Origin: Armatimonadota bacterium
GTDB lineage: Bacteria > Armatimonadota > UBA5829 > DSUL01
Direction of reading: 5' to 3'
DNA length: 64,000 nt
Assembly: GCA_025998755.1 (NCBI GenBank)
Contig: AP024674.1
Coordinates: 434,001-498,000, forward strand
This document shows, one piece after another, positions 1-64,000 of this stretch. Within the stretch, counting starts at the first letter, position 1; each line of letters opens with the position of its first letter. The translations under genes were made by a program, and so were the position numbers. Below the pieces are notes generated by a model. That model was not told the origin of the DNA. It saw nothing but the letters and a program-made list of their open reading frames with translations, and made no database searches.

Positions 1-11
1 CTGACACGCAT

Positions 12-866
12 ATGTCCAAGGACACAGGCGAGATCCGCGTCATCAAAAAGAAGAAAGGTCACGACGGGCATCACGGGGGCGCCTGGAAGGTAGCCTACGC
101 AGACTTCGTCACGGCCATGATGGCGTTCTTCCTGGTGATGTGGATCGTCGGGCTCAGCCAGGACATCAAAGATGCCGTTGCAGGCTACTTCAGCGATCCC
201 ATCGGATTTATGGAGGCTGTTCGCCAGGGGAACGCTCCGTTTCCGCTGGGCGAGGGAAAAGGGGCAGGCAAGGAGAAAGAGCCGCTTACCTCGCGGCGCG
301 AGGCGGACGAGAAGGAACGCCTCAGCGAGGCAAAGGAAACGCTGGAGCACGTCGTCCTGGGCGCTCCCGAGTTCAAAGACCTGAAAAAGAACGTGGATAT
401 CCAGCTGGCGGAAGAGGGGCTGCGAATAGATCTTGTGGATGGTGGAGAGTCGCTGTTCTTTGACAGCGCCAGCGCCGCAGTGAAACCCGAGACGCGCCGC
501 CTGCTCACCAGGATTGCTGGCGAGCTGAAATCGCTCCCGAACAGCGTGGTTGTCGAGGGTCACACGGATAACCGCCGGCTGAACCGCGGTGACTCCTACA
601 CCAACTGGGAGCTCTCGGCCGACCGCGCCAACAGTGCCCGCCGCGTGCTGGAGCAAAGCGGCCTGCGCCCCGGGCAGATTGTAGAGGTCAGGGGCTATGC
701 GGCAAACCGCCCTCGTCCCGGGCGGAAGCCAGAGGATCCTGCCAACCGCCGTGTCAGCATCCTGGTGGTCACAAGAGGCGTCTCCAAGAAACCCTCAAAG
801 CCATCCGCTCCTGCTGCTTCTCCCGCCCAGGCTCCTGCCAAAGCCCCTGCCAGCCACTCGCATTGA
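12..866 (+). CDS. motB: Flagellar motor stator protein MotB
   Basis: Stator subunit that, with MotA, conducts ions across the inner membrane and anchors to peptidoglycan to drive flagellar rotation. A basic cytoplasmic N-terminus (IKKKKGHDGHHGG) leads into one membrane helix at about residues 25-48; the motif AYADFVTAMMAFF places the ion-binding aspartate at residue 31. A linker follows, then a C-terminal OmpA/MotB peptidoglycan-binding domain with VVVEGHTDNRR and a closing NRRVSILV. The last 25 residues are rich in Pro, Ala and Lys. Its 284 residues are normal for the family. A TGA lies at bases 2-4, which would fit the end of a motA gene just outside the window (inference). Seen: domain order and key residues. 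The role is by family. Confidence 0.93.
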   Translation: MSKDTGEIRVIKKKKGHDGHHGGAWKVAYADFVTAMMAFFLVMWIVGLSQDIKDAVAGYFSDPIGFMEAVRQGNAPFPLGEGKGAGKEKEPLTSRREADEKERLSEAKETLEHVVLGAPEFKDLKKNVDIQLAEEGLRIDLVDGGESLFFDSASAAVKPETRRLLTRIAGELKSLPNSVVVEGHTDNRRLNRGDSYTNWELSADRANSARRVLEQSGLRPGQIVEVRGYAANRPRPGRKPEDPANRRVSILVVTRGVSKKPSKPSAPAASPAQAPAKAPASHSH

Positions 867-977
867 TGCCGGTTTTGCGAGCATCTTCGTCTGGGATGGG
901 AGTCTTGCGCGTCTGCCGCGCGTTTCTGTCTGCGAAAGGCGCGAACGCACGGCCGCGCCGGAAAGGTGTCTCAGTGG

Positions 978-1340
978 ATGAGCCAGGAAAAGAGCGCGGT
1001 GACGGCGATCGGGACTTGCCAGTTCGAGGAGTTGGTCCTTCTTCATAACGCTCCCGTTCTGGTGGAGTTTACCGCCGCCTGGTGCGCCCCCTGCCGGATG
1101 ATGCGCTCTGTGCTGCAAGAGGTGGCTGGCCTCTTCGCCGACCGTCTGCGCGTGGTGTCCCTGGATGTAGATCAGAATGCGGAGCTGGCGGATGCCTTTG
1201 ATGTGCAGTCCATCCCGGCGCTTATGCTCATCGCCCGCGGTCGTCTCCTGGGCGCCTGGGTGGGTTATCAGACGGCAGGGCAGCTCGCCGCCAACGTTGA
1301 GTCCGCTCTTGCGCGCGGCGAGGTTACAGGCGATGCCTGA
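978..1340 (+). CDS. Thioredoxin-like protein
   Basis: Small cytoplasmic thiol-disulfide oxidoreductase of the thioredoxin fold, 120 residues. It has the redox motif WCAPC (in AAWCAPCRMM) in place of the usual WCGPC, and the loop SIPAL, which carries the cis-proline found in IPTL of classical thioredoxins. There is no signal peptide, so it should act in the cytoplasm. I chose the ATG at 978, with GGAAAGG about 11 bases upstream; an in-frame GTG at 966 would add four residues. It overlaps the next tiny ORF by 8 bases. The variant CAPC dipeptide could tune the redox potential or make it a dedicated reductase. The exact partner is unknown. Confidence 0.85.
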   Translation: MSQEKSAVTAIGTCQFEELVLLHNAPVLVEFTAAWCAPCRMMRSVLQEVAGLFADRLRVVSLDVDQNAELADAFDVQSIPALMLIARGRLLGAWVGYQTAGQLAANVESALARGEVTGDA

Positions 1341-1500
1341 TGCGCGACATTCCGGCCGTAAAGCGATATTCGCCATCATTCTTATTGCCCTTTTGTTCGC
1401 CGCGATCGTGGGTGCGCGCACGTCCGGTCCAGGAACCTGCACCGCGCCGCCGCGCGCGTCCAGCAGCGCTCCTGCGGCTCCTGCCGTGATCCCGCCCTGA
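1333..1500 (+). CDS. Small predicted single-pass membrane protein (55 aa)
   Basis: The ATG lies inside the last codons of the thioredoxin-like gene, so it would be translationally coupled. The 55-residue product has a basic start (MPDARHSGRK), one hydrophobic helix (AIFAIILIALLFAAIVG, about residues 11-27) and a Pro/Ala/Ser-rich tail containing one cysteine. The pattern suggests an inner-membrane anchor with the tail outside the cytoplasm. I do not recognise a family. Being so short it could be a chance ORF; the hydrophobic run and the overlap with the thioredoxin gene are the only arguments in favour. Confidence 0.4.
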   Translation: MPDARHSGRKAIFAIILIALLFAAIVGARTSGPGTCTAPPRASSSAPAAPAVIPP

Positions 1501-1626
1501 AGCCCTGAGCCGAGGGGAAGGGAAAGCCCGCGGGCCAGGCGAAGGTAAACTTACAGAACAAGCGGCGGCGTTCCCCGCGTACAGATTTGCGGCCGCGAAC
1601 ATCACGGGAGACCTGTCCTACCGGCC

Positions 1627-2199
1627 TTGGATCATAGGAGCATCATTGCAGCACTCCTGGCGCTCCTGCTTGCCGCAGGATGTGGCGTGCGCTCATTCTC
1701 CCGCAAAGATGTAGTCCCCCCGGCGCCGCCTCCCGCCGCTTCGGCGGAGCAGAGCCTGGCCGAAATCACCGTCCGCGGAGCGGGGCTTCGCCTGAAAGCT
1801 CCGTCCGGATGGGCGTTTGCCAAGCAGCCCGAATACGTGCAGGCTCAGTGCCGCCCGCGCGGCTCCGAGGCAGACCTCCCCGTGATTCTCGTGCAGGCGG
1901 ATTCAGTGAAGACCGATCTCACTCTGCGCGCCATTGTGTCCGGATTTACCCGCCAGATTCCGCGTGCGCTGGAGAATCCCGTCGTCACGCGCGATGAAGA
2001 GGTCCCCGCCGGACTGGAAGGCATCGAGTCGTACGAGGTTGCCTGCAGGGGCCGTCTGGAGGGTCAGACCGTCGTGATGACCCAGCGAATCCTGCGGAAG
2101 GGTGGCTGGCTCGTGGTCATCACCTTCATAGCTCCCGCTTCCGACCTTCAGCGGTACGAACCGGCTTTCCGCCAGCTCCTTGCGACGCTGGCGTGGTAA
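1627..2199 (+). CDS. Predicted lipoprotein, possible PsbP/Mog1-like fold
   Basis: Exported lipoprotein of unknown role. It uses a TTG start (MDHRSIIAALLALLLAAGC) with GGGAG about a dozen bases upstream; the lipobox LAAGC puts the lipid-bearing cysteine at residue 19. After a Pro/Ala linker comes a single domain of about 140 residues with strands such as GLRLKAPSGWAF and TLRAIVSGF, resembling the pattern of DUF1795/PsbP-type domains (weak recognition, no motif that proves it). It stands alone, ending 10 bases before a convergent prepilin gene. Nothing in the context states a function. Confidence 0.65.
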   Translation: MDHRSIIAALLALLLAAGCGVRSFSRKDVVPPAPPPAASAEQSLAEITVRGAGLRLKAPSGWAFAKQPEYVQAQCRPRGSEADLPVILVQADSVKTDLTLRAIVSGFTRQIPRALENPVVTRDEEVPAGLEGIESYEVACRGRLEGQTVVMTQRILRKGGWLVVITFIAPASDLQRYEPAFRQLLATLAW

Positions 2200-2209
2200 A
2201 GCGATTCCC

Positions 2210-2950
2210 TTACTGGTATGGTCCGCAGATGGTGTCCGTGTAGTCGTAAGACCAGGTGCGCCACTCCGCGTAAGGCATCTCCCGGGCGTGACCGTCGGCG
2301 AAGAGCGCCATTGAGCGCGCCACCTGCCGGTACTGGTTGCTTGTCAGTGTTCTCTGCGACTGTGCGATGGAAAACGCTTCCGAGCTGTGGAAATAGCCGG
2401 GCTCATACATCACTGTCATCCGCGACGGCTCCGGGACGGAGTCCAGCTTCCCGGTATAGACCACATTCCGCTTGCGTCCTCCCGGCACGTTGACCACGCC
2501 AAGCCGTGTGTTGAACCAGTAAGACCCCCCGCCGTGGTATCTCCACAATGGCTTGAAATAGGGGATCTCGTTCGGAACGGACATCTGGCGTCCATCCGTC
2601 AGGACGAACGTGAGGTTGGTGAAGTATCCTTTGTCGCTGCGGCACCGCCAGTGAGCGGCGGTCTTGGCGTAGGGCATTAGAGCGTCCCAGATCAGGGGCG
2701 GCCGGGGATTCATGCTGTTCCAGAACATGCCGTCGCTAGGATCCTGTCCGAATGGCATGAACCCCCTGTTGTCGTCCGCATACATCCGGAACTGCAGACC
2801 GATCTGCTTCAGATTGGCGAAGCACACTGCCTTGCGCCCGTTCTCCCGGGCGGCGGCAAACACGGGGAAAAGGATCGCCGCCAGGATGGCGATGATGGCG
2901 ATGACCACGAGAAGCTCGATCAGAGTGAATCCCCGGGCGTCCTTTCGCAT
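2210..2950 (-). CDS. Type II secretion/type IV prepilin-like protein (H-X9-DG, DUF1559-like)
   Basis: Pseudopilin-like protein with a class III signal: MRKDARG then [16 protein letters not shown], so a prepilin peptidase would cut after Gly7, leaving Phe1 and Glu5 of the mature protein. The conserved segment that follows ([20 protein letters not shown], then [17 protein letters not shown]) and the C-terminal FADGHA motif are typical of the large DUF1559/H-X9-DG family, abundant in Armatimonadota and Planctomycetota. The open frame runs further upstream, but the ATG at 2950 has a strong GGAGGAG eight bases before it, giving 246 residues. The middle is rich in Tyr, Trp and Pro, as expected for a surface-exposed globular head. 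The specific substrate or filament is unknown. Confidence 0.88.
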
Positions 2951-3253
2951 GCCGGCTCTCCTCCGTAAAAGGGTATCTTCTATGCGTGAAGCGAAAGAGG
3001 GGCTCCCTTGTCGGGACGTCGGGGCGCTGGCGCTCTTCCGCCCGAAGTCGCTGTTTGACACCAGTATAACACAGGCGGCGGGCGCAGCATTCCAGCGGGC
3101 TGAGCCCCGCATTGCAAAAAACACCGCGGAGGATGTTGCCGCAGGGCACGGTTTCGGGTAACGTATTCCGGCCGGGACACCGGTTGCCTGAGTCCCGGCA
3201 TATCGAGTTTTCTCCCGCCTGCTGATTGATAACGGCGAGAGGGGGTGTTGATT
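2951..3253. other. Intergenic region between divergent genes
   Basis: This 303-base gap separates the prepilin (minus) from the zinc-ribbon/DUF2007 gene (plus). It holds the ribosome-binding sites of both genes at its edges. Around 3054-3078 an AT-richer patch contains TTGACA on the plus strand and TATACT on the minus strand, but neither has a matching partner hexamer at 16-18 bases, so I do not call a promoter. I see no RNA gene or convincing small ORF. Confidence 0.5.
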
Positions 3254-3673
3254 ATGCCATACTGCCCGGTCTGCGGAGCGGAGTTCCGCAAGGGGTTCGC
3301 TGAATGCTCCGATTGCGGAGTGGAACTGGTGGAAGAAGAAGAGGACGAGCTCTTCCCGGACGACGATGAGTCCGACGCCGCAGAGGAGGACGAGGATCTG
3401 GTCGCGGAAGAAGAGGCCGATCTGGTCGAGATCTACAGCGGTCCGCCTTTTGCCGCCCAGATGCTGGCAAATGCCCTGAAGGAACAGGGCATCGGCGCCG
3501 TTGTGGAGAGCGATTCGGACAATGTGCTGATCGGCCCCACGGAGAGTTCCGTCTTCGTCACAGAGACCGACTATAACGAGCATGACGAAATCATCCAGGA
3601 ATGCCTGGAGCTTGTCGAGTCCGAAAGCCCGGATGATCACGGCGAGGCTTTCGAGGACGAAGAGGAGATCTGA
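3254..3673 (+). CDS. Zinc-ribbon protein with acidic linker and DUF2007-type domain
   Basis: A 139-residue cytoplasmic protein in three parts. Residues 1-25 form a zinc ribbon with two CxxC pairs (CPVCG and CSDCG). Next is a stretch of almost only Glu and Asp, about 35 residues. Then comes a domain beginning [19 protein letters not shown] and continuing [10 protein letters not shown], which matches the DUF2007 pattern, annotated in databases as a putative signal-transducing domain. The C-terminus is again acidic. The ATG at 3254 is preferred over the GTG at 3245 because of its spacing from GAGAGGGGG. A strong terminator follows at 3704-3742, so it is probably a monocistronic gene. The ligand and partner are unknown. 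Confidence 0.75.
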
Positions 3674-3703
3674 AGGGTTCGATAGGCGTCTTCTGTTCCT
3701 GGC

Positions 3704-3742
3704 GCGCCCCGCCGCCCCGAAGGTCGGCGGGGCGCACCTTTT
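3704..3742 (+). terminator. Rho-independent terminator after the DUF2007-type gene
   Basis: Perfect 11-base arms (GCGCCCCGCCG at 3704-3714 and CGGCGGGGCGC at 3725-3735) around a 10-base loop, followed by ACCTTTT. It lies 30 bases after the stop codon at 3671-3673. The strong GC stem plus T-run is the standard architecture. Confidence 0.85.
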
Positions 3743-3855
3743 GCGGCTGGCTGCAGCCGGGGGCAGGAGCGCCGTTGAGCGCGCGCGAAGTCACGAGAAG
3801 GAAACGCCGGGGCGCACGCGCCCGTCGGCAGTTGTCGGAGGGAAACCGGACACCA

Positions 3856-4569
3856 ATGAGCGATAAAAAACCGGCGGCTGTGATTACCGGGGGCACCGGA
3901 GGCCTGGGCCAGGCTGTTTCACTCGCCTTCCTGGATGCAGGCTGGGATGTGATGGTGACTTTTGTCGAAGAGGAGCAGTTCCAGGAGTTGGAGCGCAAGG
4001 CCGATGCTAAAGCGTCCTCCCTTCGAGGAATCTGCGCGGACCTTACGCGCGCGGATGAAGTGGAGCGTCTGGCACAAGAGACGCGCCGCGAATTCGGCGC
4101 CATCGAGGCCCTGGTCAATCTGGTGGGCGGATTCGCCGGAGGCTTCCCCGTCACGCAGACTCCCGAAGCCGTTTGGGATCACATGATGCGCCTGAACTTG
4201 AAAACCTGCTTCCTGACCGTGCGCGCTTTGGCTCCGCTGGTGGTGGAGAACGGAGGCGGTGCCATCGTCACCGTGGGATCCCGCGGCGCGGTGGAGACGC
4301 CGCCCGGGCTCGCTGCCTATGCCGTCTCAAAGGCCGGGGTGGTGGCACTGACAAAAGCATTGGCAGAGGAGCTGCGCCGTGATCGGGTGCGCGTGAACTG
4401 CGTCCTCCCGAGCATCATAGACACCCCTGCGAACCGCTCCGCCATGCCCGATGCCGATTTCAGCCGCTGGGTGCGTCCCGAAGCGCTGGCGCGAACCATC
4501 CTGTTTCTTGTCAGCGAGGAGGCGGCTCCCATCAGTGGGGCGTGCATCCCCGTCTACGGAGATTCCTGA
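3856..4569 (+). CDS. SDR family NAD(P)-dependent oxidoreductase
   Basis: Classical short-chain dehydrogenase/reductase of 237 residues. The N-terminal nucleotide-binding motif TGGTGGLG is at residues 11-18. The NNAG motif is replaced by NLVGG. The catalytic serine lies in GSRGA and the Tyr/Lys pair in YAVSK. The C-terminal NCVLPSIIDTPANR is the usual segment closing the active site, and SGACIPVYG is the family's end motif. I chose the ATG at 3856 with GGAGGG upstream, since the longer open frame begins with a basic, uncharacteristic stretch across a terminator. It lies 3 bases before the gamma-glutamyltransferase gene. FabG-like proteins share these features, but no fatty-acid genes are nearby, so the substrate is open. 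Confidence 0.88.
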   Translation: MSDKKPAAVITGGTGGLGQAVSLAFLDAGWDVMVTFVEEEQFQELERKADAKASSLRGICADLTRADEVERLAQETRREFGAIEALVNLVGGFAGGFPVTQTPEAVWDHMMRLNLKTCFLTVRALAPLVVENGGGAIVTVGSRGAVETPPGLAAYAVSKAGVVALTKALAEELRRDRVRVNCVLPSIIDTPANRSAMPDADFSRWVRPEALARTILFLVSEEAAPISGACIPVYGDS

Positions 4570-4572
4570 TTT

Positions 4573-6324
4573 ATGGCTCACACGGCACGTCCCGATTTCC
4601 GCGCTCGCAGGCAGGCTGTTGCCGCCGGACACTATCTGGCGGCGATGGCCGGGCACGACATTCTGCGGGACGGCGGGAACGCCGCCGACGCCGCCGCCGC
4701 GGTGGCTTTCTGTCTCTCCGTCCTTGAGCCGCACCAGAACGGTCCGGGCGGTGAGTGTCCCGCGCTGGTCCATTTCGGCGGAAAGACCTATGCCGTTTCG
4801 GGTCAGGGCACGTCACCGGCCGCTCTGACGCTGGAATGGTTTCGGGAGCGGGGATACGAGCTGATCCCGGGTGATGGGCTTCTGCCCGCCACAGTGCCGG
4901 CGCTCATCGGTACGTGGCTGCTCATTCTCCGGGAGTTCGGCAGCCTCCCGCTCGCGCGCATTCTGGAGCCTGCCATCGAGCTGGCGGAGACCGGCTTCAT
5001 CGTCTACCAGAGTCTGGCGGAGACCATCGAAATGCACTCCGGCCGGTTCCGCGGCGAGTGGCCGACCTCGGCCGAGGTGTATCTGCCGGACGGACGCGCT
5101 CCGAAGATTGGCGATACCCTGCGGCTCCCCGCAGTGGCCGAGACCTTCCGCCGGATGCGAAACGAGTCTGCCCGCAAGTCGGACCGTGTGCAGGGGCTGC
5201 AGGCGGCCTACGACTGGTTCTACCGCGGGCAGGCGGCAGCCATCATCGAAGGTTTTTGCCGGAGCACGAAGGTCTGTGATTCTGCGGGACGTGAGTCGCC
5301 GGGCTTTCTGACACAGGAGGATGTCGGCACATGGCGTCCGCGACTGGAGGAGCCGGTCCGCTTCACCTATCGTGGGGTTGAAGTGTGCAAGTGCGGCCCC
5401 TGGACTCAGGGGCCCGTGTTCCTGCAGCAGCTCGCCATCCTGCAGCACTTCGATCTGCGGGCTATGGGGTGGGGGACCCCCGCATACTTCCATACCATCA
5501 TCGAAGCCGCCCGGCTGGCCTTCGCCGACCGTGAGGCGTGGTATGGGGACCCGGACTTCGACGACGTACCTTTGGAGCGGCTGCTCTCCACACCCTACAA
5601 CCGCCAACGCGCCGCGCTTATCGATCCTCGCGCGGCCGCTCCGGAGCTGCGTCCGGGCGATCCTTTCCAGCGCAGAACTGCTCCTGATGTGTCATCTGCT
5701 GGTGCGCCGCCTGCCGGAGAAGGCGGCTCTGGCGGATTCTCCGGAGATACCACCCACCTGGACGTGGTGGACCGCTGGGGCAACTGCGTATCCGCCACAC
5801 CGTCAGGCGGCTGGCTCCAGAGTTCGCCCGTCATCCCTGATTTGGGGTTCCCTCTGGGCACGCGGGGGCAGATGTTCTACCTGGACCCATCCCGAGCCAA
5901 CTGTTTCGCGCCGCGCAAGCGTCCTCGCACTACCCTGACGCCGTCACTGGCTCTGCAGGGCGGCAGACCCTGGCTGGTGTTCGGGACACCCGGCGGCGAC
6001 GGGCAGGATCAGTGGTCGCTGCAGGTATTCCTGAACATTGTGGAGTTCGGGATGGATCCGGCCCGCGCGGTGGAGTTGCCGACGGTCACGGTTCAGTCTT
6101 TCCCGTCTTCGTTCTACCCGCGGCAGAGCTTCCCGCTGCGTGTGTCATGTGAGTCACGCATCAAGATGGAAACGCTCAAGACGCTCCAGGGATGGGGGCA
6201 TGAGGTCCACGTGGACCCTCCCTACGTGCATGGCCGGCCCAGCGTGCTGCGTCTGGAGGAAGACGGATCGGTGACGGGTGCGATCACCAGCCGGCTGGAA
6301 ACAGGTTATGTTACGGGATGGTGA
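4573..6324 (+). CDS. ggt: Gamma-glutamyltransferase family protein
   Basis: N-terminal nucleophile hydrolase that transfers or hydrolyses gamma-glutamyl groups, e.g. of glutathione. At 583 residues it is a normal-length precursor that would self-cleave into large and small subunits. The N-terminal block AGHDILRDGGNAADAAAAVA and NGPGGECPALVH are family signatures. Cleavage is expected before Thr393 in GDTTHLDVVD, and the later FGTPGGDGQDQW matches the conserved glycine-rich oxyanion region. I see no signal peptide, so it may be cytoplasmic, unlike the periplasmic enterobacterial enzyme. It is close behind the SDR gene and probably co-transcribed. Some members act on cephalosporins or poly-gamma-glutamate; the exact substrate cannot be read here. 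Confidence 0.9.
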   Translation: MAHTARPDFRARRQAVAAGHYLAAMAGHDILRDGGNAADAAAAVAFCLSVLEPHQNGPGGECPALVHFGGKTYAVSGQGTSPAALTLEWFRERGYELIPGDGLLPATVPALIGTWLLILREFGSLPLARILEPAIELAETGFIVYQSLAETIEMHSGRFRGEWPTSAEVYLPDGRAPKIGDTLRLPAVAETFRRMRNESARKSDRVQGLQAAYDWFYRGQAAAIIEGFCRSTKVCDSAGRESPGFLTQEDVGTWRPRLEEPVRFTYRGVEVCKCGPWTQGPVFLQQLAILQHFDLRAMGWGTPAYFHTIIEAARLAFADREAWYGDPDFDDVPLERLLSTPYNRQRAALIDPRAAAPELRPGDPFQRRTAPDVSSAGAPPAGEGGSGGFSGDTTHLDVVDRWGNCVSATPSGGWLQSSPVIPDLGFPLGTRGQMFYLDPSRANCFAPRKRPRTTLTPSLALQGGRPWLVFGTPGGDGQDQWSLQVFLNIVEFGMDPARAVELPTVTVQSFPSSFYPRQSFPLRVSCESRIKMETLKTLQGWGHEVHVDPPYVHGRPSVLRLEEDGSVTGAITSRLETGYVTGW

Positions 6325-6331
6325 CTGCCTG

Positions 6332-7123
6332 CTACACCGCGCGGACGTAGATCTCCCGTGCGATGTCCCGGTCTATCGCCACGTCCGTCTCCCCGATGCG
6401 GATGACGTAGGATGGCCTTTTCTGGTGCAACCGGATCTCGGCCCCGGGCGTCAGGCCCAGCACGGCCAGACGGTCCAGACGCGTATGGGACTTCGGCGCG
6501 ATGAACACCACGCGGTACCTCTGGCCCACAGCGGCATCCTCCAGGGGAGCCACCAGCGGAGGCACCTCGCGGGAGATACGCCCGCAGCACCGGCCGCGAG
6601 GAATGGGACGCCCGTGAGGGCAGTGGGGCGGATGTCCCAGAAACGCGCAGATCCGCTCTACCACGGTGGGTGAAATGGCGTGCTCCAGGCGGCAGACGTC
6701 GGTCCGGCTTTCAGCAGCGTCCAGATCCAGCAATTCCGTAAGAAGAAGCTCTGTTAGCCTGTGGCGCCGGATGAGCTCCTCCGCCCTGGCGGCCCCCGTC
6801 TCGCTGAGCCGGACGGTTCCATCCACCTCTTCCACCAGACCCGCCGCTTTCAGACGGGGGAGATGAGCCGAGATTTCGCAGCCGTTCTGGCAATCGGTGC
6901 CGTCGTCCGCGTGCTGCAGACTGCAGGAGTGTCCTGACGAGGCATCCGAGTAACCGGCCGGAATAGACCGCCGGTCCTCCTCGGCCACCCAGAGCTGCTC
7001 CAGGAGATGATCTGTCTGCTCGCGGCTTAGCTCCGGCGGCCCTTCAACCTGGCCGCCACCATTTCCAGAAGGTCCACCACCGACGACCTCATTTTTAGCT
7101 CGATACCGCAGTTTGGACAGCAT
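6332..7123 (-). CDS. DtxR/MntR-like metal regulator with cysteine-rich helix-turn-helix and FeoA-like C-terminal domain
   Basis: Probable iron-responsive repressor of the feo cluster, 263 residues. After a glycine-rich start come a winged helix (about 34-110), a DtxR dimerisation domain (about 111-180) and an SH3/FeoA-like domain (about 185-263). Metal ligands corresponding to DtxR are seen as His121, Glu125, Cys144, Glu147 and His148, but the ligand equivalent to DtxR His98 is Arg140. Oddly, the helix-turn-helix core carries Cys67, Cys78 and Cys82, and more cysteines follow (Cys168, Cys179, Cys180), suggesting an Fe-S or extra metal site (inference). The ATG at 7123 has GGGAG just upstream but overlaps the preceding gene by 97 bases; no other standard start lies before the conserved region. 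It would sense Fe2+ or Mn2+. Confidence 0.75.
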   Translation of the reverse strand: MLSKLRYRAKNEVVGGGPSGNGGGQVEGPPELSREQTDHLLEQLWVAEEDRRSIPAGYSDASSGHSCSLQHADDGTDCQNGCEISAHLPRLKAAGLVEEVDGTVRLSETGAARAEELIRRHRLTELLLTELLDLDAAESRTDVCRLEHAISPTVVERICAFLGHPPHCPHGRPIPRGRCCGRISREVPPLVAPLEDAAVGQRYRVVFIAPKSHTRLDRLAVLGLTPGAEIRLHQKRPSYVIRIGETDVAIDRDIAREIYVRAV

Positions 7124-7233
7124 GACACTCCCGCTCCGGCGTGCTGCTTGTGCAGCGCGCAGCCTTCACACTTTCGCAGCAGCTCTTCCTCAGAGCCGCG
7201 ATACCCGCAGAAATGGCACTGGAACTCACTCAC
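7027..7233 (-). CDS. Small cysteine-rich (double zinc-ribbon-like) protein coupled to feoB
   Basis: A 68-residue soluble protein with cysteines at 6, 9, 22, 25, 38, 39 and 42 and histidines at 28 and 31, arranged as CHFC, CEGC and CCPNC; this looks like two fused metal knuckles. The C-terminal half is a helix (SSVVDLLEMVAARLKGRR). The GTG start overlaps the feoB TGA, so translation should be coupled to feoB, and the 3' end overlaps the N-terminus of the regulator gene. It is not the membrane-type FeoB-associated Cys-rich protein I know, nor FeoC. A role in Fe2+ delivery, Fe sensing or FeoB regulation is inference from position. Confidence 0.7.
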   Translation of the reverse strand: MSEFQCHFCGYRGSEEELLRKCEGCALHKQHAGAGVSCCPNCGIELKMRSSVVDLLEMVAARLKGRRS

Positions 7234-9200
7234 AGTATCCCTGACCTCAGCAGGAGCCGCACGGCCCCGCCTGTCAGGACCGCCACGGGCACAATGAACG
7301 CGGCCATTGCGAGTGCTGTCTTCCAGCCCCTCTCCTTGGCCATCACCAGGAAGTTCGCCACGCACGGGATAAAAAGCGTCAGCGTTACGATGCTGACCAG
7401 CACCTGGTCGTGCGAAAGTTGGCCTGCGTCGAACATGGTCTTCAGTCCCGCTCCGCCGTAATCCCGGCGCAGGAAGCCCATGATGAAAACCTTCGCTGCC
7501 TCTTCCGGCAGTCCCAGCACGCCTGTTACCACCGGCGCGCTCCATCCCTCGATCGTCCCCAGCAGACCCAGCCGGTCCAACAGAAAGAGGACAAGCGTGC
7601 CCAGCACGAACAGCGGGACCGCCTCCTTCAGATACCATTCCGTGCGCGCCAGCGTCTTGTAGAGGATGTTGCCGAGCCGTGGCAGGCGCACCGGCGGCAC
7701 CTCCAGGATGAAGTCCGAACTCTGCCCGGGCATCACCTTCCCGGCCAGATATCCGACGGCCAGCAGAACCAGCCCCACGACACCGGCCCAGATGAACAGC
7801 GATTTCGCAGTGGTCAATAATCCCAGAATGACGCCGAGCTGCGCCGAACAGGGAACGCCAAGCGCCAGCAGCAGAGTCACGATGGTTCGTTCCCGGCGCG
7901 TCTCCAGAATTCGGGTGGTCAGCGTGGCCATGGTGTCGCACCCGAGTCCCAGCACCATCGGCAACACGGCCTTGCCGTTCAATCCCAGCCGGCGGAAGAT
8001 CTGATTCACCTGCACGGCCAGGCGCGGCAGGTATCCCGAATCCTCCAGCACTCCAAAAGCTACGAAGAAGAAAAAGACCACAGGGAGCACGATGGCGATC
8101 CCGTAGGTCAGCGCCATCGTGATGATGCCATACTCGCCAACGAACAGATCCCGCAGGAACGGGACCGGCACGAACGAGAAGACCCGCACCGCGGCGGGGT
8201 TGATGTAGCCGTTGAAAAGCCCCTCTTCAATGAGATCCACCACCGTGCCCGCTCCGAAAACCCCAACCACAAGCCAGGTGACATACAGCACCAGCGCCAG
8301 CCAGGGAACGCCCCAGAACGGGTGCATCATTGTGCGGCCGAGAAAGGCGGCCAGCGCGCTTTCACGGCCTTCGGTCTTCTGAGTCACAAGAGCGAAAAGG
8401 CGTTGTACAGCAAGCGCCCGGTGACGGCTGATGATCTGTGAAAGGGGCAGAGCGGTGGTGGCGGCAAGCGCCGCGCGGATTCCCTCGATCTGATTCAGCC
8501 GGGCAGGATCCAGGTTCCTGACCAGCCACCGGCGGAGCGACTCATCGCCGCTCAGGATCATCAGGGCGACCGCGCGCTTTCCGTGTATTCCCTCCGGAAG
8601 AAGCTCGCTGATCGCCGTGACGGCCTCCTCAATGGCTTCAGGATACCGCACCAGTAGCGCGGGGCGGCGGTCGTGATCCAGATTCTGGACGAGGCGATCC
8701 ATCCCGGTTCCCTCGACGGCCACCGTGCCCACCACCGGGATGCCCAGTTCGGCGCTCAGCTTGTCGGTGTCTATGTGGATCCCGCGCATCCGCGCTTCAT
8801 CCATCATATTGAGCGCCAGCGTGCACGGAAGATCCATCTCCGCAAGCTGCACGGTGATCGCCAGTACGCGCTTCAGGTTCTTCGCGTCGCCCACCTGAAG
8901 CACAAGGTCGGGTGGATCCTCCAGCAGGATGTCCCGCGTGACCTGCTCATCTTCGGACATCGGGATCAGGCTGTTGGTGCCGGGTGTGTCCACCACGGTC
9001 ACACGCTGGCCGCGGATGGTGGCGGTTCCCTTCAGGATCTCGACGGTGGTGCCGGGATAGTTTGAGACGATAACGTATTTTCCGGTCAGGCGCCCGAAGA
9101 TCACGCTCTTGCCGGTGTTCGGATTTCCGACCAGGCAGATGGTGCGCTGGGATGTGAGGTTGATCGTCTCGACAGCCATTCCCGTGGGACCAGATGCCAC
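7230..9200 (-). CDS. feoB: Ferrous iron transport protein B
   Basis: Inner-membrane Fe2+ transporter with an N-terminal G-protein domain. G1 is GNPNTGKS (residues 25-32), G3 is DTPG, and G4 is the NMMD of ALNMMDEA. The C-terminal half has the usual membrane helices with VLGLGCDTMATLTTR and PCSAQLGVI motifs. Length (656) is slightly short, as in FeoB proteins lacking a long C-terminal tail. The GTG at 9200 has AGGAG 14 bases upstream; the ATG at 9179 would remove seven residues and leave the 23-base palindrome wholly in the leader. It heads the minus-strand cluster feoB, cysteine-rich protein, DtxR-like/FeoA regulator. No separate feoA is present. Confidence 0.95.
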   Translation of the reverse strand: MASGPTGMAVETINLTSQRTICLVGNPNTGKSVIFGRLTGKYVIVSNYPGTTVEILKGTATIRGQRVTVVDTPGTNSLIPMSEDEQVTRDILLEDPPDLVLQVGDAKNLKRVLAITVQLAEMDLPCTLALNMMDEARMRGIHIDTDKLSAELGIPVVGTVAVEGTGMDRLVQNLDHDRRPALLVRYPEAIEEAVTAISELLPEGIHGKRAVALMILSGDESLRRWLVRNLDPARLNQIEGIRAALAATTALPLSQIISRHRALAVQRLFALVTQKTEGRESALAAFLGRTMMHPFWGVPWLALVLYVTWLVVGVFGAGTVVDLIEEGLFNGYINPAAVRVFSFVPVPFLRDLFVGEYGIITMALTYGIAIVLPVVFFFFVAFGVLEDSGYLPRLAVQVNQIFRRLGLNGKAVLPMVLGLGCDTMATLTTRILETRRERTIVTLLLALGVPCSAQLGVILGLLTTAKSLFIWAGVVGLVLLAVGYLAGKVMPGQSSDFILEVPPVRLPRLGNILYKTLARTEWYLKEAVPLFVLGTLVLFLLDRLGLLGTIEGWSAPVVTGVLGLPEEAAKVFIMGFLRRDYGGAGLKTMFDAGQLSHDQVLVSIVTLTLFIPCVANFLVMAKERGWKTALAMAAFIVPVAVLTGGAVRLLLRSGIL

Positions 9201-9213
9201 TTGGTGGCATCTG
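9191..9213. promoter_or_regulatory. Perfect 10+3+10 palindrome at the feoB start (candidate metal-regulator operator)
   Basis: Arms CAGATGCCAC (9191-9200) and GTGGCATCTG (9204-9213) are exact reverse complements around the centre TTG. The site covers the GTG start of feoB and sits about 30-50 bases downstream of the likely transcription start. Its size and symmetry fit a dimeric DtxR/MntR-type operator, and such a regulator is the third gene of the cluster. Binding is inference. Confidence 0.6.
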
Positions 9214-9248
9214 ACTCCTGCTAAATAAAGGGCGACTCGCCCCTCTCA

Positions 9249-9277
9249 ATACTACTCATCCCGCGCCTCCCTGTCAA
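9249..9277 (-). promoter_or_regulatory. Sigma70-type promoter of feoB
   Basis: Read on the minus strand: TTGACA (9277-9272), a 17-base spacer, then TAGTAT (9254-9249). The -35 is perfect and the -10 matches four of six bases. The predicted start near 9242 leaves a leader of about 42 bases to the GTG, in which the palindrome lies. Confidence 0.65.
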
Positions 9278-9390
9278 TAGTTCTTGCCATAAAGTTGCAG
9301 AACTCTCACCGCGCGAAGCAGCAGGCCTTTGAGATATACCGTATCCGCATGAATCCGCGTCCGGTGGGGACTTTTGCGCGGGGAGGACGA

Positions 9391-10185
9391 ATGGCAGCAC
9401 GCAGGCGCACAGCATCATCCGGCGAGGCCCGGCAGTTCAGCCGGGTGGCCGCCATCTACGACGCGCTCATGGCGGGCATCGCGTACGACATCTGGGTGCG
9501 CTACATCCACACCCTCTGGTCCTCGCGGGGGCTTGAGCCGCGGACGGTTCTGGATATTGCCTGCGGCACCGGAAACGTCTCCTTCCGGCTTGCGGAAGAG
9601 GGCTTGCGGGTGGCCGGGGTGGATAACTCTCAGGAGATGATCGCCGTTGCCGAATCCAAACTCACCCGCTCTCAGCGCCTGGAGGGCAATCCCGCTTTCT
9701 ACTGCCAGGACGCCGCAGAGTTGGACCTGCCTTTCACGTTCGATTCGGCGCTCTGCCTGTTCGACAGTTTCAACTACATCCTGGACTATGAGCGCCTGTG
9801 CTCCGCTTTCCGCAGAACGCTCCTGCATCTCCGTCCGCGAGGGATTTTTATCTTCGATGTCAACACGGTCTACGCGCTGTCGCACGGGTTCTTCGATCAG
9901 GACAACCTCTCTTCAGACTCCTATCCCCGCTATGTGTGGCGCAGCTCGTGGGATCCGGCCTCGCGCCTGTGCACGGTGGAGATGGACTTCGAGGCGCTGA
10001 CTGACTCCGGCGTGGAGACCTTCCGGGAGGTCCATACCCAGAGGGGTTATACGCAGGAAGAGCTAACCCGCGGACTCGAATCCGCCGGTTTCAGCGATAT
10101 CTCCGTGTTCCACGCCTACACCATGCGCCCGCCGAACCGGCGCAGCGACCGCCTCTATTTCGTCGCGCAGCGCCCTCCGGCCTGA
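9391..10185 (+). CDS. Class I SAM-dependent methyltransferase
   Basis: Rossmann-fold methyltransferase, 264 residues. Motif I is VLDIACGTGNVSF (about residues 51-63), the acidic end of strand 2 is GVDNSQEMI, motif II/III is FDSALCLFDSFNYIL, and a later strand is GIFIFDVNT. The protein resembles the YcgJ/UbiE-like group acting on small molecules, but nothing fixes the substrate. I chose the ATG at 9391 because of the strong GGGAGGA five bases upstream; the open frame extends to 9295 through the feoB promoter region. It is divergent from feoB and 123 bases before the MFS gene, so it is probably its own unit. Confidence 0.88.
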   Translation: MAARRRTASSGEARQFSRVAAIYDALMAGIAYDIWVRYIHTLWSSRGLEPRTVLDIACGTGNVSFRLAEEGLRVAGVDNSQEMIAVAESKLTRSQRLEGNPAFYCQDAAELDLPFTFDSALCLFDSFNYILDYERLCSAFRRTLLHLRPRGIFIFDVNTVYALSHGFFDQDNLSSDSYPRYVWRSSWDPASRLCTVEMDFEALTDSGVETFREVHTQRGYTQEELTRGLESAGFSDISVFHAYTMRPPNRRSDRLYFVAQRPPA

Positions 10186-10308
10186 TGGCGCCACCATCCG
10201 GGCGTTTCCGGGGAAGGAATCAGGCCGGCCGGTGGCGAAGGCGGCGGCGGAGCCGCCCTCCATTGCCGGAACCAGACGAGTGCGGGCGGCGGAAGGATAC
10301 GACTCCCT

Positions 10309-11646
10309 ATGGCGCAGGTGGAAGAACCCCGGACCGGGCGGCAACTGCCCTGGTACAGAGGCGTTTCAGGCTACGCCTGGCTGGTCCTTGTCGTTGCGGC
10401 CCTCGGCTGGCTGTTCGACACGCTGGACCAGCAGCTTTTCACCCTTATCCGCTTCCGGTCGCTGCAAGACATCCTGAGCGCTTACTATTCCGGCCCTGCG
10501 CTGGACGAGGCCGTGCAGCGATGGGGTTACAAGCTGACCTCCATCTTCCTGGTGGGCTGGGCCCTGGGAGGGCTGCTTTTCGGTATCCTGGGCGACAAGA
10601 TCGGCCGGGCGCGCACCATGATGATCACCATCCTGATCTATGCGCTGTTCACCGGTCTGAATGCCCTGGTGCACACTCCGCTGCAATATGCTTTCTGCCG
10701 GTTTTTCACCGCGCTCGGCATCGGGGGCGAGTTCGCGGCCGGGGCCTCTCTGGTGGCGGAGGTGTGGCCAGCCCGTTCTCGTCCGATGGCACTGGGCTTC
10801 CTTCAGGCCTTGTCCACGGTGGGGAATATGATGGCTGCCATCGTCACCTTTGTGCTGGCGGAAGTGAGCTGGCGGTGGGTGTATGTGGTGGGCATCGCTC
10901 CGGCGCTGCTGGTCGTGGTCATCCGCCTGTTCGTTCGCGAGCCGGAAAAGTGGAAGGAAGCGCGGGCCCAGACAGCGGCGGATCCCACCAAGGAGCTGGG
11001 GAGCATCCGGGATCTGTTCACGCTGCCGGGAGTCAGCCGGAATACCTGGGCTGCCCTGCTGATCGCTCTGGCCGGGGTCCTGGGCCTGTGGGGCATCGGC
11101 TACTTCCAGCCGGATCTCATCAGCAAGGTGATGCAGGCGTCCGGGGCATCGGAAAGCGACATCCAGCGCGCAAAGAGCACGGTGTTCTTCATCTTCCAGA
11201 TCGGCGGGTTCATCGGCATGTATTCCTATGCCGCCGCCAGCGAGCGCATCGGCCGCAAAGCCGCTCTGCTGATCATCTATCTTTGCGTGCTGGGCGTGGT
11301 GCAGGGGGCGTTCTGGACCATTCACCACGTGACGCACGCGTATGCGTGGGCGTTCTTCCTGGGGTTCTTCACGCTGTCGCCATTCTCGGCGTTCGCTGTC
11401 TATTTTCCGGAGCTATTCCCCACGAGACTGCGCTCGACGGGGGTGGGAGTGTGCTACAACTGCGCCAGACTGCTTGCCGCTGTTGGCATCTTCTATGTGG
11501 GCAGCATCGCGGCGAGCTTCTCGCGGCCGGGCGACCCGGTCTTTGGATACCGGATGGCCGCCAGCATCATGTCCGTCATCTATGTTTTCGGGTTCATCGG
11601 GCTGGCGCTGGCCCCGGAGACGAAGGGGCGTCCTCTGCCGGAATGA
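10309..11646 (+). CDS. MFS transporter (sugar/aromatic-acid symporter type)
   Basis: Twelve-helix major facilitator of 445 residues. The loop 2-3 signature GDKIGRARTM, the helix 4-5 block GIGGEFAAGASLVAEVWPAR and the C-terminal half motif SERIGRKAALL are typical of the metabolite:H+ symporter branch (ShiA/PcaK/proline-betaine like). FPELFPTRLRSTGVG matches the sugar-porter-like motif near helix 10. RBS GGAAGGA lies 12 bases before the ATG. A paralogue with the same order of motifs is at 12630-13991, with an isomerase-like gene between. The transported compound is unknown, probably a sugar or sugar acid given the neighbour. Confidence 0.88.
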   Translation: MAQVEEPRTGRQLPWYRGVSGYAWLVLVVAALGWLFDTLDQQLFTLIRFRSLQDILSAYYSGPALDEAVQRWGYKLTSIFLVGWALGGLLFGILGDKIGRARTMMITILIYALFTGLNALVHTPLQYAFCRFFTALGIGGEFAAGASLVAEVWPARSRPMALGFLQALSTVGNMMAAIVTFVLAEVSWRWVYVVGIAPALLVVVIRLFVREPEKWKEARAQTAADPTKELGSIRDLFTLPGVSRNTWAALLIALAGVLGLWGIGYFQPDLISKVMQASGASESDIQRAKSTVFFIFQIGGFIGMYSYAAASERIGRKAALLIIYLCVLGVVQGAFWTIHHVTHAYAWAFFLGFFTLSPFSAFAVYFPELFPTRLRSTGVGVCYNCARLLAAVGIFYVGSIAASFSRPGDPVFGYRMAASIMSVIYVFGFIGLALAPETKGRPLPE

Positions 11647-11664
11647 AGTGGCAGGGCCGGGAGA

Positions 11665-12570
11665 ATGCGCAGACGTGATTTTCTAAAAGCGGGGGCGGCT
11701 TCCGCCGCGTTGTTCGCGGCGGCGGACCGGTTGCCGTCCGGCGCCGCCGTTGTCCGCAACCACAGACAGGGAGACAGACAGGGAGCAAGAATGAAACTCG
11801 GACTCGTGACTTACAACATCGCATCGGACTGGGATCTGCCGACTCTCATCCAGCGCTGCAGGGATACGGGATATGAGGGTGTGGAGTTGCGCACCACGCA
11901 CGCGCACGGTGTGGAGCCGGACATCAGCGCGGAGCGCCGCCGCGAGGTGCGGTCCATGTTCCAGGACTCGGGCGTCACTCTGTGGGGGCTGGGGACCGCG
12001 TGCGATTATCACCGTAACGACCCCGCCATCGTCCGAGAGAACATCGAGCTGACCAAGCGGTTCTGCGAGCTGGCGCGCGATGTCGGCGCCACGGGCGTAA
12101 AGGTGCGTCCGAACGGTCTGGTGGAAGGGGTGCCGGAGGAGAAGACTCTGGAGCAGATCGGGATGGCCCTGCGGGAATGCGGACAGGCAGCCGCGGATAA
12201 CGGTGTGGAGATCTGGCTGGAGGTGCACGGCCACGAGACCCAGCATCCGCCGCGCATCCGGCGCATTATGGACGTCTGCGGACATGCCTCGGTGGGAGTA
12301 TGCTGGAACTCCAATCCCACGGATGTGAAGGACGGCAGCGTCCGGGAGTATTTCGAGCTTCTGCGTCCTTTCATCCGCTCCTGCCACATCACGGAGCTCG
12401 CCAACGATTATCCCTGGCGCGAACTGTTCTCGCTGCTGCGCTCCGCGGGCTACGACCGGTATACGCTTCAGGAGATCCAGCCGCTCGCGGGCACCAAGGA
12501 CCCCAAGGATATCGAGCGTTTCATGCGTTACTACCGCGCCCTGTGGGCCGCGCTGCAGCCGGTCGAGTGA
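11665..12570 (+). CDS. Sugar phosphate isomerase/epimerase family protein, possible Tat substrate
   Basis: TIM-barrel protein of the xylose isomerase-like/IolE family, which handles sugars and inositol derivatives with a divalent metal. Family features are the N-terminal MKLGLVTYNI, GYEGVELRTTHAH, the glutamate in IWLEVHGHE, CWNSNPTD near the metal site and a final YTLQEIQP. In the long form, MRRRDFLKAGAASAALFAAA is a twin-arginine signal, implying export. A second start at 11791 (ATG AAA CTC) has its own AGGGAG and would give a 259-residue cytoplasmic enzyme starting exactly at the barrel. The connecting DNA is a 12-base tandem repeat. It sits between two MFS transporters, which supports carbohydrate uptake and conversion. 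Confidence 0.82.
   Translation: MRRRDFLKAGAASAALFAAADRLPSGAAVVRNHRQGDRQGARMKLGLVTYNIASDWDLPTLIQRCRDTGYEGVELRTTHAHGVEPDISAERRREVRSMFQDSGVTLWGLGTACDYHRNDPAIVRENIELTKRFCELARDVGATGVKVRPNGLVEGVPEEKTLEQIGMALRECGQAAADNGVEIWLEVHGHETQHPPRIRRIMDVCGHASVGVCWNSNPTDVKDGSVREYFELLRPFIRSCHITELANDYPWRELFSLLRSAGYDRYTLQEIQPLAGTKDPKDIERFMRYYRALWAALQPVE
11762..11785 (+). repeat. 12-base perfect tandem repeat carrying two Shine-Dalgarno-like sites
   Basis: The unit ACAGACAGGGAG occurs twice head to tail. It is in frame with the long isomerase form (encoding RQGD then RQGA) and ends five bases before the internal ATG at 11791, so it supplies that start with AGGGAG. The repeat length is four codons, so gain or loss keeps the frame. 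Confidence 0.8.
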
Positions 12571-12629
12571 TGTGAGACGGCCCCATTCATTGCCAGGTCC
12601 GCAAGGTAGAAGCGCGGGAGGATACCACT

Positions 12630-13991
12630 TTGAGCGCTGTGACCCGGACTGAGCAGGGCGCCGGGCTGCGGTGGTATCAGGGCATCCCCCGTTACTCCTG
12701 GCTGGTGCTGATCATCGCGGCGCTCGGCTGGATGTTCGACTGCCTGGACCAGAACCTGTTCAACCTGGTCCGGCAGGTCTCGGTGCTGGAGCTGCTGGAG
12801 CCTCATTACTCCGACCCGGCCGCGCTGCAGAAGGCGGCCGCCCGCATCGGGCCGCTTATCACCGCCTGTTTTCTGATAGGGTGGGCGGTTGGCGGGTTCG
12901 TGTTTGGCATCCTGGGCGACAGGCTGGGCCGCGCGCGGACGATGATCATCACCATCCTGATCTATGCGCTGTTCACCATGCTCAGCGGGTTTGTGCAGAG
13001 CTGGGAGCAGTATGCCCTGGCGCGGTTCCTGACCGGCATAGGCATTGGCGGGGAGTTCGCGGCGGGAGCAGCACTGGTTGCCGAGGTCTGGCCGAATCGC
13101 TCCCGGGCCATGGCACTTGGCACGCTGCAGGCGCTGTCAGCGTTTGGCAACATGGGTGCCGCGGTGATCGTGTATCTGCTGAGCGACGTGGGCTGGCGCG
13201 TGGTCTACTGGGTGGGTGTATTTCCTGCGCTGCTGGTGGTCTGGACCCGGATGAGCATCCGGGAACCGGACCGGTGGGAGAAGGCCCGGGAGCAGGCGGC
13301 CGAGGACGGCGTGCGCAAGGAACTGGGCGCAATCGGTGACCTTGTGCGTGACCCAGTGCTTCGGCGTAACACCATCGCCGGAGTGCTCATCGCCATTGCC
13401 GGAGTGGGCGGGCTTTGGGGGGTGGGATTCTTCCTGCCGGACCTGGTCGGCGCCGTTCTGAAGCCGACGCTTGCTCACCTCCCGGAGGAGGCCCAGAAGG
13501 GAGTTCTGGCCCGCTTCCGCAGTCAGGCGTTCTTCATCCAGCAGATCGGCGCGTTCTTCGGCATTTTTGCCTATGCCGCTCTCAGCGAGCGCATTGGCCG
13601 CAAGCCGGCCATGTATCTGTTCTTCGCCCTGGCGCTTGCAGCGGTGGAGGGGACCTTCTGGGGAGTGCGGGATATGGCAACGGCGTATGGGTGGGGGTTC
13701 GTGATGGGCTTTGCGGCGCTTGCGCCTTTCTCGGCGTTTGCCGTGTATTTCCCGGAACTTTTCCCCACACGGTTGCGAGCAACGGGTGTGGGCTTCTGCT
13801 ACAACTCTGCCCGGCTGCTCGCGGCATTTGCTCCGTTTCTGCTGGGAAGTCTTGCGGCCCGCTTCACGCAGGCGGACGATCCTGCAGCCGGTTTGCGGAT
13901 GGCGGCAAGCATCGTTGCGCTGGTGTATGTTCTGGGATTCGCGGGCGTGGCTCTGGGGCCGGAGACGCGGGGCCGGCCGTTGCCGGACTGA
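12630..13991 (+). CDS. MFS transporter, paralogue of the 10309 gene
   Basis: A 453-residue major facilitator with twelve expected helices. It shares the motif series of the upstream paralogue: LIIAALGWMFDCLDQNLF versus LVVAALGWLFDTLDQQLF, GDRLGRARTM, GIGGEFAAGAALVAEVWPNR, SERIGRKPAMY, FPELFPTRLRATGVG and a GPETRGRPLPD end. It uses a TTG start at 12630, with GGGAGGA about 9 bases upstream. The pair looks like a local duplication around the isomerase-like gene at 11665-12570. A small insertion (PTLAHLPEEAQKGVLARF) between helices 7 and 8 differs from the paralogue and may mark a changed substrate. The transported compound is unknown. Confidence 0.88.
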   Translation: MSAVTRTEQGAGLRWYQGIPRYSWLVLIIAALGWMFDCLDQNLFNLVRQVSVLELLEPHYSDPAALQKAAARIGPLITACFLIGWAVGGFVFGILGDRLGRARTMIITILIYALFTMLSGFVQSWEQYALARFLTGIGIGGEFAAGAALVAEVWPNRSRAMALGTLQALSAFGNMGAAVIVYLLSDVGWRVVYWVGVFPALLVVWTRMSIREPDRWEKAREQAAEDGVRKELGAIGDLVRDPVLRRNTIAGVLIAIAGVGGLWGVGFFLPDLVGAVLKPTLAHLPEEAQKGVLARFRSQAFFIQQIGAFFGIFAYAALSERIGRKPAMYLFFALALAAVEGTFWGVRDMATAYGWGFVMGFAALAPFSAFAVYFPELFPTRLRATGVGFCYNSARLLAAFAPFLLGSLAARFTQADDPAAGLRMAASIVALVYVLGFAGVALGPETRGRPLPD

Positions 13992-14006
13992 TCCCGGGCC
14001 GTCACA

Positions 14007-14543
14007 TCAAGCGCCTCCGGCAGGCAGCTCGCGGATGCCCACACTGACGCAGGAGAGTTTGCCTGCGGGTTGCGAGTCCCGCTCCAGCTCCTCCACCTCG
14101 AGGCGGACGTCCACCAAGAGGAATCTGCCCGGTATCTGCCCGGCCACCAGGGCGACTCCCACCTGGCGGCAATGGTCTCCCTGATACAGGATTACATGTC
14201 TTCCCGGGCGGGAGAGGCAGATCCCCAGTTGGCCCAGCACGCCGCCGGGGCTGTCGCAGGGGGCAATGACCACGATCCGCTCGCGAGGAATGCCGCGGGA
14301 AGATTGATCCTCCTCCTGCTCCTCCGGGCCGGGGACGCTCCCTGTCACGGCCTCCACCAGGTCCATTGAGGAACGGCTGGTTTGTTCCCGGAGTTCGGGC
14401 CGCTCTTCCGGGGGCAGCAGGACGACGATGGGACGGTCCGGTCCTTCGTGGTACATAGCCCGGATCAGCTTTACCAGTCCCTTCTTTCGCAGCCAGATGC
14501 GCCGGATGCGCGTTGGCTGTCCTTCCTGTCCTCCGGGGAGCAT
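14007..14543 (-). CDS. Unknown protein encoded directly downstream of trkH
   Basis: A 178-residue protein I cannot place. The N-terminal third is basic (RIRRIWLRKKGLVKLIRAM), followed by a strand (DRPIVVLLPPEE), an acidic Gln/Glu-rich linker, another core (RIVVIAPCDSPGGVLGQLGI) and a C-terminal segment (GRFLLVDVRLEVEELE). Codons are strongly G/C-ending, supporting real coding. The open frame extends to 14801 inside trkH, but the ATG at 14543, 86 bases after the trkH stop with AAGGGG upstream, is the likely start. Position suggests a partner or regulator of the K+ channel where a TrkA/KtrA gene would be expected, but I see no Rossmann GxGxxG motif. Function unknown. Confidence 0.6.
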   Translation of the reverse strand: MLPGGQEGQPTRIRRIWLRKKGLVKLIRAMYHEGPDRPIVVLLPPEERPELREQTSRSSMDLVEAVTGSVPGPEEQEEDQSSRGIPRERIVVIAPCDSPGGVLGQLGICLSRPGRHVILYQGDHCRQVGVALVAGQIPGRFLLVDVRLEVEELERDSQPAGKLSCVSVGIRELPAGGA

Positions 14544-14629
14544 TTCCGCCTGCCCCTTTCCGCCAGCACCCTGAACGCAGGCTTGTACCTCCTCAGACCA
14601 GCACAGCCCCCGCGGAGTTCCAGTGGGCT

Positions 14630-16036
14630 TCAGCCGATGAGGATCCGCTCCTCCGGATAAGTGACCAGCCGCGGCGGTCGGCGGCGCGTCAGCACGATGA
14701 CCACCGTCAACGCCCCGAGCCGCCCCCAGAACATCATCGCCATGATGAGGATCTGCCCGAAGAGATTCAGATCCCGTGTCATCCCAAGCGACAGCCCGCA
14801 CGTGGCAAAGGCCGACACCACTTCGAACAGTGTGGGCTGCAGCGCGGTATGATGGGTCACGAGGAGCAGCCAGGTGGCCGTGACCACCACGAACACAGAC
14901 AGAGCAAAGACTGCGGCCGCTTTGCGGATCATCTCTCCCGGGACTGCCCGCCCGCCGATGACAGGAGTGGACCAGCCCCGGCCATACGCCCAGATGGCCA
15001 GCATCAGCGTCACCAGCGTGCCCGTTGTGATGCCTCCCCCCATGGAGGCGGGGGCGGATCCCACGAACATCAGGCAGTTCAGCAGGAAGTCGCTACTCGG
15101 ATGCAGGGTGCCCAGCTCCGGGATGCAGACGAATCCGGCCGTTCTTCCGGAAACGGACTGATAGAGCGCAAGCGCGAGCTGCCGTTGAAACGGCTTGTCT
15201 GACAGCACGCCGCCGGTGAAAGACTCGGAGATCAGCAGTCCGAGAGCGCCGCCAAAGCTCAGGAACAGGATGACCGGCAGTGTGATCCGGGTATGCAGGG
15301 AGAGCCTCCTGCGCCAGGTGAACGTCAGCAGGTCGAAGAGCACCGGAACTCCCAGCGTCCCCAGAAAGATCAGCGTGCCCATGATGGCGAGCGTTCCGGT
15401 GTCGTTGGGGACGCCTGTGGGGAACTCAGGATGACCGTGGAACAGGTCAAACCCTGCATTGCAGAAGGCCGAGACGGCGTGGAAGATGGCATAGAGAAGC
15501 CGGTCACCGGCGGGAAGGATCTCCCGCCAGTGCCAGTAGAGCAGCAGGGCTCCCGCTCCCTCCAGAAGCAGCACGGCAAGAAGGATATGGCGAACAAGCT
15601 GCACCACACTGCCCGCCTCCCGCAGGCCGATGGCTTCCCGCAGTGCCAGCCGATCCACGAAGGATACCTCGCGGCCCAGCAGCCGGAAGGCCAGTGTGGC
15701 GAGCGTCATATAGCCCACCCCTCCCACCTGAATGAGCCCCAATAGCACCAGCTTGCCGGGGAGACTCAGGTCGGAGAATGGGGTGATGACCGTGAGGCCG
15801 GTGACGGTCAGCGCCGAGACCGCTGTAAAGAGCGCCTCGTTCAGAAGGAGCTGGCGCTGCCCTCCCATGGGTGGCAGGAGAAGCAGGAAAGCTCCCAGCA
15901 GCACTAGAGCGGCCAGTCCGCTGACCACGCGCAGGGGAACACGCAAGACAGCCACAGCCCCCGGCAGGCCACGGCGGGATGAGGCACCAGTGGTGCCGTC
16001 GAATGGTTCCGGAGATGGGACCGGTCTGTGCGTCAT
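14630..16036 (-). CDS. trkH: Potassium uptake channel subunit TrkH/KtrB
   Basis: Integral membrane K+ translocating subunit of the Trk/Ktr superfamily, 468 residues. All four pore-loop selectivity segments are visible in order: ALTVTGLT, SAFCNAGF, SGRTAGF and AFATCGLS. Membrane helices surround each, giving the fourfold M1-P-M2 layout. Length is nearer KtrB (about 450) than E. coli TrkH (483). The family needs a cytoplasmic RCK/TrkA protein for gating; none is seen here, and the downstream gene is an unknown protein. The ATG at 16036 opposes the isomerase gene at 16239, and the gap of 202 bases should contain both promoters. Confidence 0.92.
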   Translation of the reverse strand: MTHRPVPSPEPFDGTTGASSRRGLPGAVAVLRVPLRVVSGLAALVLLGAFLLLLPPMGGQRQLLLNEALFTAVSALTVTGLTVITPFSDLSLPGKLVLLGLIQVGGVGYMTLATLAFRLLGREVSFVDRLALREAIGLREAGSVVQLVRHILLAVLLLEGAGALLLYWHWREILPAGDRLLYAIFHAVSAFCNAGFDLFHGHPEFPTGVPNDTGTLAIMGTLIFLGTLGVPVLFDLLTFTWRRRLSLHTRITLPVILFLSFGGALGLLISESFTGGVLSDKPFQRQLALALYQSVSGRTAGFVCIPELGTLHPSSDFLLNCLMFVGSAPASMGGGITTGTLVTLMLAIWAYGRGWSTPVIGGRAVPGEMIRKAAAVFALSVFVVVTATWLLLVTHHTALQPTLFEVVSAFATCGLSLGMTRDLNLFGQILIMAMMFWGRLGALTVVIVLTRRRPPRLVTYPEERILIG

Positions 16037-16238
16037 TTCACGGAGAAGACTTCGCCTGCCGCGCCGGCGGCATCAGTCCAGTATACCCGGACCTGCCATT
16101 GTATCGCGCCGCAGCGCCATCCGGGGCAGGATGCGCCATCCGGGACGTCGAAGAGCCTCTCCGACGAGCATTGATAGGGGGTGTGGCCGGAAAGACTCCG
16201 GCAGAAGACCTGGGACAATCTGGAGGAGCCCACTGACG

Positions 16239-17165
16239 ATGATGGAACACCTGACCCGTCGCGAACTCTTGAGGAGCGGCATTGCCCTGGCCGCCGGAGC
16301 CGGGCTTTGCAGCTTTGCCGCAATGCCAGCCGAGGCGCAGGTGGCCTCCGGGGGCGGTAAGCGCAGCCGTCTGAAGCTCTCCTGCTGCGCATACAGCTAT
16401 CGTGACCAGCTTACTGGCAAGGATGCCGCCAACCCGATGACCCTCGACGATTACCTGCGCATCTGCGCGGACTGCGGGTGCGACGGTGTGGAGCCGACGG
16501 CCTATTACTTCCCGGACCCCTTGCCGGATTTTTACCTGGTTGAGTTCAAGGCCAAGGCGCACCGGATGGGGCTGGATATCTCCGGCACCGCCATCCGCAC
16601 GGAGTACTGCAAACCCGCCGGTCCGGAGCGTGAAGAGATGGTGCGGCACACAAAGCTGTGGATTGACAGGGCTCTGCTGATGGGCGCGCCGTGCATCCGC
16701 GTGTTCGCCGGCGGGGACGCGAAAGGCGACATCCTGGCCCAGCGGAAGCTCTGCGTCGAGACCGTGCGCGAGTGCCTGGACTACGCGGCGGAGAAGGGGG
16801 TCATCTTGGCGGTGGAGAACCACGGCGGGATCGTGCACGATGCGGAGAACCTGCTGGCGCTGGTCAAGGAGGTGGGGTCGCCGTGGTTTGCGGTCACTCT
16901 GGACAGCGGCAACTTCCGTACGGAGGATCCTTACGCGGATATCGCCCGCTGTGTGCCGTATGCCGTGACGGTGCAGTACAAGACGGAGATCATTCCTGGC
17001 GGAGGGCCCAAGGTTCCGGCGGACCTGCGGCGGGTCATCGGAATCCTGCGCGAAGGAGGCTACAGCGGTTACCTTGCTTTGGAGTACGAAGCGGAGGAGC
17101 CTGCAACCGTCGCCGTTCCACGCGTGCTCCGCGAGATGCGCCAGGCCATTGATGAGACTCAGTAG
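16239..17165 (+). CDS. Sugar phosphate isomerase/epimerase family protein with Tat signal
   Basis: Exported TIM-barrel protein of the xylose isomerase-like superfamily, 308 residues. The N-terminus MMEHLTRRELLRSGIALAAG is a twin-arginine signal, with likely cleavage after PAEA (about residue 34). The barrel begins LKLSCCAYSYRD and includes DGVEPTAYYF, GAPCIRVFAGG, the glutamate of LAVENHGG and FAVTLDSGNF, positions that form the metal and substrate site in IolE-like relatives. RBS TGGAGGAG lies 10 bases before the ATG; a second ATG follows immediately. The open frame runs far upstream through the trkH leader, which I discard. It is monocistronic or ends a short unit; substrate unknown, probably a sugar or cyclitol. 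Confidence 0.85.
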   Translation: MMEHLTRRELLRSGIALAAGAGLCSFAAMPAEAQVASGGGKRSRLKLSCCAYSYRDQLTGKDAANPMTLDDYLRICADCGCDGVEPTAYYFPDPLPDFYLVEFKAKAHRMGLDISGTAIRTEYCKPAGPEREEMVRHTKLWIDRALLMGAPCIRVFAGGDAKGDILAQRKLCVETVRECLDYAAEKGVILAVENHGGIVHDAENLLALVKEVGSPWFAVTLDSGNFRTEDPYADIARCVPYAVTVQYKTEIIPGGGPKVPADLRRVIGILREGGYSGYLALEYEAEEPATVAVPRVLREMRQAIDETQ

Positions 17166-17268
17166 GGCGCTCGCTGCGGCAGCCGTGGCGTATCTGACTG
17201 TGGTGGAAGGTTGCGCTGAGGGGCGGCTCGGTGCTCCAGGAGCTCGCTGCTGGAACTTGCCCTCTTTG

Positions 17269-17361
17269 GTGGTTGAGCCGTCAGGTGCAGCCGGAGGAGT
17301 CGAAACCACAGCTTGCAGTGTGTGGTCTCGATACGCGCGGCTACCGCCGCGCGACTCGACC
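17269..17361. repeat. Pair of REP-like palindromic elements
   Basis: Element 1 (17269-17309) starts GTGGTTGAG and ends GTCGAAACCAC, with outer arms GTGGTT/AACCAC. Element 2 (17322-17361) starts GTGGTCTCGATA and ends ACTCGACC, and holds a perfect inner hairpin CGCGCGG (17334-17340) / CCGCGCG (17347-17353) with a 6-base loop. The GTTGAG...GTCGAAAC and GGTCTCGATA...ACTCGACC signatures resemble extragenic repeats that I associate with Actinobacteria and some other phyla. No further copy is evident in this window. Confidence 0.5.
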
Positions 17362-17413
17362 GGCGTAGTAGTCGGGGATTTCTCAATACCGTGGGGGCTG
17401 ATCCAACGGCTGT

Positions 17414-17442
17414 TTGACACCCCGGCTGCGCGGGATTATACT
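17414..17442 (+). promoter_or_regulatory. Sigma70-type promoter of the mlaEFD-like operon
   Basis: TTGACA (17414-17419), a 17-base spacer and TATACT (17437-17442). The -35 is perfect, and the -10 matches five of six bases. Predicted start is near 17449, about 44 bases before the mlaE-like ATG. Confidence 0.75.
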
Positions 17443-17492
17443 GGACTGCGCCCGGGAGGGCATTCCTCGCGTGGGTCGCATCGAGAGCCGCC

Positions 17493-18326
17493 ATGTCCGA
17501 GCCTGCCGACATCCTGGACCGCACAGCTCAGGGACTGGTCCGTGCCGCCGGATTCCCTTCACGCTTCGCCCTTCGCCAGCTTCTGGAATTCCTGGAAGGC
17601 GTGGGTGAATGCATCTCGCTTCTCGCCGGGTCCCTTAGGTTCATCGTGTCACGGCGGGTGGTCTGGCGCGACGCGGTCACGCAGATGTCCAGCATCGGGG
17701 TAGACTCGCTGCTGCTGGTGATGATCACGGTGGCCTTCTCCGGCGCGGTGGTGGCCCTTTATTCCAGCGCCCTCCTGACACGGTGGGGCGTCTCCTCCTA
17801 CGTGGGGGGCGGGCTGGTGCTGTCCGTCGTCCGCGAGATCGGCCCGGTGCTCACGGCCGTGGTTGTGGCGGCCCGTTCGGGGTCGGCCATCGCCGCTGAG
17901 ATCGGGACGATGAAGGTCACCGAGCAGGTGGACGCGCTCCGCTCGCTTGCCATCAGCCCCGTGGAGTATCTGGTGGCCCCTCGCGTCTTGGCCAGCCTGG
18001 TGGTGTTCCCCATGCTCACCGTCTTCGCCGACTTCACCGGGGCGCTCGGCGGATATGTGGTCGCGGTGGCAAGCGGCGTCCCGGCCGGTACTTTCATGGA
18101 CAGCACGGAGCGCTTTGTGGAAGCGTATGACATCAGCATGGGACTGGTGAAGGCTCTGGCGTTCGGTCTGGTGGTCTCGCTGGTCTGTTGTCAGCAGGGG
18201 CTGCGGACACGGGGCGGAGCTACAGGAGTAGGCCGCTCCACCACGAACGCCGTGGTCGTGAGCATCGTGCTGATCTATATTCTCAATTTCTTCCTGGCGT
18301 ATCTGATGTTCGGGGGACAGAAGTGA
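17493..18326 (+). CDS. mlaE: MlaE-family ABC transporter permease
   Basis: Inner-membrane permease of the MCE-linked lipid transporter (DUF140/MlaE family), 277 residues. The core shows five hydrophobic helices and the family segments AVVALYSSALLTRWG, VVREIGPVLTAVVVAARSGS, AIAAEIGTMKVTEQVDALR and MDALR-like coupling helix, followed by YLVAPRVLAS. The N-terminal 60 residues are an amphipathic region normal for this family. It starts at an ATG 44 bases from a good promoter, and its stop overlaps the GTG of the ATPase gene by four bases. With the next two genes it forms a minimal lipid transporter between the membranes. Confidence 0.92.
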   Translation: MSEPADILDRTAQGLVRAAGFPSRFALRQLLEFLEGVGECISLLAGSLRFIVSRRVVWRDAVTQMSSIGVDSLLLVMITVAFSGAVVALYSSALLTRWGVSSYVGGGLVLSVVREIGPVLTAVVVAARSGSAIAAEIGTMKVTEQVDALRSLAISPVEYLVAPRVLASLVVFPMLTVFADFTGALGGYVVAVASGVPAGTFMDSTERFVEAYDISMGLVKALAFGLVVSLVCCQQGLRTRGGATGVGRSTTNAVVVSIVLIYILNFFLAYLMFGGQK

Positions 18327-19087
18327 GCGTGCCGGCCATCGAGGCGCAGTCGCTGTCGTTCTCGGCGGAGGGGCGCATTATCCTGGATTCTCTGGACGTG
18401 CGGATCCAGCAGGGGGAGCTGCTGGGGTTGGTGGGTGGTTCCGGGTCGGGCAAGAGCACCCTCATCAAGTGTCTGGCGGGCCTGTTGACTCCCGATTCCG
18501 GCAGTGTACGCATCTTTGGACAGGATCTCACCGGCGTCGCGGAGCACAGGGCGGAGGAACTGCGCGGGGACATCGGTTTCGTCTTCCAGTATTCGGCCCT
18601 GTTCGATTCCCTGACCGTCTTCGAGAACATCGCGCTGGCACCCATGCGGCGCCGGGGATATTCCCGCCAGCGCGCGCGGGATCTGGTTCGCCAGAAGCTG
18701 GCGCAGGTGCAGTTGGAAGGCGTGGAGGACTATCTTCCGGGTGAGCTTTCCGGAGGTATGGCCAAGCGGGTGGGGCTCGCCCGTGCTCTGGCGATGGAGC
18801 CGAAGATCCTCTTCTACGATGAGCCGACCAGCGGTCTGGACCCCCCTACGGCCGCGTCCATTCACCAGCTGATCTGCGCCACCCGCCGGAACTTGGGGGT
18901 GACCTCCGTGGTGGTATCGCATGACGTGCCGGCGCTGCTGCAGATCGCTGACCGGATCGGGATGCTGGAGGCGGGGCGCATCGTGTTCTGCGGGACGCCG
19001 GAAGAGTTCCTGAGTTCGCCCGATCCTCGGGTGGCACGCTTCGCGCATCCTTCGGAACCGCAGGAATCCGGCCAGCCCGAAGGGTAG
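18323..19087 (+). CDS. mlaF: MlaF-like ABC transporter ATP-binding protein
   Basis: Cytoplasmic ATPase of the MCE lipid transporter, 254 residues. Walker A is GGSGSGKST, the Q-loop is FVFQYSALFDSLTV, the signature is LSGGMAKRVGLARA, Walker B is ILFYDEPTSGLDP, and the H-loop is VVVSHD. The FQYSALFDSLTVFEN segment is typical of MlaF/Ttg2A. It begins with a GTG that overlaps the permease stop (GTGA), so the longer open frame from 18188 is discarded. Thirteen bases separate it from the MCE gene. Confidence 0.93.
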   Translation: MSVPAIEAQSLSFSAEGRIILDSLDVRIQQGELLGLVGGSGSGKSTLIKCLAGLLTPDSGSVRIFGQDLTGVAEHRAEELRGDIGFVFQYSALFDSLTVFENIALAPMRRRGYSRQRARDLVRQKLAQVQLEGVEDYLPGELSGGMAKRVGLARALAMEPKILFYDEPTSGLDPPTAASIHQLICATRRNLGVTSVVVSHDVPALLQIADRIGMLEAGRIVFCGTPEEFLSSPDPRVARFAHPSEPQESGQPEG

Positions 19088-19099
19088 AATACTGCTGAG

Positions 19100-20461
19100 A
19101 TGTCGCGAGCGGAGCGGATCCGGAACATCAAGCTGGGTGTGGCGGCGCTGGGGTCCGTCGCGCTCCTTGCGCTGGCATACTGGCTGGTGGGAAGCCTTCT
19201 GTTCACCGGCAGGATGGTCCCGTTCAGCGCCGTATTCCGGGAGGTGTCCGGAATCGAGAGTGGCACGCCCGTCACAATGGCCGGCATCAAGGTGGGTGTG
19301 GTGGATCGCGTGACTCTGACTCCGGACAACCGGGCGGAAGTGGCAATGCGGATCCGGGCGGATGCCCGCCTTCCCGAAGGATCACGTGCCCGTATCGCCA
19401 GTATGTCGCTCCTGGGGGACCGGTTTGTCGAGATCCTTCCCGGCCCGCCTGACGGCCGTCCTCTGCGGCAGGGGGCAAAGCTGCCGTCGGTCGAGACCCC
19501 CGGGATTGACGACCTCCTTCCGAAGGTAGCCCGCACGCTGGACCGTCTGGATACCCTCGGCGCGGCCGTTCAGGACAACGTCGAGAAGGTGGGCGAGTCG
19601 CTCCAGTCTCTGCTGCAGGACGCTGCCATCCGCGAGAACCTGCGCTCCACTATGCGGAACGCCAACCTCTCGGCGCTCCAGGCGCTGGCGCTCCTGACGG
19701 ACGTCCGGCGCATCGCCCGTGAGAACGAGGACGAGGTCCGGATCATCGCTGCCAACCTTGTGGAGGCCAGCCGGAAGATCGCGGATGCTGCGGACAGGAC
19801 CGATGCGCTGGTTGCCGGGGTCAGCCGCAGGGACGTACAGGAGATCCTGTCATCGCTCAGGAGCGCGGCCCGCACCTTGGAGGCTGCTGCTTCCAATGCC
19901 GAACAGCTCACGGGAGATCCATCTCTGCGCGAGGATCTCTCCGCCACCCTCCGGAACACGCGTGAGGCCACCGAGGATGCAAAGGCCGCCATGGCGCGGG
20001 TGGCCGAGCTGGTGGGGGCCAGGAGGAAGCAACCTGCCGGAACTCCTTTGCCCAGGCCTGCCTCCGGAGCGGGAGCCGCTTTGGACTTCATTTACGATGC
20101 CGACCGGGGCAAGGCCCGTGTGGACGCAGAATATACATTCGTCCCCGGCGGGAGTTCTTTCTACCGGATGGGGCTGTTCGACATCGGGGAGTCCAGTCGG
20201 GTGAATCTGCAGATCGGCCGCAATCTGGCTGAAGGACAGTCTCTGCGATGGGGGCTCTACCAGTCACGGCTGAGTTTGGGGTATGATTGGCAGGCGGATG
20301 GCCCGCTGATGCTGCGGACGGACCTCTATCGCCTGAATGATCCCAGACTGGACGTCAAGGCACGCTACGGCCTCAGGGAGAACGTGGCCGCGTGGCTTGG
20401 AGTGGAGTCCATAGGCGGTGGGGACGAGCGTCCTGTGGCGGGCCTGCAGTTCCGCTTCTGA
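19100..20461 (+). CDS. mlaD: MCE/MlaD-like protein with probable C-terminal outer-membrane barrel
   Basis: Periplasmic lipid-binding component of the transporter, 453 residues. A membrane anchor lies at about 13-34, then the MCE domain (VFREVSGIESGTPVTMAGIK, then VGVVDRVTLT, about 40-115). A long helical section of about 200 residues follows, rich in Ala, Glu and Arg, and would bridge the periplasm. The last 120 residues alternate hydrophobic and polar residues with many Tyr, Arg and Asp (VDAEYTFVPGG, FYRMGLFDIG, LRWGLYQSRLSLGYDWQ) and the protein ends LQFRF, a C-terminal phenylalanine typical of outer-membrane barrels. The fusion would let one protein span the envelope, as described for Veillonella MlaD; the barrel is inferred from the sequence pattern. 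Confidence 0.85.
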   Translation: MSRAERIRNIKLGVAALGSVALLALAYWLVGSLLFTGRMVPFSAVFREVSGIESGTPVTMAGIKVGVVDRVTLTPDNRAEVAMRIRADARLPEGSRARIASMSLLGDRFVEILPGPPDGRPLRQGAKLPSVETPGIDDLLPKVARTLDRLDTLGAAVQDNVEKVGESLQSLLQDAAIRENLRSTMRNANLSALQALALLTDVRRIARENEDEVRIIAANLVEASRKIADAADRTDALVAGVSRRDVQEILSSLRSAARTLEAAASNAEQLTGDPSLREDLSATLRNTREATEDAKAAMARVAELVGARRKQPAGTPLPRPASGAGAALDFIYDADRGKARVDAEYTFVPGGSSFYRMGLFDIGESSRVNLQIGRNLAEGQSLRWGLYQSRLSLGYDWQADGPLMLRTDLYRLNDPRLDVKARYGLRENVAAWLGVESIGGGDERPVAGLQFRF

Positions 20462-20530
20462 ACTTCTGAACGGCTCTCCGGCTGAAGGCGCTTGTACGGC
20501 CGGGACCACTCATTTATCTGGAGCGACCCG

Positions 20531-20980
20531 ATGAAAGTTATTCTGACCAAGGACGTGCCCAACGTCGGCAAGCAGGGCGATGTGGCCAATGTTGCCGAGG
20601 GATACGCGCGGAACTATCTGTTTCCCCGGAAGCTGGCGATCGAAGCCTCGCCGGGCAACCTGAAAAATATCGAACGCCAGCATCAGTTAGAGGAGCGTCT
20701 GAAGGAGCAGCGGCGGGCCGCGGCTGAGAAGGCAGCTTCGGAACTGGCCGATCGCACGGTCACCATCCGCGCGCGCACCGGCGCAGGCACGCGGCTCTAC
20801 GGGTCGATCACGACGCAGGATATCGCTGACGCAATCAAGGAAGCGACCGGGGTGGTGGTGGACAAACGGAAGATCACGCTCGCCAAGCCCATCCGGACCA
20901 CCGGGTCGGTGACAGTGCCCGTGCAGCTCCACCGAGACGTGGTTGTGAACGTCCATCTGGAGGTCGTTCCAGAAGAGTGA
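20531..20980 (+). CDS. rplI: 50S ribosomal protein L9
   Basis: Ribosomal protein L9, 149 residues, normal length. The N-terminal domain [20 protein letters not shown] with [13 protein letters not shown] is diagnostic, followed by the long connecting helix and the C-terminal RNA-binding domain ([22 protein letters not shown]). It uses an ATG with GGAG eight bases upstream. It is followed after 97 bases by dnaB, an order common in bacteria, and probably expressed with it. Confidence 0.97.
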
Positions 20981-21077
20981 AGCGGGCGGCTCTGGCTGGA
21001 GTCGCCGGAAGCAGGGTCCGTCCCCGGAGCGGCTGTTTCAGCCGGGCTTCAGGGCAGCAGGCGGGAATGGTGTTCCG

Positions 21078-22484
21078 ATGATCGAAATGAAGGCGTCCGC
21101 CAGCCGGACGCCCCCTCAGAACATCGAAGCCGAGCAGTCCACGCTGGGGTCCATGATGCTCAGCGCGGCGGCATGCGAGACGGCAGCGCAGATCCTGACG
21201 AAGGACGACTTTTACAGGCCCGCGCACCAGACCATCTTCGATACGCTGCTGACGCTGATAGACCGCGGGCTCCCCGTGGACCTGATCACCGTCTGCGAGC
21301 AGTTGGACTCCCGGGGGGAGCTGGAAAAGGTCGGGGGCAGGGAGTATATCGCCTCACTGATCGACGCTGTACCGACCGCCGCAAATGTGGAGTATTACGC
21401 CCGCATCGTGGAGGAAAAGGCCATCCTCCGGCGGCTCATAGACGTGTCTGCCGAGATCCACGAGCTTGGGTTTTCAGAGTCGGAGGACGTTACATCGCTC
21501 GTTGACCGCGCTGAGCACATGGTGCTGCAGGTGGGGCGTCGGCGGCTGGGCAAGGAGTTTTCGCTTCTTTCACCGCTGCTGCACAGGGCGTGGGAGTCCA
21601 TCAACCACGCGTACCAGAATAAGGGGCAGACGACCGGCGCGCCCACGGGATTCGAACAGCTCGACCGGATGACCAATGGCCTTCAGAAGGGGGACCTGGT
21701 CATTATTGCCGCCCGGCCGTCAATGGGAAAGACGGCGCTGGCGCTGAACATCTCCGTGAACTGTGCTCTGGCCACGAAGGAACCGGTGGCGATCTTCAGC
21801 CTGGAGATGTCCAGCGAGCAGCTGGTGCACCGGATGATCTCGTCGCTGGCCAAGGTGGACGGGCACAGGATGCGCTCCGGCTATCTGCGGGATGGCGACT
21901 GGGAGAAGATCGCACAGATCAGCACCAAGTTGGAGGCAGCTCCCATCCTTATCGACGATTCGACGGATATCTCCGCGATGGCCATGCGCGCAAAATGCCG
22001 GCGACTGAAGGCGGAGCGGGGCCTGGGGCTGGTGATGGTGGACTACCTGCAGCTGATGCGCTGGCACCGGATCGTGGAGAACCGCAACCAGGAGATCTCG
22101 GAGATCGCTCGCGCTTTGAAAGGACTGGCGCGTGAGCTGAACGTCCCGGTCATAGCGCTTTCGCAGCTTTCTCGCCAGACGGAGCGTCGGGAAGGCAACA
22201 GGCCGATGCTGAGCGATCTGCGCGAGTCCGGCGCCATCGAGGCAGAGGCCGATGTGGTCATGATGATCTATCGCCCGGATTACTACAAGCAGCGTGAGGC
22301 CCGGCTGGCCGATGCAGAAGAGGACGATGACGGTGGGCTGGAGCGTCCCGAGGAGCCGGAGGGCGAGGTGGCCGAGATCATCGTCGCAAAACAGCGCAAC
22401 GGCCCTACCGGGACTGTCAAGCTGTCCTTCATACCGAAATACGCTTCATTCGAGAATCTTGCTTACATCCCGGAAGACGCCTGA
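21078..22484 (+). CDS. dnaB: Replicative DNA helicase DnaB
   Basis: Hexameric 5'-3' replicative helicase, 468 residues. The N-terminal domain opens PPQNIEAEQSTLGSMMLS; the RecA-like C-terminal domain carries Walker A ARPSMGKTALALN, Walker B LVMVDYLQLM and the C-terminal DLRESGAIEAEADVVMMIYR, followed by an acidic linker (EEDDDGGLERPEEPEGE) and AEIIVAKQRNGPTG. No intein is present. It starts at an ATG following GGGAATGGTG with weak SD. It lies between rplI and the purine operon, and the 48-base gap to purD suggests readthrough is possible. Confidence 0.97.
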   Translation: MIEMKASASRTPPQNIEAEQSTLGSMMLSAAACETAAQILTKDDFYRPAHQTIFDTLLTLIDRGLPVDLITVCEQLDSRGELEKVGGREYIASLIDAVPTAANVEYYARIVEEKAILRRLIDVSAEIHELGFSESEDVTSLVDRAEHMVLQVGRRRLGKEFSLLSPLLHRAWESINHAYQNKGQTTGAPTGFEQLDRMTNGLQKGDLVIIAARPSMGKTALALNISVNCALATKEPVAIFSLEMSSEQLVHRMISSLAKVDGHRMRSGYLRDGDWEKIAQISTKLEAAPILIDDSTDISAMAMRAKCRRLKAERGLGLVMVDYLQLMRWHRIVENRNQEISEIARALKGLARELNVPVIALSQLSRQTERREGNRPMLSDLRESGAIEAEADVVMMIYRPDYYKQREARLADAEEDDDGGLERPEEPEGEVAEIIVAKQRNGPTGTVKLSFIPKYASFENLAYIPEDA

Positions 22485-22538
22485 GGCGGCTGCAATCTAT
22501 CTGCAGCGCCGGAGGGACCTTTCCGGAGAGGAGTGCCT

Positions 22539-23828
22539 GTGCGGGATAAGGATCTGAACGTTCTTGTTGTGGGCAGCGGCGGGCGGGAACATGCGCTCGC
22601 CGCGAAGCTTGCTGAAAGCGATCTGGTGCGGTCGGTCATCTGCGCGCCGGGCAATGCCGGTATGGAGGAGATCGGCCGCTGTGTACCAGTGGGGGTCAAG
22701 GACACGGACGCGCTGCTGGACCTGGCTTCTCAGGAGCAGGTTGATCTGGTGGTTTGCGGTCCGGAGAGTCCGCTTATTGCAGGTCTGGGAGACGCGTTCC
22801 TAGAGGCGGGGATCCCTTTCTTCGGTCCGCTGGCATACGGAGCCCGGCTGGAGGGGAGCAAGATATTCGCCAAGGAGGTCATGCGGGAAGCCGGTGTGCC
22901 CACCGCTCAGTGGGGGGCGTTCGATAGCCCGGAGCCGGCGCTGGAGGCCGCGAAGGCTCGGCTGGGGCGTGATGGAGGGGTGGTCATCAAGGCGGATGGC
23001 GAGGCCGCCGGAAAAGGCGTTTTCGTCTGCAGCACGGAGGATGAGGCGCGCGAGGCGCTAAGCGCCATTATGGTGGATCGCGTGTTCGGATCTTCTGGGG
23101 ACAGGGTGCTGGTGGAGGAGCGTCTGGAGGGAGAGGAGGCCTCCGTAATGGTGCTCGCTACGGGGGAGAAGATCCTGCCGATGCCTCCCGTGCAGGACCA
23201 CAAGCGCGCCTATGACGGCGATCAGGGCCCGAACACCGGTGGGATGGGGTGCTACTCGCCGGTTCCCGTGATGCCGCCGGAGCTTCACCGGGAGGCCATC
23301 GAGCGCACGGTCCTGCCTGTGCTGCAGTGGATGGACGTGAAGGGGCAACCCTACTTCGGGTGCCTGTACGCGGGCCTGATGATCACGAAGGACGGGCTGA
23401 AAGTTCTGGAATATAACTGTCGCTTCGGAGACCCGGAGACACAGGTGGTGCTGCCGATGATGCGGACCGACTTCGGCCAGGTGCTGCTGGCTGCGGTTGA
23501 GAACCGCCTCGACGAAATCCGGCCGGAGTGGTACAATGGCTGCGGCGTTTGCGTGGTGCTTGCCTCAGGAGGCTACCCCGGTTCCTACCAGACAGGCTTT
23601 CCCATCAGCGGCCTTGATGCGGCAGCAGCGATGGAGGGAGTCTGCGTGTTCCACGCCGGGACCGCCAGGCGGGATGGTGAGGTAGTCACGGCCGGCGGGA
23701 GAGTGCTGGGAGTCACCGCGCTGGGGAGTGGTTTCCGGGAGGCTCGCGACCGGGCCTACCAGGCCTGCTCCGTCATCTCATTCGAGAAGATGCACTACCG
23801 CAAGGATATAGGAGCCCGCCTGAAGTGA
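22539..23828 (+). CDS. purD: Phosphoribosylamine-glycine ligase
   Basis: Second step of purine synthesis: 5-phosphoribosylamine plus glycine plus ATP gives GAR. ATP-grasp enzyme of about 430 residues, with N-terminal [16 protein letters not shown], the ATP-binding [19 protein letters not shown], the lid [18 protein letters not shown] and the metal/substrate motif [13 protein letters not shown]. Two GTG codons are possible starts; the one at 22539 has GAGAGGAG at better spacing, while 22533 would add two residues. It is the first gene of a nine-gene purine operon and its stop overlaps the purE start. Confidence 0.96.
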
Positions 23829-24319
23829 ATCCGCTGGTGGCATTTGTCTGCGGCAGCGATTCGGACCTGCCCAAGCTTGAAGCCGGACTTCAGATCCTCA
23901 AGGATTTCGGGATTCCCTTCGAAGTGCGCATCATTTCCGCCCACCGGACACCCGAGGCAACGGTCGAGTTTGCCAAGACGGCCGAGGAGCGGGGGCTGCG
24001 GGTTCTGGTGGCTGTGGCCGGTCACGCCGCGCATCTGGGCGGGGTGCTCGCCAGCCTGACCACGCTGCCTGTCATCGGTATTCCCATCTCTTCCAGCGCG
24101 TTGGATGGCCTGGATAGCCTGATGTCCACCGTGCAGATGCCCCCAGGGGTACCGGTGGCCTCTGTGGGCATCGATGCGGCTCGCAACGCCGCCATCTTCG
24201 CCGCCCAGATCCTGGGAGCCTCCGACCCGGTCATCCGTGAGAGGATCCGTGATTTCAAGCGCCGCCAGGCGGAAGATGTGATGGCCAAGGACCGGCGCGT
24301 GCGGGAGCAGTATTCGTGA
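23825..24319 (+). CDS. purE: 5-(carboxyamino)imidazole ribonucleotide mutase
   Basis: Interconverts N5-CAIR and CAIR in purine synthesis. 164 residues, octameric family. The signature [16 protein letters not shown], the SAHRTPE motif and [15 protein letters not shown] are seen; the last corresponds to the class I AGGAAHLPG segment rather than the class II form. Class I enzymes need PurK to make N5-CAIR, and no purK is in the window. The GTG start overlaps the purD stop, and the TGA overlaps the GTG of purB. Confidence 0.94.
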
Positions 24320-25605
24320 TCAAGCGATACAGCCGTCCCGAGATGAGCAACCTCTGGAGCGAGGAGAGCAAGTTTGCCTCCTGGCTGGAGGTGGAGCTTG
24401 CCATCTGCGAGGGTTGGGCGGAACTGGGAGTGGTTCCCCGCGATGCGGCGGAGCGCATCCGGCAGAACGCGCGCTTCAGTGTGGAGCGCATTGAGGAGAT
24501 CGAGCAGACCACCCAGCACGACCTGATGGCCTTCGTCGCCAACGTGGCGGAGCACATCGGTGAAGACGCCCGCTGGCTGCACTACGGTGTCACCAGCTAC
24601 GACGTGGAGGACAACGCCCTGTGCCTCCGTATTCGCAGGGCGTGCGATATCATCATTGCTGATATCGAGCGTCTTATCGAAACCCTGCGTTCGCGGGCGC
24701 GCGAGCATAAGTGGACCCTGCAGATTGGCCGCACACACGGTGTCCATGCCGAGCCTATCACCTTCGGGTTCAAGCTGTGCGTCTGGATAGACGAGATGCA
24801 GCGGAACCTGGCGCGCTTCCAGCGGGCGCGCGAGGAGATCTCATATGGCAAGGTATCCGGCGCGGTGGGCACCTACGCAAACGTGGATCCGCGTGTGGAG
24901 GAGTATGTCTGCCGCAAGCTGGGTCTGAAGCCCAGCCCCGTCTCCACGCAGATCATCCAGCGCGACCGGCACGCGGAAGTTCTGGCGGCCTGCGCCATCT
25001 GCGCGAGCTCACTGGAGCAGTTCGCAACGGAGATCCGCAACCTGCAGCGCACGGAGATCCTGGAAGTCCAGGAGGCGTTCCGCAGCGGGCAGCGCGGATC
25101 GTCCGCGATGCCCCATAAGCGCAATCCTCGCCTGTCCGAGCAGGTAACGGGCATCGCCAGGGTTATCCGTTGCAACCTTTACCCTGCGCTCGAGAATATA
25201 GCCACCTGGCACGAACGAGACCTCTCGAACTCCTCCGTGGAGCGGATGGTCATTCCGGACGCGCTGACGCTTTTGGACTATGCCCTCCACACGTTCGATC
25301 GGGTGATGGCTGGTCTGGTGGTGTATCCGGAGAACATGCTGGCCAACCTCGAAAAGATGCGCGGGCTGGTGGTGTCCGAGCAAGTAATGCTGGCGCTCAT
25401 CCGCAGTGGTCTGGTGCGGGACGAGGCTTACACCATCGTCCAGCGCAACGCGGCGAAAGCCTGGGAGGGACGACCGTTCCGGGACTGTTTGCTCGATGAC
25501 CCGGAGGTGACTTCTCGCCTGAGTCGCGAGGAGATTGAGGAATGCTTCGATTACCGCTCTCACCTCAAAAACCTGGAGGTGGTGTTCGAGCGGATGGGGG
25601 TGTGA
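24316..25605 (+). CDS. purB: Adenylosuccinate lyase
   Basis: Fumarase-superfamily lyase acting twice in purine synthesis (SAICAR to AICAR, and adenylosuccinate to AMP). 429 residues, mostly helical. Conserved regions are TQHDLMAFVANVAEHIG, HYGVTSYDVEDNA, the TH pair in QIGRTHGVHAEPITFG, and the flexible signature loop GSSAMPHKRNPRLSEQ. The GTG start overlaps the purE stop. A small hairpin follows the stop before purS. Note that the SAICAR synthetase gene purC, which feeds this enzyme, is not in this operon. Confidence 0.96.
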   Translation: MIKRYSRPEMSNLWSEESKFASWLEVELAICEGWAELGVVPRDAAERIRQNARFSVERIEEIEQTTQHDLMAFVANVAEHIGEDARWLHYGVTSYDVEDNALCLRIRRACDIIIADIERLIETLRSRAREHKWTLQIGRTHGVHAEPITFGFKLCVWIDEMQRNLARFQRAREEISYGKVSGAVGTYANVDPRVEEYVCRKLGLKPSPVSTQIIQRDRHAEVLAACAICASSLEQFATEIRNLQRTEILEVQEAFRSGQRGSSAMPHKRNPRLSEQVTGIARVIRCNLYPALENIATWHERDLSNSSVERMVIPDALTLLDYALHTFDRVMAGLVVYPENMLANLEKMRGLVVSEQVMLALIRSGLVRDEAYTIVQRNAAKAWEGRPFRDCLLDDPEVTSRLSREEIEECFDYRSHLKNLEVVFERMGV

Positions 25606-25607
25606 GG

Positions 25608-25626
25608 CGGCCCTTTTTTCGGGCCG
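25608..25626 (+). other. Small hairpin between purB and purS
   Basis: Arms CGGCCC (25608-25613) and GGGCCG (25621-25626) around the loop TTTTTTC. The T-run lies inside the loop, so it is not a standard terminator. It may protect the upstream mRNA or modulate readthrough into purS (inference). Confidence 0.5.
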
Positions 25627-25651
25627 GAATGCATAGCGGGAGATTGTCCAT

Positions 25652-25897
25652 TTGCCCAGAAAAGCCAGGATCTATGTCACTTTGAAGCCTACCCTGCTGG
25701 ATGCGCAGGGCCGGGTGGTGCAACAGGCGCTCACGAACATCGGTTTCGATGGGGTCCGGGATGTGCGCATCGGTAAGTATATCGAAATGGATCTCGATGA
25801 CTCGGCCGCCACGGAGGAGACCGTCCGCGAGATGTGCGCAAAACTGCTGGCGAACCCGGTGGTGGAGGACTATCGTTTCGAGGTGGAGGGGTCCTAG
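25652..25897 (+). CDS. purS: Phosphoribosylformylglycinamidine synthase subunit PurS
   Basis: Small bridging subunit of the three-part FGAM synthase, 81 residues, typical length. It opens RKARIYVTLKPTLLDAQGRV and contains the FDGVRDVRIGKYIEMDL segment characteristic of PurS. It uses a TTG start with GGGAG about 9 bases upstream, and its TAG directly abuts the TTG start of purQ. It links PurQ and the short PurL encoded next. Confidence 0.94.
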   Translation: MPRKARIYVTLKPTLLDAQGRVVQQALTNIGFDGVRDVRIGKYIEMDLDDSAATEETVREMCAKLLANPVVEDYRFEVEGS

Positions 25898-26587
25898 TTG
25901 AAGTTTGCCGTTCTGCGCTTCCCCGGTTCCAACTGTGACCAGGACGCCTATTTCGCCGCACTGAATGTCCTCCGGCAGCCTGTAGAATATGTCTGGCACG
26001 AGTCCACGGATCTGGCCGGGGCGGATTGTGTGATCATCCCGGGCGGGTTTTCCTACGGTGATTATCTGCGGTGCGGCGCGGTTGCGGCTCTCTCCCCGGT
26101 GATGGGGGCGGTGCGGAAGTTTGCGGCTTCCGGAGGGCTGGTCATTGGGATCTGCAACGGCTTCCAGATTCTTTGCGAGTCCGGACTGCTTCCTGGCGTG
26201 CTGTTGAGGAACCGGGGGCTTCGCTTCATCTGCCGGCACGTCTATCTCCGCCTTGAGAATGCTGACACTCCCTTCACCCGTTCCGGCTCAGTGGGCGAGG
26301 TGCTGAGCATCCCCATCGCCCACGGGGAGGGCAACTATTTCGCCGACGAAAGCACGCTTCGCGAGCTGGAGGATTCCGGCCGGGTCATCCTCCGGTACTG
26401 TGGTCCCCGAGGGGAGGTGGAGGATCGCTACAATCCTAACGGAGCGGCACGCAACATCGCCGGCATCGTGAACCGGGAAGGGAATGTGGCCGGAATGATG
26501 CCCCATCCGGAGCGGGCCTGCGAGCCGATTCTGGGTTCAGAGGACGGGCTCGTGATACTGAACTCCATTCTGGGGGGACGCGCCTGA
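25898..26587 (+). CDS. purQ: Phosphoribosylformylglycinamidine synthase subunit PurQ
   Basis: Glutaminase subunit of FGAM synthase, 229 residues, class I amidotransferase. Start [18 protein letters not shown] is typical. The nucleophile lies in [10 protein letters not shown], and the His/Glu pair in [24 protein letters not shown] is the conserved oxyanion region. It uses a TTG start immediately after the purS stop, and its TGA overlaps the purL ATG, so purS-purQ-purL are translationally coupled. Confidence 0.96.
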
Positions 26588-28833
26588 TGCCGGAAGCCGC
26601 CTTGAAAGATCCCGAGATCACGCCGGAAGTCTGGCGCGAGATGGGGCTGAGCGACGATGAGTATCGTCAGGTGGAGGGCATCCTGGGCCGCCCCCCCACC
26701 TATACCGAGCTCGGGATGTTCGCCGTCATGTGGAGCGAGCACTGCGGCTATAAGTACAGCCGCCCTGTCCTGCGCCTTTTCAAACGCTATCGGGAGCAGT
26801 TGGACAGCGGGGCGCTGGAGAACGCCGGCGTGGTAGACATCGGCGACGGATACGGCATCGCGATGAAGGTGGAGAGCCACAACCACCCGAGCGCCGTGGA
26901 GCCGTTCCAGGGCGCGGCAACGGGGGTGGGGGGTATCCTCCGGGACATCTTCACGATGGGGGCCCGGCCCATCGCTTCCCTCAATTCCCTTCGCTTTGGA
27001 GATCTTTCCGACCCGCACGTGCGGTATCTGTTTGAGCACGTTGTGGCAGGCATCGGTTTTTATGGCAACTGCGTGGGTGTACCCACCATCGGGGGCGAGG
27101 TGTTCTTCGATCCCTGTTACGCGGGGAACCCTCTGGTGAACGCCATGGCTCTGGGTCTGGTGCGGCTGGACCGCATCGCCAGCGCCTGTGCGCGAGGAGT
27201 GGGCAACTCTGTGCTGATCGTCGGATCGCGCACCGGGCGGGACGGCATCCACGGGGCCACCTTTGCCTCTGTCGAACTGGGCCCGGATTCTGAGTCCAAA
27301 CGGCCCAACGTCCAGATGGGCGATCCCTTTACGGAGAAGCTGCTCATCGAGGCCACCCTCGAGGCGCTGGAGACGGGAGCCATCGTCGGGATCCAGGACA
27401 TGGGCGCGGCGGGGATCACCTGTAGCACGTGCGAGACGGCCGCTAAGGCGGGCACCGGCATGGAGATCGACGTCGCGCTGGTTCCTCAGCGCGAGGAGGG
27501 CATGACTCCGTACGAGATCATGCTGAGCGAATCCCAGGAACGTATGCTCGCCATCGTGCAGAACGGCCGCGAGGAGGAGGTCGCTTCCATCTTCCGCCGC
27601 TGGGGACTGAACGCGGTGGTCATCGGCCACGTAACGGACGATGGCCTGGTTCGCGTGCGCCACAACGGCCGCGTGGTGGCCGAGGTGCCGGCAAAGGCGC
27701 TGGCGGACGAGTGCCCCACCTATCAACTCGATGCTTCGGAGCCAGATTATGTTCGGCGGCTGCGTTCGCGTGCGGTGCACACGCTTCGGGTGGAGGATCA
27801 CTCTTCCACCCTCCTGAAGCTGCTCTCCCGTCCCTGCATCGCCAGCAAGCGGTGGGTCTGGGAGCAGTATGACCATATGGTCCAGACCAATACGGTGGTC
27901 TTTCCGGGGTCGGATGCCGGAGTGCTGCGGATCCGTGGCGTTAAGACCGGAATCGCTGTGACTACGGATTGCAACTCGCGGATGGTGTATCTGGATCCGT
28001 ATACCGGCTCCCGGATGGCGGTCTACGAAGCCGCCCGCAACCTGGTGTGCTCCGGGGCGAGGCCGGTGGCCGTCACGGACTGCCTGAACTTCGGCAATCC
28101 GGAGAAGCCCGAAGCATTCTGGCAGTTCAAGGAATCCGTCCGTGGTCTGGCGGATGCCTGCGAGGAGCTTTCAACGCCCGTAGTCTCGGGCAATGTCAGT
28201 TTTTACAATGAGACCCCGGAGTCCGCCATCTATCCCACTCCCGTGGTGGGCATGCTGGGCGTGCTGGACGACGTGACCAATCACGTTACCTCCGCATTCA
28301 AGCGCGAAGGGGACCGTATCATCTTGCTTGCGGCTGGATGGCCGGAGGACCTGTGGACCAGCATTTCCGGCTCGGAGCTCCAAGTCATGCTCGATGGTGA
28401 GCCTTACGGCCCGCTGCCCAGCCTGGACGCCGGACGGCAGAAGGCGCTATTTGCAGCGGTCCTGGAGATGGCGGCCGGCCGGATGCTATCCTCCGCTCAC
28501 GATGTTTCCGAAGGCGGCCTGGCGGTGTGTCTTGCAGAGAGCTGCATCGTCGGTGGTCTGGGAGCGGATGTTGAACTGAGACTACCGGGGCCGGTTCTTC
28601 CGTCTCTGTATGGCGAGCTTGCCGGGGTAATCCTGGTGTCCACGGCGCCGGAGCGCGCATCCGACGTGATCCGGATCGCCGAAGGGCACGGAGCGGTGGC
28701 TGTTGAGATGGGAGAAGTGGGCGGACCGGATATCGTTGTTCGCGGGGAGGGTGCGGAGCTGCTGCGGGTGGCCGTGACGCAGGCGTCCGAAGCCTGGGAG
28801 AGTGCCATCCCAGCGGCAATGGATACAATGTAA
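26587..28833 (+). CDS. purL: Phosphoribosylformylglycinamidine synthase subunit PurL
   Basis: ATP-dependent synthase subunit that converts FGAR to FGAM with ammonia from PurQ. At 748 residues it is the short form that works with PurS and PurQ. Signature segments are [62 protein letters not shown] and the second-half [12 protein letters not shown] and [11 protein letters not shown]. Start ATG overlaps the purQ stop by one base. It is followed by purF. Confidence 0.97.
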
Positions 28834-28836
28834 GGG

Positions 28837-30309
28837 GTGTCATCGGTCGCGATGCCTGATGTCGATCATCTGAAGGAAGAGTGTGGCGTCTTCGCTGTCT
28901 GGGCTCCGGGCGAGGATGTGGCGCGCATCACCTACTTCGGCCTCTTCTCCTTGCAGCACAGGGGGCAGGAGGGCGCCGGCATCGCGGTGGCAGACGGCGC
29001 GTCGCTGCAGGTCCACAAGGACATGGGTTTGGTGACGCAGGTGTTTCGCGACGAGCATACCCTGGAAGGGCTGCGCGGTTTCGCCGCCATTGGGCACACG
29101 CGTTATTCCACCACGGGCTCCAATACCCTGTGCAACACACAGCCGATCGTTTGCGAATCCAAGTGGGGACGCATCGCAGTCGCCCATAACGGCGGGCTGG
29201 TGAATGCCGTTCAAATCCGCCGCGAGCTGGAGCTGGCCGGAGTCTCATTCGAGACCACCAACGACACCGAGGTGCTCGCGCGCTACATCGCCGCTTCAGA
29301 CCATTCGGACATCGAGGAGGCGATTGCGGACGCCATGATGGTGGTGCGGGGGGCATACTCTGTCGCCCTGCTCACACCCAAAGCGCTGTATGTCTTCCGC
29401 GACAGCTATGGTGTGCGTCCGATGAGCGTCGGCCGCCTGACGAACGGACATCTGGTCTTCGCCAGCGAGACCTGCGCCCTGAACACCGTGGGGGCCGTCT
29501 ATCTGTATGACATCGAGCCCGGCCAGCTGGCGGTGGTGGATGACGATGGACTGCGCCTGCGCCGAGTGATGCCCACAACTCGTCCCTCGCTTTGCGTCTT
29601 CGAGTATATCTATTTCGCGCGCCCCGACTCCAAGATTGACGATAAAAGCGTGCACGCCGTCCGGGAGAGATTGGGTCATGAGCTTGCGCTGGAGCATCCG
29701 GCGCCGGGAGCGCACATCGTATTTCCCATCCCGGATACGGGAACCCCGGCGGCCATTGGCTTTGCCAGAGCATCCGGTATCCCCTATGGCGAAGGGGTCA
29801 TCAAGAACCGGTATATCCACCGCACCTTCATCAACCCGGACCAGCGTATGCGGGAGTTGGGCGTGCGGATGAAGTTGATCCCCCTGCGGGAGAATCTGGC
29901 CGGGAAGAGGGTGGTCATGGTGGACGATACCATCGTCCGTGGAACCACCACGGCGCGCACCGTCCGGATGTTACGGGAAGCCGGCGCTGTGGAAGTGCAC
30001 GTGCGCATCACAGCGCCCCCCTACCGTTATCCATGCTTCTACGGCATAGACACGGGCAATCCTGCTGAGTTGATCGCGGCGCGCCTCAACATAGACGAGG
30101 TGCGCGAGAGCATCGGGGCCGACTCGCTGGGCTACCTCAGCCTAAGGGGGCTGATCAGGGCTGTGGGACTCAGCCGGGGGCATATGTGCATGGCCTGTCT
30201 GGACGGGCGCTATCCCATCCCACTGCCGGAAGAGACCCTCAGCAAGGACGTCTTCGAGACCGCCCCGCCGGTGGCCCTGCCGGTGGGTGGCGACACCGGC
30301 CGGGACTGA
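28837..30309 (+). CDS. purF: Amidophosphoribosyltransferase, Fe-S type
   Basis: First committed enzyme of purine synthesis: PRPP plus glutamine gives phosphoribosylamine. The Ntn nucleophile cysteine opens CGVFAVW after a short propeptide; from the GTG at 28837 the propeptide would be 15 residues, from the ATG at 28852 it would be 10, close to the 11 of Bacillus. The PRPP loop is VVMVDDTIVRGTTT. Cysteines in SLCVFEYIYFARPDS, RYPCFYGID and HMCMACLDGRYP match the four ligands of the Bacillus-type [4Fe-4S] cluster, so the enzyme is probably oxygen-sensitive. 490 residues, normal length. The start is uncertain because no SD is well spaced. Confidence 0.96.
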   Translation: MSSVAMPDVDHLKEECGVFAVWAPGEDVARITYFGLFSLQHRGQEGAGIAVADGASLQVHKDMGLVTQVFRDEHTLEGLRGFAAIGHTRYSTTGSNTLCNTQPIVCESKWGRIAVAHNGGLVNAVQIRRELELAGVSFETTNDTEVLARYIAASDHSDIEEAIADAMMVVRGAYSVALLTPKALYVFRDSYGVRPMSVGRLTNGHLVFASETCALNTVGAVYLYDIEPGQLAVVDDDGLRLRRVMPTTRPSLCVFEYIYFARPDSKIDDKSVHAVRERLGHELALEHPAPGAHIVFPIPDTGTPAAIGFARASGIPYGEGVIKNRYIHRTFINPDQRMRELGVRMKLIPLRENLAGKRVVMVDDTIVRGTTTARTVRMLREAGAVEVHVRITAPPYRYPCFYGIDTGNPAELIAARLNIDEVRESIGADSLGYLSLRGLIRAVGLSRGHMCMACLDGRYPIPLPEETLSKDVFETAPPVALPVGGDTGRD

Positions 30310-30377
30310 ACCATCAGCCCTCACCGCCGGCCTGCCGGGCCTGCGCACGGCCGGTGGCTGCGAAAGGACCTGCGTAT

Positions 30378-31415
30378 ATGGATGAACATCTGACCTACCG
30401 GGATGCGGGGGTGGATATTGATGCCGGCATCGAAGCCGTCGAGAGGATGAAAGATGCCATCCTGCGCACCCACACCCCCGGCGTGCTCTCGGACACCACC
30501 TCCTTTGCGGGCATGTTCCGTCCGGACTTCAGCGGAATGGCCGATCCGTGCCTGGTCGCCAGCATAGACGGGGTTGGCACCAAGATCAGCGTTGCCTCGG
30601 CCATGCGCCGTTTCAACGGCGTGGGCCGCGATCTGGTGAACCATTGCGTCAACGATATCCTCGTGGCGGGCGCCCGCCCGTTGTTCTTCCTGGACTATTT
30701 CGCCGCAGGCCGGCTGGATCCCGAGGCGGCCGCCGAGATTGTCAGCGGCGCGGCCGAAGCGTGCCTGGAGAACGGCTGCGCGCTCATCGGAGGCGAGACG
30801 GCGGAGATGCCGGGCGTCTACCGGGACGGCGAGTGTGACTTTGCCGGGTGCATTGTGGGCGTTGTGGACCGCGAGGCCGCTCCGAACCCCTCAAGCGTGC
30901 AGGCGGGCGATGCCGTCATCGGTCTGGCTTCCACCGGGCTGCATACGAACGGCTTCTCGCTTGCCCGGAAGGCGCTGCTGGAAGTGGCCGGCTATCAGCT
31001 AGATTCGTTTGTTCCGGAGCTGGGCAACACCGTCGGTGACGCGCTGCTGGCGGTGCACCGGAGCTATCTCTCCAGTGTCTCGGCCGCCCGCGAAGCGGGC
31101 ATGGGGATCCGGGTGATGGCCCACATCACCGGCGGCGGGATGTACGAGAACATCCCGCGAGTGCTGCCGCCGGATATGCGCGTGGTCATCGAGCGCCGCA
31201 GCTGGACGCCTCCTCCGATCTTCGCGCTGATCCAGAGCGCCGGCAACATCCCGGACGTGGAGATGTTCCGGACGTTCAACATGGGGGTGGGGATGGTGCT
31301 GATCGTGTCGCGCGGACAGGCCCCCGCGGCTTGCGAGTTCTTCAGCGAACGGGGCGAGGTGGCGTGGCAGATTGGTGAAGTGCAGCGTGGAGCACGGGAG
31401 GTGCAGATCATCTGA
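30378..31415 (+). CDS. purM: Phosphoribosylformylglycinamidine cyclo-ligase
   Basis: Converts FGAM to AIR using ATP. 345 residues, normal. Starts LTYRDAGVDIDAGIEAVERM, with the family motifs LVASIDGVGTKISVA, NHCVNDILVAGARPLFFLDY, GCALIGGETAEMPGVY, LASTGLHTNGFSLAR and MAHITGGGMYENIPRVLP. The ATG at 30378 has GAAAGGA eight bases upstream; the longer open frame overlaps purF and is discarded. Its TGA overlaps the purN ATG. Confidence 0.96.
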   Translation: MDEHLTYRDAGVDIDAGIEAVERMKDAILRTHTPGVLSDTTSFAGMFRPDFSGMADPCLVASIDGVGTKISVASAMRRFNGVGRDLVNHCVNDILVAGARPLFFLDYFAAGRLDPEAAAEIVSGAAEACLENGCALIGGETAEMPGVYRDGECDFAGCIVGVVDREAAPNPSSVQAGDAVIGLASTGLHTNGFSLARKALLEVAGYQLDSFVPELGNTVGDALLAVHRSYLSSVSAAREAGMGIRVMAHITGGGMYENIPRVLPPDMRVVIERRSWTPPPIFALIQSAGNIPDVEMFRTFNMGVGMVLIVSRGQAPAACEFFSERGEVAWQIGEVQRGAREVQII

Positions 31416-32071
31416 TGCGGGATCAGAAGCTGCGCATCGTGGTGATGGTGGCGGCCAGAGGGCGCGGCAGCAACATGCAGGCCATTGTGGACGCCTGCCG
31501 CGCCGGTCAGATTCCCGGAGAGGTGGTCTGCGTGATCGGCACGGCGCCCGGCGCGCCGGCCCTGGAGAGGGCTGCCCAGCAAGGCATTCCCACTGAGGTG
31601 GTCCCCTACAACAGCGACGACCCGGACGAGTACGGCCGCAGACTGCTGCAGACTCTGGAACCGTACCGTCCCGGACTCATTGCGCTGGCCGGGTTCCTGA
31701 AGCGGCTGCCCCCCGTGGTGATTTCGGCCTACTCCGGGCGCATCATGAACATCCATCCCGCCCTTATTCCCAGCTTCTGCGGAAAGGGGATGTACGGCGA
31801 GCGGGTTCATCAGGCGGCGATCGATTACGGGGTCAAGGTGTCCGGGTGCACAGTACATTTTGTGGACGACGGCTACGACACAGGCCCCATCATCGCCCAG
31901 GCTGTGGTGCCAGTGGATCCCGATGACACCGCGCTGACACTTGCGGCCAAGGTGCTGAAGGAGGAGCATCGCCTGTATCCGGAGTGTATCCGGCTCTTCG
32001 CGGAGGGCCGGCTTCGCATCGAGGGCCGCCGGGTCAGAATTCTCACCGAGACTGAGCGAACCTCGGCTTAG
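31415..32071 (+). CDS. purN: Phosphoribosylglycinamide formyltransferase
   Basis: Folate-dependent GAR transformylase, third step of the pathway. 218 residues. N-terminal Rossmann half MVAARGRGSNMQAIVDACRA, then the catalytic Asn and His in IMNIHPALIPSF and the catalytic Asp in DDGYDTGPII. There is a short arginine-rich tail (RLRIEGRRVRI). It is the last gene of the operon: a terminator stem starts within its final codons and overlaps the TAG stop. Confidence 0.94.
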   Translation: MRDQKLRIVVMVAARGRGSNMQAIVDACRAGQIPGEVVCVIGTAPGAPALERAAQQGIPTEVVPYNSDDPDEYGRRLLQTLEPYRPGLIALAGFLKRLPPVVISAYSGRIMNIHPALIPSFCGKGMYGERVHQAAIDYGVKVSGCTVHFVDDGYDTGPIIAQAVVPVDPDDTALTLAAKVLKEEHRLYPECIRLFAEGRLRIEGRRVRILTETERTSA

Positions 32072-32085
32072 AGCCGGGATTTTTC
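32062..32085 (+). terminator. Rho-independent terminator of the purine operon
   Basis: Stem CTCGGCT (32062-32068) pairs with AGCCGGG (32072-32078), one G-U wobble, with the loop TAG being the purN stop codon. ATTTTTC follows. It ends just before the -35 of the next promoter. Confidence 0.75.
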
Positions 32086-32087
32086 TC

Positions 32088-32117
32088 TTGACAATTCACC
32101 ACAGTTTGGCGCAGAAT
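32088..32117 (+). promoter_or_regulatory. Sigma70-type promoter of the envelope-export operon
   Basis: TTGACA (32088-32093) and CAGAAT (32112-32117) with an 18-base spacer; the -35 is perfect and the -10 matches four of six. The surrounding DNA is AT-richer than its neighbours. The leader to the ATG at 32165 is about 40 bases, with TTGGAG before the start. Confidence 0.6.
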
Positions 32118-32164
32118 CCGATTGCGTCAAACGATTCATACTTTTCATTCCGATTGGAGTTCTC

Positions 32165-32425
32165 ATGCCCGGATGCACAGGCTCCCCGGAGGAGCAGTTC
32201 TACGGAAGCGTCACGGTGGGCGAGCGGGGGCAGATCGTAATTCCCGCCGAGGCGCGCAGGCAACTCAACATCAACACGGGCGACAAGCTGCTGGTTATCG
32301 GCCATCCCGCCTCCAACGGTCTGTTGCTCTGCTCCATTGAGGCTTTCCGCGAGTTCATCGCTGGACTCATGGAGGGAGTGAACCGTGCGGAGCAGAGGGC
32401 CGGGGAGGAGTCCGAGGATGATTAG
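32165..32425 (+). CDS. AbrB/SpoVT-type swapped-hairpin DNA-binding protein
   Basis: Transcription regulator with a SpoVT-AbrB domain: FYGSVTVGERGQIVIPAEAR followed by RQLNINTGDKLLVIG is the canonical looped-hinge fold (about residues 12-50). The remaining 35 residues are a helix and an acidic end (AGEESEDD). 86 residues in all. It is the first gene of a co-directional export operon and overlaps the TolC-like gene by 8 bases, so it probably controls this operon, in the manner of many efflux-linked local regulators (inference). Confidence 0.88.
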   Translation: MPGCTGSPEEQFYGSVTVGERGQIVIPAEARRQLNINTGDKLLVIGHPASNGLLLCSIEAFREFIAGLMEGVNRAEQRAGEESEDD

Positions 32426-33746
32426 GTGGGCGACCGCCCTCGCGGCTTTCCTGCTTGCAAAGTCGCTTCCGGCCTTTCCGGCCGAGGCACAGGCGCCTCC
32501 GGTGGTTGACGGTCCGCTCACCATCACCCGCGCCGTCGAGTTGGCCATGGAGCACAGCCCGGAGGTCAAACTGGCCGGGCAGCAGTTTGCGCGGGCTGCC
32601 GGCGCTCTGAGAAGCGCGCGAGGCGCGACGGGCCCCTCGCTCGGAATCTCGGGCACATACATCCGCTATGACAAGGTGGAGGAGGCCGAGATCGGACCGG
32701 GTCAGAAGATAAAGATCGGCCAGATCGATGCCCGCCGTGCCACCGCGACCCTGCGACAGCCGATAGACATCTCCGGCATTCTGGGAGCCGCCGTGGAGGC
32801 GGCGGATTACCAGAAGATCGCCGCCGAACTGGATCTCATCGCTGCACGTTACGATGTCGCCCTTGCCGTGCAGAGCGCTTATCTTGCCGTCCTTCGCGCG
32901 CGCGACGCGCGCGAGGTGAGCCGCGAGGAGGTCCAGAGCCTGAAGACCTATCTGGAACTGGCAAAGGCGCGGTATGAGGCCGGCACGGCGGCGCAGTTCG
33001 ATGTGCTCCGGGCGCAGACTCAGCTGGCTGCCGCGGAGCAGCGGCTGATCGGCGCGGAGAATGCCGTAAGACTGGCCGAGGTGGGGTTGGCGAGTGTGAT
33101 GGGCGTGACTCTGCCTCCATCCCTGGAGCTGCAGCCGCCGCCGGATGTGCGCGCGGAGGCGCCTGACCCGCAAGATGCCGTGGAAGCCGCGATCAAAGGC
33201 CGTCCGGAAGTGGCAAGCGCCGAGGCGGCGGTGCGGGCCGCAGAGCGCGGAGTGCGTATTGCGCGGGCCGGACTGCGGCCGAGTGTGCAGGTCGCGGCGA
33301 ACTACAACTACAACGGCAACACCACCATCTTCCAGCCGCGAACATTCACCGCGGATGCCGTGGTCTCGCTCAGCATCCCCATTTTCGACAACGGAGTAAC
33401 GCGGGGAAAAGTGGAGGAGGCTGAGGCCGGAGTCGAAGCCGCCCGAGCGAGCCGGGACAGGGTATTACTGAACGTCCGGCAGGAGGTGGAGCAGGCCATC
33501 TCATCGGTGGACAACGCCCGGAAAAGGCTGGAGGTGGCTGAGGCCACTTTGAAGGAAGCCTCCGAGGCGTTCCGGCTGGCCAAGGTACGCTACGAAAGCG
33601 GTGTGGGTCTGCTGGTAGAGACGACAGATGCCCAGGTGGCCTACACGGCCGCGCAGACCAACCTGGTGTCTGCGAAGTACGATCTTTATCTTGCAGAGGT
33701 TCAGCTCGCGCGTGCGCTGGGGCTGCCGCCCCTGGCGGAGGAGTAG
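32418..33746 (+). CDS. TolC-family outer-membrane channel protein
   Basis: Outer-membrane efflux channel, 442 residues. A signal peptide (MIRWATALAAFLLAKSLPAF to PAEA) precedes two structurally related repeats of helical hairpin plus strands, beginning TITRAVELAMEHSPEVKLA and DAVEAAIKGRPEVASAEAAV. The paired segments ARYEAGTAAQFDVLRAQTQL and VRYESGVGLLVETTDAQVAY are the typical repeat ends of TolC/OEP proteins. The ATG at 32418 has GGGGAGGAG; the earlier ATG in the open frame would spoil the signal. It is the exit duct for the pumps downstream. Confidence 0.9.
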   Translation: MIRWATALAAFLLAKSLPAFPAEAQAPPVVDGPLTITRAVELAMEHSPEVKLAGQQFARAAGALRSARGATGPSLGISGTYIRYDKVEEAEIGPGQKIKIGQIDARRATATLRQPIDISGILGAAVEAADYQKIAAELDLIAARYDVALAVQSAYLAVLRARDAREVSREEVQSLKTYLELAKARYEAGTAAQFDVLRAQTQLAAAEQRLIGAENAVRLAEVGLASVMGVTLPPSLELQPPPDVRAEAPDPQDAVEAAIKGRPEVASAEAAVRAAERGVRIARAGLRPSVQVAANYNYNGNTTIFQPRTFTADAVVSLSIPIFDNGVTRGKVEEAEAGVEAARASRDRVLLNVRQEVEQAISSVDNARKRLEVAEATLKEASEAFRLAKVRYESGVGLLVETTDAQVAYTAAQTNLVSAKYDLYLAEVQLARALGLPPLAEE

Positions 33747-33751
33747 CGCGC

Positions 33752-34675
33752 TTGGACTCTCTCTGCATCCGCACCAGAGGCCTCACCAAACGGTTCGGGG
33801 TCCGCACGGCCGTAGATGGGTTGGATCTGGAGGTGGGCCGGGGACAGACGTTCGGCTTCCTCGGTCCGAACGGTTCCGGCAAATCCACCACCATTCGGAT
33901 GCTGCTCGGGCTCATCGGGCCGACGTCTGGGGAGGCTTTCGTTCTGGGGCACAGCATCAGAACGGAGCGCCTTCAAGCTCTGGCGCGCGTGGGTGCGCTG
34001 GTGGAGACTCCTGCGTTCTATCAGTTCCTCACCGCCCGAGAGAATGTGCGTCTGTTCGGCAGGCTCTCTGCGCAGATCACCGAGGAGCAGATCGTATCAG
34101 CCCTGCGCGCCGTGGGTCTGGAAGGACGGATGGATGACCGGGTCCGCACGTTCTCCCACGGGATGAAGCAGAGGTTGGGGCTGGCGTGCGCCCTGGTTGC
34201 GAACCCGGACCTTGTCATTCTGGACGAGCCGACAAACGGGTTGGATCCAGAAGGTGTTAAGGAGGTTCGCGATCTCATCCGGTCGCTCGCGGAGAGCCGG
34301 GGGATGACTGTGTTCCTGTCCAGTCACCTGCTGCACGAGGTGGAGCAAGTATGCACGCACGTTGCGGTCATTTCCCGGGGCAGGCTTCAGGCGGCCGGGC
34401 CGGTGAGCGAACTGGTGCGTTCCCGGAGGCCGGGCGTCGAATTCGAGGTGGATCGCCCGGATGCCGCGCTGGAGGTGTTCCGGCGGCTGCTCCGCCCGGA
34501 TTCGCTCAGTGTGGAGGGACGCCGTGTCCGGGTTTCGGTGGATGAGTCCGAAATCCCGGGTTTGAACCGGGCTCTGGTGAACAGCGGGATCAATGTGAGC
34601 GCCATTGAGCGCAGACGCCAGACGCTGGAGGATTTCTATCTGGACGTGATGCACCGGGAGGGAGCCGTCCATTGA
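33752..34675 (+). CDS. ABC-2 type exporter ATP-binding protein
   Basis: Cytoplasmic ATPase of a drug/lipid-type exporter, 307 residues. Walker A is GPNGSGKSTT, the Q-loop FYQFLTARENVRLFG, signature FSHGMKQRLGLA, Walker B LVILDEPTNGLDPEGV and H-loop VFLSSHLLHEVEQVC. A C-terminal domain of about 90 residues is typical of CcmA/NatA-like exporters. It has a TTG start with GGAGGAG 8 bases upstream. The stop overlaps the TTG start of the permease, so they are co-translated. Confidence 0.9.
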   Translation: MDSLCIRTRGLTKRFGVRTAVDGLDLEVGRGQTFGFLGPNGSGKSTTIRMLLGLIGPTSGEAFVLGHSIRTERLQALARVGALVETPAFYQFLTARENVRLFGRLSAQITEEQIVSALRAVGLEGRMDDRVRTFSHGMKQRLGLACALVANPDLVILDEPTNGLDPEGVKEVRDLIRSLAESRGMTVFLSSHLLHEVEQVCTHVAVISRGRLQAAGPVSELVRSRRPGVEFEVDRPDAALEVFRRLLRPDSLSVEGRRVRVSVDESEIPGLNRALVNSGINVSAIERRRQTLEDFYLDVMHREGAVH

Positions 34676-35505
34676 GCTTCGCCGGGCTGGTGAGGATGGA
34701 GGCCTGGAAGATGATGCGCAGGGGGCGCAGCTACATCGGCCCTGCGGGTCTTCTTGCCATCGTCCTTCCCACTGCCATCGGTCTGCGCTATGGCCCGATG
34801 GGCTCCGAGGTGGAGCGTTATGTGGGCTCCAGCGTCACGATGATCGGCTCTCCGCTCAATGCCCTGTTCATCGCGCGGGTGGTGCTCCCGCCCACGGTCT
34901 TTCTGTTCCTGCCACTGTTCGTCAGCATTGTGGCCGGAGATCAGATCTCGGGCGAGGCGGCGGACGGAACGCTGCGCAGCCTCCTGTCCAGACCGCTCCA
35001 CCGTTTGGGGCTTCTCGGAGCAAAATATCTGGTCTCAGTTGTTTATGCTGTGGGGCTTGTTTTGTTTCTGGGGCTCAGCGCTTTCGCCGTTGGATACGCC
35101 TTCTTTGGGATAGGGGGGCTGGTGAGCTTCGGCGGAGGGATCGCTTACTTCGGCGTGGCAGAAGGTATGGAACGGCTGGCGCTGGGCTACGCGCTGGCGG
35201 GAGCGTATCAGATCTGCGTCTGCAGCGTGGCGTTTCTCCTGTCGGTGTTCATGAACAGTTCGCTCGCGCCGGTGGGAGTGACTTTCGCACTGATGCTGGT
35301 GCTGGGCGCGGTGGGGGAGATCCCTTATTTCGAGCGCCTGAAGCCCTTCTTCTTCACAACGTACGGAGATCTGTTTCTGCAGGCGTTCCGCGTGCCGCTG
35401 GATCCAGAGCGTTTGCTGCGCGGGGTTGCGGCGCTTGCGGCCTGGACCGGGGCGGCCTTCGGTCTCGCCGCTCTGGTGTTCTCGCGGAAGGACATTCTGA
35501 GTTGA
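34672..35505 (+). CDS. ABC-2 type exporter permease
   Basis: Membrane partner of the preceding ATPase, 277 residues, with six predicted helices. After an amphipathic start (VRMEAWKMMRRGRS) comes the family pattern SIVAGDQISGEAADGTLRSL and LSRPLHRLGLLGAKYL, found in NatB/YhaP-like permeases where the GE...GTLR motif joins helices 2 and 3. The start is TTG inside the ATPase stop. It is followed by a LolA-like gene with a 4-base overlap. Confidence 0.87.
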   Translation: MSFAGLVRMEAWKMMRRGRSYIGPAGLLAIVLPTAIGLRYGPMGSEVERYVGSSVTMIGSPLNALFIARVVLPPTVFLFLPLFVSIVAGDQISGEAADGTLRSLLSRPLHRLGLLGAKYLVSVVYAVGLVLFLGLSAFAVGYAFFGIGGLVSFGGGIAYFGVAEGMERLALGYALAGAYQICVCSVAFLLSVFMNSSLAPVGVTFALMLVLGAVGEIPYFERLKPFFFTTYGDLFLQAFRVPLDPERLLRGVAALAAWTGAAFGLAALVFSRKDILS

Positions 35506-36191
35506 ACAGGCACTTGGCTTTTCTCCTGGGTGCGCTCGTGACGGCGGTGGGCTCCGTGGCGGAGGCCCGGCAGGATTCGCTTATCCAGAGGATGCGCTCA
35601 CAGCTTTCGACGGTGCGCGACTATCGTTGTGACCTCCGGCTGGACGCGTCGCTGCCGGGGTTCTCTGTCACGAATATGCGTATGACTTTGTATTACAAGC
35701 GGCCCGGCAAGATTCATATTGCGGCGAAAGAGGGTTTCGCGCTGCTGCCCAATGAGGGGCTTTTCCTTGGAGATCCCGTGGACGAAGTGTTGCGACGCTT
35801 CGAACTTACCCCTCTGGGCGATGCGCGGTGGGACGGCGTTCTCTGCGCCAAATATGCCCTAAGGCCGCGCCAGGATTTCGGATCGCCGATGGGTTCGCTG
35901 CGCCTGTATGTGGACCGTGAGCGGGCGTTGCCCGTCGCTATCACCGGGAAGGGGCAGGAAGGAAGCGAACTTCAGACGGTCTTCGAGTACCGCAGGTTTC
36001 AGGGCGGCCACTGGTTGCCCGTCAAGACCGCATTGAGGGTCAGAGGGCTGAGCGCGCCCGGGAATCGTCCCGGGGAGAAGAGCCGCGCGGACGGTAACGC
36101 GACCCTGATATTCAGCAACCACGCCATCAATACGGGGCTGCCGGACTCCATCTTTCAGCGGCCGGCAGCATCCGCTGGCGGAAAACGATGA
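35502..36191 (+). CDS. LolA-like periplasmic protein (outer-membrane lipoprotein-sorting family)
   Basis: Exported protein of 229 residues with signal MNRHLAFLLGALVTAVGSV to AEA. The rest is an all-beta half-barrel-like pattern: VRDYRCDLRLDASL, MRMTLYYKRPGKIHIAA, DARWDGVLCAKYAL, SPMGSLRLYVDRERALPV. This is the LolA/LolB-like or MlaA-associated DUF4292-like architecture that carries lipids or lipoproteins through the periplasm. The placement between an ABC exporter and an RND pump suggests hydrophobic cargo. It has a TTG start coupled to the permease stop. The exact family is a pattern judgement. Confidence 0.7.
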   Translation: MNRHLAFLLGALVTAVGSVAEARQDSLIQRMRSQLSTVRDYRCDLRLDASLPGFSVTNMRMTLYYKRPGKIHIAAKEGFALLPNEGLFLGDPVDEVLRRFELTPLGDARWDGVLCAKYALRPRQDFGSPMGSLRLYVDRERALPVAITGKGQEGSELQTVFEYRRFQGGHWLPVKTALRVRGLSAPGNRPGEKSRADGNATLIFSNHAINTGLPDSIFQRPAASAGGKR

Positions 36192-37738
36192 GGATTCAGA
36201 GTATGAGTCGATCCCGATGTTTGCTTGTGCTGTCGGCGGGCGCCGCCGTTCTTGCGGTGGCGGCTGCCGGATGTGGCCGGAAGCCGGCTCCGGCTCCCCA
36301 GGTTAGTGGGGCCGCGGTGGAGGTTACGCGCGTGAGGCGCGGGGACCTGGAGGCTGTCGTCAACGTCACGGGTACCATCCGTGCACTGGAGGACGTGTCT
36401 TTGACCGTCAAGCTGGCGGGCCGCGTGGCGAGGGTTCCTTACAGGGAGGGTGACCGCGTGGCCAGAGGGGCCGTCGTCATTCAGCAGGAGCAGGCGGACC
36501 TACAAAACCAGGTCAAGAGCGCTGAAGCGGCGCTGGCGGCAGCGCGGGTGCGGTTGTCTCAGGCCCAGACTCAGCTCAGAGTCCAGGATGTCACCAGCGA
36601 TGCCGGGGTTCGGCAGGCGGAGCAGGCGGTGGCCATCGCCCGCGAGCAGCTGTCCATTGTGCGCACAGGGGCGCGACCGCAGGAGCGCAGGCAGGCGGAG
36701 GCTGCGGTGGAGTCTGCCAAGGCCTCCTTCGAGAACGCACGCCGCAATCTGGACCGCTCGAAGCTGCTTTTCGAACAGGGCGCCATTCCACGCGCCCAGC
36801 TGGATGCCGATGAGCGGATGTTCGAGGTGGCGCGAGCCTCCCTTCAATCCGCGGAGCAGGCTCTGTCCTTGGTGCGCGAGGGAGCACGTCAGGAGGAGAT
36901 CCGCGTGGCCGAAAACAGCCTGAAGGAGGCCGAGCAGCGGTTGCGTCAGGCGCGCTCGAATGCGGAGCTGACCGCCGTCCGCAAAGAAGATGTGCGGGCG
37001 GCACAGGCGGGGGTCCGGCAGGCCGAGGCGGCGCTGGAAATGGCCCGTCAGGCGCTTGCGGACAGCTCCGTCCGTTCGCCCATCGCCGGGCTGGTGGCCG
37101 AAAGGCACGTTGAACCGGGCCAGATGGTGGCCCCAACCCCTGGCGTGGCTCTCATCCGCGTCTATAACCCGGCGACGATTTACTGCGAGGCCGTCGTCTC
37201 GGAGACGGTGGTGGATCAGGTGGCAGTAGGCCAGCTGGCCCTCATCCGCAGCGATGCTGTCCCGGGACTGGAGTTCCGGGGCAGGGTGCAGGAAGTGTAT
37301 CCTGCGGCGGACACCAACAACCGTTCGTTCCGCGCCCGCATCTCGGTGGATGCGCCGGGAACCGAGTTGAAGCCCGGAATGTTCGCCAAGGTCCGGATCG
37401 TTACCGAGCGACGCGTCAATCAGACGCTTATCCCTGCAGACTGCGTCCTGAAGGAGCCTGGTGGAGAGTATGTCTTCGTCGTGGAGAAAGGCAAGGTGCG
37501 CAGGCCCGCACCGCCCGGCGAAGGGGCAAAACCTGCCCGCAACGGCGAGCCCGCGATGATCGAGGTGGTCGCGGACGTCGCCCGGAAGACGCGGATCCGC
37601 ACCGGGTTGCAGGGAGACTCAATGGTGGCGGTGATGAACGGACTGCGCGAAGGGATGCGCGTGGTTAGCTCCGGTCAGAACTACATTTCGGACGGACAGG
37701 AGATCCGCGTGGTGGACGAAAGGGTGGAGGCTCAGTAA
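36188..37738 (+). CDS. RND efflux periplasmic adaptor (membrane fusion) lipoprotein
   Basis: Adaptor linking the pump with the TolC-like channel, 516 residues. A lipobox (AAGC, after MSRSRCLLVLSAGAAVLAVA) implies lipid anchoring. Then come a lipoyl half (VTGTIRALEDVSLTVKLAG), a very long helical hairpin (about 95-300) with two repeated blocks (IVRTGARPQERRQAEAAV and LVREGARQEEIRVAENSL), the second lipoyl half (VRSPIAGLVAERHVEPG), a beta-barrel domain and a membrane-proximal domain with a Pro-rich insert (RRPAPPGEGAKPARNGEPA). The long hairpin is characteristic of adaptors that reach an OEP channel. The ATG overlaps the LolA-like stop by four bases. Confidence 0.9.
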   Translation: MRIQSMSRSRCLLVLSAGAAVLAVAAAGCGRKPAPAPQVSGAAVEVTRVRRGDLEAVVNVTGTIRALEDVSLTVKLAGRVARVPYREGDRVARGAVVIQQEQADLQNQVKSAEAALAAARVRLSQAQTQLRVQDVTSDAGVRQAEQAVAIAREQLSIVRTGARPQERRQAEAAVESAKASFENARRNLDRSKLLFEQGAIPRAQLDADERMFEVARASLQSAEQALSLVREGARQEEIRVAENSLKEAEQRLRQARSNAELTAVRKEDVRAAQAGVRQAEAALEMARQALADSSVRSPIAGLVAERHVEPGQMVAPTPGVALIRVYNPATIYCEAVVSETVVDQVAVGQLALIRSDAVPGLEFRGRVQEVYPAADTNNRSFRARISVDAPGTELKPGMFAKVRIVTERRVNQTLIPADCVLKEPGGEYVFVVEKGKVRRPAPPGEGAKPARNGEPAMIEVVADVARKTRIRTGLQGDSMVAVMNGLREGMRVVSSGQNYISDGQEIRVVDERVEAQ

Positions 37739-40700
37739 ATGTGGCTTACCCGTGCCGCGATTGATCGACCCACCCTGATCAGCATGGTGTTCGCCGCGCT
37801 GATCGTCGTGGGGTTGGTCTTCTTGATGCGCATGCCCGTCGAGCAACGTCCGAAGGTGGATTTTCCCTTCGTCACCGTTGTGACCATCTACCAGGGAGCC
37901 GGCCCGCAGGAGATCGAGACGCTCATCACCAAGCCCATCGAGGACGCTGTCAGCTCCATCTCGAACCTGAAGAATGTTGTCTCCAACTCCCAGGATGGGA
38001 TCTCCGTGGTCTCGCTGGAGTTCGAGCTGGGCACCGACCTTCCCACAGCCGCAGCCGATGTGCGCGAAAAGGTTGACGCCATCCGCAACTCTCTGCCCCA
38101 GGATGCCGAAGTCCCCACCATCACGAAGGCGGATATCTCGGCCATCCCGGTCATGACGATTGGCATGAAGGGCCCCCTGCCGGCCCGCGAGCTGCGACGC
38201 CTGGCCGATGACGTCGTGAAGGACCGGCTGGCGCGCGTGAAGGGCACGGCCTCCGTGGCCGTCAGCGGCGGCGACCTGCGCGAAATTCAGGTGCTGGTGG
38301 ACAAGAGCCGGCTGGCCGCTTATAACCTTTCCATCGCCGAAGTGGCGGCGGCCATCCGAAGCGAAAACCTGAACGTTCCCGGCGGCAGTATCAAGCAGGG
38401 ACGCCGCGATTTCGCCGTCCGCGTCATAGGAGAGTTCCAGACCGCAGAGGAGATCGCCCGGATGCGGTTGCATATCCCGGACCGTCAGACCGGTGGGCCG
38501 GGGTGGAACATCCCGCTTTCGGATCTGGCCCGTGTGGTGGATACCAGCGAGGATCCCGACGTGATCTCCCGCCTGAATGGCGAGCCCACCGTGGTGCTGG
38601 CCATCCAGAAGCAGACGGATGCCAACACGGTGGACGTGGCTCAAGGCGCCCGCAGGGAGCTGGAGAATCTGAAGCGCCTGCTTCCGCCCGGTGTCGAGTT
38701 CATCATAGCCACGGACGAGAGCAAGTTCGTCCTGGAGCAGCAGCACGACACATACAAGGAGCTCATCCTGGCGATCGTGCTGGTGATCGTGGTGATTTTT
38801 CTTTTCCTGCACAGCGCGCGCGCCACGTTCATCGTTTCCGTTGCCATTCCGACATCGCTCATCGCAACGTTCATCCCGATGTCCATCTTTGGGTTCAGTC
38901 TCAACTTCATGACCATGCTGGCGCTTTCGCTGGCGGTGGGCATCCTGGTGGACGACTCCATCGTGGTTCTGGAGAACATAGACCGGCACCTGAAGGAGGG
39001 AGAGCCTCCGCGTGAGGCGGCCCTGAACGGCCGGGCGGAGATCGGTCTGGCGGCGGTCACCATTACCCTGGTGGATGTGGTGGTCTTCATTCCGATCGCC
39101 TTCATGGGCGGCATCGTGGGTCAGTTCTTCAAGTCGTTTGGAATCACTGTGGCATCAGCCACCTTGCTCTCTCTGTTCGTAGGGTTCTCGCTGACCCCGA
39201 TGATGGCGTCCCGCTTCTATAAGCGCGAGACCCGCCAGCACCGTGGGCAGCACGCGGACACGGCCTGGAACCGGTTCTGGGACACGCGCTTCGCCCATAT
39301 CGACAAGGGACTGGACTGGCTGGATGCGAAATACCGGAATCTCCTGGCATGGTCGCTCGACAACCGGTTTCTGACGTGGGTCATCGGCACAGTCACCCTG
39401 ACGACGATTCTCATAACCTTTGCGCCACCGGTGGTCACGTCTGCGGGCTTGAAGGCCCGCCTGGTCAACCTGGTGCTGTTCGTCGGGGTGCTGGGCGGGC
39501 TTGGCGTTGTTTTCTCCCGCGATCGGAAGGTGGCGGTGGGGTTTGTGGCGGCCGCTGCCGCGTGCACGTTGCTGGTTCGCCTGCCCCTGAAAGGTGAGTT
39601 CATTCCGGAGCTCGACCGAGGGCGCATTGCGATCACGGTGGAGACTCCGGCCGGCAGCAGCCTGAACTACACGCTGAGCGTGGTGCAGCGCATAGAGCGC
39701 ATATTGAGGGACTTCCCGGAGGTGGAGTATGAGCTCTCCACCGTCGGTTCTGGCAGCGCGGGGCTGTTCGCCGGCGGCGACACCGGCCCGCAGTATGCAC
39801 GAGTCTCGGTACAGTTGGTGGATCGGGGTCGCCGCGACCGTTATGCTGTCGTGGAGGAAAATGGCCGGAAGGTGCGCCGGATGGTGGAGCGCAAGCGCGG
39901 CATCGAAGAGATCATCGCGGCGCTCCGCCAGCGGGTGGCCCGAGATGTGCCCGGGGCGGACATCAAAGTCTACAACGCAGAAAGCCAGCAGGTGGGTACC
40001 GCGCCCATCGAGATGGAGATCCAGGGAACGGATTTGAACGAGATGAACCGCGTCGCGGAGCGGATCGCAGCCGCGATGCGCAAGGTTCCAGGTACGCGCG
40101 ATATTACCATCAGCTCCAAGGTGGGGCGGCCGGAGCTGCAGGTGGTGGTGGATCGCGAACGCGCCATGGATGCCGGGATCTCCACGGCCCAGGTAGCCCA
40201 GGCTCTCAGAGCGTCCATCGAGGGGGATACCTCCAGCAAGTTCCGGGTGGAGGGGACGGAATATAACATTCGCGTGCAACTCGAACAGTCAGACCGCGCC
40301 ACGGCCGATTCCGTCCGCCGATTGGTTGTCGGCCAGCGGGGGGGCGCCCCAGTCTTTCTGGAGGATGTCGCCACGGTTCAGCTCGCTGCGGCGCCAACCA
40401 AGATAGACCGCCGCAACAAGCAGCGCCTGGTCAAGGTGAGCTGTTACCTGGAACAGGGATACGACCTCAGCAGCGTGCAGTTTGCCGTGAACCGCGCCGT
40501 CGCCGGTGTGGATTTGGGAACCACGACCCTGGAAGTCGGCGGCACTTCGCGGGTTCAGGGAGAAAGTTTCGGGTTCATCTTCCAGGCGCTGTTCCTTGCG
40601 ATCATCCTCGTTTACATGCTGATGGCCGGCCTGTTTGAGTCCCTTTTCAACCCGCTGGTCATCATGCTCAGCCTGCCCCAGGCAATGGTGGGTGCGCTGC

Positions 40701-41110
40701 TTCTTCTGGTGGCCAGAGGCCAGTCCATTTCCATCATTTCCCTCATCGGCGTCATTATGCTGATGGGAATCGTGACCAAGAACGCCATCCTGCTGATTGA
40801 CTACACGAACACGCTCCGCAAACGTGGACTCTCGCGGCGGGAGGCCATTCTGCAGGCCGGTCCCACCCGGCTGCGGCCCATCCTGATGACCACGGTCTCG
40901 CTTCTGGCCGCGCTGCTGCCCACGATGCTGGCTCTCTCGAAGGGATCCGAGCAGCGCTCGCCGCTGGCTACCGCTGTTATCGGCGGACTGCTGGTCTCCA
41001 CGCTTCTGACTCTGCTGGTTATTCCGGCAACGTATACTCTGATGGAGGATCTGCGGAACAGCCTGGCCCGGGGCCTGAAGCGCATCCTGCGGATCCAGGA
41101 GGGCGCATAA
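37739..41110 (+). CDS. RND-family efflux permease with apparent extra membrane helices
   Basis: Proton-driven trimeric efflux pump of the AcrB/HAE1 type, 1123 residues. The proton relay Asp pair is in GILVDDSIVVLENIDRH (helix 4), and the lysine in GIVTKNAILLIDYTN (helix 10). Porter domain motifs such as SISNLKNVVSNSQDGISVV are seen. It is about 70-80 residues longer than AcrB (1049). The excess sits between the first half and the second periplasmic domain: three hydrophobic segments (TWVIGTVTLTTILITF, VNLVLFVGVLGGLGVVF, AVGFVAAAAACTLLVRLPL, about residues 540-620) replace the single helix 7. Two extra helices keep the topology. The start directly abuts the adaptor stop. Confidence 0.93.
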   Translation: MWLTRAAIDRPTLISMVFAALIVVGLVFLMRMPVEQRPKVDFPFVTVVTIYQGAGPQEIETLITKPIEDAVSSISNLKNVVSNSQDGISVVSLEFELGTDLPTAAADVREKVDAIRNSLPQDAEVPTITKADISAIPVMTIGMKGPLPARELRRLADDVVKDRLARVKGTASVAVSGGDLREIQVLVDKSRLAAYNLSIAEVAAAIRSENLNVPGGSIKQGRRDFAVRVIGEFQTAEEIARMRLHIPDRQTGGPGWNIPLSDLARVVDTSEDPDVISRLNGEPTVVLAIQKQTDANTVDVAQGARRELENLKRLLPPGVEFIIATDESKFVLEQQHDTYKELILAIVLVIVVIFLFLHSARATFIVSVAIPTSLIATFIPMSIFGFSLNFMTMLALSLAVGILVDDSIVVLENIDRHLKEGEPPREAALNGRAEIGLAAVTITLVDVVVFIPIAFMGGIVGQFFKSFGITVASATLLSLFVGFSLTPMMASRFYKRETRQHRGQHADTAWNRFWDTRFAHIDKGLDWLDAKYRNLLAWSLDNRFLTWVIGTVTLTTILITFAPPVVTSAGLKARLVNLVLFVGVLGGLGVVFSRDRKVAVGFVAAAAACTLLVRLPLKGEFIPELDRGRIAITVETPAGSSLNYTLSVVQRIERILRDFPEVEYELSTVGSGSAGLFAGGDTGPQYARVSVQLVDRGRRDRYAVVEENGRKVRRMVERKRGIEEIIAALRQRVARDVPGADIKVYNAESQQVGTAPIEMEIQGTDLNEMNRVAERIAAAMRKVPGTRDITISSKVGRPELQVVVDRERAMDAGISTAQVAQALRASIEGDTSSKFRVEGTEYNIRVQLEQSDRATADSVRRLVVGQRGGAPVFLEDVATVQLAAAPTKIDRRNKQRLVKVSCYLEQGYDLSSVQFAVNRAVAGVDLGTTTLEVGGTSRVQGESFGFIFQALFLAIILVYMLMAGLFESLFNPLVIMLSLPQAMVGALLLLVARGQSISIISLIGVIMLMGIVTKNAILLIDYTNTLRKRGLSRREAILQAGPTRLRPILMTTVSLLAALLPTMLALSKGSEQRSPLATAVIGGLLVSTLLTLLVIPATYTLMEDLRNSLARGLKRILRIQEGA

Positions 41111-41113
41111 GCG

Positions 41114-41404
41114 GTGAAACTGGCGATCATAATCTACGACACGGGAGCCGAGCCGATGGTGGAGGCGGGTCTGGAGAAGATCGGTGCTACCGGATGGACT
41201 CGCATTACCGACGTGGTGGGCAAGGGGCGGACCGGGCTGCGGATGGGCGATCCCATCTTCCCGGGAAACAACAACATCATGCTGTGCGTCATCGAGGATC
41301 ATCAGGTGGAGCCGCTCCGCCGGGAGATGTCCACTGTCCCTGAAGAGTTCATAAAGCAGCTGGCGTTCCGTGTGTTCATCACCGATGTGGAGATCCTAAT
41401 TTGA
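41114..41404 (+). CDS. PII-like signalling protein, probably PII-NG type
   Basis: A 96-residue protein with the ferredoxin-like pattern of PII/CutA proteins: MKLAIIIYDTGAEPMVEAGL, then the T-loop region GKGRTGLRMGDPIFPGNNN, and a last strand VFITDVEILI. It lacks the uridylylated Tyr and usual GlnB motifs. The GTG start is 3 bases after the RND pump stop, so it is the last gene of the export operon. The PII-NG subgroup is known to lie beside RND (heavy-metal type) efflux genes; this context fits it. It may sense a nucleotide or the pump's substrate (inference). Confidence 0.75.
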   Translation: MKLAIIIYDTGAEPMVEAGLEKIGATGWTRITDVVGKGRTGLRMGDPIFPGNNNIMLCVIEDHQVEPLRREMSTVPEEFIKQLAFRVFITDVEILI

Positions 41405-41434
41405 ACAGGGGTCGGTGATGGCTGGAAGCCGGTC

Positions 41435-41464
41435 TTGAACCACGAACTGCCTCTCTGGTAGAAT
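41435..41464 (+). promoter_or_regulatory. Sigma70-type promoter before the GlmL-like gene
   Basis: TTGAAC (41435-41440), an 18-base spacer and TAGAAT (41459-41464): five of six and five of six matches. The predicted start near 41471 falls at the left edge of the 32-base palindrome. Confidence 0.6.
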
Positions 41465-41468
41465 GTCG

Positions 41469-41500
41469 CACGCGCCGGGCCCGGCCGGGCCCGGCGCGTG
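41469..41500. promoter_or_regulatory. 32-base perfect palindrome in the GlmL-like leader
   Basis: The half site CACGCGCCGGGCCCGG (41469-41484) is followed directly by its exact reverse complement (41485-41500), with no spacer and no mismatch. It lies 4 bases after the -10, spanning the predicted transcription start, and 24 bases before the ATG. It could be an operator for a symmetric regulator or form a very stable 5' mRNA hairpin next to the ribosome-binding site. Confidence 0.75.
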
Positions 41501-41523
41501 TCTCTGCACGGACGAGGAGGAGT

Positions 41524-43302
41524 ATGAGCGAACCCACCCGCATTCTTGCGACGGACTGCGGCAGCACCACCACGAAGGCCATCCTCATCGAAAAGCGTGA
41601 CGGTGAGTGGAGGTTGATCTGCCGCGGCGAAGCCCCCACCACGGTGGAAGCCCCCTATGACGACGTGACGGTGGGCGTCACAAACGCCGTCCGCGAAGTG
41701 GAAGAGCTGGCCGGCCTCTCATTGATGGGAGAAAACGGTCTTTTGCATCCCGCCGAAGGCCCCCGTGGCGTGGACTTGTATCTCTCCACCTCCAGCGCGG
41801 GCGGCGGCCTGCAGATGACCGTTGCAGGCGTGGTGAAGGCGATGAGCGCCGAAAGCGCTGAAAGGGCGGCTCTGGGTGCCGGCGCCATCATCATGGACGT
41901 CATCGCGGTGGACGACGGGCGGCGCGACTGGCAGAAGATCGAGCGCATCAGGAGCCTGCGTCCGGACATGGTGCTGGTGTCGGGCGGCACCGACGGCGGA
42001 ACGGTATCCCATCTGGTGGACATCGCCGAGATGCTGGTCGCGGCCGATCCGAAGCCCCGGCTGGGCGGCAATATGAAGCTGCCCGTCATCTATGCCGGGA
42101 ACCGCGACGCGCGTGACGCTGTGCGTCAGCTCCTGGATGGGCGGGTGGATCTGCGCATCACGGAGAACCTTCGGCCTCAGCTCGATCGCGAAGACCTCTA
42201 TCCCGCCCGGGAGGCCATCCACGAGCTGTTCCTGCAGCACGTGATGCAGCAGGCGCCCGGCTACAGCAAGCTTTCCACTTGGACTGACGCCGGTATCATG
42301 TCTACTCCGAACGCGGTTGGAAAGATGGTTCAGACCGCCGCCGAGCAATTGGGAGTGCAGGTCTTGGCGGTGGACATCGGAGGGGCCACCACGGATGTCT
42401 TCTCCGTCTTCCAGGGGATCTACAACCGCACCGTCAGCGCAAATCTTGGGATGAGCTACTCTATCTGCAACGTTCTGGCGGAGGCGGGCATCGAGAACAT
42501 CGTGCGGTGGCTGCCCTTCGAGGCGAACCGCTGGAGCATCCGCAACCGCCTGCGCAACAAGATGATCCGCCCTACAACCATCCCGGAGACTCTTGAAGAC
42601 CTGATGGTGGAGCAGGCGGTCGCGCGGGAGGCGCTGCGGCTGGCTTTCGAGCACCATAAGATGCTCGCGCGCGGCCTGATGGGTGTGCAGCAGACCCGCA
42701 CCGTGGGCGACATGCTGTCTCAGGCTCAGACCGGAGCGACACTGGTGGATATGATGCGCTGCGACCTCATCATCGGAAGTGGAGGGGTGCTTTCCCACGC
42801 CCCCAGACGGGCCGAGGCGGCACTGATGATGCTGGACGCGTATCAGCCGGAAGGCATTACGCGCCTGGCGGTTGATTCCATCTTCATGATGCCGCAGCTC
42901 GGGGTACTGAGTACCCTGCAGCCGGAGGCCGCAACGGCGGTGTTTCAGCGCGATTGCCTTATCCGTCTGGGCACGGTGGTGGCGCCGTCGGGGACCGGAA
43001 AGCCGGGTAGTCAGGTCTGCACGGTCTCGTTCGGCGGCAGGACGGCATCTGTGGAGTTTGGCGAGGTCCGCGTGCTGCCCCTGGCCGAGGGCGAGACGGT
43101 TGAGGCGGAGGTCGTGCCGGCGAAAGGATGGGACGCTGGCGCCGGCCGCGGGAAGGCTGTGCGCGGCACGCTGGAAGGCGGAGTGGTGGGACTCATCCTG
43201 GACGGCCGGGGACGTCCGATGGTCATCCCGGCGGAGCCTGCTGAGAGGGCCGCCCTGATGCGCCGCACCAGACAGGCGTTCGGGCTTCCAGAGGAGGTAT
43301 AA
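41524..43302 (+). CDS. GlmL/MutL-family protein (glutamate mutase accessory-type ATPase), orphan
   Basis: ASKHA-fold ATPase of the MutL/GlmL family, which in known cases acts as a reactivating or chaperone factor for B12-dependent glutamate mutase. 592 residues. Phosphate-1 motif TDCGSTTTKAIL (residues 10-21), LYLSTSSAGGGLQMTVAGVV, VLVSGGTDGGTVSHL, second phosphate motif AVDIGGATTDVFSV and IIGSGGVLSHAPRRA. It has an ATG with AGGAGG upstream. No mutase subunit (GlmS/GlmE) or B12 gene lies nearby, so it is an orphan with a possibly different client. It is followed 3 bases later by a 372-residue unknown protein. Confidence 0.85.
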   Translation: MSEPTRILATDCGSTTTKAILIEKRDGEWRLICRGEAPTTVEAPYDDVTVGVTNAVREVEELAGLSLMGENGLLHPAEGPRGVDLYLSTSSAGGGLQMTVAGVVKAMSAESAERAALGAGAIIMDVIAVDDGRRDWQKIERIRSLRPDMVLVSGGTDGGTVSHLVDIAEMLVAADPKPRLGGNMKLPVIYAGNRDARDAVRQLLDGRVDLRITENLRPQLDREDLYPAREAIHELFLQHVMQQAPGYSKLSTWTDAGIMSTPNAVGKMVQTAAEQLGVQVLAVDIGGATTDVFSVFQGIYNRTVSANLGMSYSICNVLAEAGIENIVRWLPFEANRWSIRNRLRNKMIRPTTIPETLEDLMVEQAVAREALRLAFEHHKMLARGLMGVQQTRTVGDMLSQAQTGATLVDMMRCDLIIGSGGVLSHAPRRAEAALMMLDAYQPEGITRLAVDSIFMMPQLGVLSTLQPEAATAVFQRDCLIRLGTVVAPSGTGKPGSQVCTVSFGGRTASVEFGEVRVLPLAEGETVEAEVVPAKGWDAGAGRGKAVRGTLEGGVVGLILDGRGRPMVIPAEPAERAALMRRTRQAFGLPEEV

Positions 43303-43305
43303 CGC

Positions 43306-44424
43306 ATGGCCACTGCTTACACCCCCGGCCTGACCGTCAGCCGCAGCGTGCTCGTCCGCAAAACCAGACGACTGCCTCTTCCGGGAGAAGTCTTGGTGGA
43401 GGCAGGGGCAAAGGTGGAGCCGCAGGACGTTCTGGCGCGCGCCGAGCTGCCTGGCATCATGCGCACCGTGCGCGCGGCGGAGCTGCTGGGGCAGGAACCT
43501 CACGACCTGCCGCAATATCTGCTGGTCAAGGAAGGCGATCAGGTCGAGAAGGGCGACGTGCTCTGCAGGAGCACCAGCTTCTTCGGCCTGTTCAAGAACG
43601 AGTGCCGCGCTCCCGTCTCCGGGCGGGTCGAGATGATCAACCCGGTTTCCGGAAATATCGGCATACGGGAGGCTCCTTCACCGGTGGAGGTGACCGCCTA
43701 CATCCGCGGCACCGTGACAGAGATCCTGCCGCGTGAAGGCGCGGTCGTCGAGACCCGCGGGGCGCTCATCCAGGGCATCTTCGGGGTGGGGGGCGAGCGT
43801 TGCGGGCGCATCCGGGTGGTGGCCGCGGGGCCGGACCGCGACGTAAGGCCGGATGATATCCCCGATAATGTCGACGGATGCGTGGTCGTCGGCGGGGCCG
43901 GCGCAAGCCTGGATGCCATCCGCCTGGCGGCGGAAAGGGGCGCAGTGGGGTTCGTCGTCGGGGGCGTGGTGGACGAGGACCTGATCGGGTATCTCGGCCA
44001 CGATATCGGCGTCGCCATTACCGGGCAGGAGCCGGTTCCGGCCACACTCATTCTGACGGAGGGTTTCGGCTCGCTGCGGATGGCGGACCGCACCTGGGAG
44101 CTTTTCAAGGAGCTGGAGGGTGAGACGGCGTCCATCAACGGCGCCACGCAGATCCGCGCGGGAGTAATCCGGCCGGAGGTCATTGTTCCGCGCGACACCG
44201 CCGCGGGAGACGCCGGCACCCCGGGAAGGGGGGTGCTGGAGGTCGGAAGCACCATCCGCATCATCCGTGAGCCCAACTTCGGCATGCTGGGCGAGGTGGT
44301 GGAGCTTCCCGCGCAGCTTCAGACGGTTCCTTCCGGGGCGACGGTCCGGGTGCTTGTCGCGCGCCTCTTGGACGGCAGGGTGGTCACAGTCCCGCGCGCG
44401 AATGTGGAGTTGATCGAGAAATGA
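43306..44424 (+). CDS. Unknown 372-aa protein paired with the GlmL-like gene; lipoyl-like and KOW-like segments
   Basis: I do not recognise a named family. Visible parts are an N-terminal region with two biotin/lipoyl-hammerhead-like segments (GEVLVEAGAKVEPQDVLARA and LLVKEGDQVEKGDVLCRS, then RAPVSGRVEMINPVSGNIGI), a central GCVVVGGAGASLDAIRLAAE / GAVGFVVGGVVDEDLIGYL region resembling a small Rossmann-like domain, and a C-terminal beta segment (TIRIIREPNFGMLGEVVELP) like a KOW/SH3 strand set. No signal peptide or membrane helix. It is coupled with the GlmL-like gene and the next gene (4-base overlap), with a strong AGAGGAGG. It may bind a swinging-arm cofactor or act as its partner; this is inference. 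Confidence 0.7.
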   Translation: MATAYTPGLTVSRSVLVRKTRRLPLPGEVLVEAGAKVEPQDVLARAELPGIMRTVRAAELLGQEPHDLPQYLLVKEGDQVEKGDVLCRSTSFFGLFKNECRAPVSGRVEMINPVSGNIGIREAPSPVEVTAYIRGTVTEILPREGAVVETRGALIQGIFGVGGERCGRIRVVAAGPDRDVRPDDIPDNVDGCVVVGGAGASLDAIRLAAERGAVGFVVGGVVDEDLIGYLGHDIGVAITGQEPVPATLILTEGFGSLRMADRTWELFKELEGETASINGATQIRAGVIRPEVIVPRDTAAGDAGTPGRGVLEVGSTIRIIREPNFGMLGEVVELPAQLQTVPSGATVRVLVARLLDGRVVTVPRANVELIEK

Positions 44425-46109
44425 GCTTGCGAATCCGTTCCCTCGCTGTCATTCTGGCTGTCTTGTTCCCCGCCGCGCCACTGGCGGCTCAGAACAACGC
44501 CGAGCGCGTCTATACCCGGTCCGTGGCTCCGGGTGTCACCTTCACCGAGATTGTCAGACCGGCGCTTCCCCTGGTGGTTACGGTGCTGAAAGTGGATCTC
44601 GACCGGGCCAGTGTGGGGGCGTTCGTTGCGAATGACCGGATCAACTCTTCCACTCGGGAAGTGGTGTCCTCGGCGGTTGCGCGCTCCGCAGCGGTGGCCG
44701 GAACGAACGGCGACTTCTTTCCGTGGACGGCGGACCCTTTGGGTTTGACCGTGGTGAACGGGCGGCTGGTCAGTGAGCCGTACCCCGACCGGCCCGCGGT
44801 GGCCATCCGGAAGGATGGGAAGGTTCTGATGGGCATCGTGCAGATGGCTCTCACGATGCACTTCGATAACTTCCGTATGCTCAAGGCGAATGGCGTGGAC
44901 CGGCCCATTCAGGGCGGAGAGCTTATCGTCTACGAGCGCTATTTCGGCCCCACCACATCCGCCGGCAAGGACTGCGCAGAGATGGTGCTGCGGGTGGATT
45001 GGCCTGGCCTCCTGGAGAGGGGGTACGCCCAGGCGGAGATCGTCTCGCTTCTGGAAGAGGGGGCTGACTCGTCCATTCCGGAGGATGGAGTCGTCGTTGT
45101 GGCGAAAGGGCCTCGCCGGCCGGAGCTGCTGAACGCGGCGCGGGGGCAGTCCCGTGTGCGTCTGCGGCTCGCCCTGCAAGACGAGGACGGCAGGTCCTGG
45201 TTGGGAGTCTCGGAGGCGGTTGGCGGCGAGCCCTGGCTCATCAAAAACGGCGAGTTCAGCAAACGCACGGACCGTCACGGACTGGATGCTGCCACGCCTT
45301 TCGCCTCGAACCGCCACCCTCGCACCGCGGTGGGGGTCACGCGCGACGGCGATTTCCTGGTCGCGGTGGTTGACGGCCGGCAGATCACGAGCCGCGGGGC
45401 CACGCTCCGGGAGATGGCGCAATTGATGATGGATCTGGGCTGCGTGGACGCCATCAATCTGGACGGAGGCGGCTCCAGCACAATGGTGGTCCGGGGTCTG
45501 GTGGTGAACAGTCCCTCGGATGGCCAGCAGCGCGCTGTGGCGAGCGGCCTGCTGGTGCGCTCAGCGGAAGCTGAACCTGCCGGGACTGAGCCCCTGACCG
45601 TCACGCCATCCCCGGTCCAGCTTACGGCCGGGCAGCGGCAGACGTTTACTGTGTCGCGCTTGGACGGGACGCCGCTTGACCCGGCGCAGCTCGGATCGCT
45701 CATCTGGGGGACGCGAAACGGAGGAGGGTTTGTGGAGCAAGACGGCGTTTTCGTGGCTGTGCGAACAGGCTCGCCGGTGGTGGGTGCCTGGTTTGCCGGC
45801 AGCTCTGCTGAGGCGAGGGTCGCAGTCTCTCCCGCCGGCCCCGGACGGGTCCGGGTATCGCTTGCCCAGGGAGCGTCGCTGGAGTCCGCTTCCACGGCAC
45901 TGGTCATCGCGGTGACCGATGCTCTCGGCAACGTGATACCGTTTGCTGCGGTCAAGTTGATGGTGGAGGGGGGAAGCGCCGATCAGACGCAGTTGACCGC
46001 CGGACCGGACGGCCTGGCCCGGGTTACGGTCACCTGGGATCCCGCCGTGGCTCCCGGCAAAAGACGCGTCCGCGCGGAGTCGAACGGGATCGCCGGGTCG
46101 CTTCCTTGA
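44421..46109 (+). CDS. Exported phosphodiester glycosidase (NAGPA/DUF2233)-like protein with C-terminal Ig-like domain
   Basis: Envelope protein of 562 residues. Signal MSLRIRSLAVILAVLFPAAP to LAAQ. The central domain (about 40-370) has the DUF2233/NAGPA pattern: AGTNGDFFPWTADPLGLTVV, RHPRTAVGVTRDGDFLVAVV, CVDAINLDGGGSSTMVVRG and the VVNSPSDGQQRAVASGLLV end; relatives cleave or uncover GlcNAc-1-phosphodiester linkages or act on cell-wall glycans. The final 170 residues are two beta-rich Ig-like modules (invasin/Big-like: ALVIAVTDALGNVIPFAAVK). ATG overlaps the preceding stop by four bases, linking it to the GlmL operon. Confidence 0.8.
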   Translation: MSLRIRSLAVILAVLFPAAPLAAQNNAERVYTRSVAPGVTFTEIVRPALPLVVTVLKVDLDRASVGAFVANDRINSSTREVVSSAVARSAAVAGTNGDFFPWTADPLGLTVVNGRLVSEPYPDRPAVAIRKDGKVLMGIVQMALTMHFDNFRMLKANGVDRPIQGGELIVYERYFGPTTSAGKDCAEMVLRVDWPGLLERGYAQAEIVSLLEEGADSSIPEDGVVVVAKGPRRPELLNAARGQSRVRLRLALQDEDGRSWLGVSEAVGGEPWLIKNGEFSKRTDRHGLDAATPFASNRHPRTAVGVTRDGDFLVAVVDGRQITSRGATLREMAQLMMDLGCVDAINLDGGGSSTMVVRGLVVNSPSDGQQRAVASGLLVRSAEAEPAGTEPLTVTPSPVQLTAGQRQTFTVSRLDGTPLDPAQLGSLIWGTRNGGGFVEQDGVFVAVRTGSPVVGAWFAGSSAEARVAVSPAGPGRVRVSLAQGASLESASTALVIAVTDALGNVIPFAAVKLMVEGGSADQTQLTAGPDGLARVTVTWDPAVAPGKRRVRAESNGIAGSLP

Positions 46110-46207
46110 GATTCTGGAATTTGGTCCTGAGTTCCGGACTTAGATAGAGCCTGCGGCCAGCCCCGTCAGACCAGCGCGGTCCGGCGGGAAGATGAAAGGG
46201 GACGAAG

Positions 46208-47809
46208 ATGTCTTCAAGAGTTGACTCGCTGCTTGGAAGCCTTTCTCTTGACGAGAAGATCGGCCAGCTGCTGATGTTCGGCTGGCAGGGTGAGACCCAC
46301 GAGGAGAACATTACCGTTTCCTCCCACGCGCGGCTCCTGCTGGAGGAGTTCAAGGTGGGCGGGGTGGTTCTGTTGGGACGCAATGTCGGCACACCTGCTG
46401 AGACCGCCCGTTGCATGAACGAGCTTCAGGAGCGCTCGAAGCTCCCTCTGTTCATCATCGTGGATCAAGAAGGCGGAATGGTGGCGCGCTTCAAAGATCC
46501 GTTCGTGGTGTTCCCCGCGAACATGGCTCTCGGCGCGACTGGAGACCCATCCCTGGCCTACCGCGCCGCCCGTGCCACGGCCGAGCAGCTAAGGGCAGTG
46601 GGCGTCAACTTCAACTTCGCCCCCTGTGTGGATGTCAACAACAATCCCCTGAACCCGATCATCGGCACCCGCTCTTACGGGGACAATCCGGAAACGGTGG
46701 CGCGTTTCGCTCCGGAAGCCATCCGCGGGCTGCACGAAGGCGGTGTGATGACCAGCGCCAAGCATTTCCCGGGGCACGGCGATACGGCTGTTGACTCCCA
46801 TCTGGCGCTTCCCGTGGTGGATTTTCCACGCGAGAGGATGGACGCAGTGGAACTGCCTCCCTTCCGCGCGGCGATGGATGCCGGTGTCGCATCCATCATG
46901 ACCACGCACATCCTCTTCCCTGCTCTGGACCCGGAGCTGCCCTCTACGCTCTCCCCTCGCATCATCACCGGTTTACTGCGTGAGGAGATGGGATGGCAGG
47001 GCCTGGTGGTCACCGACGACCTGGAGATGAAGGGCGTGGCGGACAAATGGGGTGCTGCGCAGGCCGCCGTGCTGTCGCTCAAGGCCGGTGTGGACTGCCC
47101 GCTCATCTGCCACACCCTGGAGACCCAGGTGGAGGCGGTCCGGGCCATCAAGGATGCCCTTGCAGCGGGGGAGATCACCGAGGAGCGCATTGACGCATCC
47201 GTACGCCGGGTGCTGGAACTGAAGGAGCGCTTCGGACTGCTGGACGGTGTGGCTCCCGTGGATCCTGAGGCCGCGTTGCCGGTGGTCAGTTCACCCGAAA
47301 AGAAGGCGCTTGCGCTGGAGATCGCCAGACGGGCTGTCACAGTGGTGCGCAACGGGCGGGGCGTCATCCCGGCAGACCCGGGCGACGGCCGAATCGTTGT
47401 GATCAGCCTCCATCACTCTGTTGAGCGCCTGGGCGCGGCATTCCGCGCCATTCATCCAAGGACGGATGTGCTTGCGGTTTCCACCGATCAGGCGCGCTCC
47501 CCGGAAAGCATCGCTTTGCCCGAGGATGCTGGCCTCGTGGTGGTGGGTACCTGCCCGAGCGAGCCCTGGACCGCCGGGCTGGACGTGAAGGCTCAGGCCA
47601 CGATGGTGAAACATCTGCTGAAATGGCCGAAGCCTGTCTGTGTGGTGGCGCTCAGGGACCCGTATGATCTGCTGATGTTCCCTGAAGTCCAGACATATGT
47701 GGCGCTTTACGGCTATCGCGATGAGATGCTGCAGTCTTGCGCCGAAGTGGTTCTGGGGAGGATCAGCCCTTCGGGACGGGTCCCGGTGACCCTTCCAGAG
47801 TCAGCCTGA
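46208..47809 (+). CDS. nagZ: GH3 beta-N-acetylhexosaminidase (NagZ-like) with C-terminal domain
   Basis: Glycoside hydrolase family 3 enzyme of 533 residues; NagZ relatives release GlcNAc from muropeptides in peptidoglycan recycling. Signatures are FIIVDQEGGMVARF, the catalytic acid/base motif KHFPGHGDTAVDSH and the nucleophile Asp in VVTDDLEMKGVAD. It has no signal peptide, so it is cytoplasmic, as NagZ usually is. NagZ proper is about 340 residues; the extra C-terminal domain (about 345-533, ending GRISPSGRVPVTLPESA) is the alpha/beta sandwich of two-domain GH3 enzymes. RBS AAAGGGGA lies 7 bases before the ATG. Confidence 0.9.
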   Translation: MSSRVDSLLGSLSLDEKIGQLLMFGWQGETHEENITVSSHARLLLEEFKVGGVVLLGRNVGTPAETARCMNELQERSKLPLFIIVDQEGGMVARFKDPFVVFPANMALGATGDPSLAYRAARATAEQLRAVGVNFNFAPCVDVNNNPLNPIIGTRSYGDNPETVARFAPEAIRGLHEGGVMTSAKHFPGHGDTAVDSHLALPVVDFPRERMDAVELPPFRAAMDAGVASIMTTHILFPALDPELPSTLSPRIITGLLREEMGWQGLVVTDDLEMKGVADKWGAAQAAVLSLKAGVDCPLICHTLETQVEAVRAIKDALAAGEITEERIDASVRRVLELKERFGLLDGVAPVDPEAALPVVSSPEKKALALEIARRAVTVVRNGRGVIPADPGDGRIVVISLHHSVERLGAAFRAIHPRTDVLAVSTDQARSPESIALPEDAGLVVVGTCPSEPWTAGLDVKAQATMVKHLLKWPKPVCVVALRDPYDLLMFPEVQTYVALYGYRDEMLQSCAEVVLGRISPSGRVPVTLPESA

Positions 47810-47832
47810 AGGAAACGGCCGGGTGCCCTAAA

Positions 47833-48069
47833 TCACTCGTAGACTCCGTCGTCGGGAGAGACCTCCATGGCCTCCTCCTTTTTGACCCAGATGACGGAGT
47901 TGCCCTCGAACGCCACGTAAAGCATACCGCGCTCCACGTCCACGTCCAGGAGCTTGTCCACACGGACCTGCCAGGTCGTTTCGCCGCTCGCATCCTTGCC
48001 TGGCAGGCGGTATTTCACTTTCAGCTTTTCGTTGGCATCAAGCCGCTGGGCGATGGTCTCGAGGTCCAT
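47833..48069 (-). CDS. Small unknown acidic protein (78 aa)
   Basis: A 78-residue cytoplasmic protein, mostly beta-strand pattern with charged ends (MDLETIAQRLDANEKLKVKY at the start, EEAMEVSPDDGVYE at the end) and a middle of GMLYVAFEGNSVIWVKKEE. I do not recognise a family. The ATG at 48069 has AAGGGAG five bases upstream, a clean SD; a longer start at 48087 would lack one. It is convergent with nagZ and 189 bases from the oxidoreductase gene end. Codon use matches its neighbours, supporting it as real. Confidence 0.6.
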   Translation of the reverse strand: MDLETIAQRLDANEKLKVKYRLPGKDASGETTWQVRVDKLLDVDVERGMLYVAFEGNSVIWVKKEEAMEVSPDDGVYE

Positions 48070-48257
48070 GGGACTCCCTTTCAGCAAACTTCAGCGGATT
48101 CCGTTCCGGAAGCCGCGCAGACCGCGCCTTACTTCGCGGAAATGGCCTGTTTTCCCTCCCTCGCAACAAGCCTTGCGAGGACCTGCCCCCACCCGCGCCG
48201 GAGAGCAGGCAGTATGAGATCCAACTGCAGAATATACCGCAAAATCTCTCTGGGAGG

Positions 48258-49397
48258 CTACAGCGGTGGCAGGGGTGGCACGTCCACCGGCCTTCCGCCG
48301 CTTCGCATGGACTCCGCGCCCGCGCAGCCCGTGGCTACCGACATCCGTCCGGCTTCCGGTGTGGCGAGCGGTTCCTTCCCGTCCAGGACCATATCCACGA
48401 AGTCCTGGCAGATGACAGGATCCGCGCCGGCGTGCGTCCCGGCTGCGCGCTTCACGTCATAGGTCCGGTCGGCAAGTTCCCGCCAAGTGTTTGAACGCCG
48501 CGTCTTCACCCAGACCTTCATCTCCGGTTCCGAGTTCTCCAACCGTCCTTCCGTGCCGATGAACGTGTAGTTGCGGTGATAATCCGGGGTGAAGTGGCAC
48601 TGCAGGTAGCTGGCCTTGATCCCTCCCTCAAGCTCCATAATTATCACGTTGTTGTCCTCGATATCCACCTCCCGGCGGAAGGCGCATTGCTCGCGCCGGC
48701 CCTGTTCGGCCTCGAGGCAGGTCCGGCGGATATCGCAGGCGGAGCACACCAGGTCGTCCGGCTTGTCGCCGCCGAAGTAGTCCAGCCCGCCGAACGCGCA
48801 CACCCTCTTTGTGTAGCGTCCCGTGATCCAGTGGATGATGTCTATGTCGTGCGAGCCCTTCTGCAAAAGCAGGGAGTTGCAGTTCTTGCGGGTCGCGTGC
48901 CAGTCGTGGTAGTAGAATCGTCCGCCGTGGCCCACGAAGTGCCTCACCCAGACCGCTTTGATCTCGCCGATGGCCCCGCTGTCCACGATCTCCTTCATCA
49001 CGCGGTACATGTTCATGTATCGCATGTTGAAGCCAACCATCAGGCGTTTGCCGGACTGCTTCCAGGCCTTGAGGATGCGGTCACACCCTTTCACTGAGAT
49101 TGCCAGAGGTTTTTCGCAGAACACATGCTTCCCGGCCTCCAGAGCCGCAACGGCGTGCTCCTCGTGGACGAAGTCCGGTGATGTGACCGCCACTGCGTCC
49201 ACATCCGGTCGCTCCAGCAGCTCCCGGTACTCCTGTGTCACGAAGACATCCGGCCCCATCCGCTTCCGGAAGTCGTCCAGCGCTTCCGGACGCACGTCCG
49301 CTCCTGCCACCACTTCGGAGCGGGGGTTGTCCCGCCACTGGTCCGCGATGCCACCCCGCCCGCAGACGCCGATCACGCCGATCCTGACTTTCTCCAT
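48258..49397 (-). CDS. Gfo/Idh/MocA family oxidoreductase
   Basis: NAD(P)-dependent sugar or cyclitol dehydrogenase, 379 residues. N-terminal Rossmann motif RIGVIGVCGRGGIADQW; the conserved KHVFCEKPLA (catalytic Lys) at about 88-98; middle HDIDIIHWITG; and a C-terminal substrate domain with FIGTEGRLENSEP. A cysteine cluster is seen (DDLVCSACDIRRTCL then EQCAF), a pattern that occurs in some Gfo/Idh/MocA subfamilies and may bind zinc. It is probably co-transcribed with the GH10 gene upstream (107 bases). Substrate unknown. Confidence 0.88.
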   Translation of the reverse strand: MEKVRIGVIGVCGRGGIADQWRDNPRSEVVAGADVRPEALDDFRKRMGPDVFVTQEYRELLERPDVDAVAVTSPDFVHEEHAVAALEAGKHVFCEKPLAISVKGCDRILKAWKQSGKRLMVGFNMRYMNMYRVMKEIVDSGAIGEIKAVWVRHFVGHGGRFYYHDWHATRKNCNSLLLQKGSHDIDIIHWITGRYTKRVCAFGGLDYFGGDKPDDLVCSACDIRRTCLEAEQGRREQCAFRREVDIEDNNVIIMELEGGIKASYLQCHFTPDYHRNYTFIGTEGRLENSEPEMKVWVKTRRSNTWRELADRTYDVKRAAGTHAGADPVICQDFVDMVLDGKEPLATPEAGRMSVATGCAGAESMRSGGRPVDVPPLPPL

Positions 49398-49504
49398 TCA
49401 GCGATCTCCCGCCGTTGTGACCGCCGTGTTCTGCCCGCGCGGCCCCTGCCTTCTTCGCGGGGCCGGCGCTTTGTCCCTTCCCGGCTATGGTTCGTTGCCG
49501 CCGG

Positions 49505-50800
49505 TCAGGGCACGACGATGTGGAGCACGGGCTTCGCGCCCGGTTGCAGATCCAGCGTGGCTTTGTAGGTCCTTCCGTCTGCTTGCACTGTCACTTCATA
49601 GGCGCCGTGGAATCCCCGGAATGTGAAGCTTCCGTCCGGAAATGTCCGACCGGACGTTTCCGTCCGCCATTCACGGTTGATCAGCGAATCCAGCGCTTCG
49701 TAGGCCGGCTTCGGTTTCCAGTCACGGGAGATGATGCCTCCCTGTTTCAGCCACGTAGAACCGTCCCAGAGCGCCCACAGCGTCAGCGCCTTGACCGCCG
49801 GATGGCTGAAAGCCACTGTGCAATAGTAGCGGTAGTAGCGCCCCTGAAACTCGGGCGTCCACTTGCCTTTCACGAAGTCCGACTGGACCTCCGCGCCGTC
49901 CGACGGCATGGTGATCTCCGTCAGGTGTACGTCTTTGCCCGTGGACGCCAGCGTGTCCAGCATCTCCAGCAGCTGGCTGGGTGATGGGACGCGGGGATGG
50001 TCGTGCGCCTGTTCTCCCAGCACGTCTATCTTCGCGCCTTTCGCCTCCAGCGCGGCGGCGTACCTCACGAATCGCTCCGCCTGGCCATCCCACTGATTCC
50101 CGAACTCGTTCAGCACGAGGATGGCGTCCGGGTCTGCCTGGCGGGCCAGGATGAACGCCTCAGCCGCATAGTCCGGCCCCCAGTTGCCCTCGAACCAGTG
50201 GCAGTGCAGCGGCTCGTTCACCACGTCCCAGAAGCGGATCTTTCCCCGGTAGCGGCTAGCGGCCTCCGTCACCCGCTGGCGGGCCTGCTCACGAACCTCC
50301 TCAGACGGGAGCTCCGCCAGCCACTTGGGGAAGCCGTTGCGTTCGTATCCCCAGATCAGGCAGTGACCCTTTACCGTGATTCCATTGGCGTGACACCACT
50401 GCACAAACCGGTCGGCCATCTCGTAATCGGGCGTGTCCTTCAGACGCTCCGTGTGCGGCCACTTCAGCATGTTCTCCGTGGTGGCGTAGTTGAACAGGCG
50501 GAGGAAGTAGCGCTGGAACTGCTCCCAGTCCTGCGGGGTGGGCATGCCCTTCGTCACGTCCCAGGACGGAAATGCGCATCCGAACAGGAACGCGTGCGAT
50601 GTCTGGCGGGCGCGCACAACGGCGCCTTGGACCGGTGTGCCGTCGCGGCGGGTGACGTAAACGGTGGCGTTCCCTTTACGGTTGCGCTCGATGCCCTCCT
50701 GAACCCGTTTCAGGATGTCCGGGGGAAGCTCAAAACCTGTGTCCAGTGCCAGGGCGGGAAGGCAGATGCTCAAAAGAGCGATCATCAGCAGGGCTTTCAC
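49505..50800 (-). CDS. GH10 endo-1,4-beta-xylanase
   Basis: Secreted xylan-degrading enzyme of 431 residues. Signal MKALLMIALLSICLPALA. After a short Ig-like segment (ATVYVTRRDGTPVQGAVVRA) the (beta/alpha)8 barrel has acid/base Glu in WDVVNEPLHCHWF, HCLIWGYERNGFP, ALWDGSTWL and nucleophile Glu in VHLTEITMP. The end SGRTFPDGSFTFRGFHGAYE is a C-terminal beta domain common in planctomycetal and armatimonadotal GH10 proteins. It indicates plant polysaccharide use. It is divergent from the LemA gene, with a long hairpin between. Confidence 0.9.
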   Translation of the reverse strand: MKALLMIALLSICLPALALDTGFELPPDILKRVQEGIERNRKGNATVYVTRRDGTPVQGAVVRARQTSHAFLFGCAFPSWDVTKGMPTPQDWEQFQRYFLRLFNYATTENMLKWPHTERLKDTPDYEMADRFVQWCHANGITVKGHCLIWGYERNGFPKWLAELPSEEVREQARQRVTEAASRYRGKIRFWDVVNEPLHCHWFEGNWGPDYAAEAFILARQADPDAILVLNEFGNQWDGQAERFVRYAAALEAKGAKIDVLGEQAHDHPRVPSPSQLLEMLDTLASTGKDVHLTEITMPSDGAEVQSDFVKGKWTPEFQGRYYRYYCTVAFSHPAVKALTLWALWDGSTWLKQGGIISRDWKPKPAYEALDSLINREWRTETSGRTFPDGSFTFRGFHGAYEVTVQADGRTYKATLDLQPGAKPVLHIVVP

Positions 50801-50856
50801 TCGCTATCTCCATTCAGCGGAATCTTCTCGCGCATCTTGGGATTCCACTTGCCCTC

Positions 50857-50891
50857 TGGAGTCTCCTGCCCCGCAGAGGCAGGAGACTCTA
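50857..50891. other. Long intergenic hairpin between the xylanase and LemA genes
   Basis: Arms GAGTCTCCTGCC (50859-50870) and GGCAGGAGACTC (50878-50889) are perfect, and the stem extends one wobble and one T-A pair outwards (50857-50858 with 50890-50891); the loop is CCGCAGA. There is no T-run, so termination is unlikely. It lies between divergent starts and could be a regulatory or mobile remnant site. Confidence 0.55.
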
Positions 50892-50962
50892 TGCCATTGT
50901 GGAGAAGTCTTCTTCCGGCTGCGCGGATGGATCCGGCAGCTCCCGGGGAGGAGAGTCTCGTG

Positions 50963-51523
50963 ATGCAGCACCCGGCAGCCTGGCTTGTGATCGCCGTCGC
51001 GGGCGTGATCGTTGGCTGGGTGATCGCTGTCTATAACCGGCTGGTGTCGCTGAGAGTCCGGGCGCGAAACGCCTGGGCGGATGTGGACGTGCAGCTCAAG
51101 CGCCGCTACGACCTGGTTCCCAACCTGATCGCGGTGGTGCAGGGGTATGCTTCTCACGAGAAGGCCTTGCTGGAGGACGTTGCCCGCCTGCGCTCGGAGG
51201 CGGTGGCCGCAAAGGGCCCTGCCGACCGAGAGGGGCCGGAGGGACAGCTCACCGGAGCCCTGCGCTCGCTGTTTGCTATCGCCGAGGCCTATCCCGAGCT
51301 ACGTGCCGATACTAGTTTCCGCAAGCTTCAAGAGCAGTTGGCCGACATTGAGGACAACCTGCAGTATGCCCGCCGTTATTACAATGCCGTTGTGCGCGAC
51401 ATGAATACGGCCACGGAGGTGTTTCCTCAGAATATCGTGGCGGCGGTCTTCGGCTTCCGGCGGTTGCCCTACTTTCAGGTGGGAGACGAGGAGCGCAGGG
51501 CGGTGGAGGTGGATCTCGGGTGA
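50963..51523 (+). CDS. LemA family protein
   Basis: Membrane-anchored helical protein, 186 residues. A single N-terminal helix (AWLVIAVAGVIVGWVIAVYN) is followed by the signature NRLVSLRVRARNAWADVDVQ then LKRRYDLVPNLIAVVQGYAS, and EDNLQYARRYYNAVVRDMNT. The cellular role of LemA is not firmly known; it often pairs with DUF2207 or TPM domain proteins. The ATG at 50963 has GGGGAGGAGAG 8 bases upstream (GTG at 50960 is an alternative). Its stop overlaps the GTG of the DUF2207 gene. Confidence 0.92.
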   Translation: MQHPAAWLVIAVAGVIVGWVIAVYNRLVSLRVRARNAWADVDVQLKRRYDLVPNLIAVVQGYASHEKALLEDVARLRSEAVAAKGPADREGPEGQLTGALRSLFAIAEAYPELRADTSFRKLQEQLADIEDNLQYARRYYNAVVRDMNTATEVFPQNIVAAVFGFRRLPYFQVGDEERRAVEVDLG

Positions 51524-53277
51524 CCACCCACTCCGCCGTTTCCCGCTTCCTGACATCCGTCACCCTGGCGGTGCTCACGACTCTGATCGCACCCCCGGCG
51601 CATGCCTGGATCATCCGGGAAATGTCCGTCGACATCACAGTGGCCCGGGACGCCTCTCTGGACGTCCGGGAGACCATCGAGGTGGACTTCGGCGAAGAGC
51701 AGCGTCACGGCATTTACCGGGAAATCCCTGTGCGTGAAAGTGGCCGCCAAATGGGTGGCCGCCGTGTCCGCGTGAGAGTGCTGGCCGTGACCGACGGGGC
51801 AGGCGCCATCCGGCGGTATCGCGCACGCCGCTCCGGCCGCTATGTCAGCGTGCGCATCGGCGATCCGGCGGCCTATGTCACCGCGGTGCAGCGCTACGTC
51901 ATCCGCTACCGGGTCGAGAACGGCATCCTCTTTTTCCCTGATCACGACGAGCTCTACTGGAACGCCACGGGAAATGAATGGCCGGTGGCCATCAATCGGG
52001 CTTCGTGCGTTGTGCGGCTGCCGGTCTCCTCAGGCCCTCAGCGTCTGCAGGCGAACGCCTGGGTCGGATCACTGGGCTCTACGGAGCGAGCGGAGGTGGA
52101 TCTGGCTCAGAATGGAGCCGTTTTCCGTTCTCCTCGGCCTCTTGGGTTTGCCGAAGGATTGACTGTGGCCCTGGGGTGGCCCAAGGGGATCGTTCAGCCG
52201 CCCTCGATGGCGCGCAAGGTGGTGTGGTTCCTGCTGGACAACGTTTTCGTGCTGATTCCGGCCATCTTCCTGCTCGCCATGACCATCATCTGGCGTGTCT
52301 ACGGCCGGGATCCGGCGGTGGGCCAGTCAGTGGCCGTCCGCTATGAGCCTCCGGGTGATCTTCGCCCGGCGGAGGTTGGGACGCTGGTGGATGAGATGGT
52401 GGACACGCGCGACATTGCCGCCACCATCGTGGATCTGGCAGTGCGCGGGTACCTCACCATCGAGGAGGGGCCATCCGGTATCCTGCTGGGGAAAAGGACA
52501 TACACCCTGCGGAAGACGGCCGAGCCCGGCAGTCGGGATCGTCGAGGCCAGCTTGCTCCCTACGAGAAGACCATTTACGAGAAGCTTTTCGCCTCGGGCG
52601 ATTCTGTCACCACGGAAGACCTCGAGAACTCTTTCTACCTCACTGTCGGGACAGCCTCGGATCAGCTCTATGCGGATCTGGCGCGGAAAGGCCTCTTTCT
52701 GGGGCACCCGGACAGGGTTCGCAAGGTATGGCTGGAAAGCGGCTGGTTCGTGTTCGGGGCCGGGGTGTTCCTGCTGTACATTGCCCTTTCCGACGAGTCG
52801 GGCAACTTTCCTCTGGAGCCGGGATGGGGCCTGGCCGCGGCGGTCTGCGGACTCATCGCGGTGGCCTTCTCACGTCTCATGCCCCGCAAGACGTTTTCGG
52901 GAAAGCGCGCCGCGCTGGAGATCCTGGGTTTTGAGGAATACCTGTCCCGCGCGGAGAAAGAGGACCTGAAACTCCAGGAGAAAAAGGGCATCTTCGAGAC
53001 CTTCCTGCCATACGCCATCAGCCTCAAAGTGGTGGAGCAGTGGGCCAGGGCTTTTGAAGGGATTCTTGACAAGAATCCCGACTGGTTCATCGGCGCCGAA
53101 GGACCCGGCCGCTTCCGTCCGGTGATTTTCGCCCGCTCCATCAATGCGGCGTGCTCCGGTCTGGGTTCGGCCATGACCAGCGCTCCACGTTCCGCTTCGG
53201 GCGGTGGAAGCGCGTTCGGCGGGGGAGGGGGATTTTCGGGAGGCGGTTTCGGCGGCGGAGGAGGAAGAGCGTGGTAA
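51520..53277 (+). CDS. DUF2207 domain-containing membrane protein
   Basis: Membrane protein of 585 residues that partners LemA in many genomes. A signal (about 1-28, ending PAHAW) is followed by the beta-rich DUF2207 region (DASLDVRETIEVDFGEEQRH, GIYREIPVR), a membrane helix near residues 232-255, a cytoplasmic winged-helix-like section (DMVDTRDIAATIVDLAVRG) and two close helices at about 412-450. The C-terminus is a glycine-rich tail (FGGGGGFSGGGFGGGGGRAW), typical of the family. GTG start coupled with the LemA stop. The function is unsettled. Confidence 0.88.
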   Translation: MTTHSAVSRFLTSVTLAVLTTLIAPPAHAWIIREMSVDITVARDASLDVRETIEVDFGEEQRHGIYREIPVRESGRQMGGRRVRVRVLAVTDGAGAIRRYRARRSGRYVSVRIGDPAAYVTAVQRYVIRYRVENGILFFPDHDELYWNATGNEWPVAINRASCVVRLPVSSGPQRLQANAWVGSLGSTERAEVDLAQNGAVFRSPRPLGFAEGLTVALGWPKGIVQPPSMARKVVWFLLDNVFVLIPAIFLLAMTIIWRVYGRDPAVGQSVAVRYEPPGDLRPAEVGTLVDEMVDTRDIAATIVDLAVRGYLTIEEGPSGILLGKRTYTLRKTAEPGSRDRRGQLAPYEKTIYEKLFASGDSVTTEDLENSFYLTVGTASDQLYADLARKGLFLGHPDRVRKVWLESGWFVFGAGVFLLYIALSDESGNFPLEPGWGLAAAVCGLIAVAFSRLMPRKTFSGKRAALEILGFEEYLSRAEKEDLKLQEKKGIFETFLPYAISLKVVEQWARAFEGILDKNPDWFIGAEGPGRFRPVIFARSINAACSGLGSAMTSAPRSASGGGSAFGGGGGFSGGGFGGGGGRAW

Positions 53278-53310
53278 GCGCGCAGGTTGTGCGGGAAAGG
53301 GAGGCTGGAC

Positions 53311-53904
53311 GTGGAGATTGAGACGCCTTCGGCGCTTCACAAGGTGGAAGATAACGACCTGGCCCGGCGTGCGGCGGAAGGGGACCGGCGGGCCTTCGAC
53401 CGGCTGGTGCACCGCTGGCGCGACCGTCTCTGGAGCGTAGCTTCCCGGATGTGCCGGGATTACGACGACGCGCAAGATGTCCTGGTGGGAGCATTCAGCC
53501 GGGCGTATTCGCGCATCCATCAGTTCCGGGGGGATGCCAGTTTCGGGACGTGGCTTTTCCGTATCGCCGCAAACGAGTGCATGGGCTTGCGCCGGTCCGA
53601 GTCGCGGAAGGCGGAGCGTCTGGAGCGAGAGACCGACCACGGCCTGGAGACCAGGGAGTTGCCGGACCTGTCTCTCCTGCCGGAGGAGGCGGCCCTCTCT
53701 TCCGATCTGATGGACGCCATCAACCAGGCGGCGGGAGCCCTTTCCGAACCCCTGCGGATCGTCTTTCTGCTGCGGGATGTGGAAGGCTTTTCCAATGAGG
53801 AGGTCGCAGAGATTCTGGGCATCAGTGTTCCGGCGGTGAAGAGCCGCCTCCACAGAGCGCGTGCCGCCATGCGCACTGAGCTGGAGCATTACCTTGCATC
53901 CTGA
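53311..53904 (+). CDS. ECF-type RNA polymerase sigma factor
   Basis: Extracytoplasmic-function sigma factor, 197 residues. Region 2: RRAFDRLVHRWRDRLWSVAS, YDDAQDVLVGAFSRAYSRIH, FRGDASFGTWLFRIAANEC. Region 4: LSEPLRIVFLLRDVEGFSNE, EVAEILGISVPAVKSRLHRA. The GTG at 53311 has AAAGGGAGG six bases upstream; an earlier TTG at 53287 would add an untypical start. Its gene abuts a zinc-finger anti-sigma gene and probably forms a sigma/anti-sigma pair that answers an envelope signal, in line with the LemA/DUF2207 neighbours. Confidence 0.92.
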   Translation: MEIETPSALHKVEDNDLARRAAEGDRRAFDRLVHRWRDRLWSVASRMCRDYDDAQDVLVGAFSRAYSRIHQFRGDASFGTWLFRIAANECMGLRRSESRKAERLERETDHGLETRELPDLSLLPEEAALSSDLMDAINQAAGALSEPLRIVFLLRDVEGFSNEEVAEILGISVPAVKSRLHRARAAMRTELEHYLAS

Positions 53905-53923
53905 TTCTGGAGAGCAAGCTGCG

Positions 53924-54157
53924 GTGGACTGCGGACGGGTCCGCGAAATGCTGCTGGAGATCGGCGCGGGGGGCGAGGCAGCGCTTGCGGAGTCGCTGGA
54001 ACGCCACTTGGAGGGCTGTCCGGCCTGCTCCCGCGAGTTCCGGAGCGTGGAGACACTGGTGAGGCTTGCCCGTCGAGCCCTGCACACGCCGGTGCCCGAG
54101 GAGCTCTGCCGCCATCTGGACCAGGTGCTGTTCGGCGAGGGGGACCACCGCGAATGA
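53924..54157 (+). CDS. Zinc-finger anti-sigma factor (zf-HC2-like)
   Basis: A 77-residue cytoplasmic protein starting VDCGRVREMLLEIGAGG, with the zinc-binding pattern Cys3, His and CxxC (RHLEGCPACS), as in ZAS domain anti-sigma factors. No membrane helix follows, so it is a soluble form. The GTG at 53924 with GGAGAG nine bases upstream gives the canonical N-terminus; a TTG at 53894 overlapping the sigma stop is the alternative. It probably binds and inhibits the sigma factor encoded just upstream. Confidence 0.8.
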   Translation: MDCGRVREMLLEIGAGGEAALAESLERHLEGCPACSREFRSVETLVRLARRALHTPVPEELCRHLDQVLFGEGDHRE

Positions 54158-54194
54158 GATTTCCTCCGGCCTTGGAGCAGGGAGAAAGATTCGT

Positions 54195-55100
54195 TTGAAC
54201 GCCCGGCGTCGCAATCTGCGCAACGGTCTGATCTTCTGCAGCCCGGCTATCGTAGGGCTTGCCGTCTTCACAGTTTATCCGGTACTGGCCAGCCTGTATT
54301 ACAGCTTCTGCAACTACACGGTCCTGAAGCCGGCGACGTTCGTGGGACTGGCCAACTACCGGGCACTGATCGCGGACAAGTTCTTCTATCAGTCCCTTTA
54401 CAACACGCTTTACTATGCGGTGCTGTCCGTGCCTCTGGGAATGGTGACTGCCTTTCTGCTGGCGGTGTTGCTGAACGCGAAGGTCCGGGGCCTGGCCTTC
54501 TTCCGGACAATCTTCTATTTGCCGTCCATCGTTCCCGTGGTGGCCAGTTCCGTGCTCTGGTTGTGGCTGCTGAACCCGGACAGCGGCATGGTGAACGCCA
54601 TCATTGACGCCATCGGCCGGATGTTGGGCATCCCCCTGCAGGGGCCGGGGTGGATGCAGTCCCCCGAGTGGAGCAAGCCCTCGCTCGTTCTGATGAGCAC
54701 CTGGGGGGCGGGGGGATGGATGGTTATTTTCTTGGCCGGTCTTCAGGATGTCCCTCGTGAGATGTACGAGGCGGCGGCCATAGATGGCGCGGGACGGGGA
54801 GGGATGCTCTGGCACGTCACGGTACCCTTCATGGGCCGCCACATAGTATTCGTTACCGTGATGGGGCTGATCGGGGCGTCTCAGTTCTTTGCGCCGGCAT
54901 ACGTGATGACGGGAGGGTCGGGCGAGCCCGCCGGCTCCACCCTGTTCTACAGCCTGTATCTGTTCCAGCAGGCGTTCAGTTACTTCCAGATGGGCTACGC
55001 CTGTGCGCTGGCGTGGGTGCTGTTTGCGGTCATTTTCGTGGGTACTCTGCTGTTCTTCAAGGCGACCGGGCGTTTTGCGGAGGCCACCGGTGAAGGCTGA
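54195..55100 (+). CDS. Carbohydrate ABC transporter permease (MalF/UgpA type)
   Basis: Membrane subunit of a sugar-import ABC transporter (CUT1 family), 301 residues with six helices. N-terminus LIFCSPAIVGLAVFTVYPVL; LANYRALIADKFFYQSLYNT, and the cytoplasmic EAA loop EAAAIDGAG that contacts the ATPase. A TTG start with GGGAGAAAG upstream fits the MalF-like length; the open frame extends into the anti-sigma gene and is discarded. It is paired with the next permease. The binding protein and ATPase are not in the window. Confidence 0.88.
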   Translation: MNARRRNLRNGLIFCSPAIVGLAVFTVYPVLASLYYSFCNYTVLKPATFVGLANYRALIADKFFYQSLYNTLYYAVLSVPLGMVTAFLLAVLLNAKVRGLAFFRTIFYLPSIVPVVASSVLWLWLLNPDSGMVNAIIDAIGRMLGIPLQGPGWMQSPEWSKPSLVLMSTWGAGGWMVIFLAGLQDVPREMYEAAAIDGAGRGGMLWHVTVPFMGRHIVFVTVMGLIGASQFFAPAYVMTGGSGEPAGSTLFYSLYLFQQAFSYFQMGYACALAWVLFAVIFVGTLLFFKATGRFAEATGEG

Positions 55101-55953
55101 TCGCGGAGCCGTTGTGAGCGATCCTCTGCAGCCGGGACCGGCGGGGCGCGTTCTGGTCTACGCACTGCTGTTCCTCTTTTCGGCCATTTTCGCCGCCCCT
55201 TTCTTCTGGCTGGTCACGTCTGCCGTGAAAAGACCCGAGCAGTTGATGGCCTATCCCATCCAGTGGATCCCGGATCCCGTGGTCTGGTCCAACTTCCGGG
55301 AGGGATGGTCATTCCGGCCGTTCTCGCTGTATCTGCGCAACACCCTCTACGTCGCGGTGCTCAGCACGATCGGATCTGTGCTCTCCAGTTCGCTGGTCGC
55401 CTACGGGCTAACGCGCATCGAATGGCCGGGAAGGCGGCTGCTGTTTGTCACGCTCATCGGGACGATGATGCTCCCCGGGCAAGTGGTGATGGTGCCGCTG
55501 TTCGCGCTGTTTGTGCGGCTGGGATGGGTGGATACGTTCAAGCCCCTGTGGGTGCCGACATTCTTTGCAGGGGCTTTCTACGTGTATCTGCTCCGCGGCT
55601 TCTTCCAGGCCATCCCGCGCGATCTGAGCGAGGCTGCCACCATTGACGGGGCGAGCGAGTGGGTCATCTACTGGCGCATCGTCATGCCTCTGGCGCGCCC
55701 TGCGCTGGCCACGGTGGGGCTGTTCGCTTTCATCGGCGCCTGGAACGATTTTGTCGGCCCTCTGATCTACATCGTCAACGAAAACAACTACACGCTCGCG
55801 CTGGGCCTCTCCATGTTCCGTGGCCAGTATGGCACCTACTGGCACTACCTTTTGGCTGTCTCTACCCTGGTCACGATCCCCATCGTGGTGCTGTTCTTCT
55901 TTACGCAGCGTACGTTCATCCAAGGCATTACGATGACCGGCCTGAAAGGCTAG
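55090..55953 (+). CDS. Carbohydrate ABC transporter permease (MalG/UgpE type)
   Basis: Second permease of the sugar importer, 287 residues. TM start VLVYALLFLFSAIFAAPFFW, SLYLRNTLYVAVLSTIGSVL, the EAA loop SEAATIDGASEWVIYWRIVMP, and the terminal FIQGITMTGLKG are typical of CUT1 MalG proteins. The GTG at 55090 lies inside the 3' end of the previous gene, with GGAGG five bases upstream. It ends before a strong hairpin. No substrate-binding protein or ATPase is adjacent; the cargo is unknown, perhaps oligosaccharides given the GH10 and GH3 genes nearby. Confidence 0.88.
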   Translation: MKADRGAVVSDPLQPGPAGRVLVYALLFLFSAIFAAPFFWLVTSAVKRPEQLMAYPIQWIPDPVVWSNFREGWSFRPFSLYLRNTLYVAVLSTIGSVLSSSLVAYGLTRIEWPGRRLLFVTLIGTMMLPGQVVMVPLFALFVRLGWVDTFKPLWVPTFFAGAFYVYLLRGFFQAIPRDLSEAATIDGASEWVIYWRIVMPLARPALATVGLFAFIGAWNDFVGPLIYIVNENNYTLALGLSMFRGQYGTYWHYLLAVSTLVTIPIVVLFFFTQRTFIQGITMTGLKG

Positions 55954-55967
55954 CTGGCACAGAGAAT

Positions 55968-55991
55968 GGGCCGCCCTATTGAGGGCGGCCC
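55968..55991. terminator. Strong hairpin between convergent permease and porB genes
   Basis: Perfect 10-base arms GGGCCGCCCT (55968-55977) and AGGGCGGCCC (55982-55991) with loop ATTG. The position between convergent genes suggests a bidirectional terminator, but neither side has a clear T-run, so the call is tentative. Confidence 0.6.
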
Positions 55992-56028
55992 CACGGTTGC
56001 CGTTTGGTGCAGGCAGCTTTGTGGCTTC

Positions 56029-56982
56029 TTATCCTGTCGCCACGGGCTCCTTGGCGGGGATAGGCTCGCCGGCCAGCGTCAGCAGGCGCTCCCATTTCTC
56101 GTCCACGTGCTTCTGGAACTCGGGCAGCATCCACTCATTGCCCGGCCGGAAAAGATGCCGATATTTGGTCTGTTTCTTAAGATACGCCTCCACAGGCATC
56201 TTCTCGCGCGGCTTGTAGGTGATCTTGTACTCTCCGTTCACCACCTCATACAGCGGCCAGGCGCAAGTGTTCACCGCCAGCCGGCCCAGCTCAATAGTCT
56301 CCTCCGGCGGGAAGGCCCATCCCAGACGGCAAGGAGCCAGCACATTGATGAACGATGGCCCATCCGTAGCCAGCGCCTTCTGCATTTTGGTGATCAGGTC
56401 GTTCCAGAAGCTCGGAGATCCCTGCGCAACATACGGGATGCCGTGGGCCACCAGAATGGCCGTCAGATCCTTCTCAAACTGCTTCTTGCCGTAACCTTTG
56501 CGACCCACCGGGGTGGTGGTCGTCTCTGCCCCGAACATCGTGGCCCCGGAGCGCTGCACACCGGTGTTCATATAGGCCTCGTTGTTGTAGCAGATGTAAA
56601 GCATCCGGTGGCCGCGCTCCATCGCTCCGGAGAGCGACTGCAGCCCGATATCATAAGTGCCGCCGTCGCCGCCGAATGCCACGAAACGGACCTCCTTGTC
56701 ATACTTGCCTTGCCGCTTCAGCGATTGATAGGCCGCTTCCACGCCAGAGATGGTGGCCGCGGAGTTCTCAAACGCGCTGTGAATGAAAGGAGTGTTCCAG
56801 CTCGTGTAAGGGAACAGAGTGCTGGTCACCTCAAGGCATCCGGTGGCGCACCCCACCACCAGCGGCTCGTCTGCCGCCATCATCAGCATCCGGGCGACGA
56901 TGGGAGCGCTGCAGCCCGCACAGGCGCGGTGCCCCCCGGTGAATCGCTCAGGCTTGCGGGAAAGCTCTTTCAGGTTCGCCAT
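56029..56982 (-). CDS. porB: 2-oxoacid (pyruvate):ferredoxin oxidoreductase beta subunit
   Basis: TPP-binding subunit, 317 residues. TPP/Mg motif is in FGGDGGTYDIGLQSLSGAME, with YNNEAYMNTG. Cysteines for the [4Fe-4S] cluster are in ACAGCSAP and GCATGCLE, plus a later one in VLAPCRLGW, as in known PorB subunits. Substrate could be pyruvate or another 2-oxoacid; the SAT-like motif CLEVTSTLFPYTSW supports the pyruvate/POR branch. It is third in the gamma-alpha-beta operon. The enzyme couples decarboxylation to reduction of ferredoxin, cytoplasmic and oxygen-sensitive. Confidence 0.92.
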   Translation of the reverse strand: MANLKELSRKPERFTGGHRACAGCSAPIVARMLMMAADEPLVVGCATGCLEVTSTLFPYTSWNTPFIHSAFENSAATISGVEAAYQSLKRQGKYDKEVRFVAFGGDGGTYDIGLQSLSGAMERGHRMLYICYNNEAYMNTGVQRSGATMFGAETTTTPVGRKGYGKKQFEKDLTAILVAHGIPYVAQGSPSFWNDLITKMQKALATDGPSFINVLAPCRLGWAFPPEETIELGRLAVNTCAWPLYEVVNGEYKITYKPREKMPVEAYLKKQTKYRHLFRPGNEWMLPEFQKHVDEKWERLLTLAGEPIPAKEPVATG

Positions 56983-57031
56983 TTCTTGTTATCCTTGAAT
57001 CCGTTTCCGTTGTTCTCTGTCCGCTGCGCCT

Positions 57032-58261
57032 CTACTCGCGCACGCCCAGGTAGGTGAATCGCTCTTTCACCTCACCGGTCTTGCCGATCTCCTGCAGCTC
57101 ATCAAAGACCTGCCGGATCAACGCCGGTCCGCAGTCCCGTCCGCCCAGACCGTATACATAGTCCTTCATAGGCGGGCGGTTCTTCGACTCGTACAGCGCA
57201 GAGCGCAGCTCACCGAAGAGCGGTCCGCCCAGACCGGCCAGCCCGTCCGAGCGGTCCATCACTCCCACGGCCTTGCGTCCTGCCAGCAGGGCGGCCATCT
57301 CATCATAAGGGAACGGGCGGAACACGCGGATCTTCAGCAGACCGGCCTTCACGCCAGCCTCGCGCAGATCATCCACCACGGTTTTGGCCGTGCCGGCCGT
57401 CGAGCCTAGCAGCACGATGACATACTCGGCATCGTCCAGTTTGTAACCCTCATACAGCCCGTAGGTGCGGCCGCTGATCTTGCCGTACTCCTTGCCGATC
57501 TCAAGGATGACCTCTTTGGCTTTTGCAATCGGCTCGGCAAGCTGGCGGCGATGCTCAAAGTAGAAGTCCGTGAAATCCAGCGGACCAAATGTGCGCGGGG
57601 TGTCCACGTCTAGAAGCTTTACCTTCGGGTTGTAGGTTCCCACGAACTGGCGAACAGTGTCATCCGGCAGCACCTTCACCACCTCCATCCCGTGGCTGAT
57701 GATGAACCCGTCCATGGTCACCATCGCGGGGAGCAGAATGTCCGGGTGCTCGGCAATGCGGATTGCCTGTATGGTGTTGTCGTAAGCTTCCTGCGCGTCC
57801 TCGCTGAAGATCTGGATCCACCCCGAGTCGCGCGCTCCCATGGTGTCCGAATGGTCGCAGTGGATGTTGATGGGTGCCGACAGGGCACGGTTCACGTCAG
57901 CCAGCACGATGGGCAGCCGCAGCCCAGCCGCGATGTAGAGCATCTCCCACATCAGGGCCAGCCCCTGAGCACTTGTTCCCGTCATTACGCGCGCGCCCGC
58001 TGCCGATGCCCCGATACAGGCGCTCATCGCAGAGTGCTCGCTTTCCACCGCCACGTATTCGGTGTCCACAAGCCCGTCTGCGACATAGTTGGAGAATATC
58101 TGGACAATCTCAGTGGCGGGAGTGATGGGGTAGGCGGCGACGACGTCGGGGTTGATCTGTTTCATCGCCATGGCAACGGCTTCGTTGCCGGTGAGGGCGG
58201 CGATCTCCTGGGCGGCCTCCGGCCCCTTGGCCGCCTTATCCTTGATTTTCGCTTCTGACAA
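57032..58261 (-). CDS. porA: 2-oxoacid (pyruvate):ferredoxin oxidoreductase alpha subunit
   Basis: Large subunit, 409 residues. The substrate/CoA domain starts PDVVAAYPITPATEIVQIFS, ESEHSAMSACIGASAAGAR, TGTSAQGLALMWEML, and RDSGWIQIFSEDAQEAYD, all typical of PorA. The C-terminal domain II (LLGSTAGTAKTVVDDLREAG) is present. No delta domain is fused. It lies 56 bases after porG and 49 bases before porB, with no ferredoxin-like gene between. Confidence 0.94.
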   Translation of the reverse strand: MSEAKIKDKAAKGPEAAQEIAALTGNEAVAMAMKQINPDVVAAYPITPATEIVQIFSNYVADGLVDTEYVAVESEHSAMSACIGASAAGARVMTGTSAQGLALMWEMLYIAAGLRLPIVLADVNRALSAPINIHCDHSDTMGARDSGWIQIFSEDAQEAYDNTIQAIRIAEHPDILLPAMVTMDGFIISHGMEVVKVLPDDTVRQFVGTYNPKVKLLDVDTPRTFGPLDFTDFYFEHRRQLAEPIAKAKEVILEIGKEYGKISGRTYGLYEGYKLDDAEYVIVLLGSTAGTAKTVVDDLREAGVKAGLLKIRVFRPFPYDEMAALLAGRKAVGVMDRSDGLAGLGGPLFGELRSALYESKNRPPMKDYVYGLGGRDCGPALIRQVFDELQEIGKTGEVKERFTYLGVRE

Positions 58262-58317
58262 CGGTCATCTCCTTGACGTTCTGAGAAATCCGGGATCTGG
58301 CCCCGGCGCGCAAGAAA

Positions 58318-58902
58318 CTATCCCTTCTGCGCCTTGACAACCTCATATGCTTTGCGGATGGCCTCCAGGTTCCCCTGGATGACCTCGGGCTTATTCCGGA
58401 ACTTCTTCTGAAGCTTTTTCTCCGTGTCCTCGATCATGTGATTGAAGTCCACGATCTCCGTTGCGCCGACCAGGGCGCCGAGCATCGGCGTGTTGGGGAT
58501 GTTGCGTCCGATGGTCTCCATTGCGATGGCGGAGGCGTCCAGAACGTAGAGCTTTTGCCCGTTCAGCTTCAGCTTTTCGCGCATCTTTTCGGCCGGCTCG
58601 CCGGTATTCACCAGGACCACACCGTTCTCGTCCAATCCCTTCGTCACGTCCACGGATCCGATCAGCGTGGGATCCAGGATGACCACAACGTTGGGCTTCT
58701 CAACGGCTGAGTGGATGGTGATCGGCTCGTCGCTGATGCGGTTGTAGGAAGCGACCGGGGCGCCCATCCGCTCCGGACCATACTCCGGAAAGGCTTGCAT
58801 ATACATTCCCGCGCCAAGACACGCGTCACCGAACAGAAGCGCTGCGGTTTTGGCTCCCTGCCCCCCGCGTCCGTGCCAGCGGATCTCAATCAGTCTGCCC
58901 AT
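58318..58902 (-). CDS. porG: 2-oxoacid (pyruvate):ferredoxin oxidoreductase gamma subunit
   Basis: Small subunit, 194 residues, first gene of the operon. Motif RWHGRGGQGAKTAALLFGDA, FPEYGPERMGAPVASYNRIS, and the NIPNTPMLGALVGA end are characteristic of PorG/KorC. The TTT-rich stretch with AAGGAG 12 bases before the ATG is the RBS. A good promoter lies 230-260 bases upstream. In several anaerobes gamma-delta-alpha-beta is the order; delta is missing here. Confidence 0.93.
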   Translation of the reverse strand: MGRLIEIRWHGRGGQGAKTAALLFGDACLGAGMYMQAFPEYGPERMGAPVASYNRISDEPITIHSAVEKPNVVVILDPTLIGSVDVTKGLDENGVVLVNTGEPAEKMREKLKLNGQKLYVLDASAIAMETIGRNIPNTPMLGALVGATEIVDFNHMIEDTEKKLQKKFRNKPEVIQGNLEAIRKAYEVVKAQKG

Positions 58903-59137
58903 AGCAAAGAAAGACTCCTTAGTGATTGTGACTTTGCAGACGCCCGCCCCCGACGTTCCGATGCCCGCGCGGCTGCCTGCACATGTCCGCGCAAAGTCGG
59001 TCGCAAGAACCTTTCAAGACGCCGGGAAGCAGGTGTGATGCCGCTCCCGAAGCGTCCCGCCGGATCCGGCGTGAGAGGCCGGAGCGTCGCCCCTTCGCAG
59101 GAAGCCCGGCGGGGCACAGCGCCGCGGGCCGCGGCGG
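58903..59137 (-). other. Long leader of the por operon (about 230 bases)
   Basis: Non-coding stretch between the promoter and the porG start, transcribed on the minus strand. It is GC-rich with several stems, including an inner pair CGCCGC/GCGGCG near 59118-59135. A small ORF here has no family resemblance. I recognise no known riboswitch class, though the length would allow one; the 116 bases beyond the promoter (59167-59282) show nothing. Confidence 0.45.
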
Positions 59138-59166
59138 ATTATAGCACAATGCGTGGCCTTTCACAA
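59138..59166 (-). promoter_or_regulatory. Sigma70-type promoter of the por operon
   Basis: Read on the minus strand: TTGTGA (59166-59161), 17-base spacer, TATAAT (59143-59138). The -10 is perfect, and the -35 matches four of six. The predicted start is near 59131. Confidence 0.72.
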
Positions 59167-59282
59167 TCAGCCGCTTTCCGGCGAATACTTCGCAAATGCG
59201 GAGCATTCCCGAAATCATGATATCGGCATCGCCGCTTCGGCGGCAACCGTACTTTGGGACCATTCCAGGCAGCAAAGGCCGC

Positions 59283-60860
59283 TCAGCCGCCGGAGCGCAT
59301 CTGCCGGTCCAGCCCAAGCGCGGCGTCCATCTCGTCTTCTGCGGCCTTCCGGAAACGCTCCGAATCTGCCCTGCGGGAGTCCTCTCCGGTAACCAGCCAG
59401 TCCTGCAGTGATGTCGCCGCCTGCGAGAGAAGACTTGCCCCCAGTCTCCTGTGGATGTGCGCTTTAACCGACTGTGCCGGTGGGCTGATCTCAGTGAGGA
59501 ATTCGGCCAGCTCTTCCAGCTGGGTCACCAGCGAGCGCACCTTCTGATAATAGTCCTCGCGCGTCATCCGCTGAGCCTGATAGTCACGGCTGGCCGAATC
59601 CATCGCATCACGTTGGCGGTAGAAGGCAACGTCGAAGCTCTGGATGAGCGATCGGTACAGCGACTCCTCCAGCGGCGCTTCCGTCTCCTGATCTTTCAGG
59701 CGGCGAACGGTGTCCAGGCTGATCATCGCGTTCTGGAACTGTCCGCGCGACGCAAATAGCCGGGCCAGCCGTTCGTGCGGGGCGGGGGCGTCCGGAGCAT
59801 CGCGCGCTGCCTGCGCGTATTCCAGGGCCGCGTCATCCGGCTTGCCCAGATTCCAGAGGAGGTCTCCATAGGCCAGCCGGGCCTCCGTGTTCCGCGGGTC
59901 TTCCTTCAACAGAGCTTCATAGACCTGTCTGGCCTGTTCCTGCAGACCCGCAGACTCGAGTTGGCGCGCCAGCTCCAAGCGGGATGCGCGATCCTCCGCC
60001 GATACCAACAGCGCTCCGCGCAGTTCTGCGGCCGCCTCGTCCGTCATCCCCTTCCGGGTGTAATAGCCAGCGAGCTTCAACCGCAGGGAGAGGTCTGAAG
60101 GAGCCAGGTTCACCGCTTGCCGCATAGCCTGAATAGCGCCGGCTAAGTCTCCTGCGGCGGCCAGCGATTCGGCCTGGCGCGCCAGCGTGGCAGATTCCTG
60201 ACGGTCCGGCTGGGGCATGGCGGGCACAGGCGCAGAAGCCGCGCTTTCCTCTGGGGAGAGTGGTGTGCTGGGTGTCTCGTTCTCGTTGGTTGGCTGTTCT
60301 GCGGAAGGTCTTTCCCGGATGTTGAGCGCTACGCGAGGCGGGGCGGCGGGGGGCAAGGTTCCCAGCACCTCCGTCATAAACTTGGAGACCACTGTTCCGG
60401 CCACGGACAAAACCAGCGATTCCCGTCCCGCCCCTCCGGGCTCGGCAGGTTTTGCCTCTGCGGAGAAAGGAAATCGCCTGCCGGTGGACACCTGCACAGC
60501 CTCCGCACGCAGGGCCACGGCGTCTTCCCGCGTCAGGATGTCACTCTCCAGGTAGAAATCCGCCTCCAGCGCCGCGCTGATCCGCCGCCTGGCTTCCGGA
60601 TCCTCCGACTCAAGCGCGGAGCGTGTGATCAGACCTTCCGCCACCGCGCGTCTCAGACTGGGCAGATCCGGCCGAAATTCGGTCACCACCACCGTGTTTC
60701 CCTGTTTGAGGCTGGCCTTCAGTGCCTGCGTGGCCGCGGGGGCCAGCTTGGCGTCTCCCCGGACCGGAAATACCAGCACGTGCGGCTGAGGGGCGGTCTG
60801 TGCGCCTCCGCCGGCCGCTAACAGTGTGGCGCAGGATGCCAGCAGCGCTGCTATCCTCAT
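59283..60860 (-). CDS. Exported TPR-repeat protein
   Basis: Envelope protein of 525 residues. Signal MRIAALLASCATLLAAGGGA to QTA. The first 190 residues have the pattern of a peptidoglycan/curli-assembly-like or DUF-type alpha/beta domain (VLVFPVRGDAKLAPAATQAL). TPR-like helices follow at about 230-400 (LARQAESLAAAGDLAGAIQA, ARQLESAGLQEQARQVYEAL, LAYGDLLWNLGKPDDAALEY). A charged helical C-terminus closes it. ATG 60860 lies 1 base after the stop of the preceding gene; the longer open frame is discarded as it reads through that gene's coding end. Function unknown; likely scaffold for an envelope complex. Confidence 0.78.
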   Translation of the reverse strand: MRIAALLASCATLLAAGGGAQTAPQPHVLVFPVRGDAKLAPAATQALKASLKQGNTVVVTEFRPDLPSLRRAVAEGLITRSALESEDPEARRRISAALEADFYLESDILTREDAVALRAEAVQVSTGRRFPFSAEAKPAEPGGAGRESLVLSVAGTVVSKFMTEVLGTLPPAAPPRVALNIRERPSAEQPTNENETPSTPLSPEESAASAPVPAMPQPDRQESATLARQAESLAAAGDLAGAIQAMRQAVNLAPSDLSLRLKLAGYYTRKGMTDEAAAELRGALLVSAEDRASRLELARQLESAGLQEQARQVYEALLKEDPRNTEARLAYGDLLWNLGKPDDAALEYAQAARDAPDAPAPHERLARLFASRGQFQNAMISLDTVRRLKDQETEAPLEESLYRSLIQSFDVAFYRQRDAMDSASRDYQAQRMTREDYYQKVRSLVTQLEELAEFLTEISPPAQSVKAHIHRRLGASLLSQAATSLQDWLVTGEDSRRADSERFRKAAEDEMDAALGLDRQMRSGG

Positions 60861-60861
60861 C

Positions 60862-62022
60862 CTATCGCGCCTCCAGTAACTGGATCTCGTCCAGGCAGGT
60901 GCGGATCCCCTGTTGCGCCTCGAACCCTCCTCCTCCAGCGGCGGCTTCCCGGCGGTACGCTTCGATCGCCTGCCGGAAGGTGGCGATCGCCTGTTCACGC
61001 TGCCCGGCAGCCTTCAACTCCATGGCGCGTAGCTGCAGCTCCCGTCCGGACATCGCAGGCCGCGAGGCGTTCGGCGGCTGGGGGGGAGACGGGTTCCCTG
61101 CCGGAGGCGACGGCGGCTCCCGCGTGATGACGATTCTCGGCTCGGGCCCGGGCGGCGCCGACGGTGGGGGAGGCGCGGGCGGCGGCAGATTCGTGCTCGC
61201 GGCGTTGCTGTTCCCCGTGGCAGGCGTTGCCGGTTGCGACGGCTGTGGCGGTTGAGGCGCGGGGCGCGGGGCGGATGCCGCGGGGCGCTCCGTCTCCTCC
61301 TGAGGCGCCCCAGATCGGCTCTCGTTCCGTTGCGTCTGGGGGGCGCCTTGCCGCGTGATTCCGGCGCCGTCGAACAATCCGCCTGAAGCCGGCGTCACCG
61401 GCGAGGCGGGTGTTTCACCGAACAGCGAAGGACTCCCCTGCGACGGAGCCGCTGCCGTGGGCTCGGGAGCTGGCGGCGGGATGACTGTCTCTCTCTGACG
61501 CCCGCGTCCGGGAAGCCAGACGGCCAGAAGAACCAGAACAACGAGAACTCCGATGCCGCCGGCCACGGGTGGCCTCTTGAGCACATCCAGGAAGCTCGTG
61601 CCAGTGGCTGGCGGGAGTGGCACGGCCACGACCGGCCCTTGCCCGGCCCGCCGGCGCAGGTCGGCCAGCCGGTTGCGGTCGGCTACACTGTCCGGATTCA
61701 TCTCCACCACCCGCTCCATCTGACGGATGGCGGCGTCGAGATCGCCCTTGCGCTCGTAGATGGCAGCCAGCAGAGACCGCCCGGTCACAGATTCCGGGCT
61801 CAGGCGCAGAGCCGCAAGACACACTTCTCTGGCCTCGTCCACCCGGCCGGCGTCCAGCAGTTCGAATGCCCGGGCCAGCAGGCCGCTTACCTGCTCCGGC
61901 GCCGCAGCAGCCTCCGCTTCGCCGGCTGCAGGCTTTTCCCCGTCCGGATGCAACCGGTGGCCGCAGGCTCGGCAGAACCTGCTCTCATCCGTGTTTTGTG
62001 CGCCGCACTGGGTGCAATACAT
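60862..62022 (-). CDS. Zinc-ribbon, TPR and Pro-rich membrane protein
   Basis: A 386-residue protein in four parts. Zinc ribbon with CTQCGAQNTDESRFCRACG at 3-21; TPR-like helices at about 45-125 (FELLDAGRVDEAREVCLAAL, IYERKGDLDAAIRQMERVVE); a membrane helix at about 152-168 (GGIGVLVVLVLLAVWLPG); then a Pro/Ala/Ser/Gln-rich region of about 140 residues with a PPAPPPPSAPPGPEP stretch; and last a short helical domain (QLRAMELKAAGQREQAIATF). The zinc ribbon and TPRs are cytoplasmic, the Pro-rich part crosses the periplasm. It is coupled with the exported TPR gene. Function unknown. Confidence 0.78.
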   Translation of the reverse strand: MYCTQCGAQNTDESRFCRACGHRLHPDGEKPAAGEAEAAAAPEQVSGLLARAFELLDAGRVDEAREVCLAALRLSPESVTGRSLLAAIYERKGDLDAAIRQMERVVEMNPDSVADRNRLADLRRRAGQGPVVAVPLPPATGTSFLDVLKRPPVAGGIGVLVVLVLLAVWLPGRGRQRETVIPPPAPEPTAAAPSQGSPSLFGETPASPVTPASGGLFDGAGITRQGAPQTQRNESRSGAPQEETERPAASAPRPAPQPPQPSQPATPATGNSNAASTNLPPPAPPPPSAPPGPEPRIVITREPPSPPAGNPSPPQPPNASRPAMSGRELQLRAMELKAAGQREQAIATFRQAIEAYRREAAAGGGGFEAQQGIRTCLDEIQLLEAR

Positions 62023-62066
62023 TTAACTGTCTTCCTGCGTTGTGGCCGGACTGCGTGCAGTCCGTT

Positions 62067-63236
62067 CTAAAGGAGCGAGCCCTGTCCCGCCGGATCGCTG
62101 TAGCCCAGATGCTCTCTGGCCAGAGCGGTCGCCACCCGTCCTTGTCGCGTCCTGGCCAGGAACCCCCGCTGGAGCAGATAGGGTTCGTAGACCTCCTCGA
62201 TGGTTTCCCTGTCCTCGCTGATGCTGGCTGCCATCGTTTCCACTCCCACCGGCCCGCCGCCGAACTTCTCGATAAGCATCCTGAGCAGCCGCCGGTCGGT
62301 GGCGTCCAGTCCCGCCTCGTCCACTTCCAGCCGCTCCAGCGCTTTGCGGGCGACCTCCAGGGTGAGAACGCCGTCGCCGTCCACGTCTGCGAAGTCGCGG
62401 CTGCGGCGGAGCAGACGGTTGGCCACCCGAGGAGTTCCCCGGCTGCGCGAGGCTATCTCATCGGCCGCGTCAGGCTCGATGGGCGTCTCCAGGATCGCCG
62501 CCGACCTTCTGACTATCTGACTGAGCGAGGCCGGATCATAGTACTCCAGGTGATGCACGATGCCGAACCGCTCCCGCAGTGGCGAGGTCAGCATCCCCGC
62601 CCGCGTAGTCGCCCCGATGACCGTGAACTCTGGCAGGGGGAGCTTGATGGTCCGGGCGCTGGGCCCCTTCCCGATGACCAGGTCCAGCTGGCGATCCTCC
62701 AGAGCGGGGTAGAGGATCTCCTCCACCACCCGCGAAAGCCGGTGGATCTCATCTATGAACAGCACGCCGCCGGGCTCAAGGTTGGTCAGGATGGCAGCCA
62801 GGTCGCCCGGTCGCTCGATGGCGGGTCCGCTGGTGGAGCGGATCGGGACGTCCATCTCCCGGGCGATGATGTTCGCGAGTGTGGTCTTGCCCAGACCGGG
62901 CGGCCCGTACAGCAATACGTGATCCAGGGCCTCGCCCCTGCGCCGCGCCGCCTCCAGGAAAACCGAGAGGTTCTCTTTGACCTTCTCCTGCCCGATGAAC
63001 TCATCCAGGCGCCGCGGCCTCAGCGAGGCCTCCACGCGCGCATCTTCTTCCTGAAGCTCCGCCGAGGTTATCCGGTCGTCAAACGGGTCTATCGTCGCAG
63101 CCTCCTCATCCGCAATTCTACGCCATTTCCCGGCGGCCTGCCGCCTGGCCGTCTTCTGATCTCTTAGAGGCTGGCTGGCTCTCCCTCCTTCACCGTAGCC
63201 AGGCTGGGATTGCCGCGTTGGCGCCTCAGCCGTCAT
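62067..63236 (-). CDS. ruvB: Holliday junction branch-migration helicase RuvB
   Basis: AAA+ motor that drives Holliday junction migration with RuvA and RuvC. Walker [13 protein letters not shown], Walker [13 protein letters not shown], sensor [10 protein letters not shown], arginine finger LRERFG and the C-terminal winged-helix [20 protein letters not shown] and LGYSD are all seen. From the ATG at 63236 it is 389 residues, about 50 longer than usual, and that extension ([14 protein letters not shown] and neighbours) has codons unlike the rest. An SD GAGGAGG (63107-63101) lies eight bases before an ATA at 63092 in frame, giving a 341-residue RuvB of standard length. The real start is therefore probably 63092. 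Confidence 0.94.
63090..63107 (-). promoter_or_regulatory. Shine-Dalgarno and ATA start candidate inside the ruvB open frame
   Basis: On the minus strand GAGGAGG at 63107-63101 is followed after eight bases by ATA (63092-63090) in the RuvB frame; an in-frame ACG is one codon earlier. From here the protein would begin with [20 protein letters not shown], the usual RuvB N-terminal length. No ATG, GTG or TTG in frame lies nearer than 63236. Confidence 0.55.
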
Positions 63237-63294
63237 ACTGTGGCTCGGGCCGGCTCTGGACAAAGCGCGGCCCCCGGGGGATTGCCGCACCATC

Positions 63295-64000
63295 ATGCCA
63301 CACACAAAACGGGAAGCCCCATCCGTTGCGGAGGAGATGCTTCCAGCCTGCGACATTCAGATTCTCAGAGATCTTGCCCGCCGCGTGGCCGAACTGGCCG
63401 CCCGCGATATTGAGCAGGAAAAGCGCGAACTCTGGTACGCCCATAACGCCCTGCAGAATGTCCGCCCTCTCATCTTCTGCGACCCGGAGAACGGCTGGCA
63501 CGAGATCATCCGGAAGGAGGATTTTCAGTGCCAGAGCTCCCTGGGCCGCCACTGGGAGTGGTGGCTGCGGCGGGATATCGTCTGGGGAGAGCTCATCCGG
63601 GACGATCGCGTCATCACCGGTGTCTTCGAGGTCGGATACGTGGCCACGGAGACAGGGTGGGGAGTGGAGGAGCTGCGCATCGGAGGTGGGGACGGAGGCG
63701 CCTATACCTGGGATCCGCCCATTAAGGATCTCTCGGATCTTTCCGGGCTGCATTATCCGGAAGTCACCGTGGACCTTCCGGCCACGGAACGGCTGCTCGA
63801 TTGCGCCCGGGAGGTGTTCTCGGACATCCTGCCCGTCCGTCTGCACCATTACTGGGTATGGAGCGTCGGCCTTACCCAGACGCTGGTGAAGCTGCGCGGG
63901 CTGGAGCAGATGATGGTGGACATGATCGAGGATCCCGAAGGGCTCCACCGGCTGATGGCGTTTCTGCGGGACGGTACGTTGTCGCGCCTGGAGTATCTGG
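63295..64000 (+). CDS. UroD-like (uroporphyrinogen decarboxylase/MtaA superfamily) protein, truncated by window end
   Basis: Open through the window end, 235 codons seen. N-terminus [20 protein letters not shown] followed by [16 protein letters not shown], a charged helix; the middle has [20 protein letters not shown], then [20 protein letters not shown], and the last part seen, [20 protein letters not shown] then [16 protein letters not shown], matches the helical pattern that precedes the active site in UroD/MtaA-like proteins. Corrinoid methyltransferase relatives share this fold. The ATG lacks a good SD. It is divergent from ruvB. Without the C-terminal half the substrate, and even heme versus methyl transfer, cannot be stated. 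Confidence 0.65.

Follow-up and report, generated by a model that had tools for sequence, protein, structure and literature searches.

A DtxR-FeoA gene in the window, the 64,000-nucleotide stretch of Armatimonadota DNA analysed here, encodes a protein that, judging from sequence comparison, is a member of a separate family descended from DtxR-FeoA repressors, which we name CC-DtxR for the Cys-Cys pair in its linker. By computation, the members of this family have lost the DtxR helix-turn-helix (HTH) signature, have changed charge in the N-terminal region, share invariant linker cysteines and are linked to feoB. With moderate confidence we propose that CC-DtxR is an iron-sensing protein partner of FeoB that acts on FeoB instead of on DNA. 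The stronger finding is the family-wide one, which, as read from the aligned sequences, points to a DtxR-derived, FeoB-linked protein with an invariant four-cysteine linker and no remaining DtxR HTH. An earlier, sequence-only reading of this DNA had rightly recognised a real and unusual protein in which extra cysteines beside the DtxR site matter, but it singled out the wrong cysteines and assumed a DNA-binding regulator. We found no description of the family in the open-licence literature, and it is apparently undescribed so far.

Gene, linker and family

The window gene starts with an ATG at 7123 that is preceded by GGGAG, and comparison with a same-genus genome gave a pN/pS of 0.033/0.215 over the ORF, indicating purifying selection. 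Because the coding frame is under purifying selection, the ORF is not a chance one, and a frameshift or wrong start was ruled out on the same grounds, together with an out-of-frame overlap with the neighbouring ORF that the same-genus genome shares. The gene and its parts are as follows.

6332-7123, minus strand: CC-type DtxR-FeoA protein of 263 aa (ATG-started ORF; Pfam; purifying selection against the same-genus genome), laid out as a degenerate N-terminal winged-helix region, DtxR metal/dimerisation domain, four-cysteine linker and FeoA domain
6770-7027, minus strand: N-terminal domain (residues 33-118) in the position that the HTH occupies in DtxR, without a recognisable HTH (AF2 secondary structure, alignment)
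6872-6955, minus strand: lineage-specific insert, residues 57-84, with Cys67, Cys78, Cys82 and His71 (alignment, model disorder, relaxed selection)
6596-6802, minus strand: DtxR metal-binding/dimerisation domain PF02742, residues 108-176 (Pfam, E 2e-25)
6584-6649, minus strand: linker Cys159-x8-Cys168-Pro-His-Gly-x2-Ile-Pro-x-Gly-x-Cys179-Cys180 (invariant in 106 homologues)
6341-6547, minus strand: FeoA (SH3-like) domain PF04023, residues 193-261 (Pfam, E 8e-16)

The defining feature of the family lies in the linker that joins the metal domain to FeoA. Cys159, Cys168, Cys179 and Cys180 are invariant across 106 homologues, a set picked by Cys179/Cys180, with Cys159 and Cys168 playing no part in the choice. 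Every protein with a family-profile score above about 170 bits contains the linker motif; canonical DtxR proteins stay below 120 bits, and Cys159, Cys179 and Cys180 are absent from them. The sequence-only reading had located Cys67, Cys78, Cys82, Cys144, Cys168, Cys179 and Cys180 correctly, and Cys168, Cys179 and Cys180 do matter, but it missed Cys159, which is invariant alongside them. Its further suggestion of an extra cysteine-based metal or Fe-S site is plausible, but the placement of this site in the DNA-binding domain is not supported, the invariant cysteines being the four of the linker. A canonical-HTH DtxR-FeoA protein in a genome of the same class (L043 in G007) has a different, longer Cys-rich linker (CPRGG ... 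NC ... CEPCIRQC), a case suggesting that linkers rich in cysteine may have more than one origin.

About 250 of roughly 950 sampled genomes encode the family, which spans four phyla, one of them archaeal. Using strict cut-offs (1e-35 for the window phylum and 1e-50 for the other three), members were found in 29 of 291 genomes of the window phylum, Armatimonadota by its record titles. In the others, the counts were 105 of 395 genomes (phylum of the Syntrophaceae bin L005), 107 of 246 (phylum of the Nitrospirota bin L011) and 15 of 23 (phylum of L006, whose record title gives Hydrothermarchaeota). This last phylum also yielded 11 short proteins that combine a canonical HTH with the CC tail; in the loci whose gene order was examined, they immediately follow the family member in the feoB operon. 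At five loci (L204, L205, L206, L207 and L208) we observed such a second short DtxR, with a canonical HTH, the same CC tail and no FeoA domain. The canonical-HTH CC proteins formed one branch and the degenerate-HTH proteins grouped with two label changes in a tree that excluded the HTH and Cys-Cys columns and, with few columns left, is weakly resolved.

N-terminal and metal-binding domains

The DtxR HTH profile PF01325 found no match in the window protein, whose N-terminal domain was without a Pfam match even at E 10. A PF01325 search of 45 family-carrying genomes likewise never matched the family member; 30 of the 45 gave no match at all, and the matches in the remainder were other genes. Canonical relatives do match PF01325: tested directly in an archaeal operon, the canonical neighbour scored 64 bits and the family member did not match. 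When 116 family members and 37 canonical proteins were aligned together, column entropy of the HTH was 2.79 bits in the family versus 1.85 bits in canonical relatives at equal sample sizes, whereas the metal domain was more conserved in the family (1.21 versus 1.55 bits). The canonical recognition-helix consensus around S-P-P-S-V is replaced by mostly acidic residues, and the net charge of the 70 residues before the metal domain is -5.5 in the family versus +2.4 in canonical proteins (n = 26) and +1.0 in canonical-HTH relatives that carry the CC tail (n = 11). The Mann-Whitney p for this fall in charge is 9e-19, with kinship of the sequences uncorrected. Since the DNA-recognition surface, both HTH signature and recognition-helix consensus, has decayed across the whole family, the earlier assumption of a DNA-binding regulator is doubtful.

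The underlying fold was nonetheless recognisable. The model of L005, a family member without the insert, is a full winged helix on which DNA-bound IdeR (7b25_A) superposes at 1.4 Å over 126 columns, and the best matches in a fold search were DtxR/IdeR entries, with no FeoC among the matches listed; in the model of the window member the winged helix is incomplete. Because the L005 winged helix is intact and fits DNA-bound IdeR, family members might bind DNA with another specificity. Given this persistence of the fold, the data support a changed surface, and it is only by going further that we infer a loss of DNA binding. The intact L005 fold agrees with an alternative in which CC-DtxR is a metal-activated repressor of its own feoB operon, its diverged recognition helix reading a lineage-specific operator and its FeoA part being an ordinary DtxR SH3-like domain. 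We regard this as the main rival to our proposal but as unlikely, as the N-terminal domain is acidic and variable throughout while the metal domain is strongly conserved, and the window member has a disordered insert in place of the second HTH helix. Two other iron-related profiles also gave no match: the Rrf2 domain of the IscR/RirA type found no match in the window protein, whose insert cysteines are not conserved, and the FeoC profile PF09012 found none up to E 10 in eight N-terminal domains, in searches where HMMER filters drop weak matches. FeoC identity by sequence was rejected on the unmatched PF09012.

In the window protein, residues 33-118 comprise a first helix with His39, then the insert, a third helix and the wing (AF2, alignment), with an insertion of about 16 residues replacing the second HTH helix. 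Residues 65-80 have pLDDT below 50 and are predicted to be disordered (AF2). Against the same-genus genome, the insert showed a pN/pS of 0.152/0.222 versus 0.027/0.329 in the metal domain and linker, and no other part of the protein is clearly relaxed; the insert cysteines are nonetheless unchanged in that genome. The sequence-only reading had placed Cys67, Cys78 and Cys82 within the DtxR HTH core, as a possible zinc or Fe-S site in the DNA-binding domain of a hybrid repressor, and had named their loss in close homologues as grounds for abandoning the idea. No PF01325 HTH is detectable there, the segment being the disordered insert, and 102, 102 and 99 of the 106 homologues have gaps in the respective columns; the conserved cysteines sit in the linker instead. 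The insert is missing from relatives outside the GTDB family of the window genome. Inside that family, a C-x(2-3)-H ... C pattern is partly kept in four genomes of three divergent lineages despite the fast evolution of the insert, a point in favour of the hybrid repressor, which we nevertheless consider highly improbable. As far as the alignments indicate, the pattern may be a small local metal loop confined to this GTDB family and no property of the wider one.

The metal domain gave a different picture. Alignment placed His39, Cys144, Glu147 and His148 at the primary-site positions of DtxR (Met10, Cys102, Glu105 and His106), and His121, Glu125 and Arg140 at the ancillary positions (His79, Glu83 and His98). 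The claim that a DtxR-type site is retained thus holds beyond the window protein, where His121, Glu125, Cys144, Glu147 and His148 are all present as described: Cys144 occurs in 103, Glu147 in 105 and His148 in all 106 homologues, and His121 and Glu125 are likewise conserved in this alignment. Two positions vary. The Met10 equivalent is Glu in 90 and His in 10 of the 106, the window protein having His39, and the His98 equivalent is Glu in 61, His in 18 and Asp in 15. The alignment bore out the reported Arg140 at the latter position, and this arginine is peculiar to the window genus.

The feoB operon and its leader

The gene belongs to a feoB operon, as had been proposed, and is the third gene in the order feoB, Cys-rich ORF, DtxR-FeoA. 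The remaining features of the operon and its leader are listed here.

9249-9277, minus strand: sigma-70-like promoter TTGACA-17-TAGTAT upstream of feoB
9191-9213, minus strand: perfect 10+3+10 palindrome (23 bp) in the feoB leader, a candidate operator or RNA hairpin
7230-9200, minus strand: feoB (TIGR00437, E 1e-120)
7027-7233, minus strand: small Cys-rich, zinc-ribbon-like ORF between feoB and the DtxR-FeoA gene (ORF list, locus comparison)

The start of feoB is more likely the ATG at 9179, as in a same-family genome. The Cys-rich ORF overlaps the feoB stop (GTGA, 7230-7233) and, in a different frame, runs 97 bases into the start of the DtxR-FeoA ORF; this 97-base overlap is kept in the same-genus genome, both frames within it being too constrained for selection to be judged there. 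An ORF of this kind (CxxC...CxGC...CCPNCGY) intervenes in many family loci from three or more phyla. It matched no Pfam family over the cut-off, with sub-threshold zinc-ribbon matches only, and we note it as a candidate new Feo-associated protein. Rfam searches of the operon and leader returned no match at E up to 1.

Linkage to feoB extends across the family. Among 60 fetched loci, the CC-DtxR gene lies directly downstream of feoB on the same strand in 53, upstream in 1 and not adjacent in 6. Five of these six are from Nitrospirota (L194, L195, L196, L199 and L201), where the gene sits beside rnhB, hypF, miaB and other housekeeping genes (neighbour names read by eye); since these members lie away from feoB, an exclusive FeoB role is unsupported there. 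The FeoA-like tail noted from the sequence alone corresponds to the PF04023 match. The window genome has two FeoA domains only, one here and one in the canonical MntR of a metal ABC transporter operon, and no stand-alone FeoA. Similarly, in about 20 of the 45 genomes the single FeoA domain found is that of the CC-DtxR protein. That CC-DtxR so often supplies the only FeoA domain found, and that its N-terminal domain is decaying, would suit a protein that is simply the FeoA of its operon, a captured DtxR-FeoA gene whose DtxR part serves as a dimerisation scaffold without metal sensing. This is improbable in view of the nearly invariant Cys144, Glu147 and His148, a metal domain more conserved than that of real repressors, and the four invariant linker cysteines.

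The feoB leader bears on the repressor alternative introduced above. The 23-bp palindrome reported at 9191-9213 does exist, and the palindrome TGCCACnnnGTGGCA occurs in three places only in the 3.29 Mb genome. One is the feoB leader; the other two copies lie 79 bp apart (L235 1708-1722 and 1787-1801) before a gene pair encoding a prepilin-like DUF1559 protein and PepSY_TM. The same-genus genome has TGCCACnnnGTGGCA unchanged, and a further genus of the GTDB family has a degenerate form of it. An operator-like element that is both rare and kept between congeners argues for a repressor, and the window CC-DtxR protein is one candidate binder of it, which keeps that alternative alive. In about two thirds of the 45 genomes tested, moreover, there is no DtxR-like protein other than CC-DtxR, so that a regulator role would otherwise be vacant there, Fur being outside the search.

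Other operons speak against a repressor. Across the family, no palindrome is common to the feoB leaders, few of which have a comparable one. DtxR-box-like sites before feoB (at least 14 matches of 19, equal to or above the best of 100 shuffles) were found only in L204, L205, L206 and L208, which are archaeal operons with an additional gene for a canonical DtxR. With four operons that have canonical DtxR upstream of feoB set aside, such sites precede feoB in 4 of 5 operons with a downstream canonical DtxR versus 0 of 42 others (Fisher p 3e-5). Thus some operons hold a canonical DtxR in addition to CC-DtxR, and none without one has a DtxR-box-like site.

A proposed FeoB partner and its relation to known systems

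A controller of FeoB at the protein level fits these observations, because the DNA-reading surface is decayed, the Fe(II) site conserved, the four cysteines invariant and the gene placed behind feoB. In the mechanism we propose, the feoB operon supplies CC-DtxR, which would bind the FeoB G-domain through its FeoA domain. Cytosolic Fe(II), and perhaps also Fe-S or zinc/redox state, would be sensed by the His39/Cys144/Glu147/His148 site together with the Cys159/168/179/180 cluster. The DtxR dimer would relay the metal signal to FeoB and thereby adjust uptake at the post-translational level. The winged-helix remnant may serve as a protein-contact surface, like the winged helix of FeoC. Control could take the form of activation at low iron or of inhibition at high iron. 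A more specific version, which we offer tentatively as possible if rather doubtful, is that the linker cysteines hold an Fe-S cluster (or zinc) beside the Fe(II) site, that both iron and redox/Fe-S status are read and FeoB gated post-translationally, and that the work of FeoA and FeoC is thereby combined in anaerobic bacteria and archaea.

CC-DtxR shares with DtxR/IdeR the three-part order (Fe_dep_repress, Fe_dep_repr_C and SH3/FeoA), the Cys102/Glu105/His106 equivalents and the C-terminal FeoA domain. It differs in its acidic, variable N-terminal domain without a PF01325 match, His or Glu at the Met10 position, mostly Glu at the His98 position, the four invariant linker cysteines and a gene directly behind feoB. 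Like FeoA, it is a source of a PF04023 domain within the feoB operon, and frequently no other was found in the same genome, but here this domain is fused behind a DtxR sensor domain. FeoA stabilises GTP-bound FeoB (PMC8980893). The winged-helix protein FeoC, with its gene downstream of feoAB, interacts with FeoB, shields it from FtsH and contains an Fe-S cluster (PMC10710835, PMC8749426, PMC7762939). CC-DtxR resembles FeoC as an accessory gene product of winged-helix fold, encoded downstream of feoB and with conserved cysteines; in contrast, it is about three times larger, is unmatched by PF09012 and has its cysteines in the linker, whereas those of FeoC lie in the wing of the winged helix. 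MntR of P. gingivalis is comparable in that it comes from an anaerobe, belongs to the DtxR family, and has FeoA domains that are functional as well as a mixed Fe/Mn site (PMC4805248), but PgMntR has a working HTH, binds DNA, and possesses two FeoA domains and four cysteines in all, without the linker set.

The control of FeoB outside Gammaproteobacteria, where FeoC is nearly absent, is an open question, and the role of FeoA is still debated. If our proposal is correct, CC-DtxR would illustrate plainly how a transcription factor can become a transporter regulator, tied to feoB, with the metal site kept and the DNA-reading surface lost. As a separate observation, two metal ABC transporter permeases beside mntR in the window's own genome (L236 3692-4969 and 4969-6381; about 3.27 Mb) have C-terminal extensions that apparently resemble the DtxR metal domain, both regions having scored in the protein search, and may represent a parallel instance of a transporter linked to part of a DtxR sensor.
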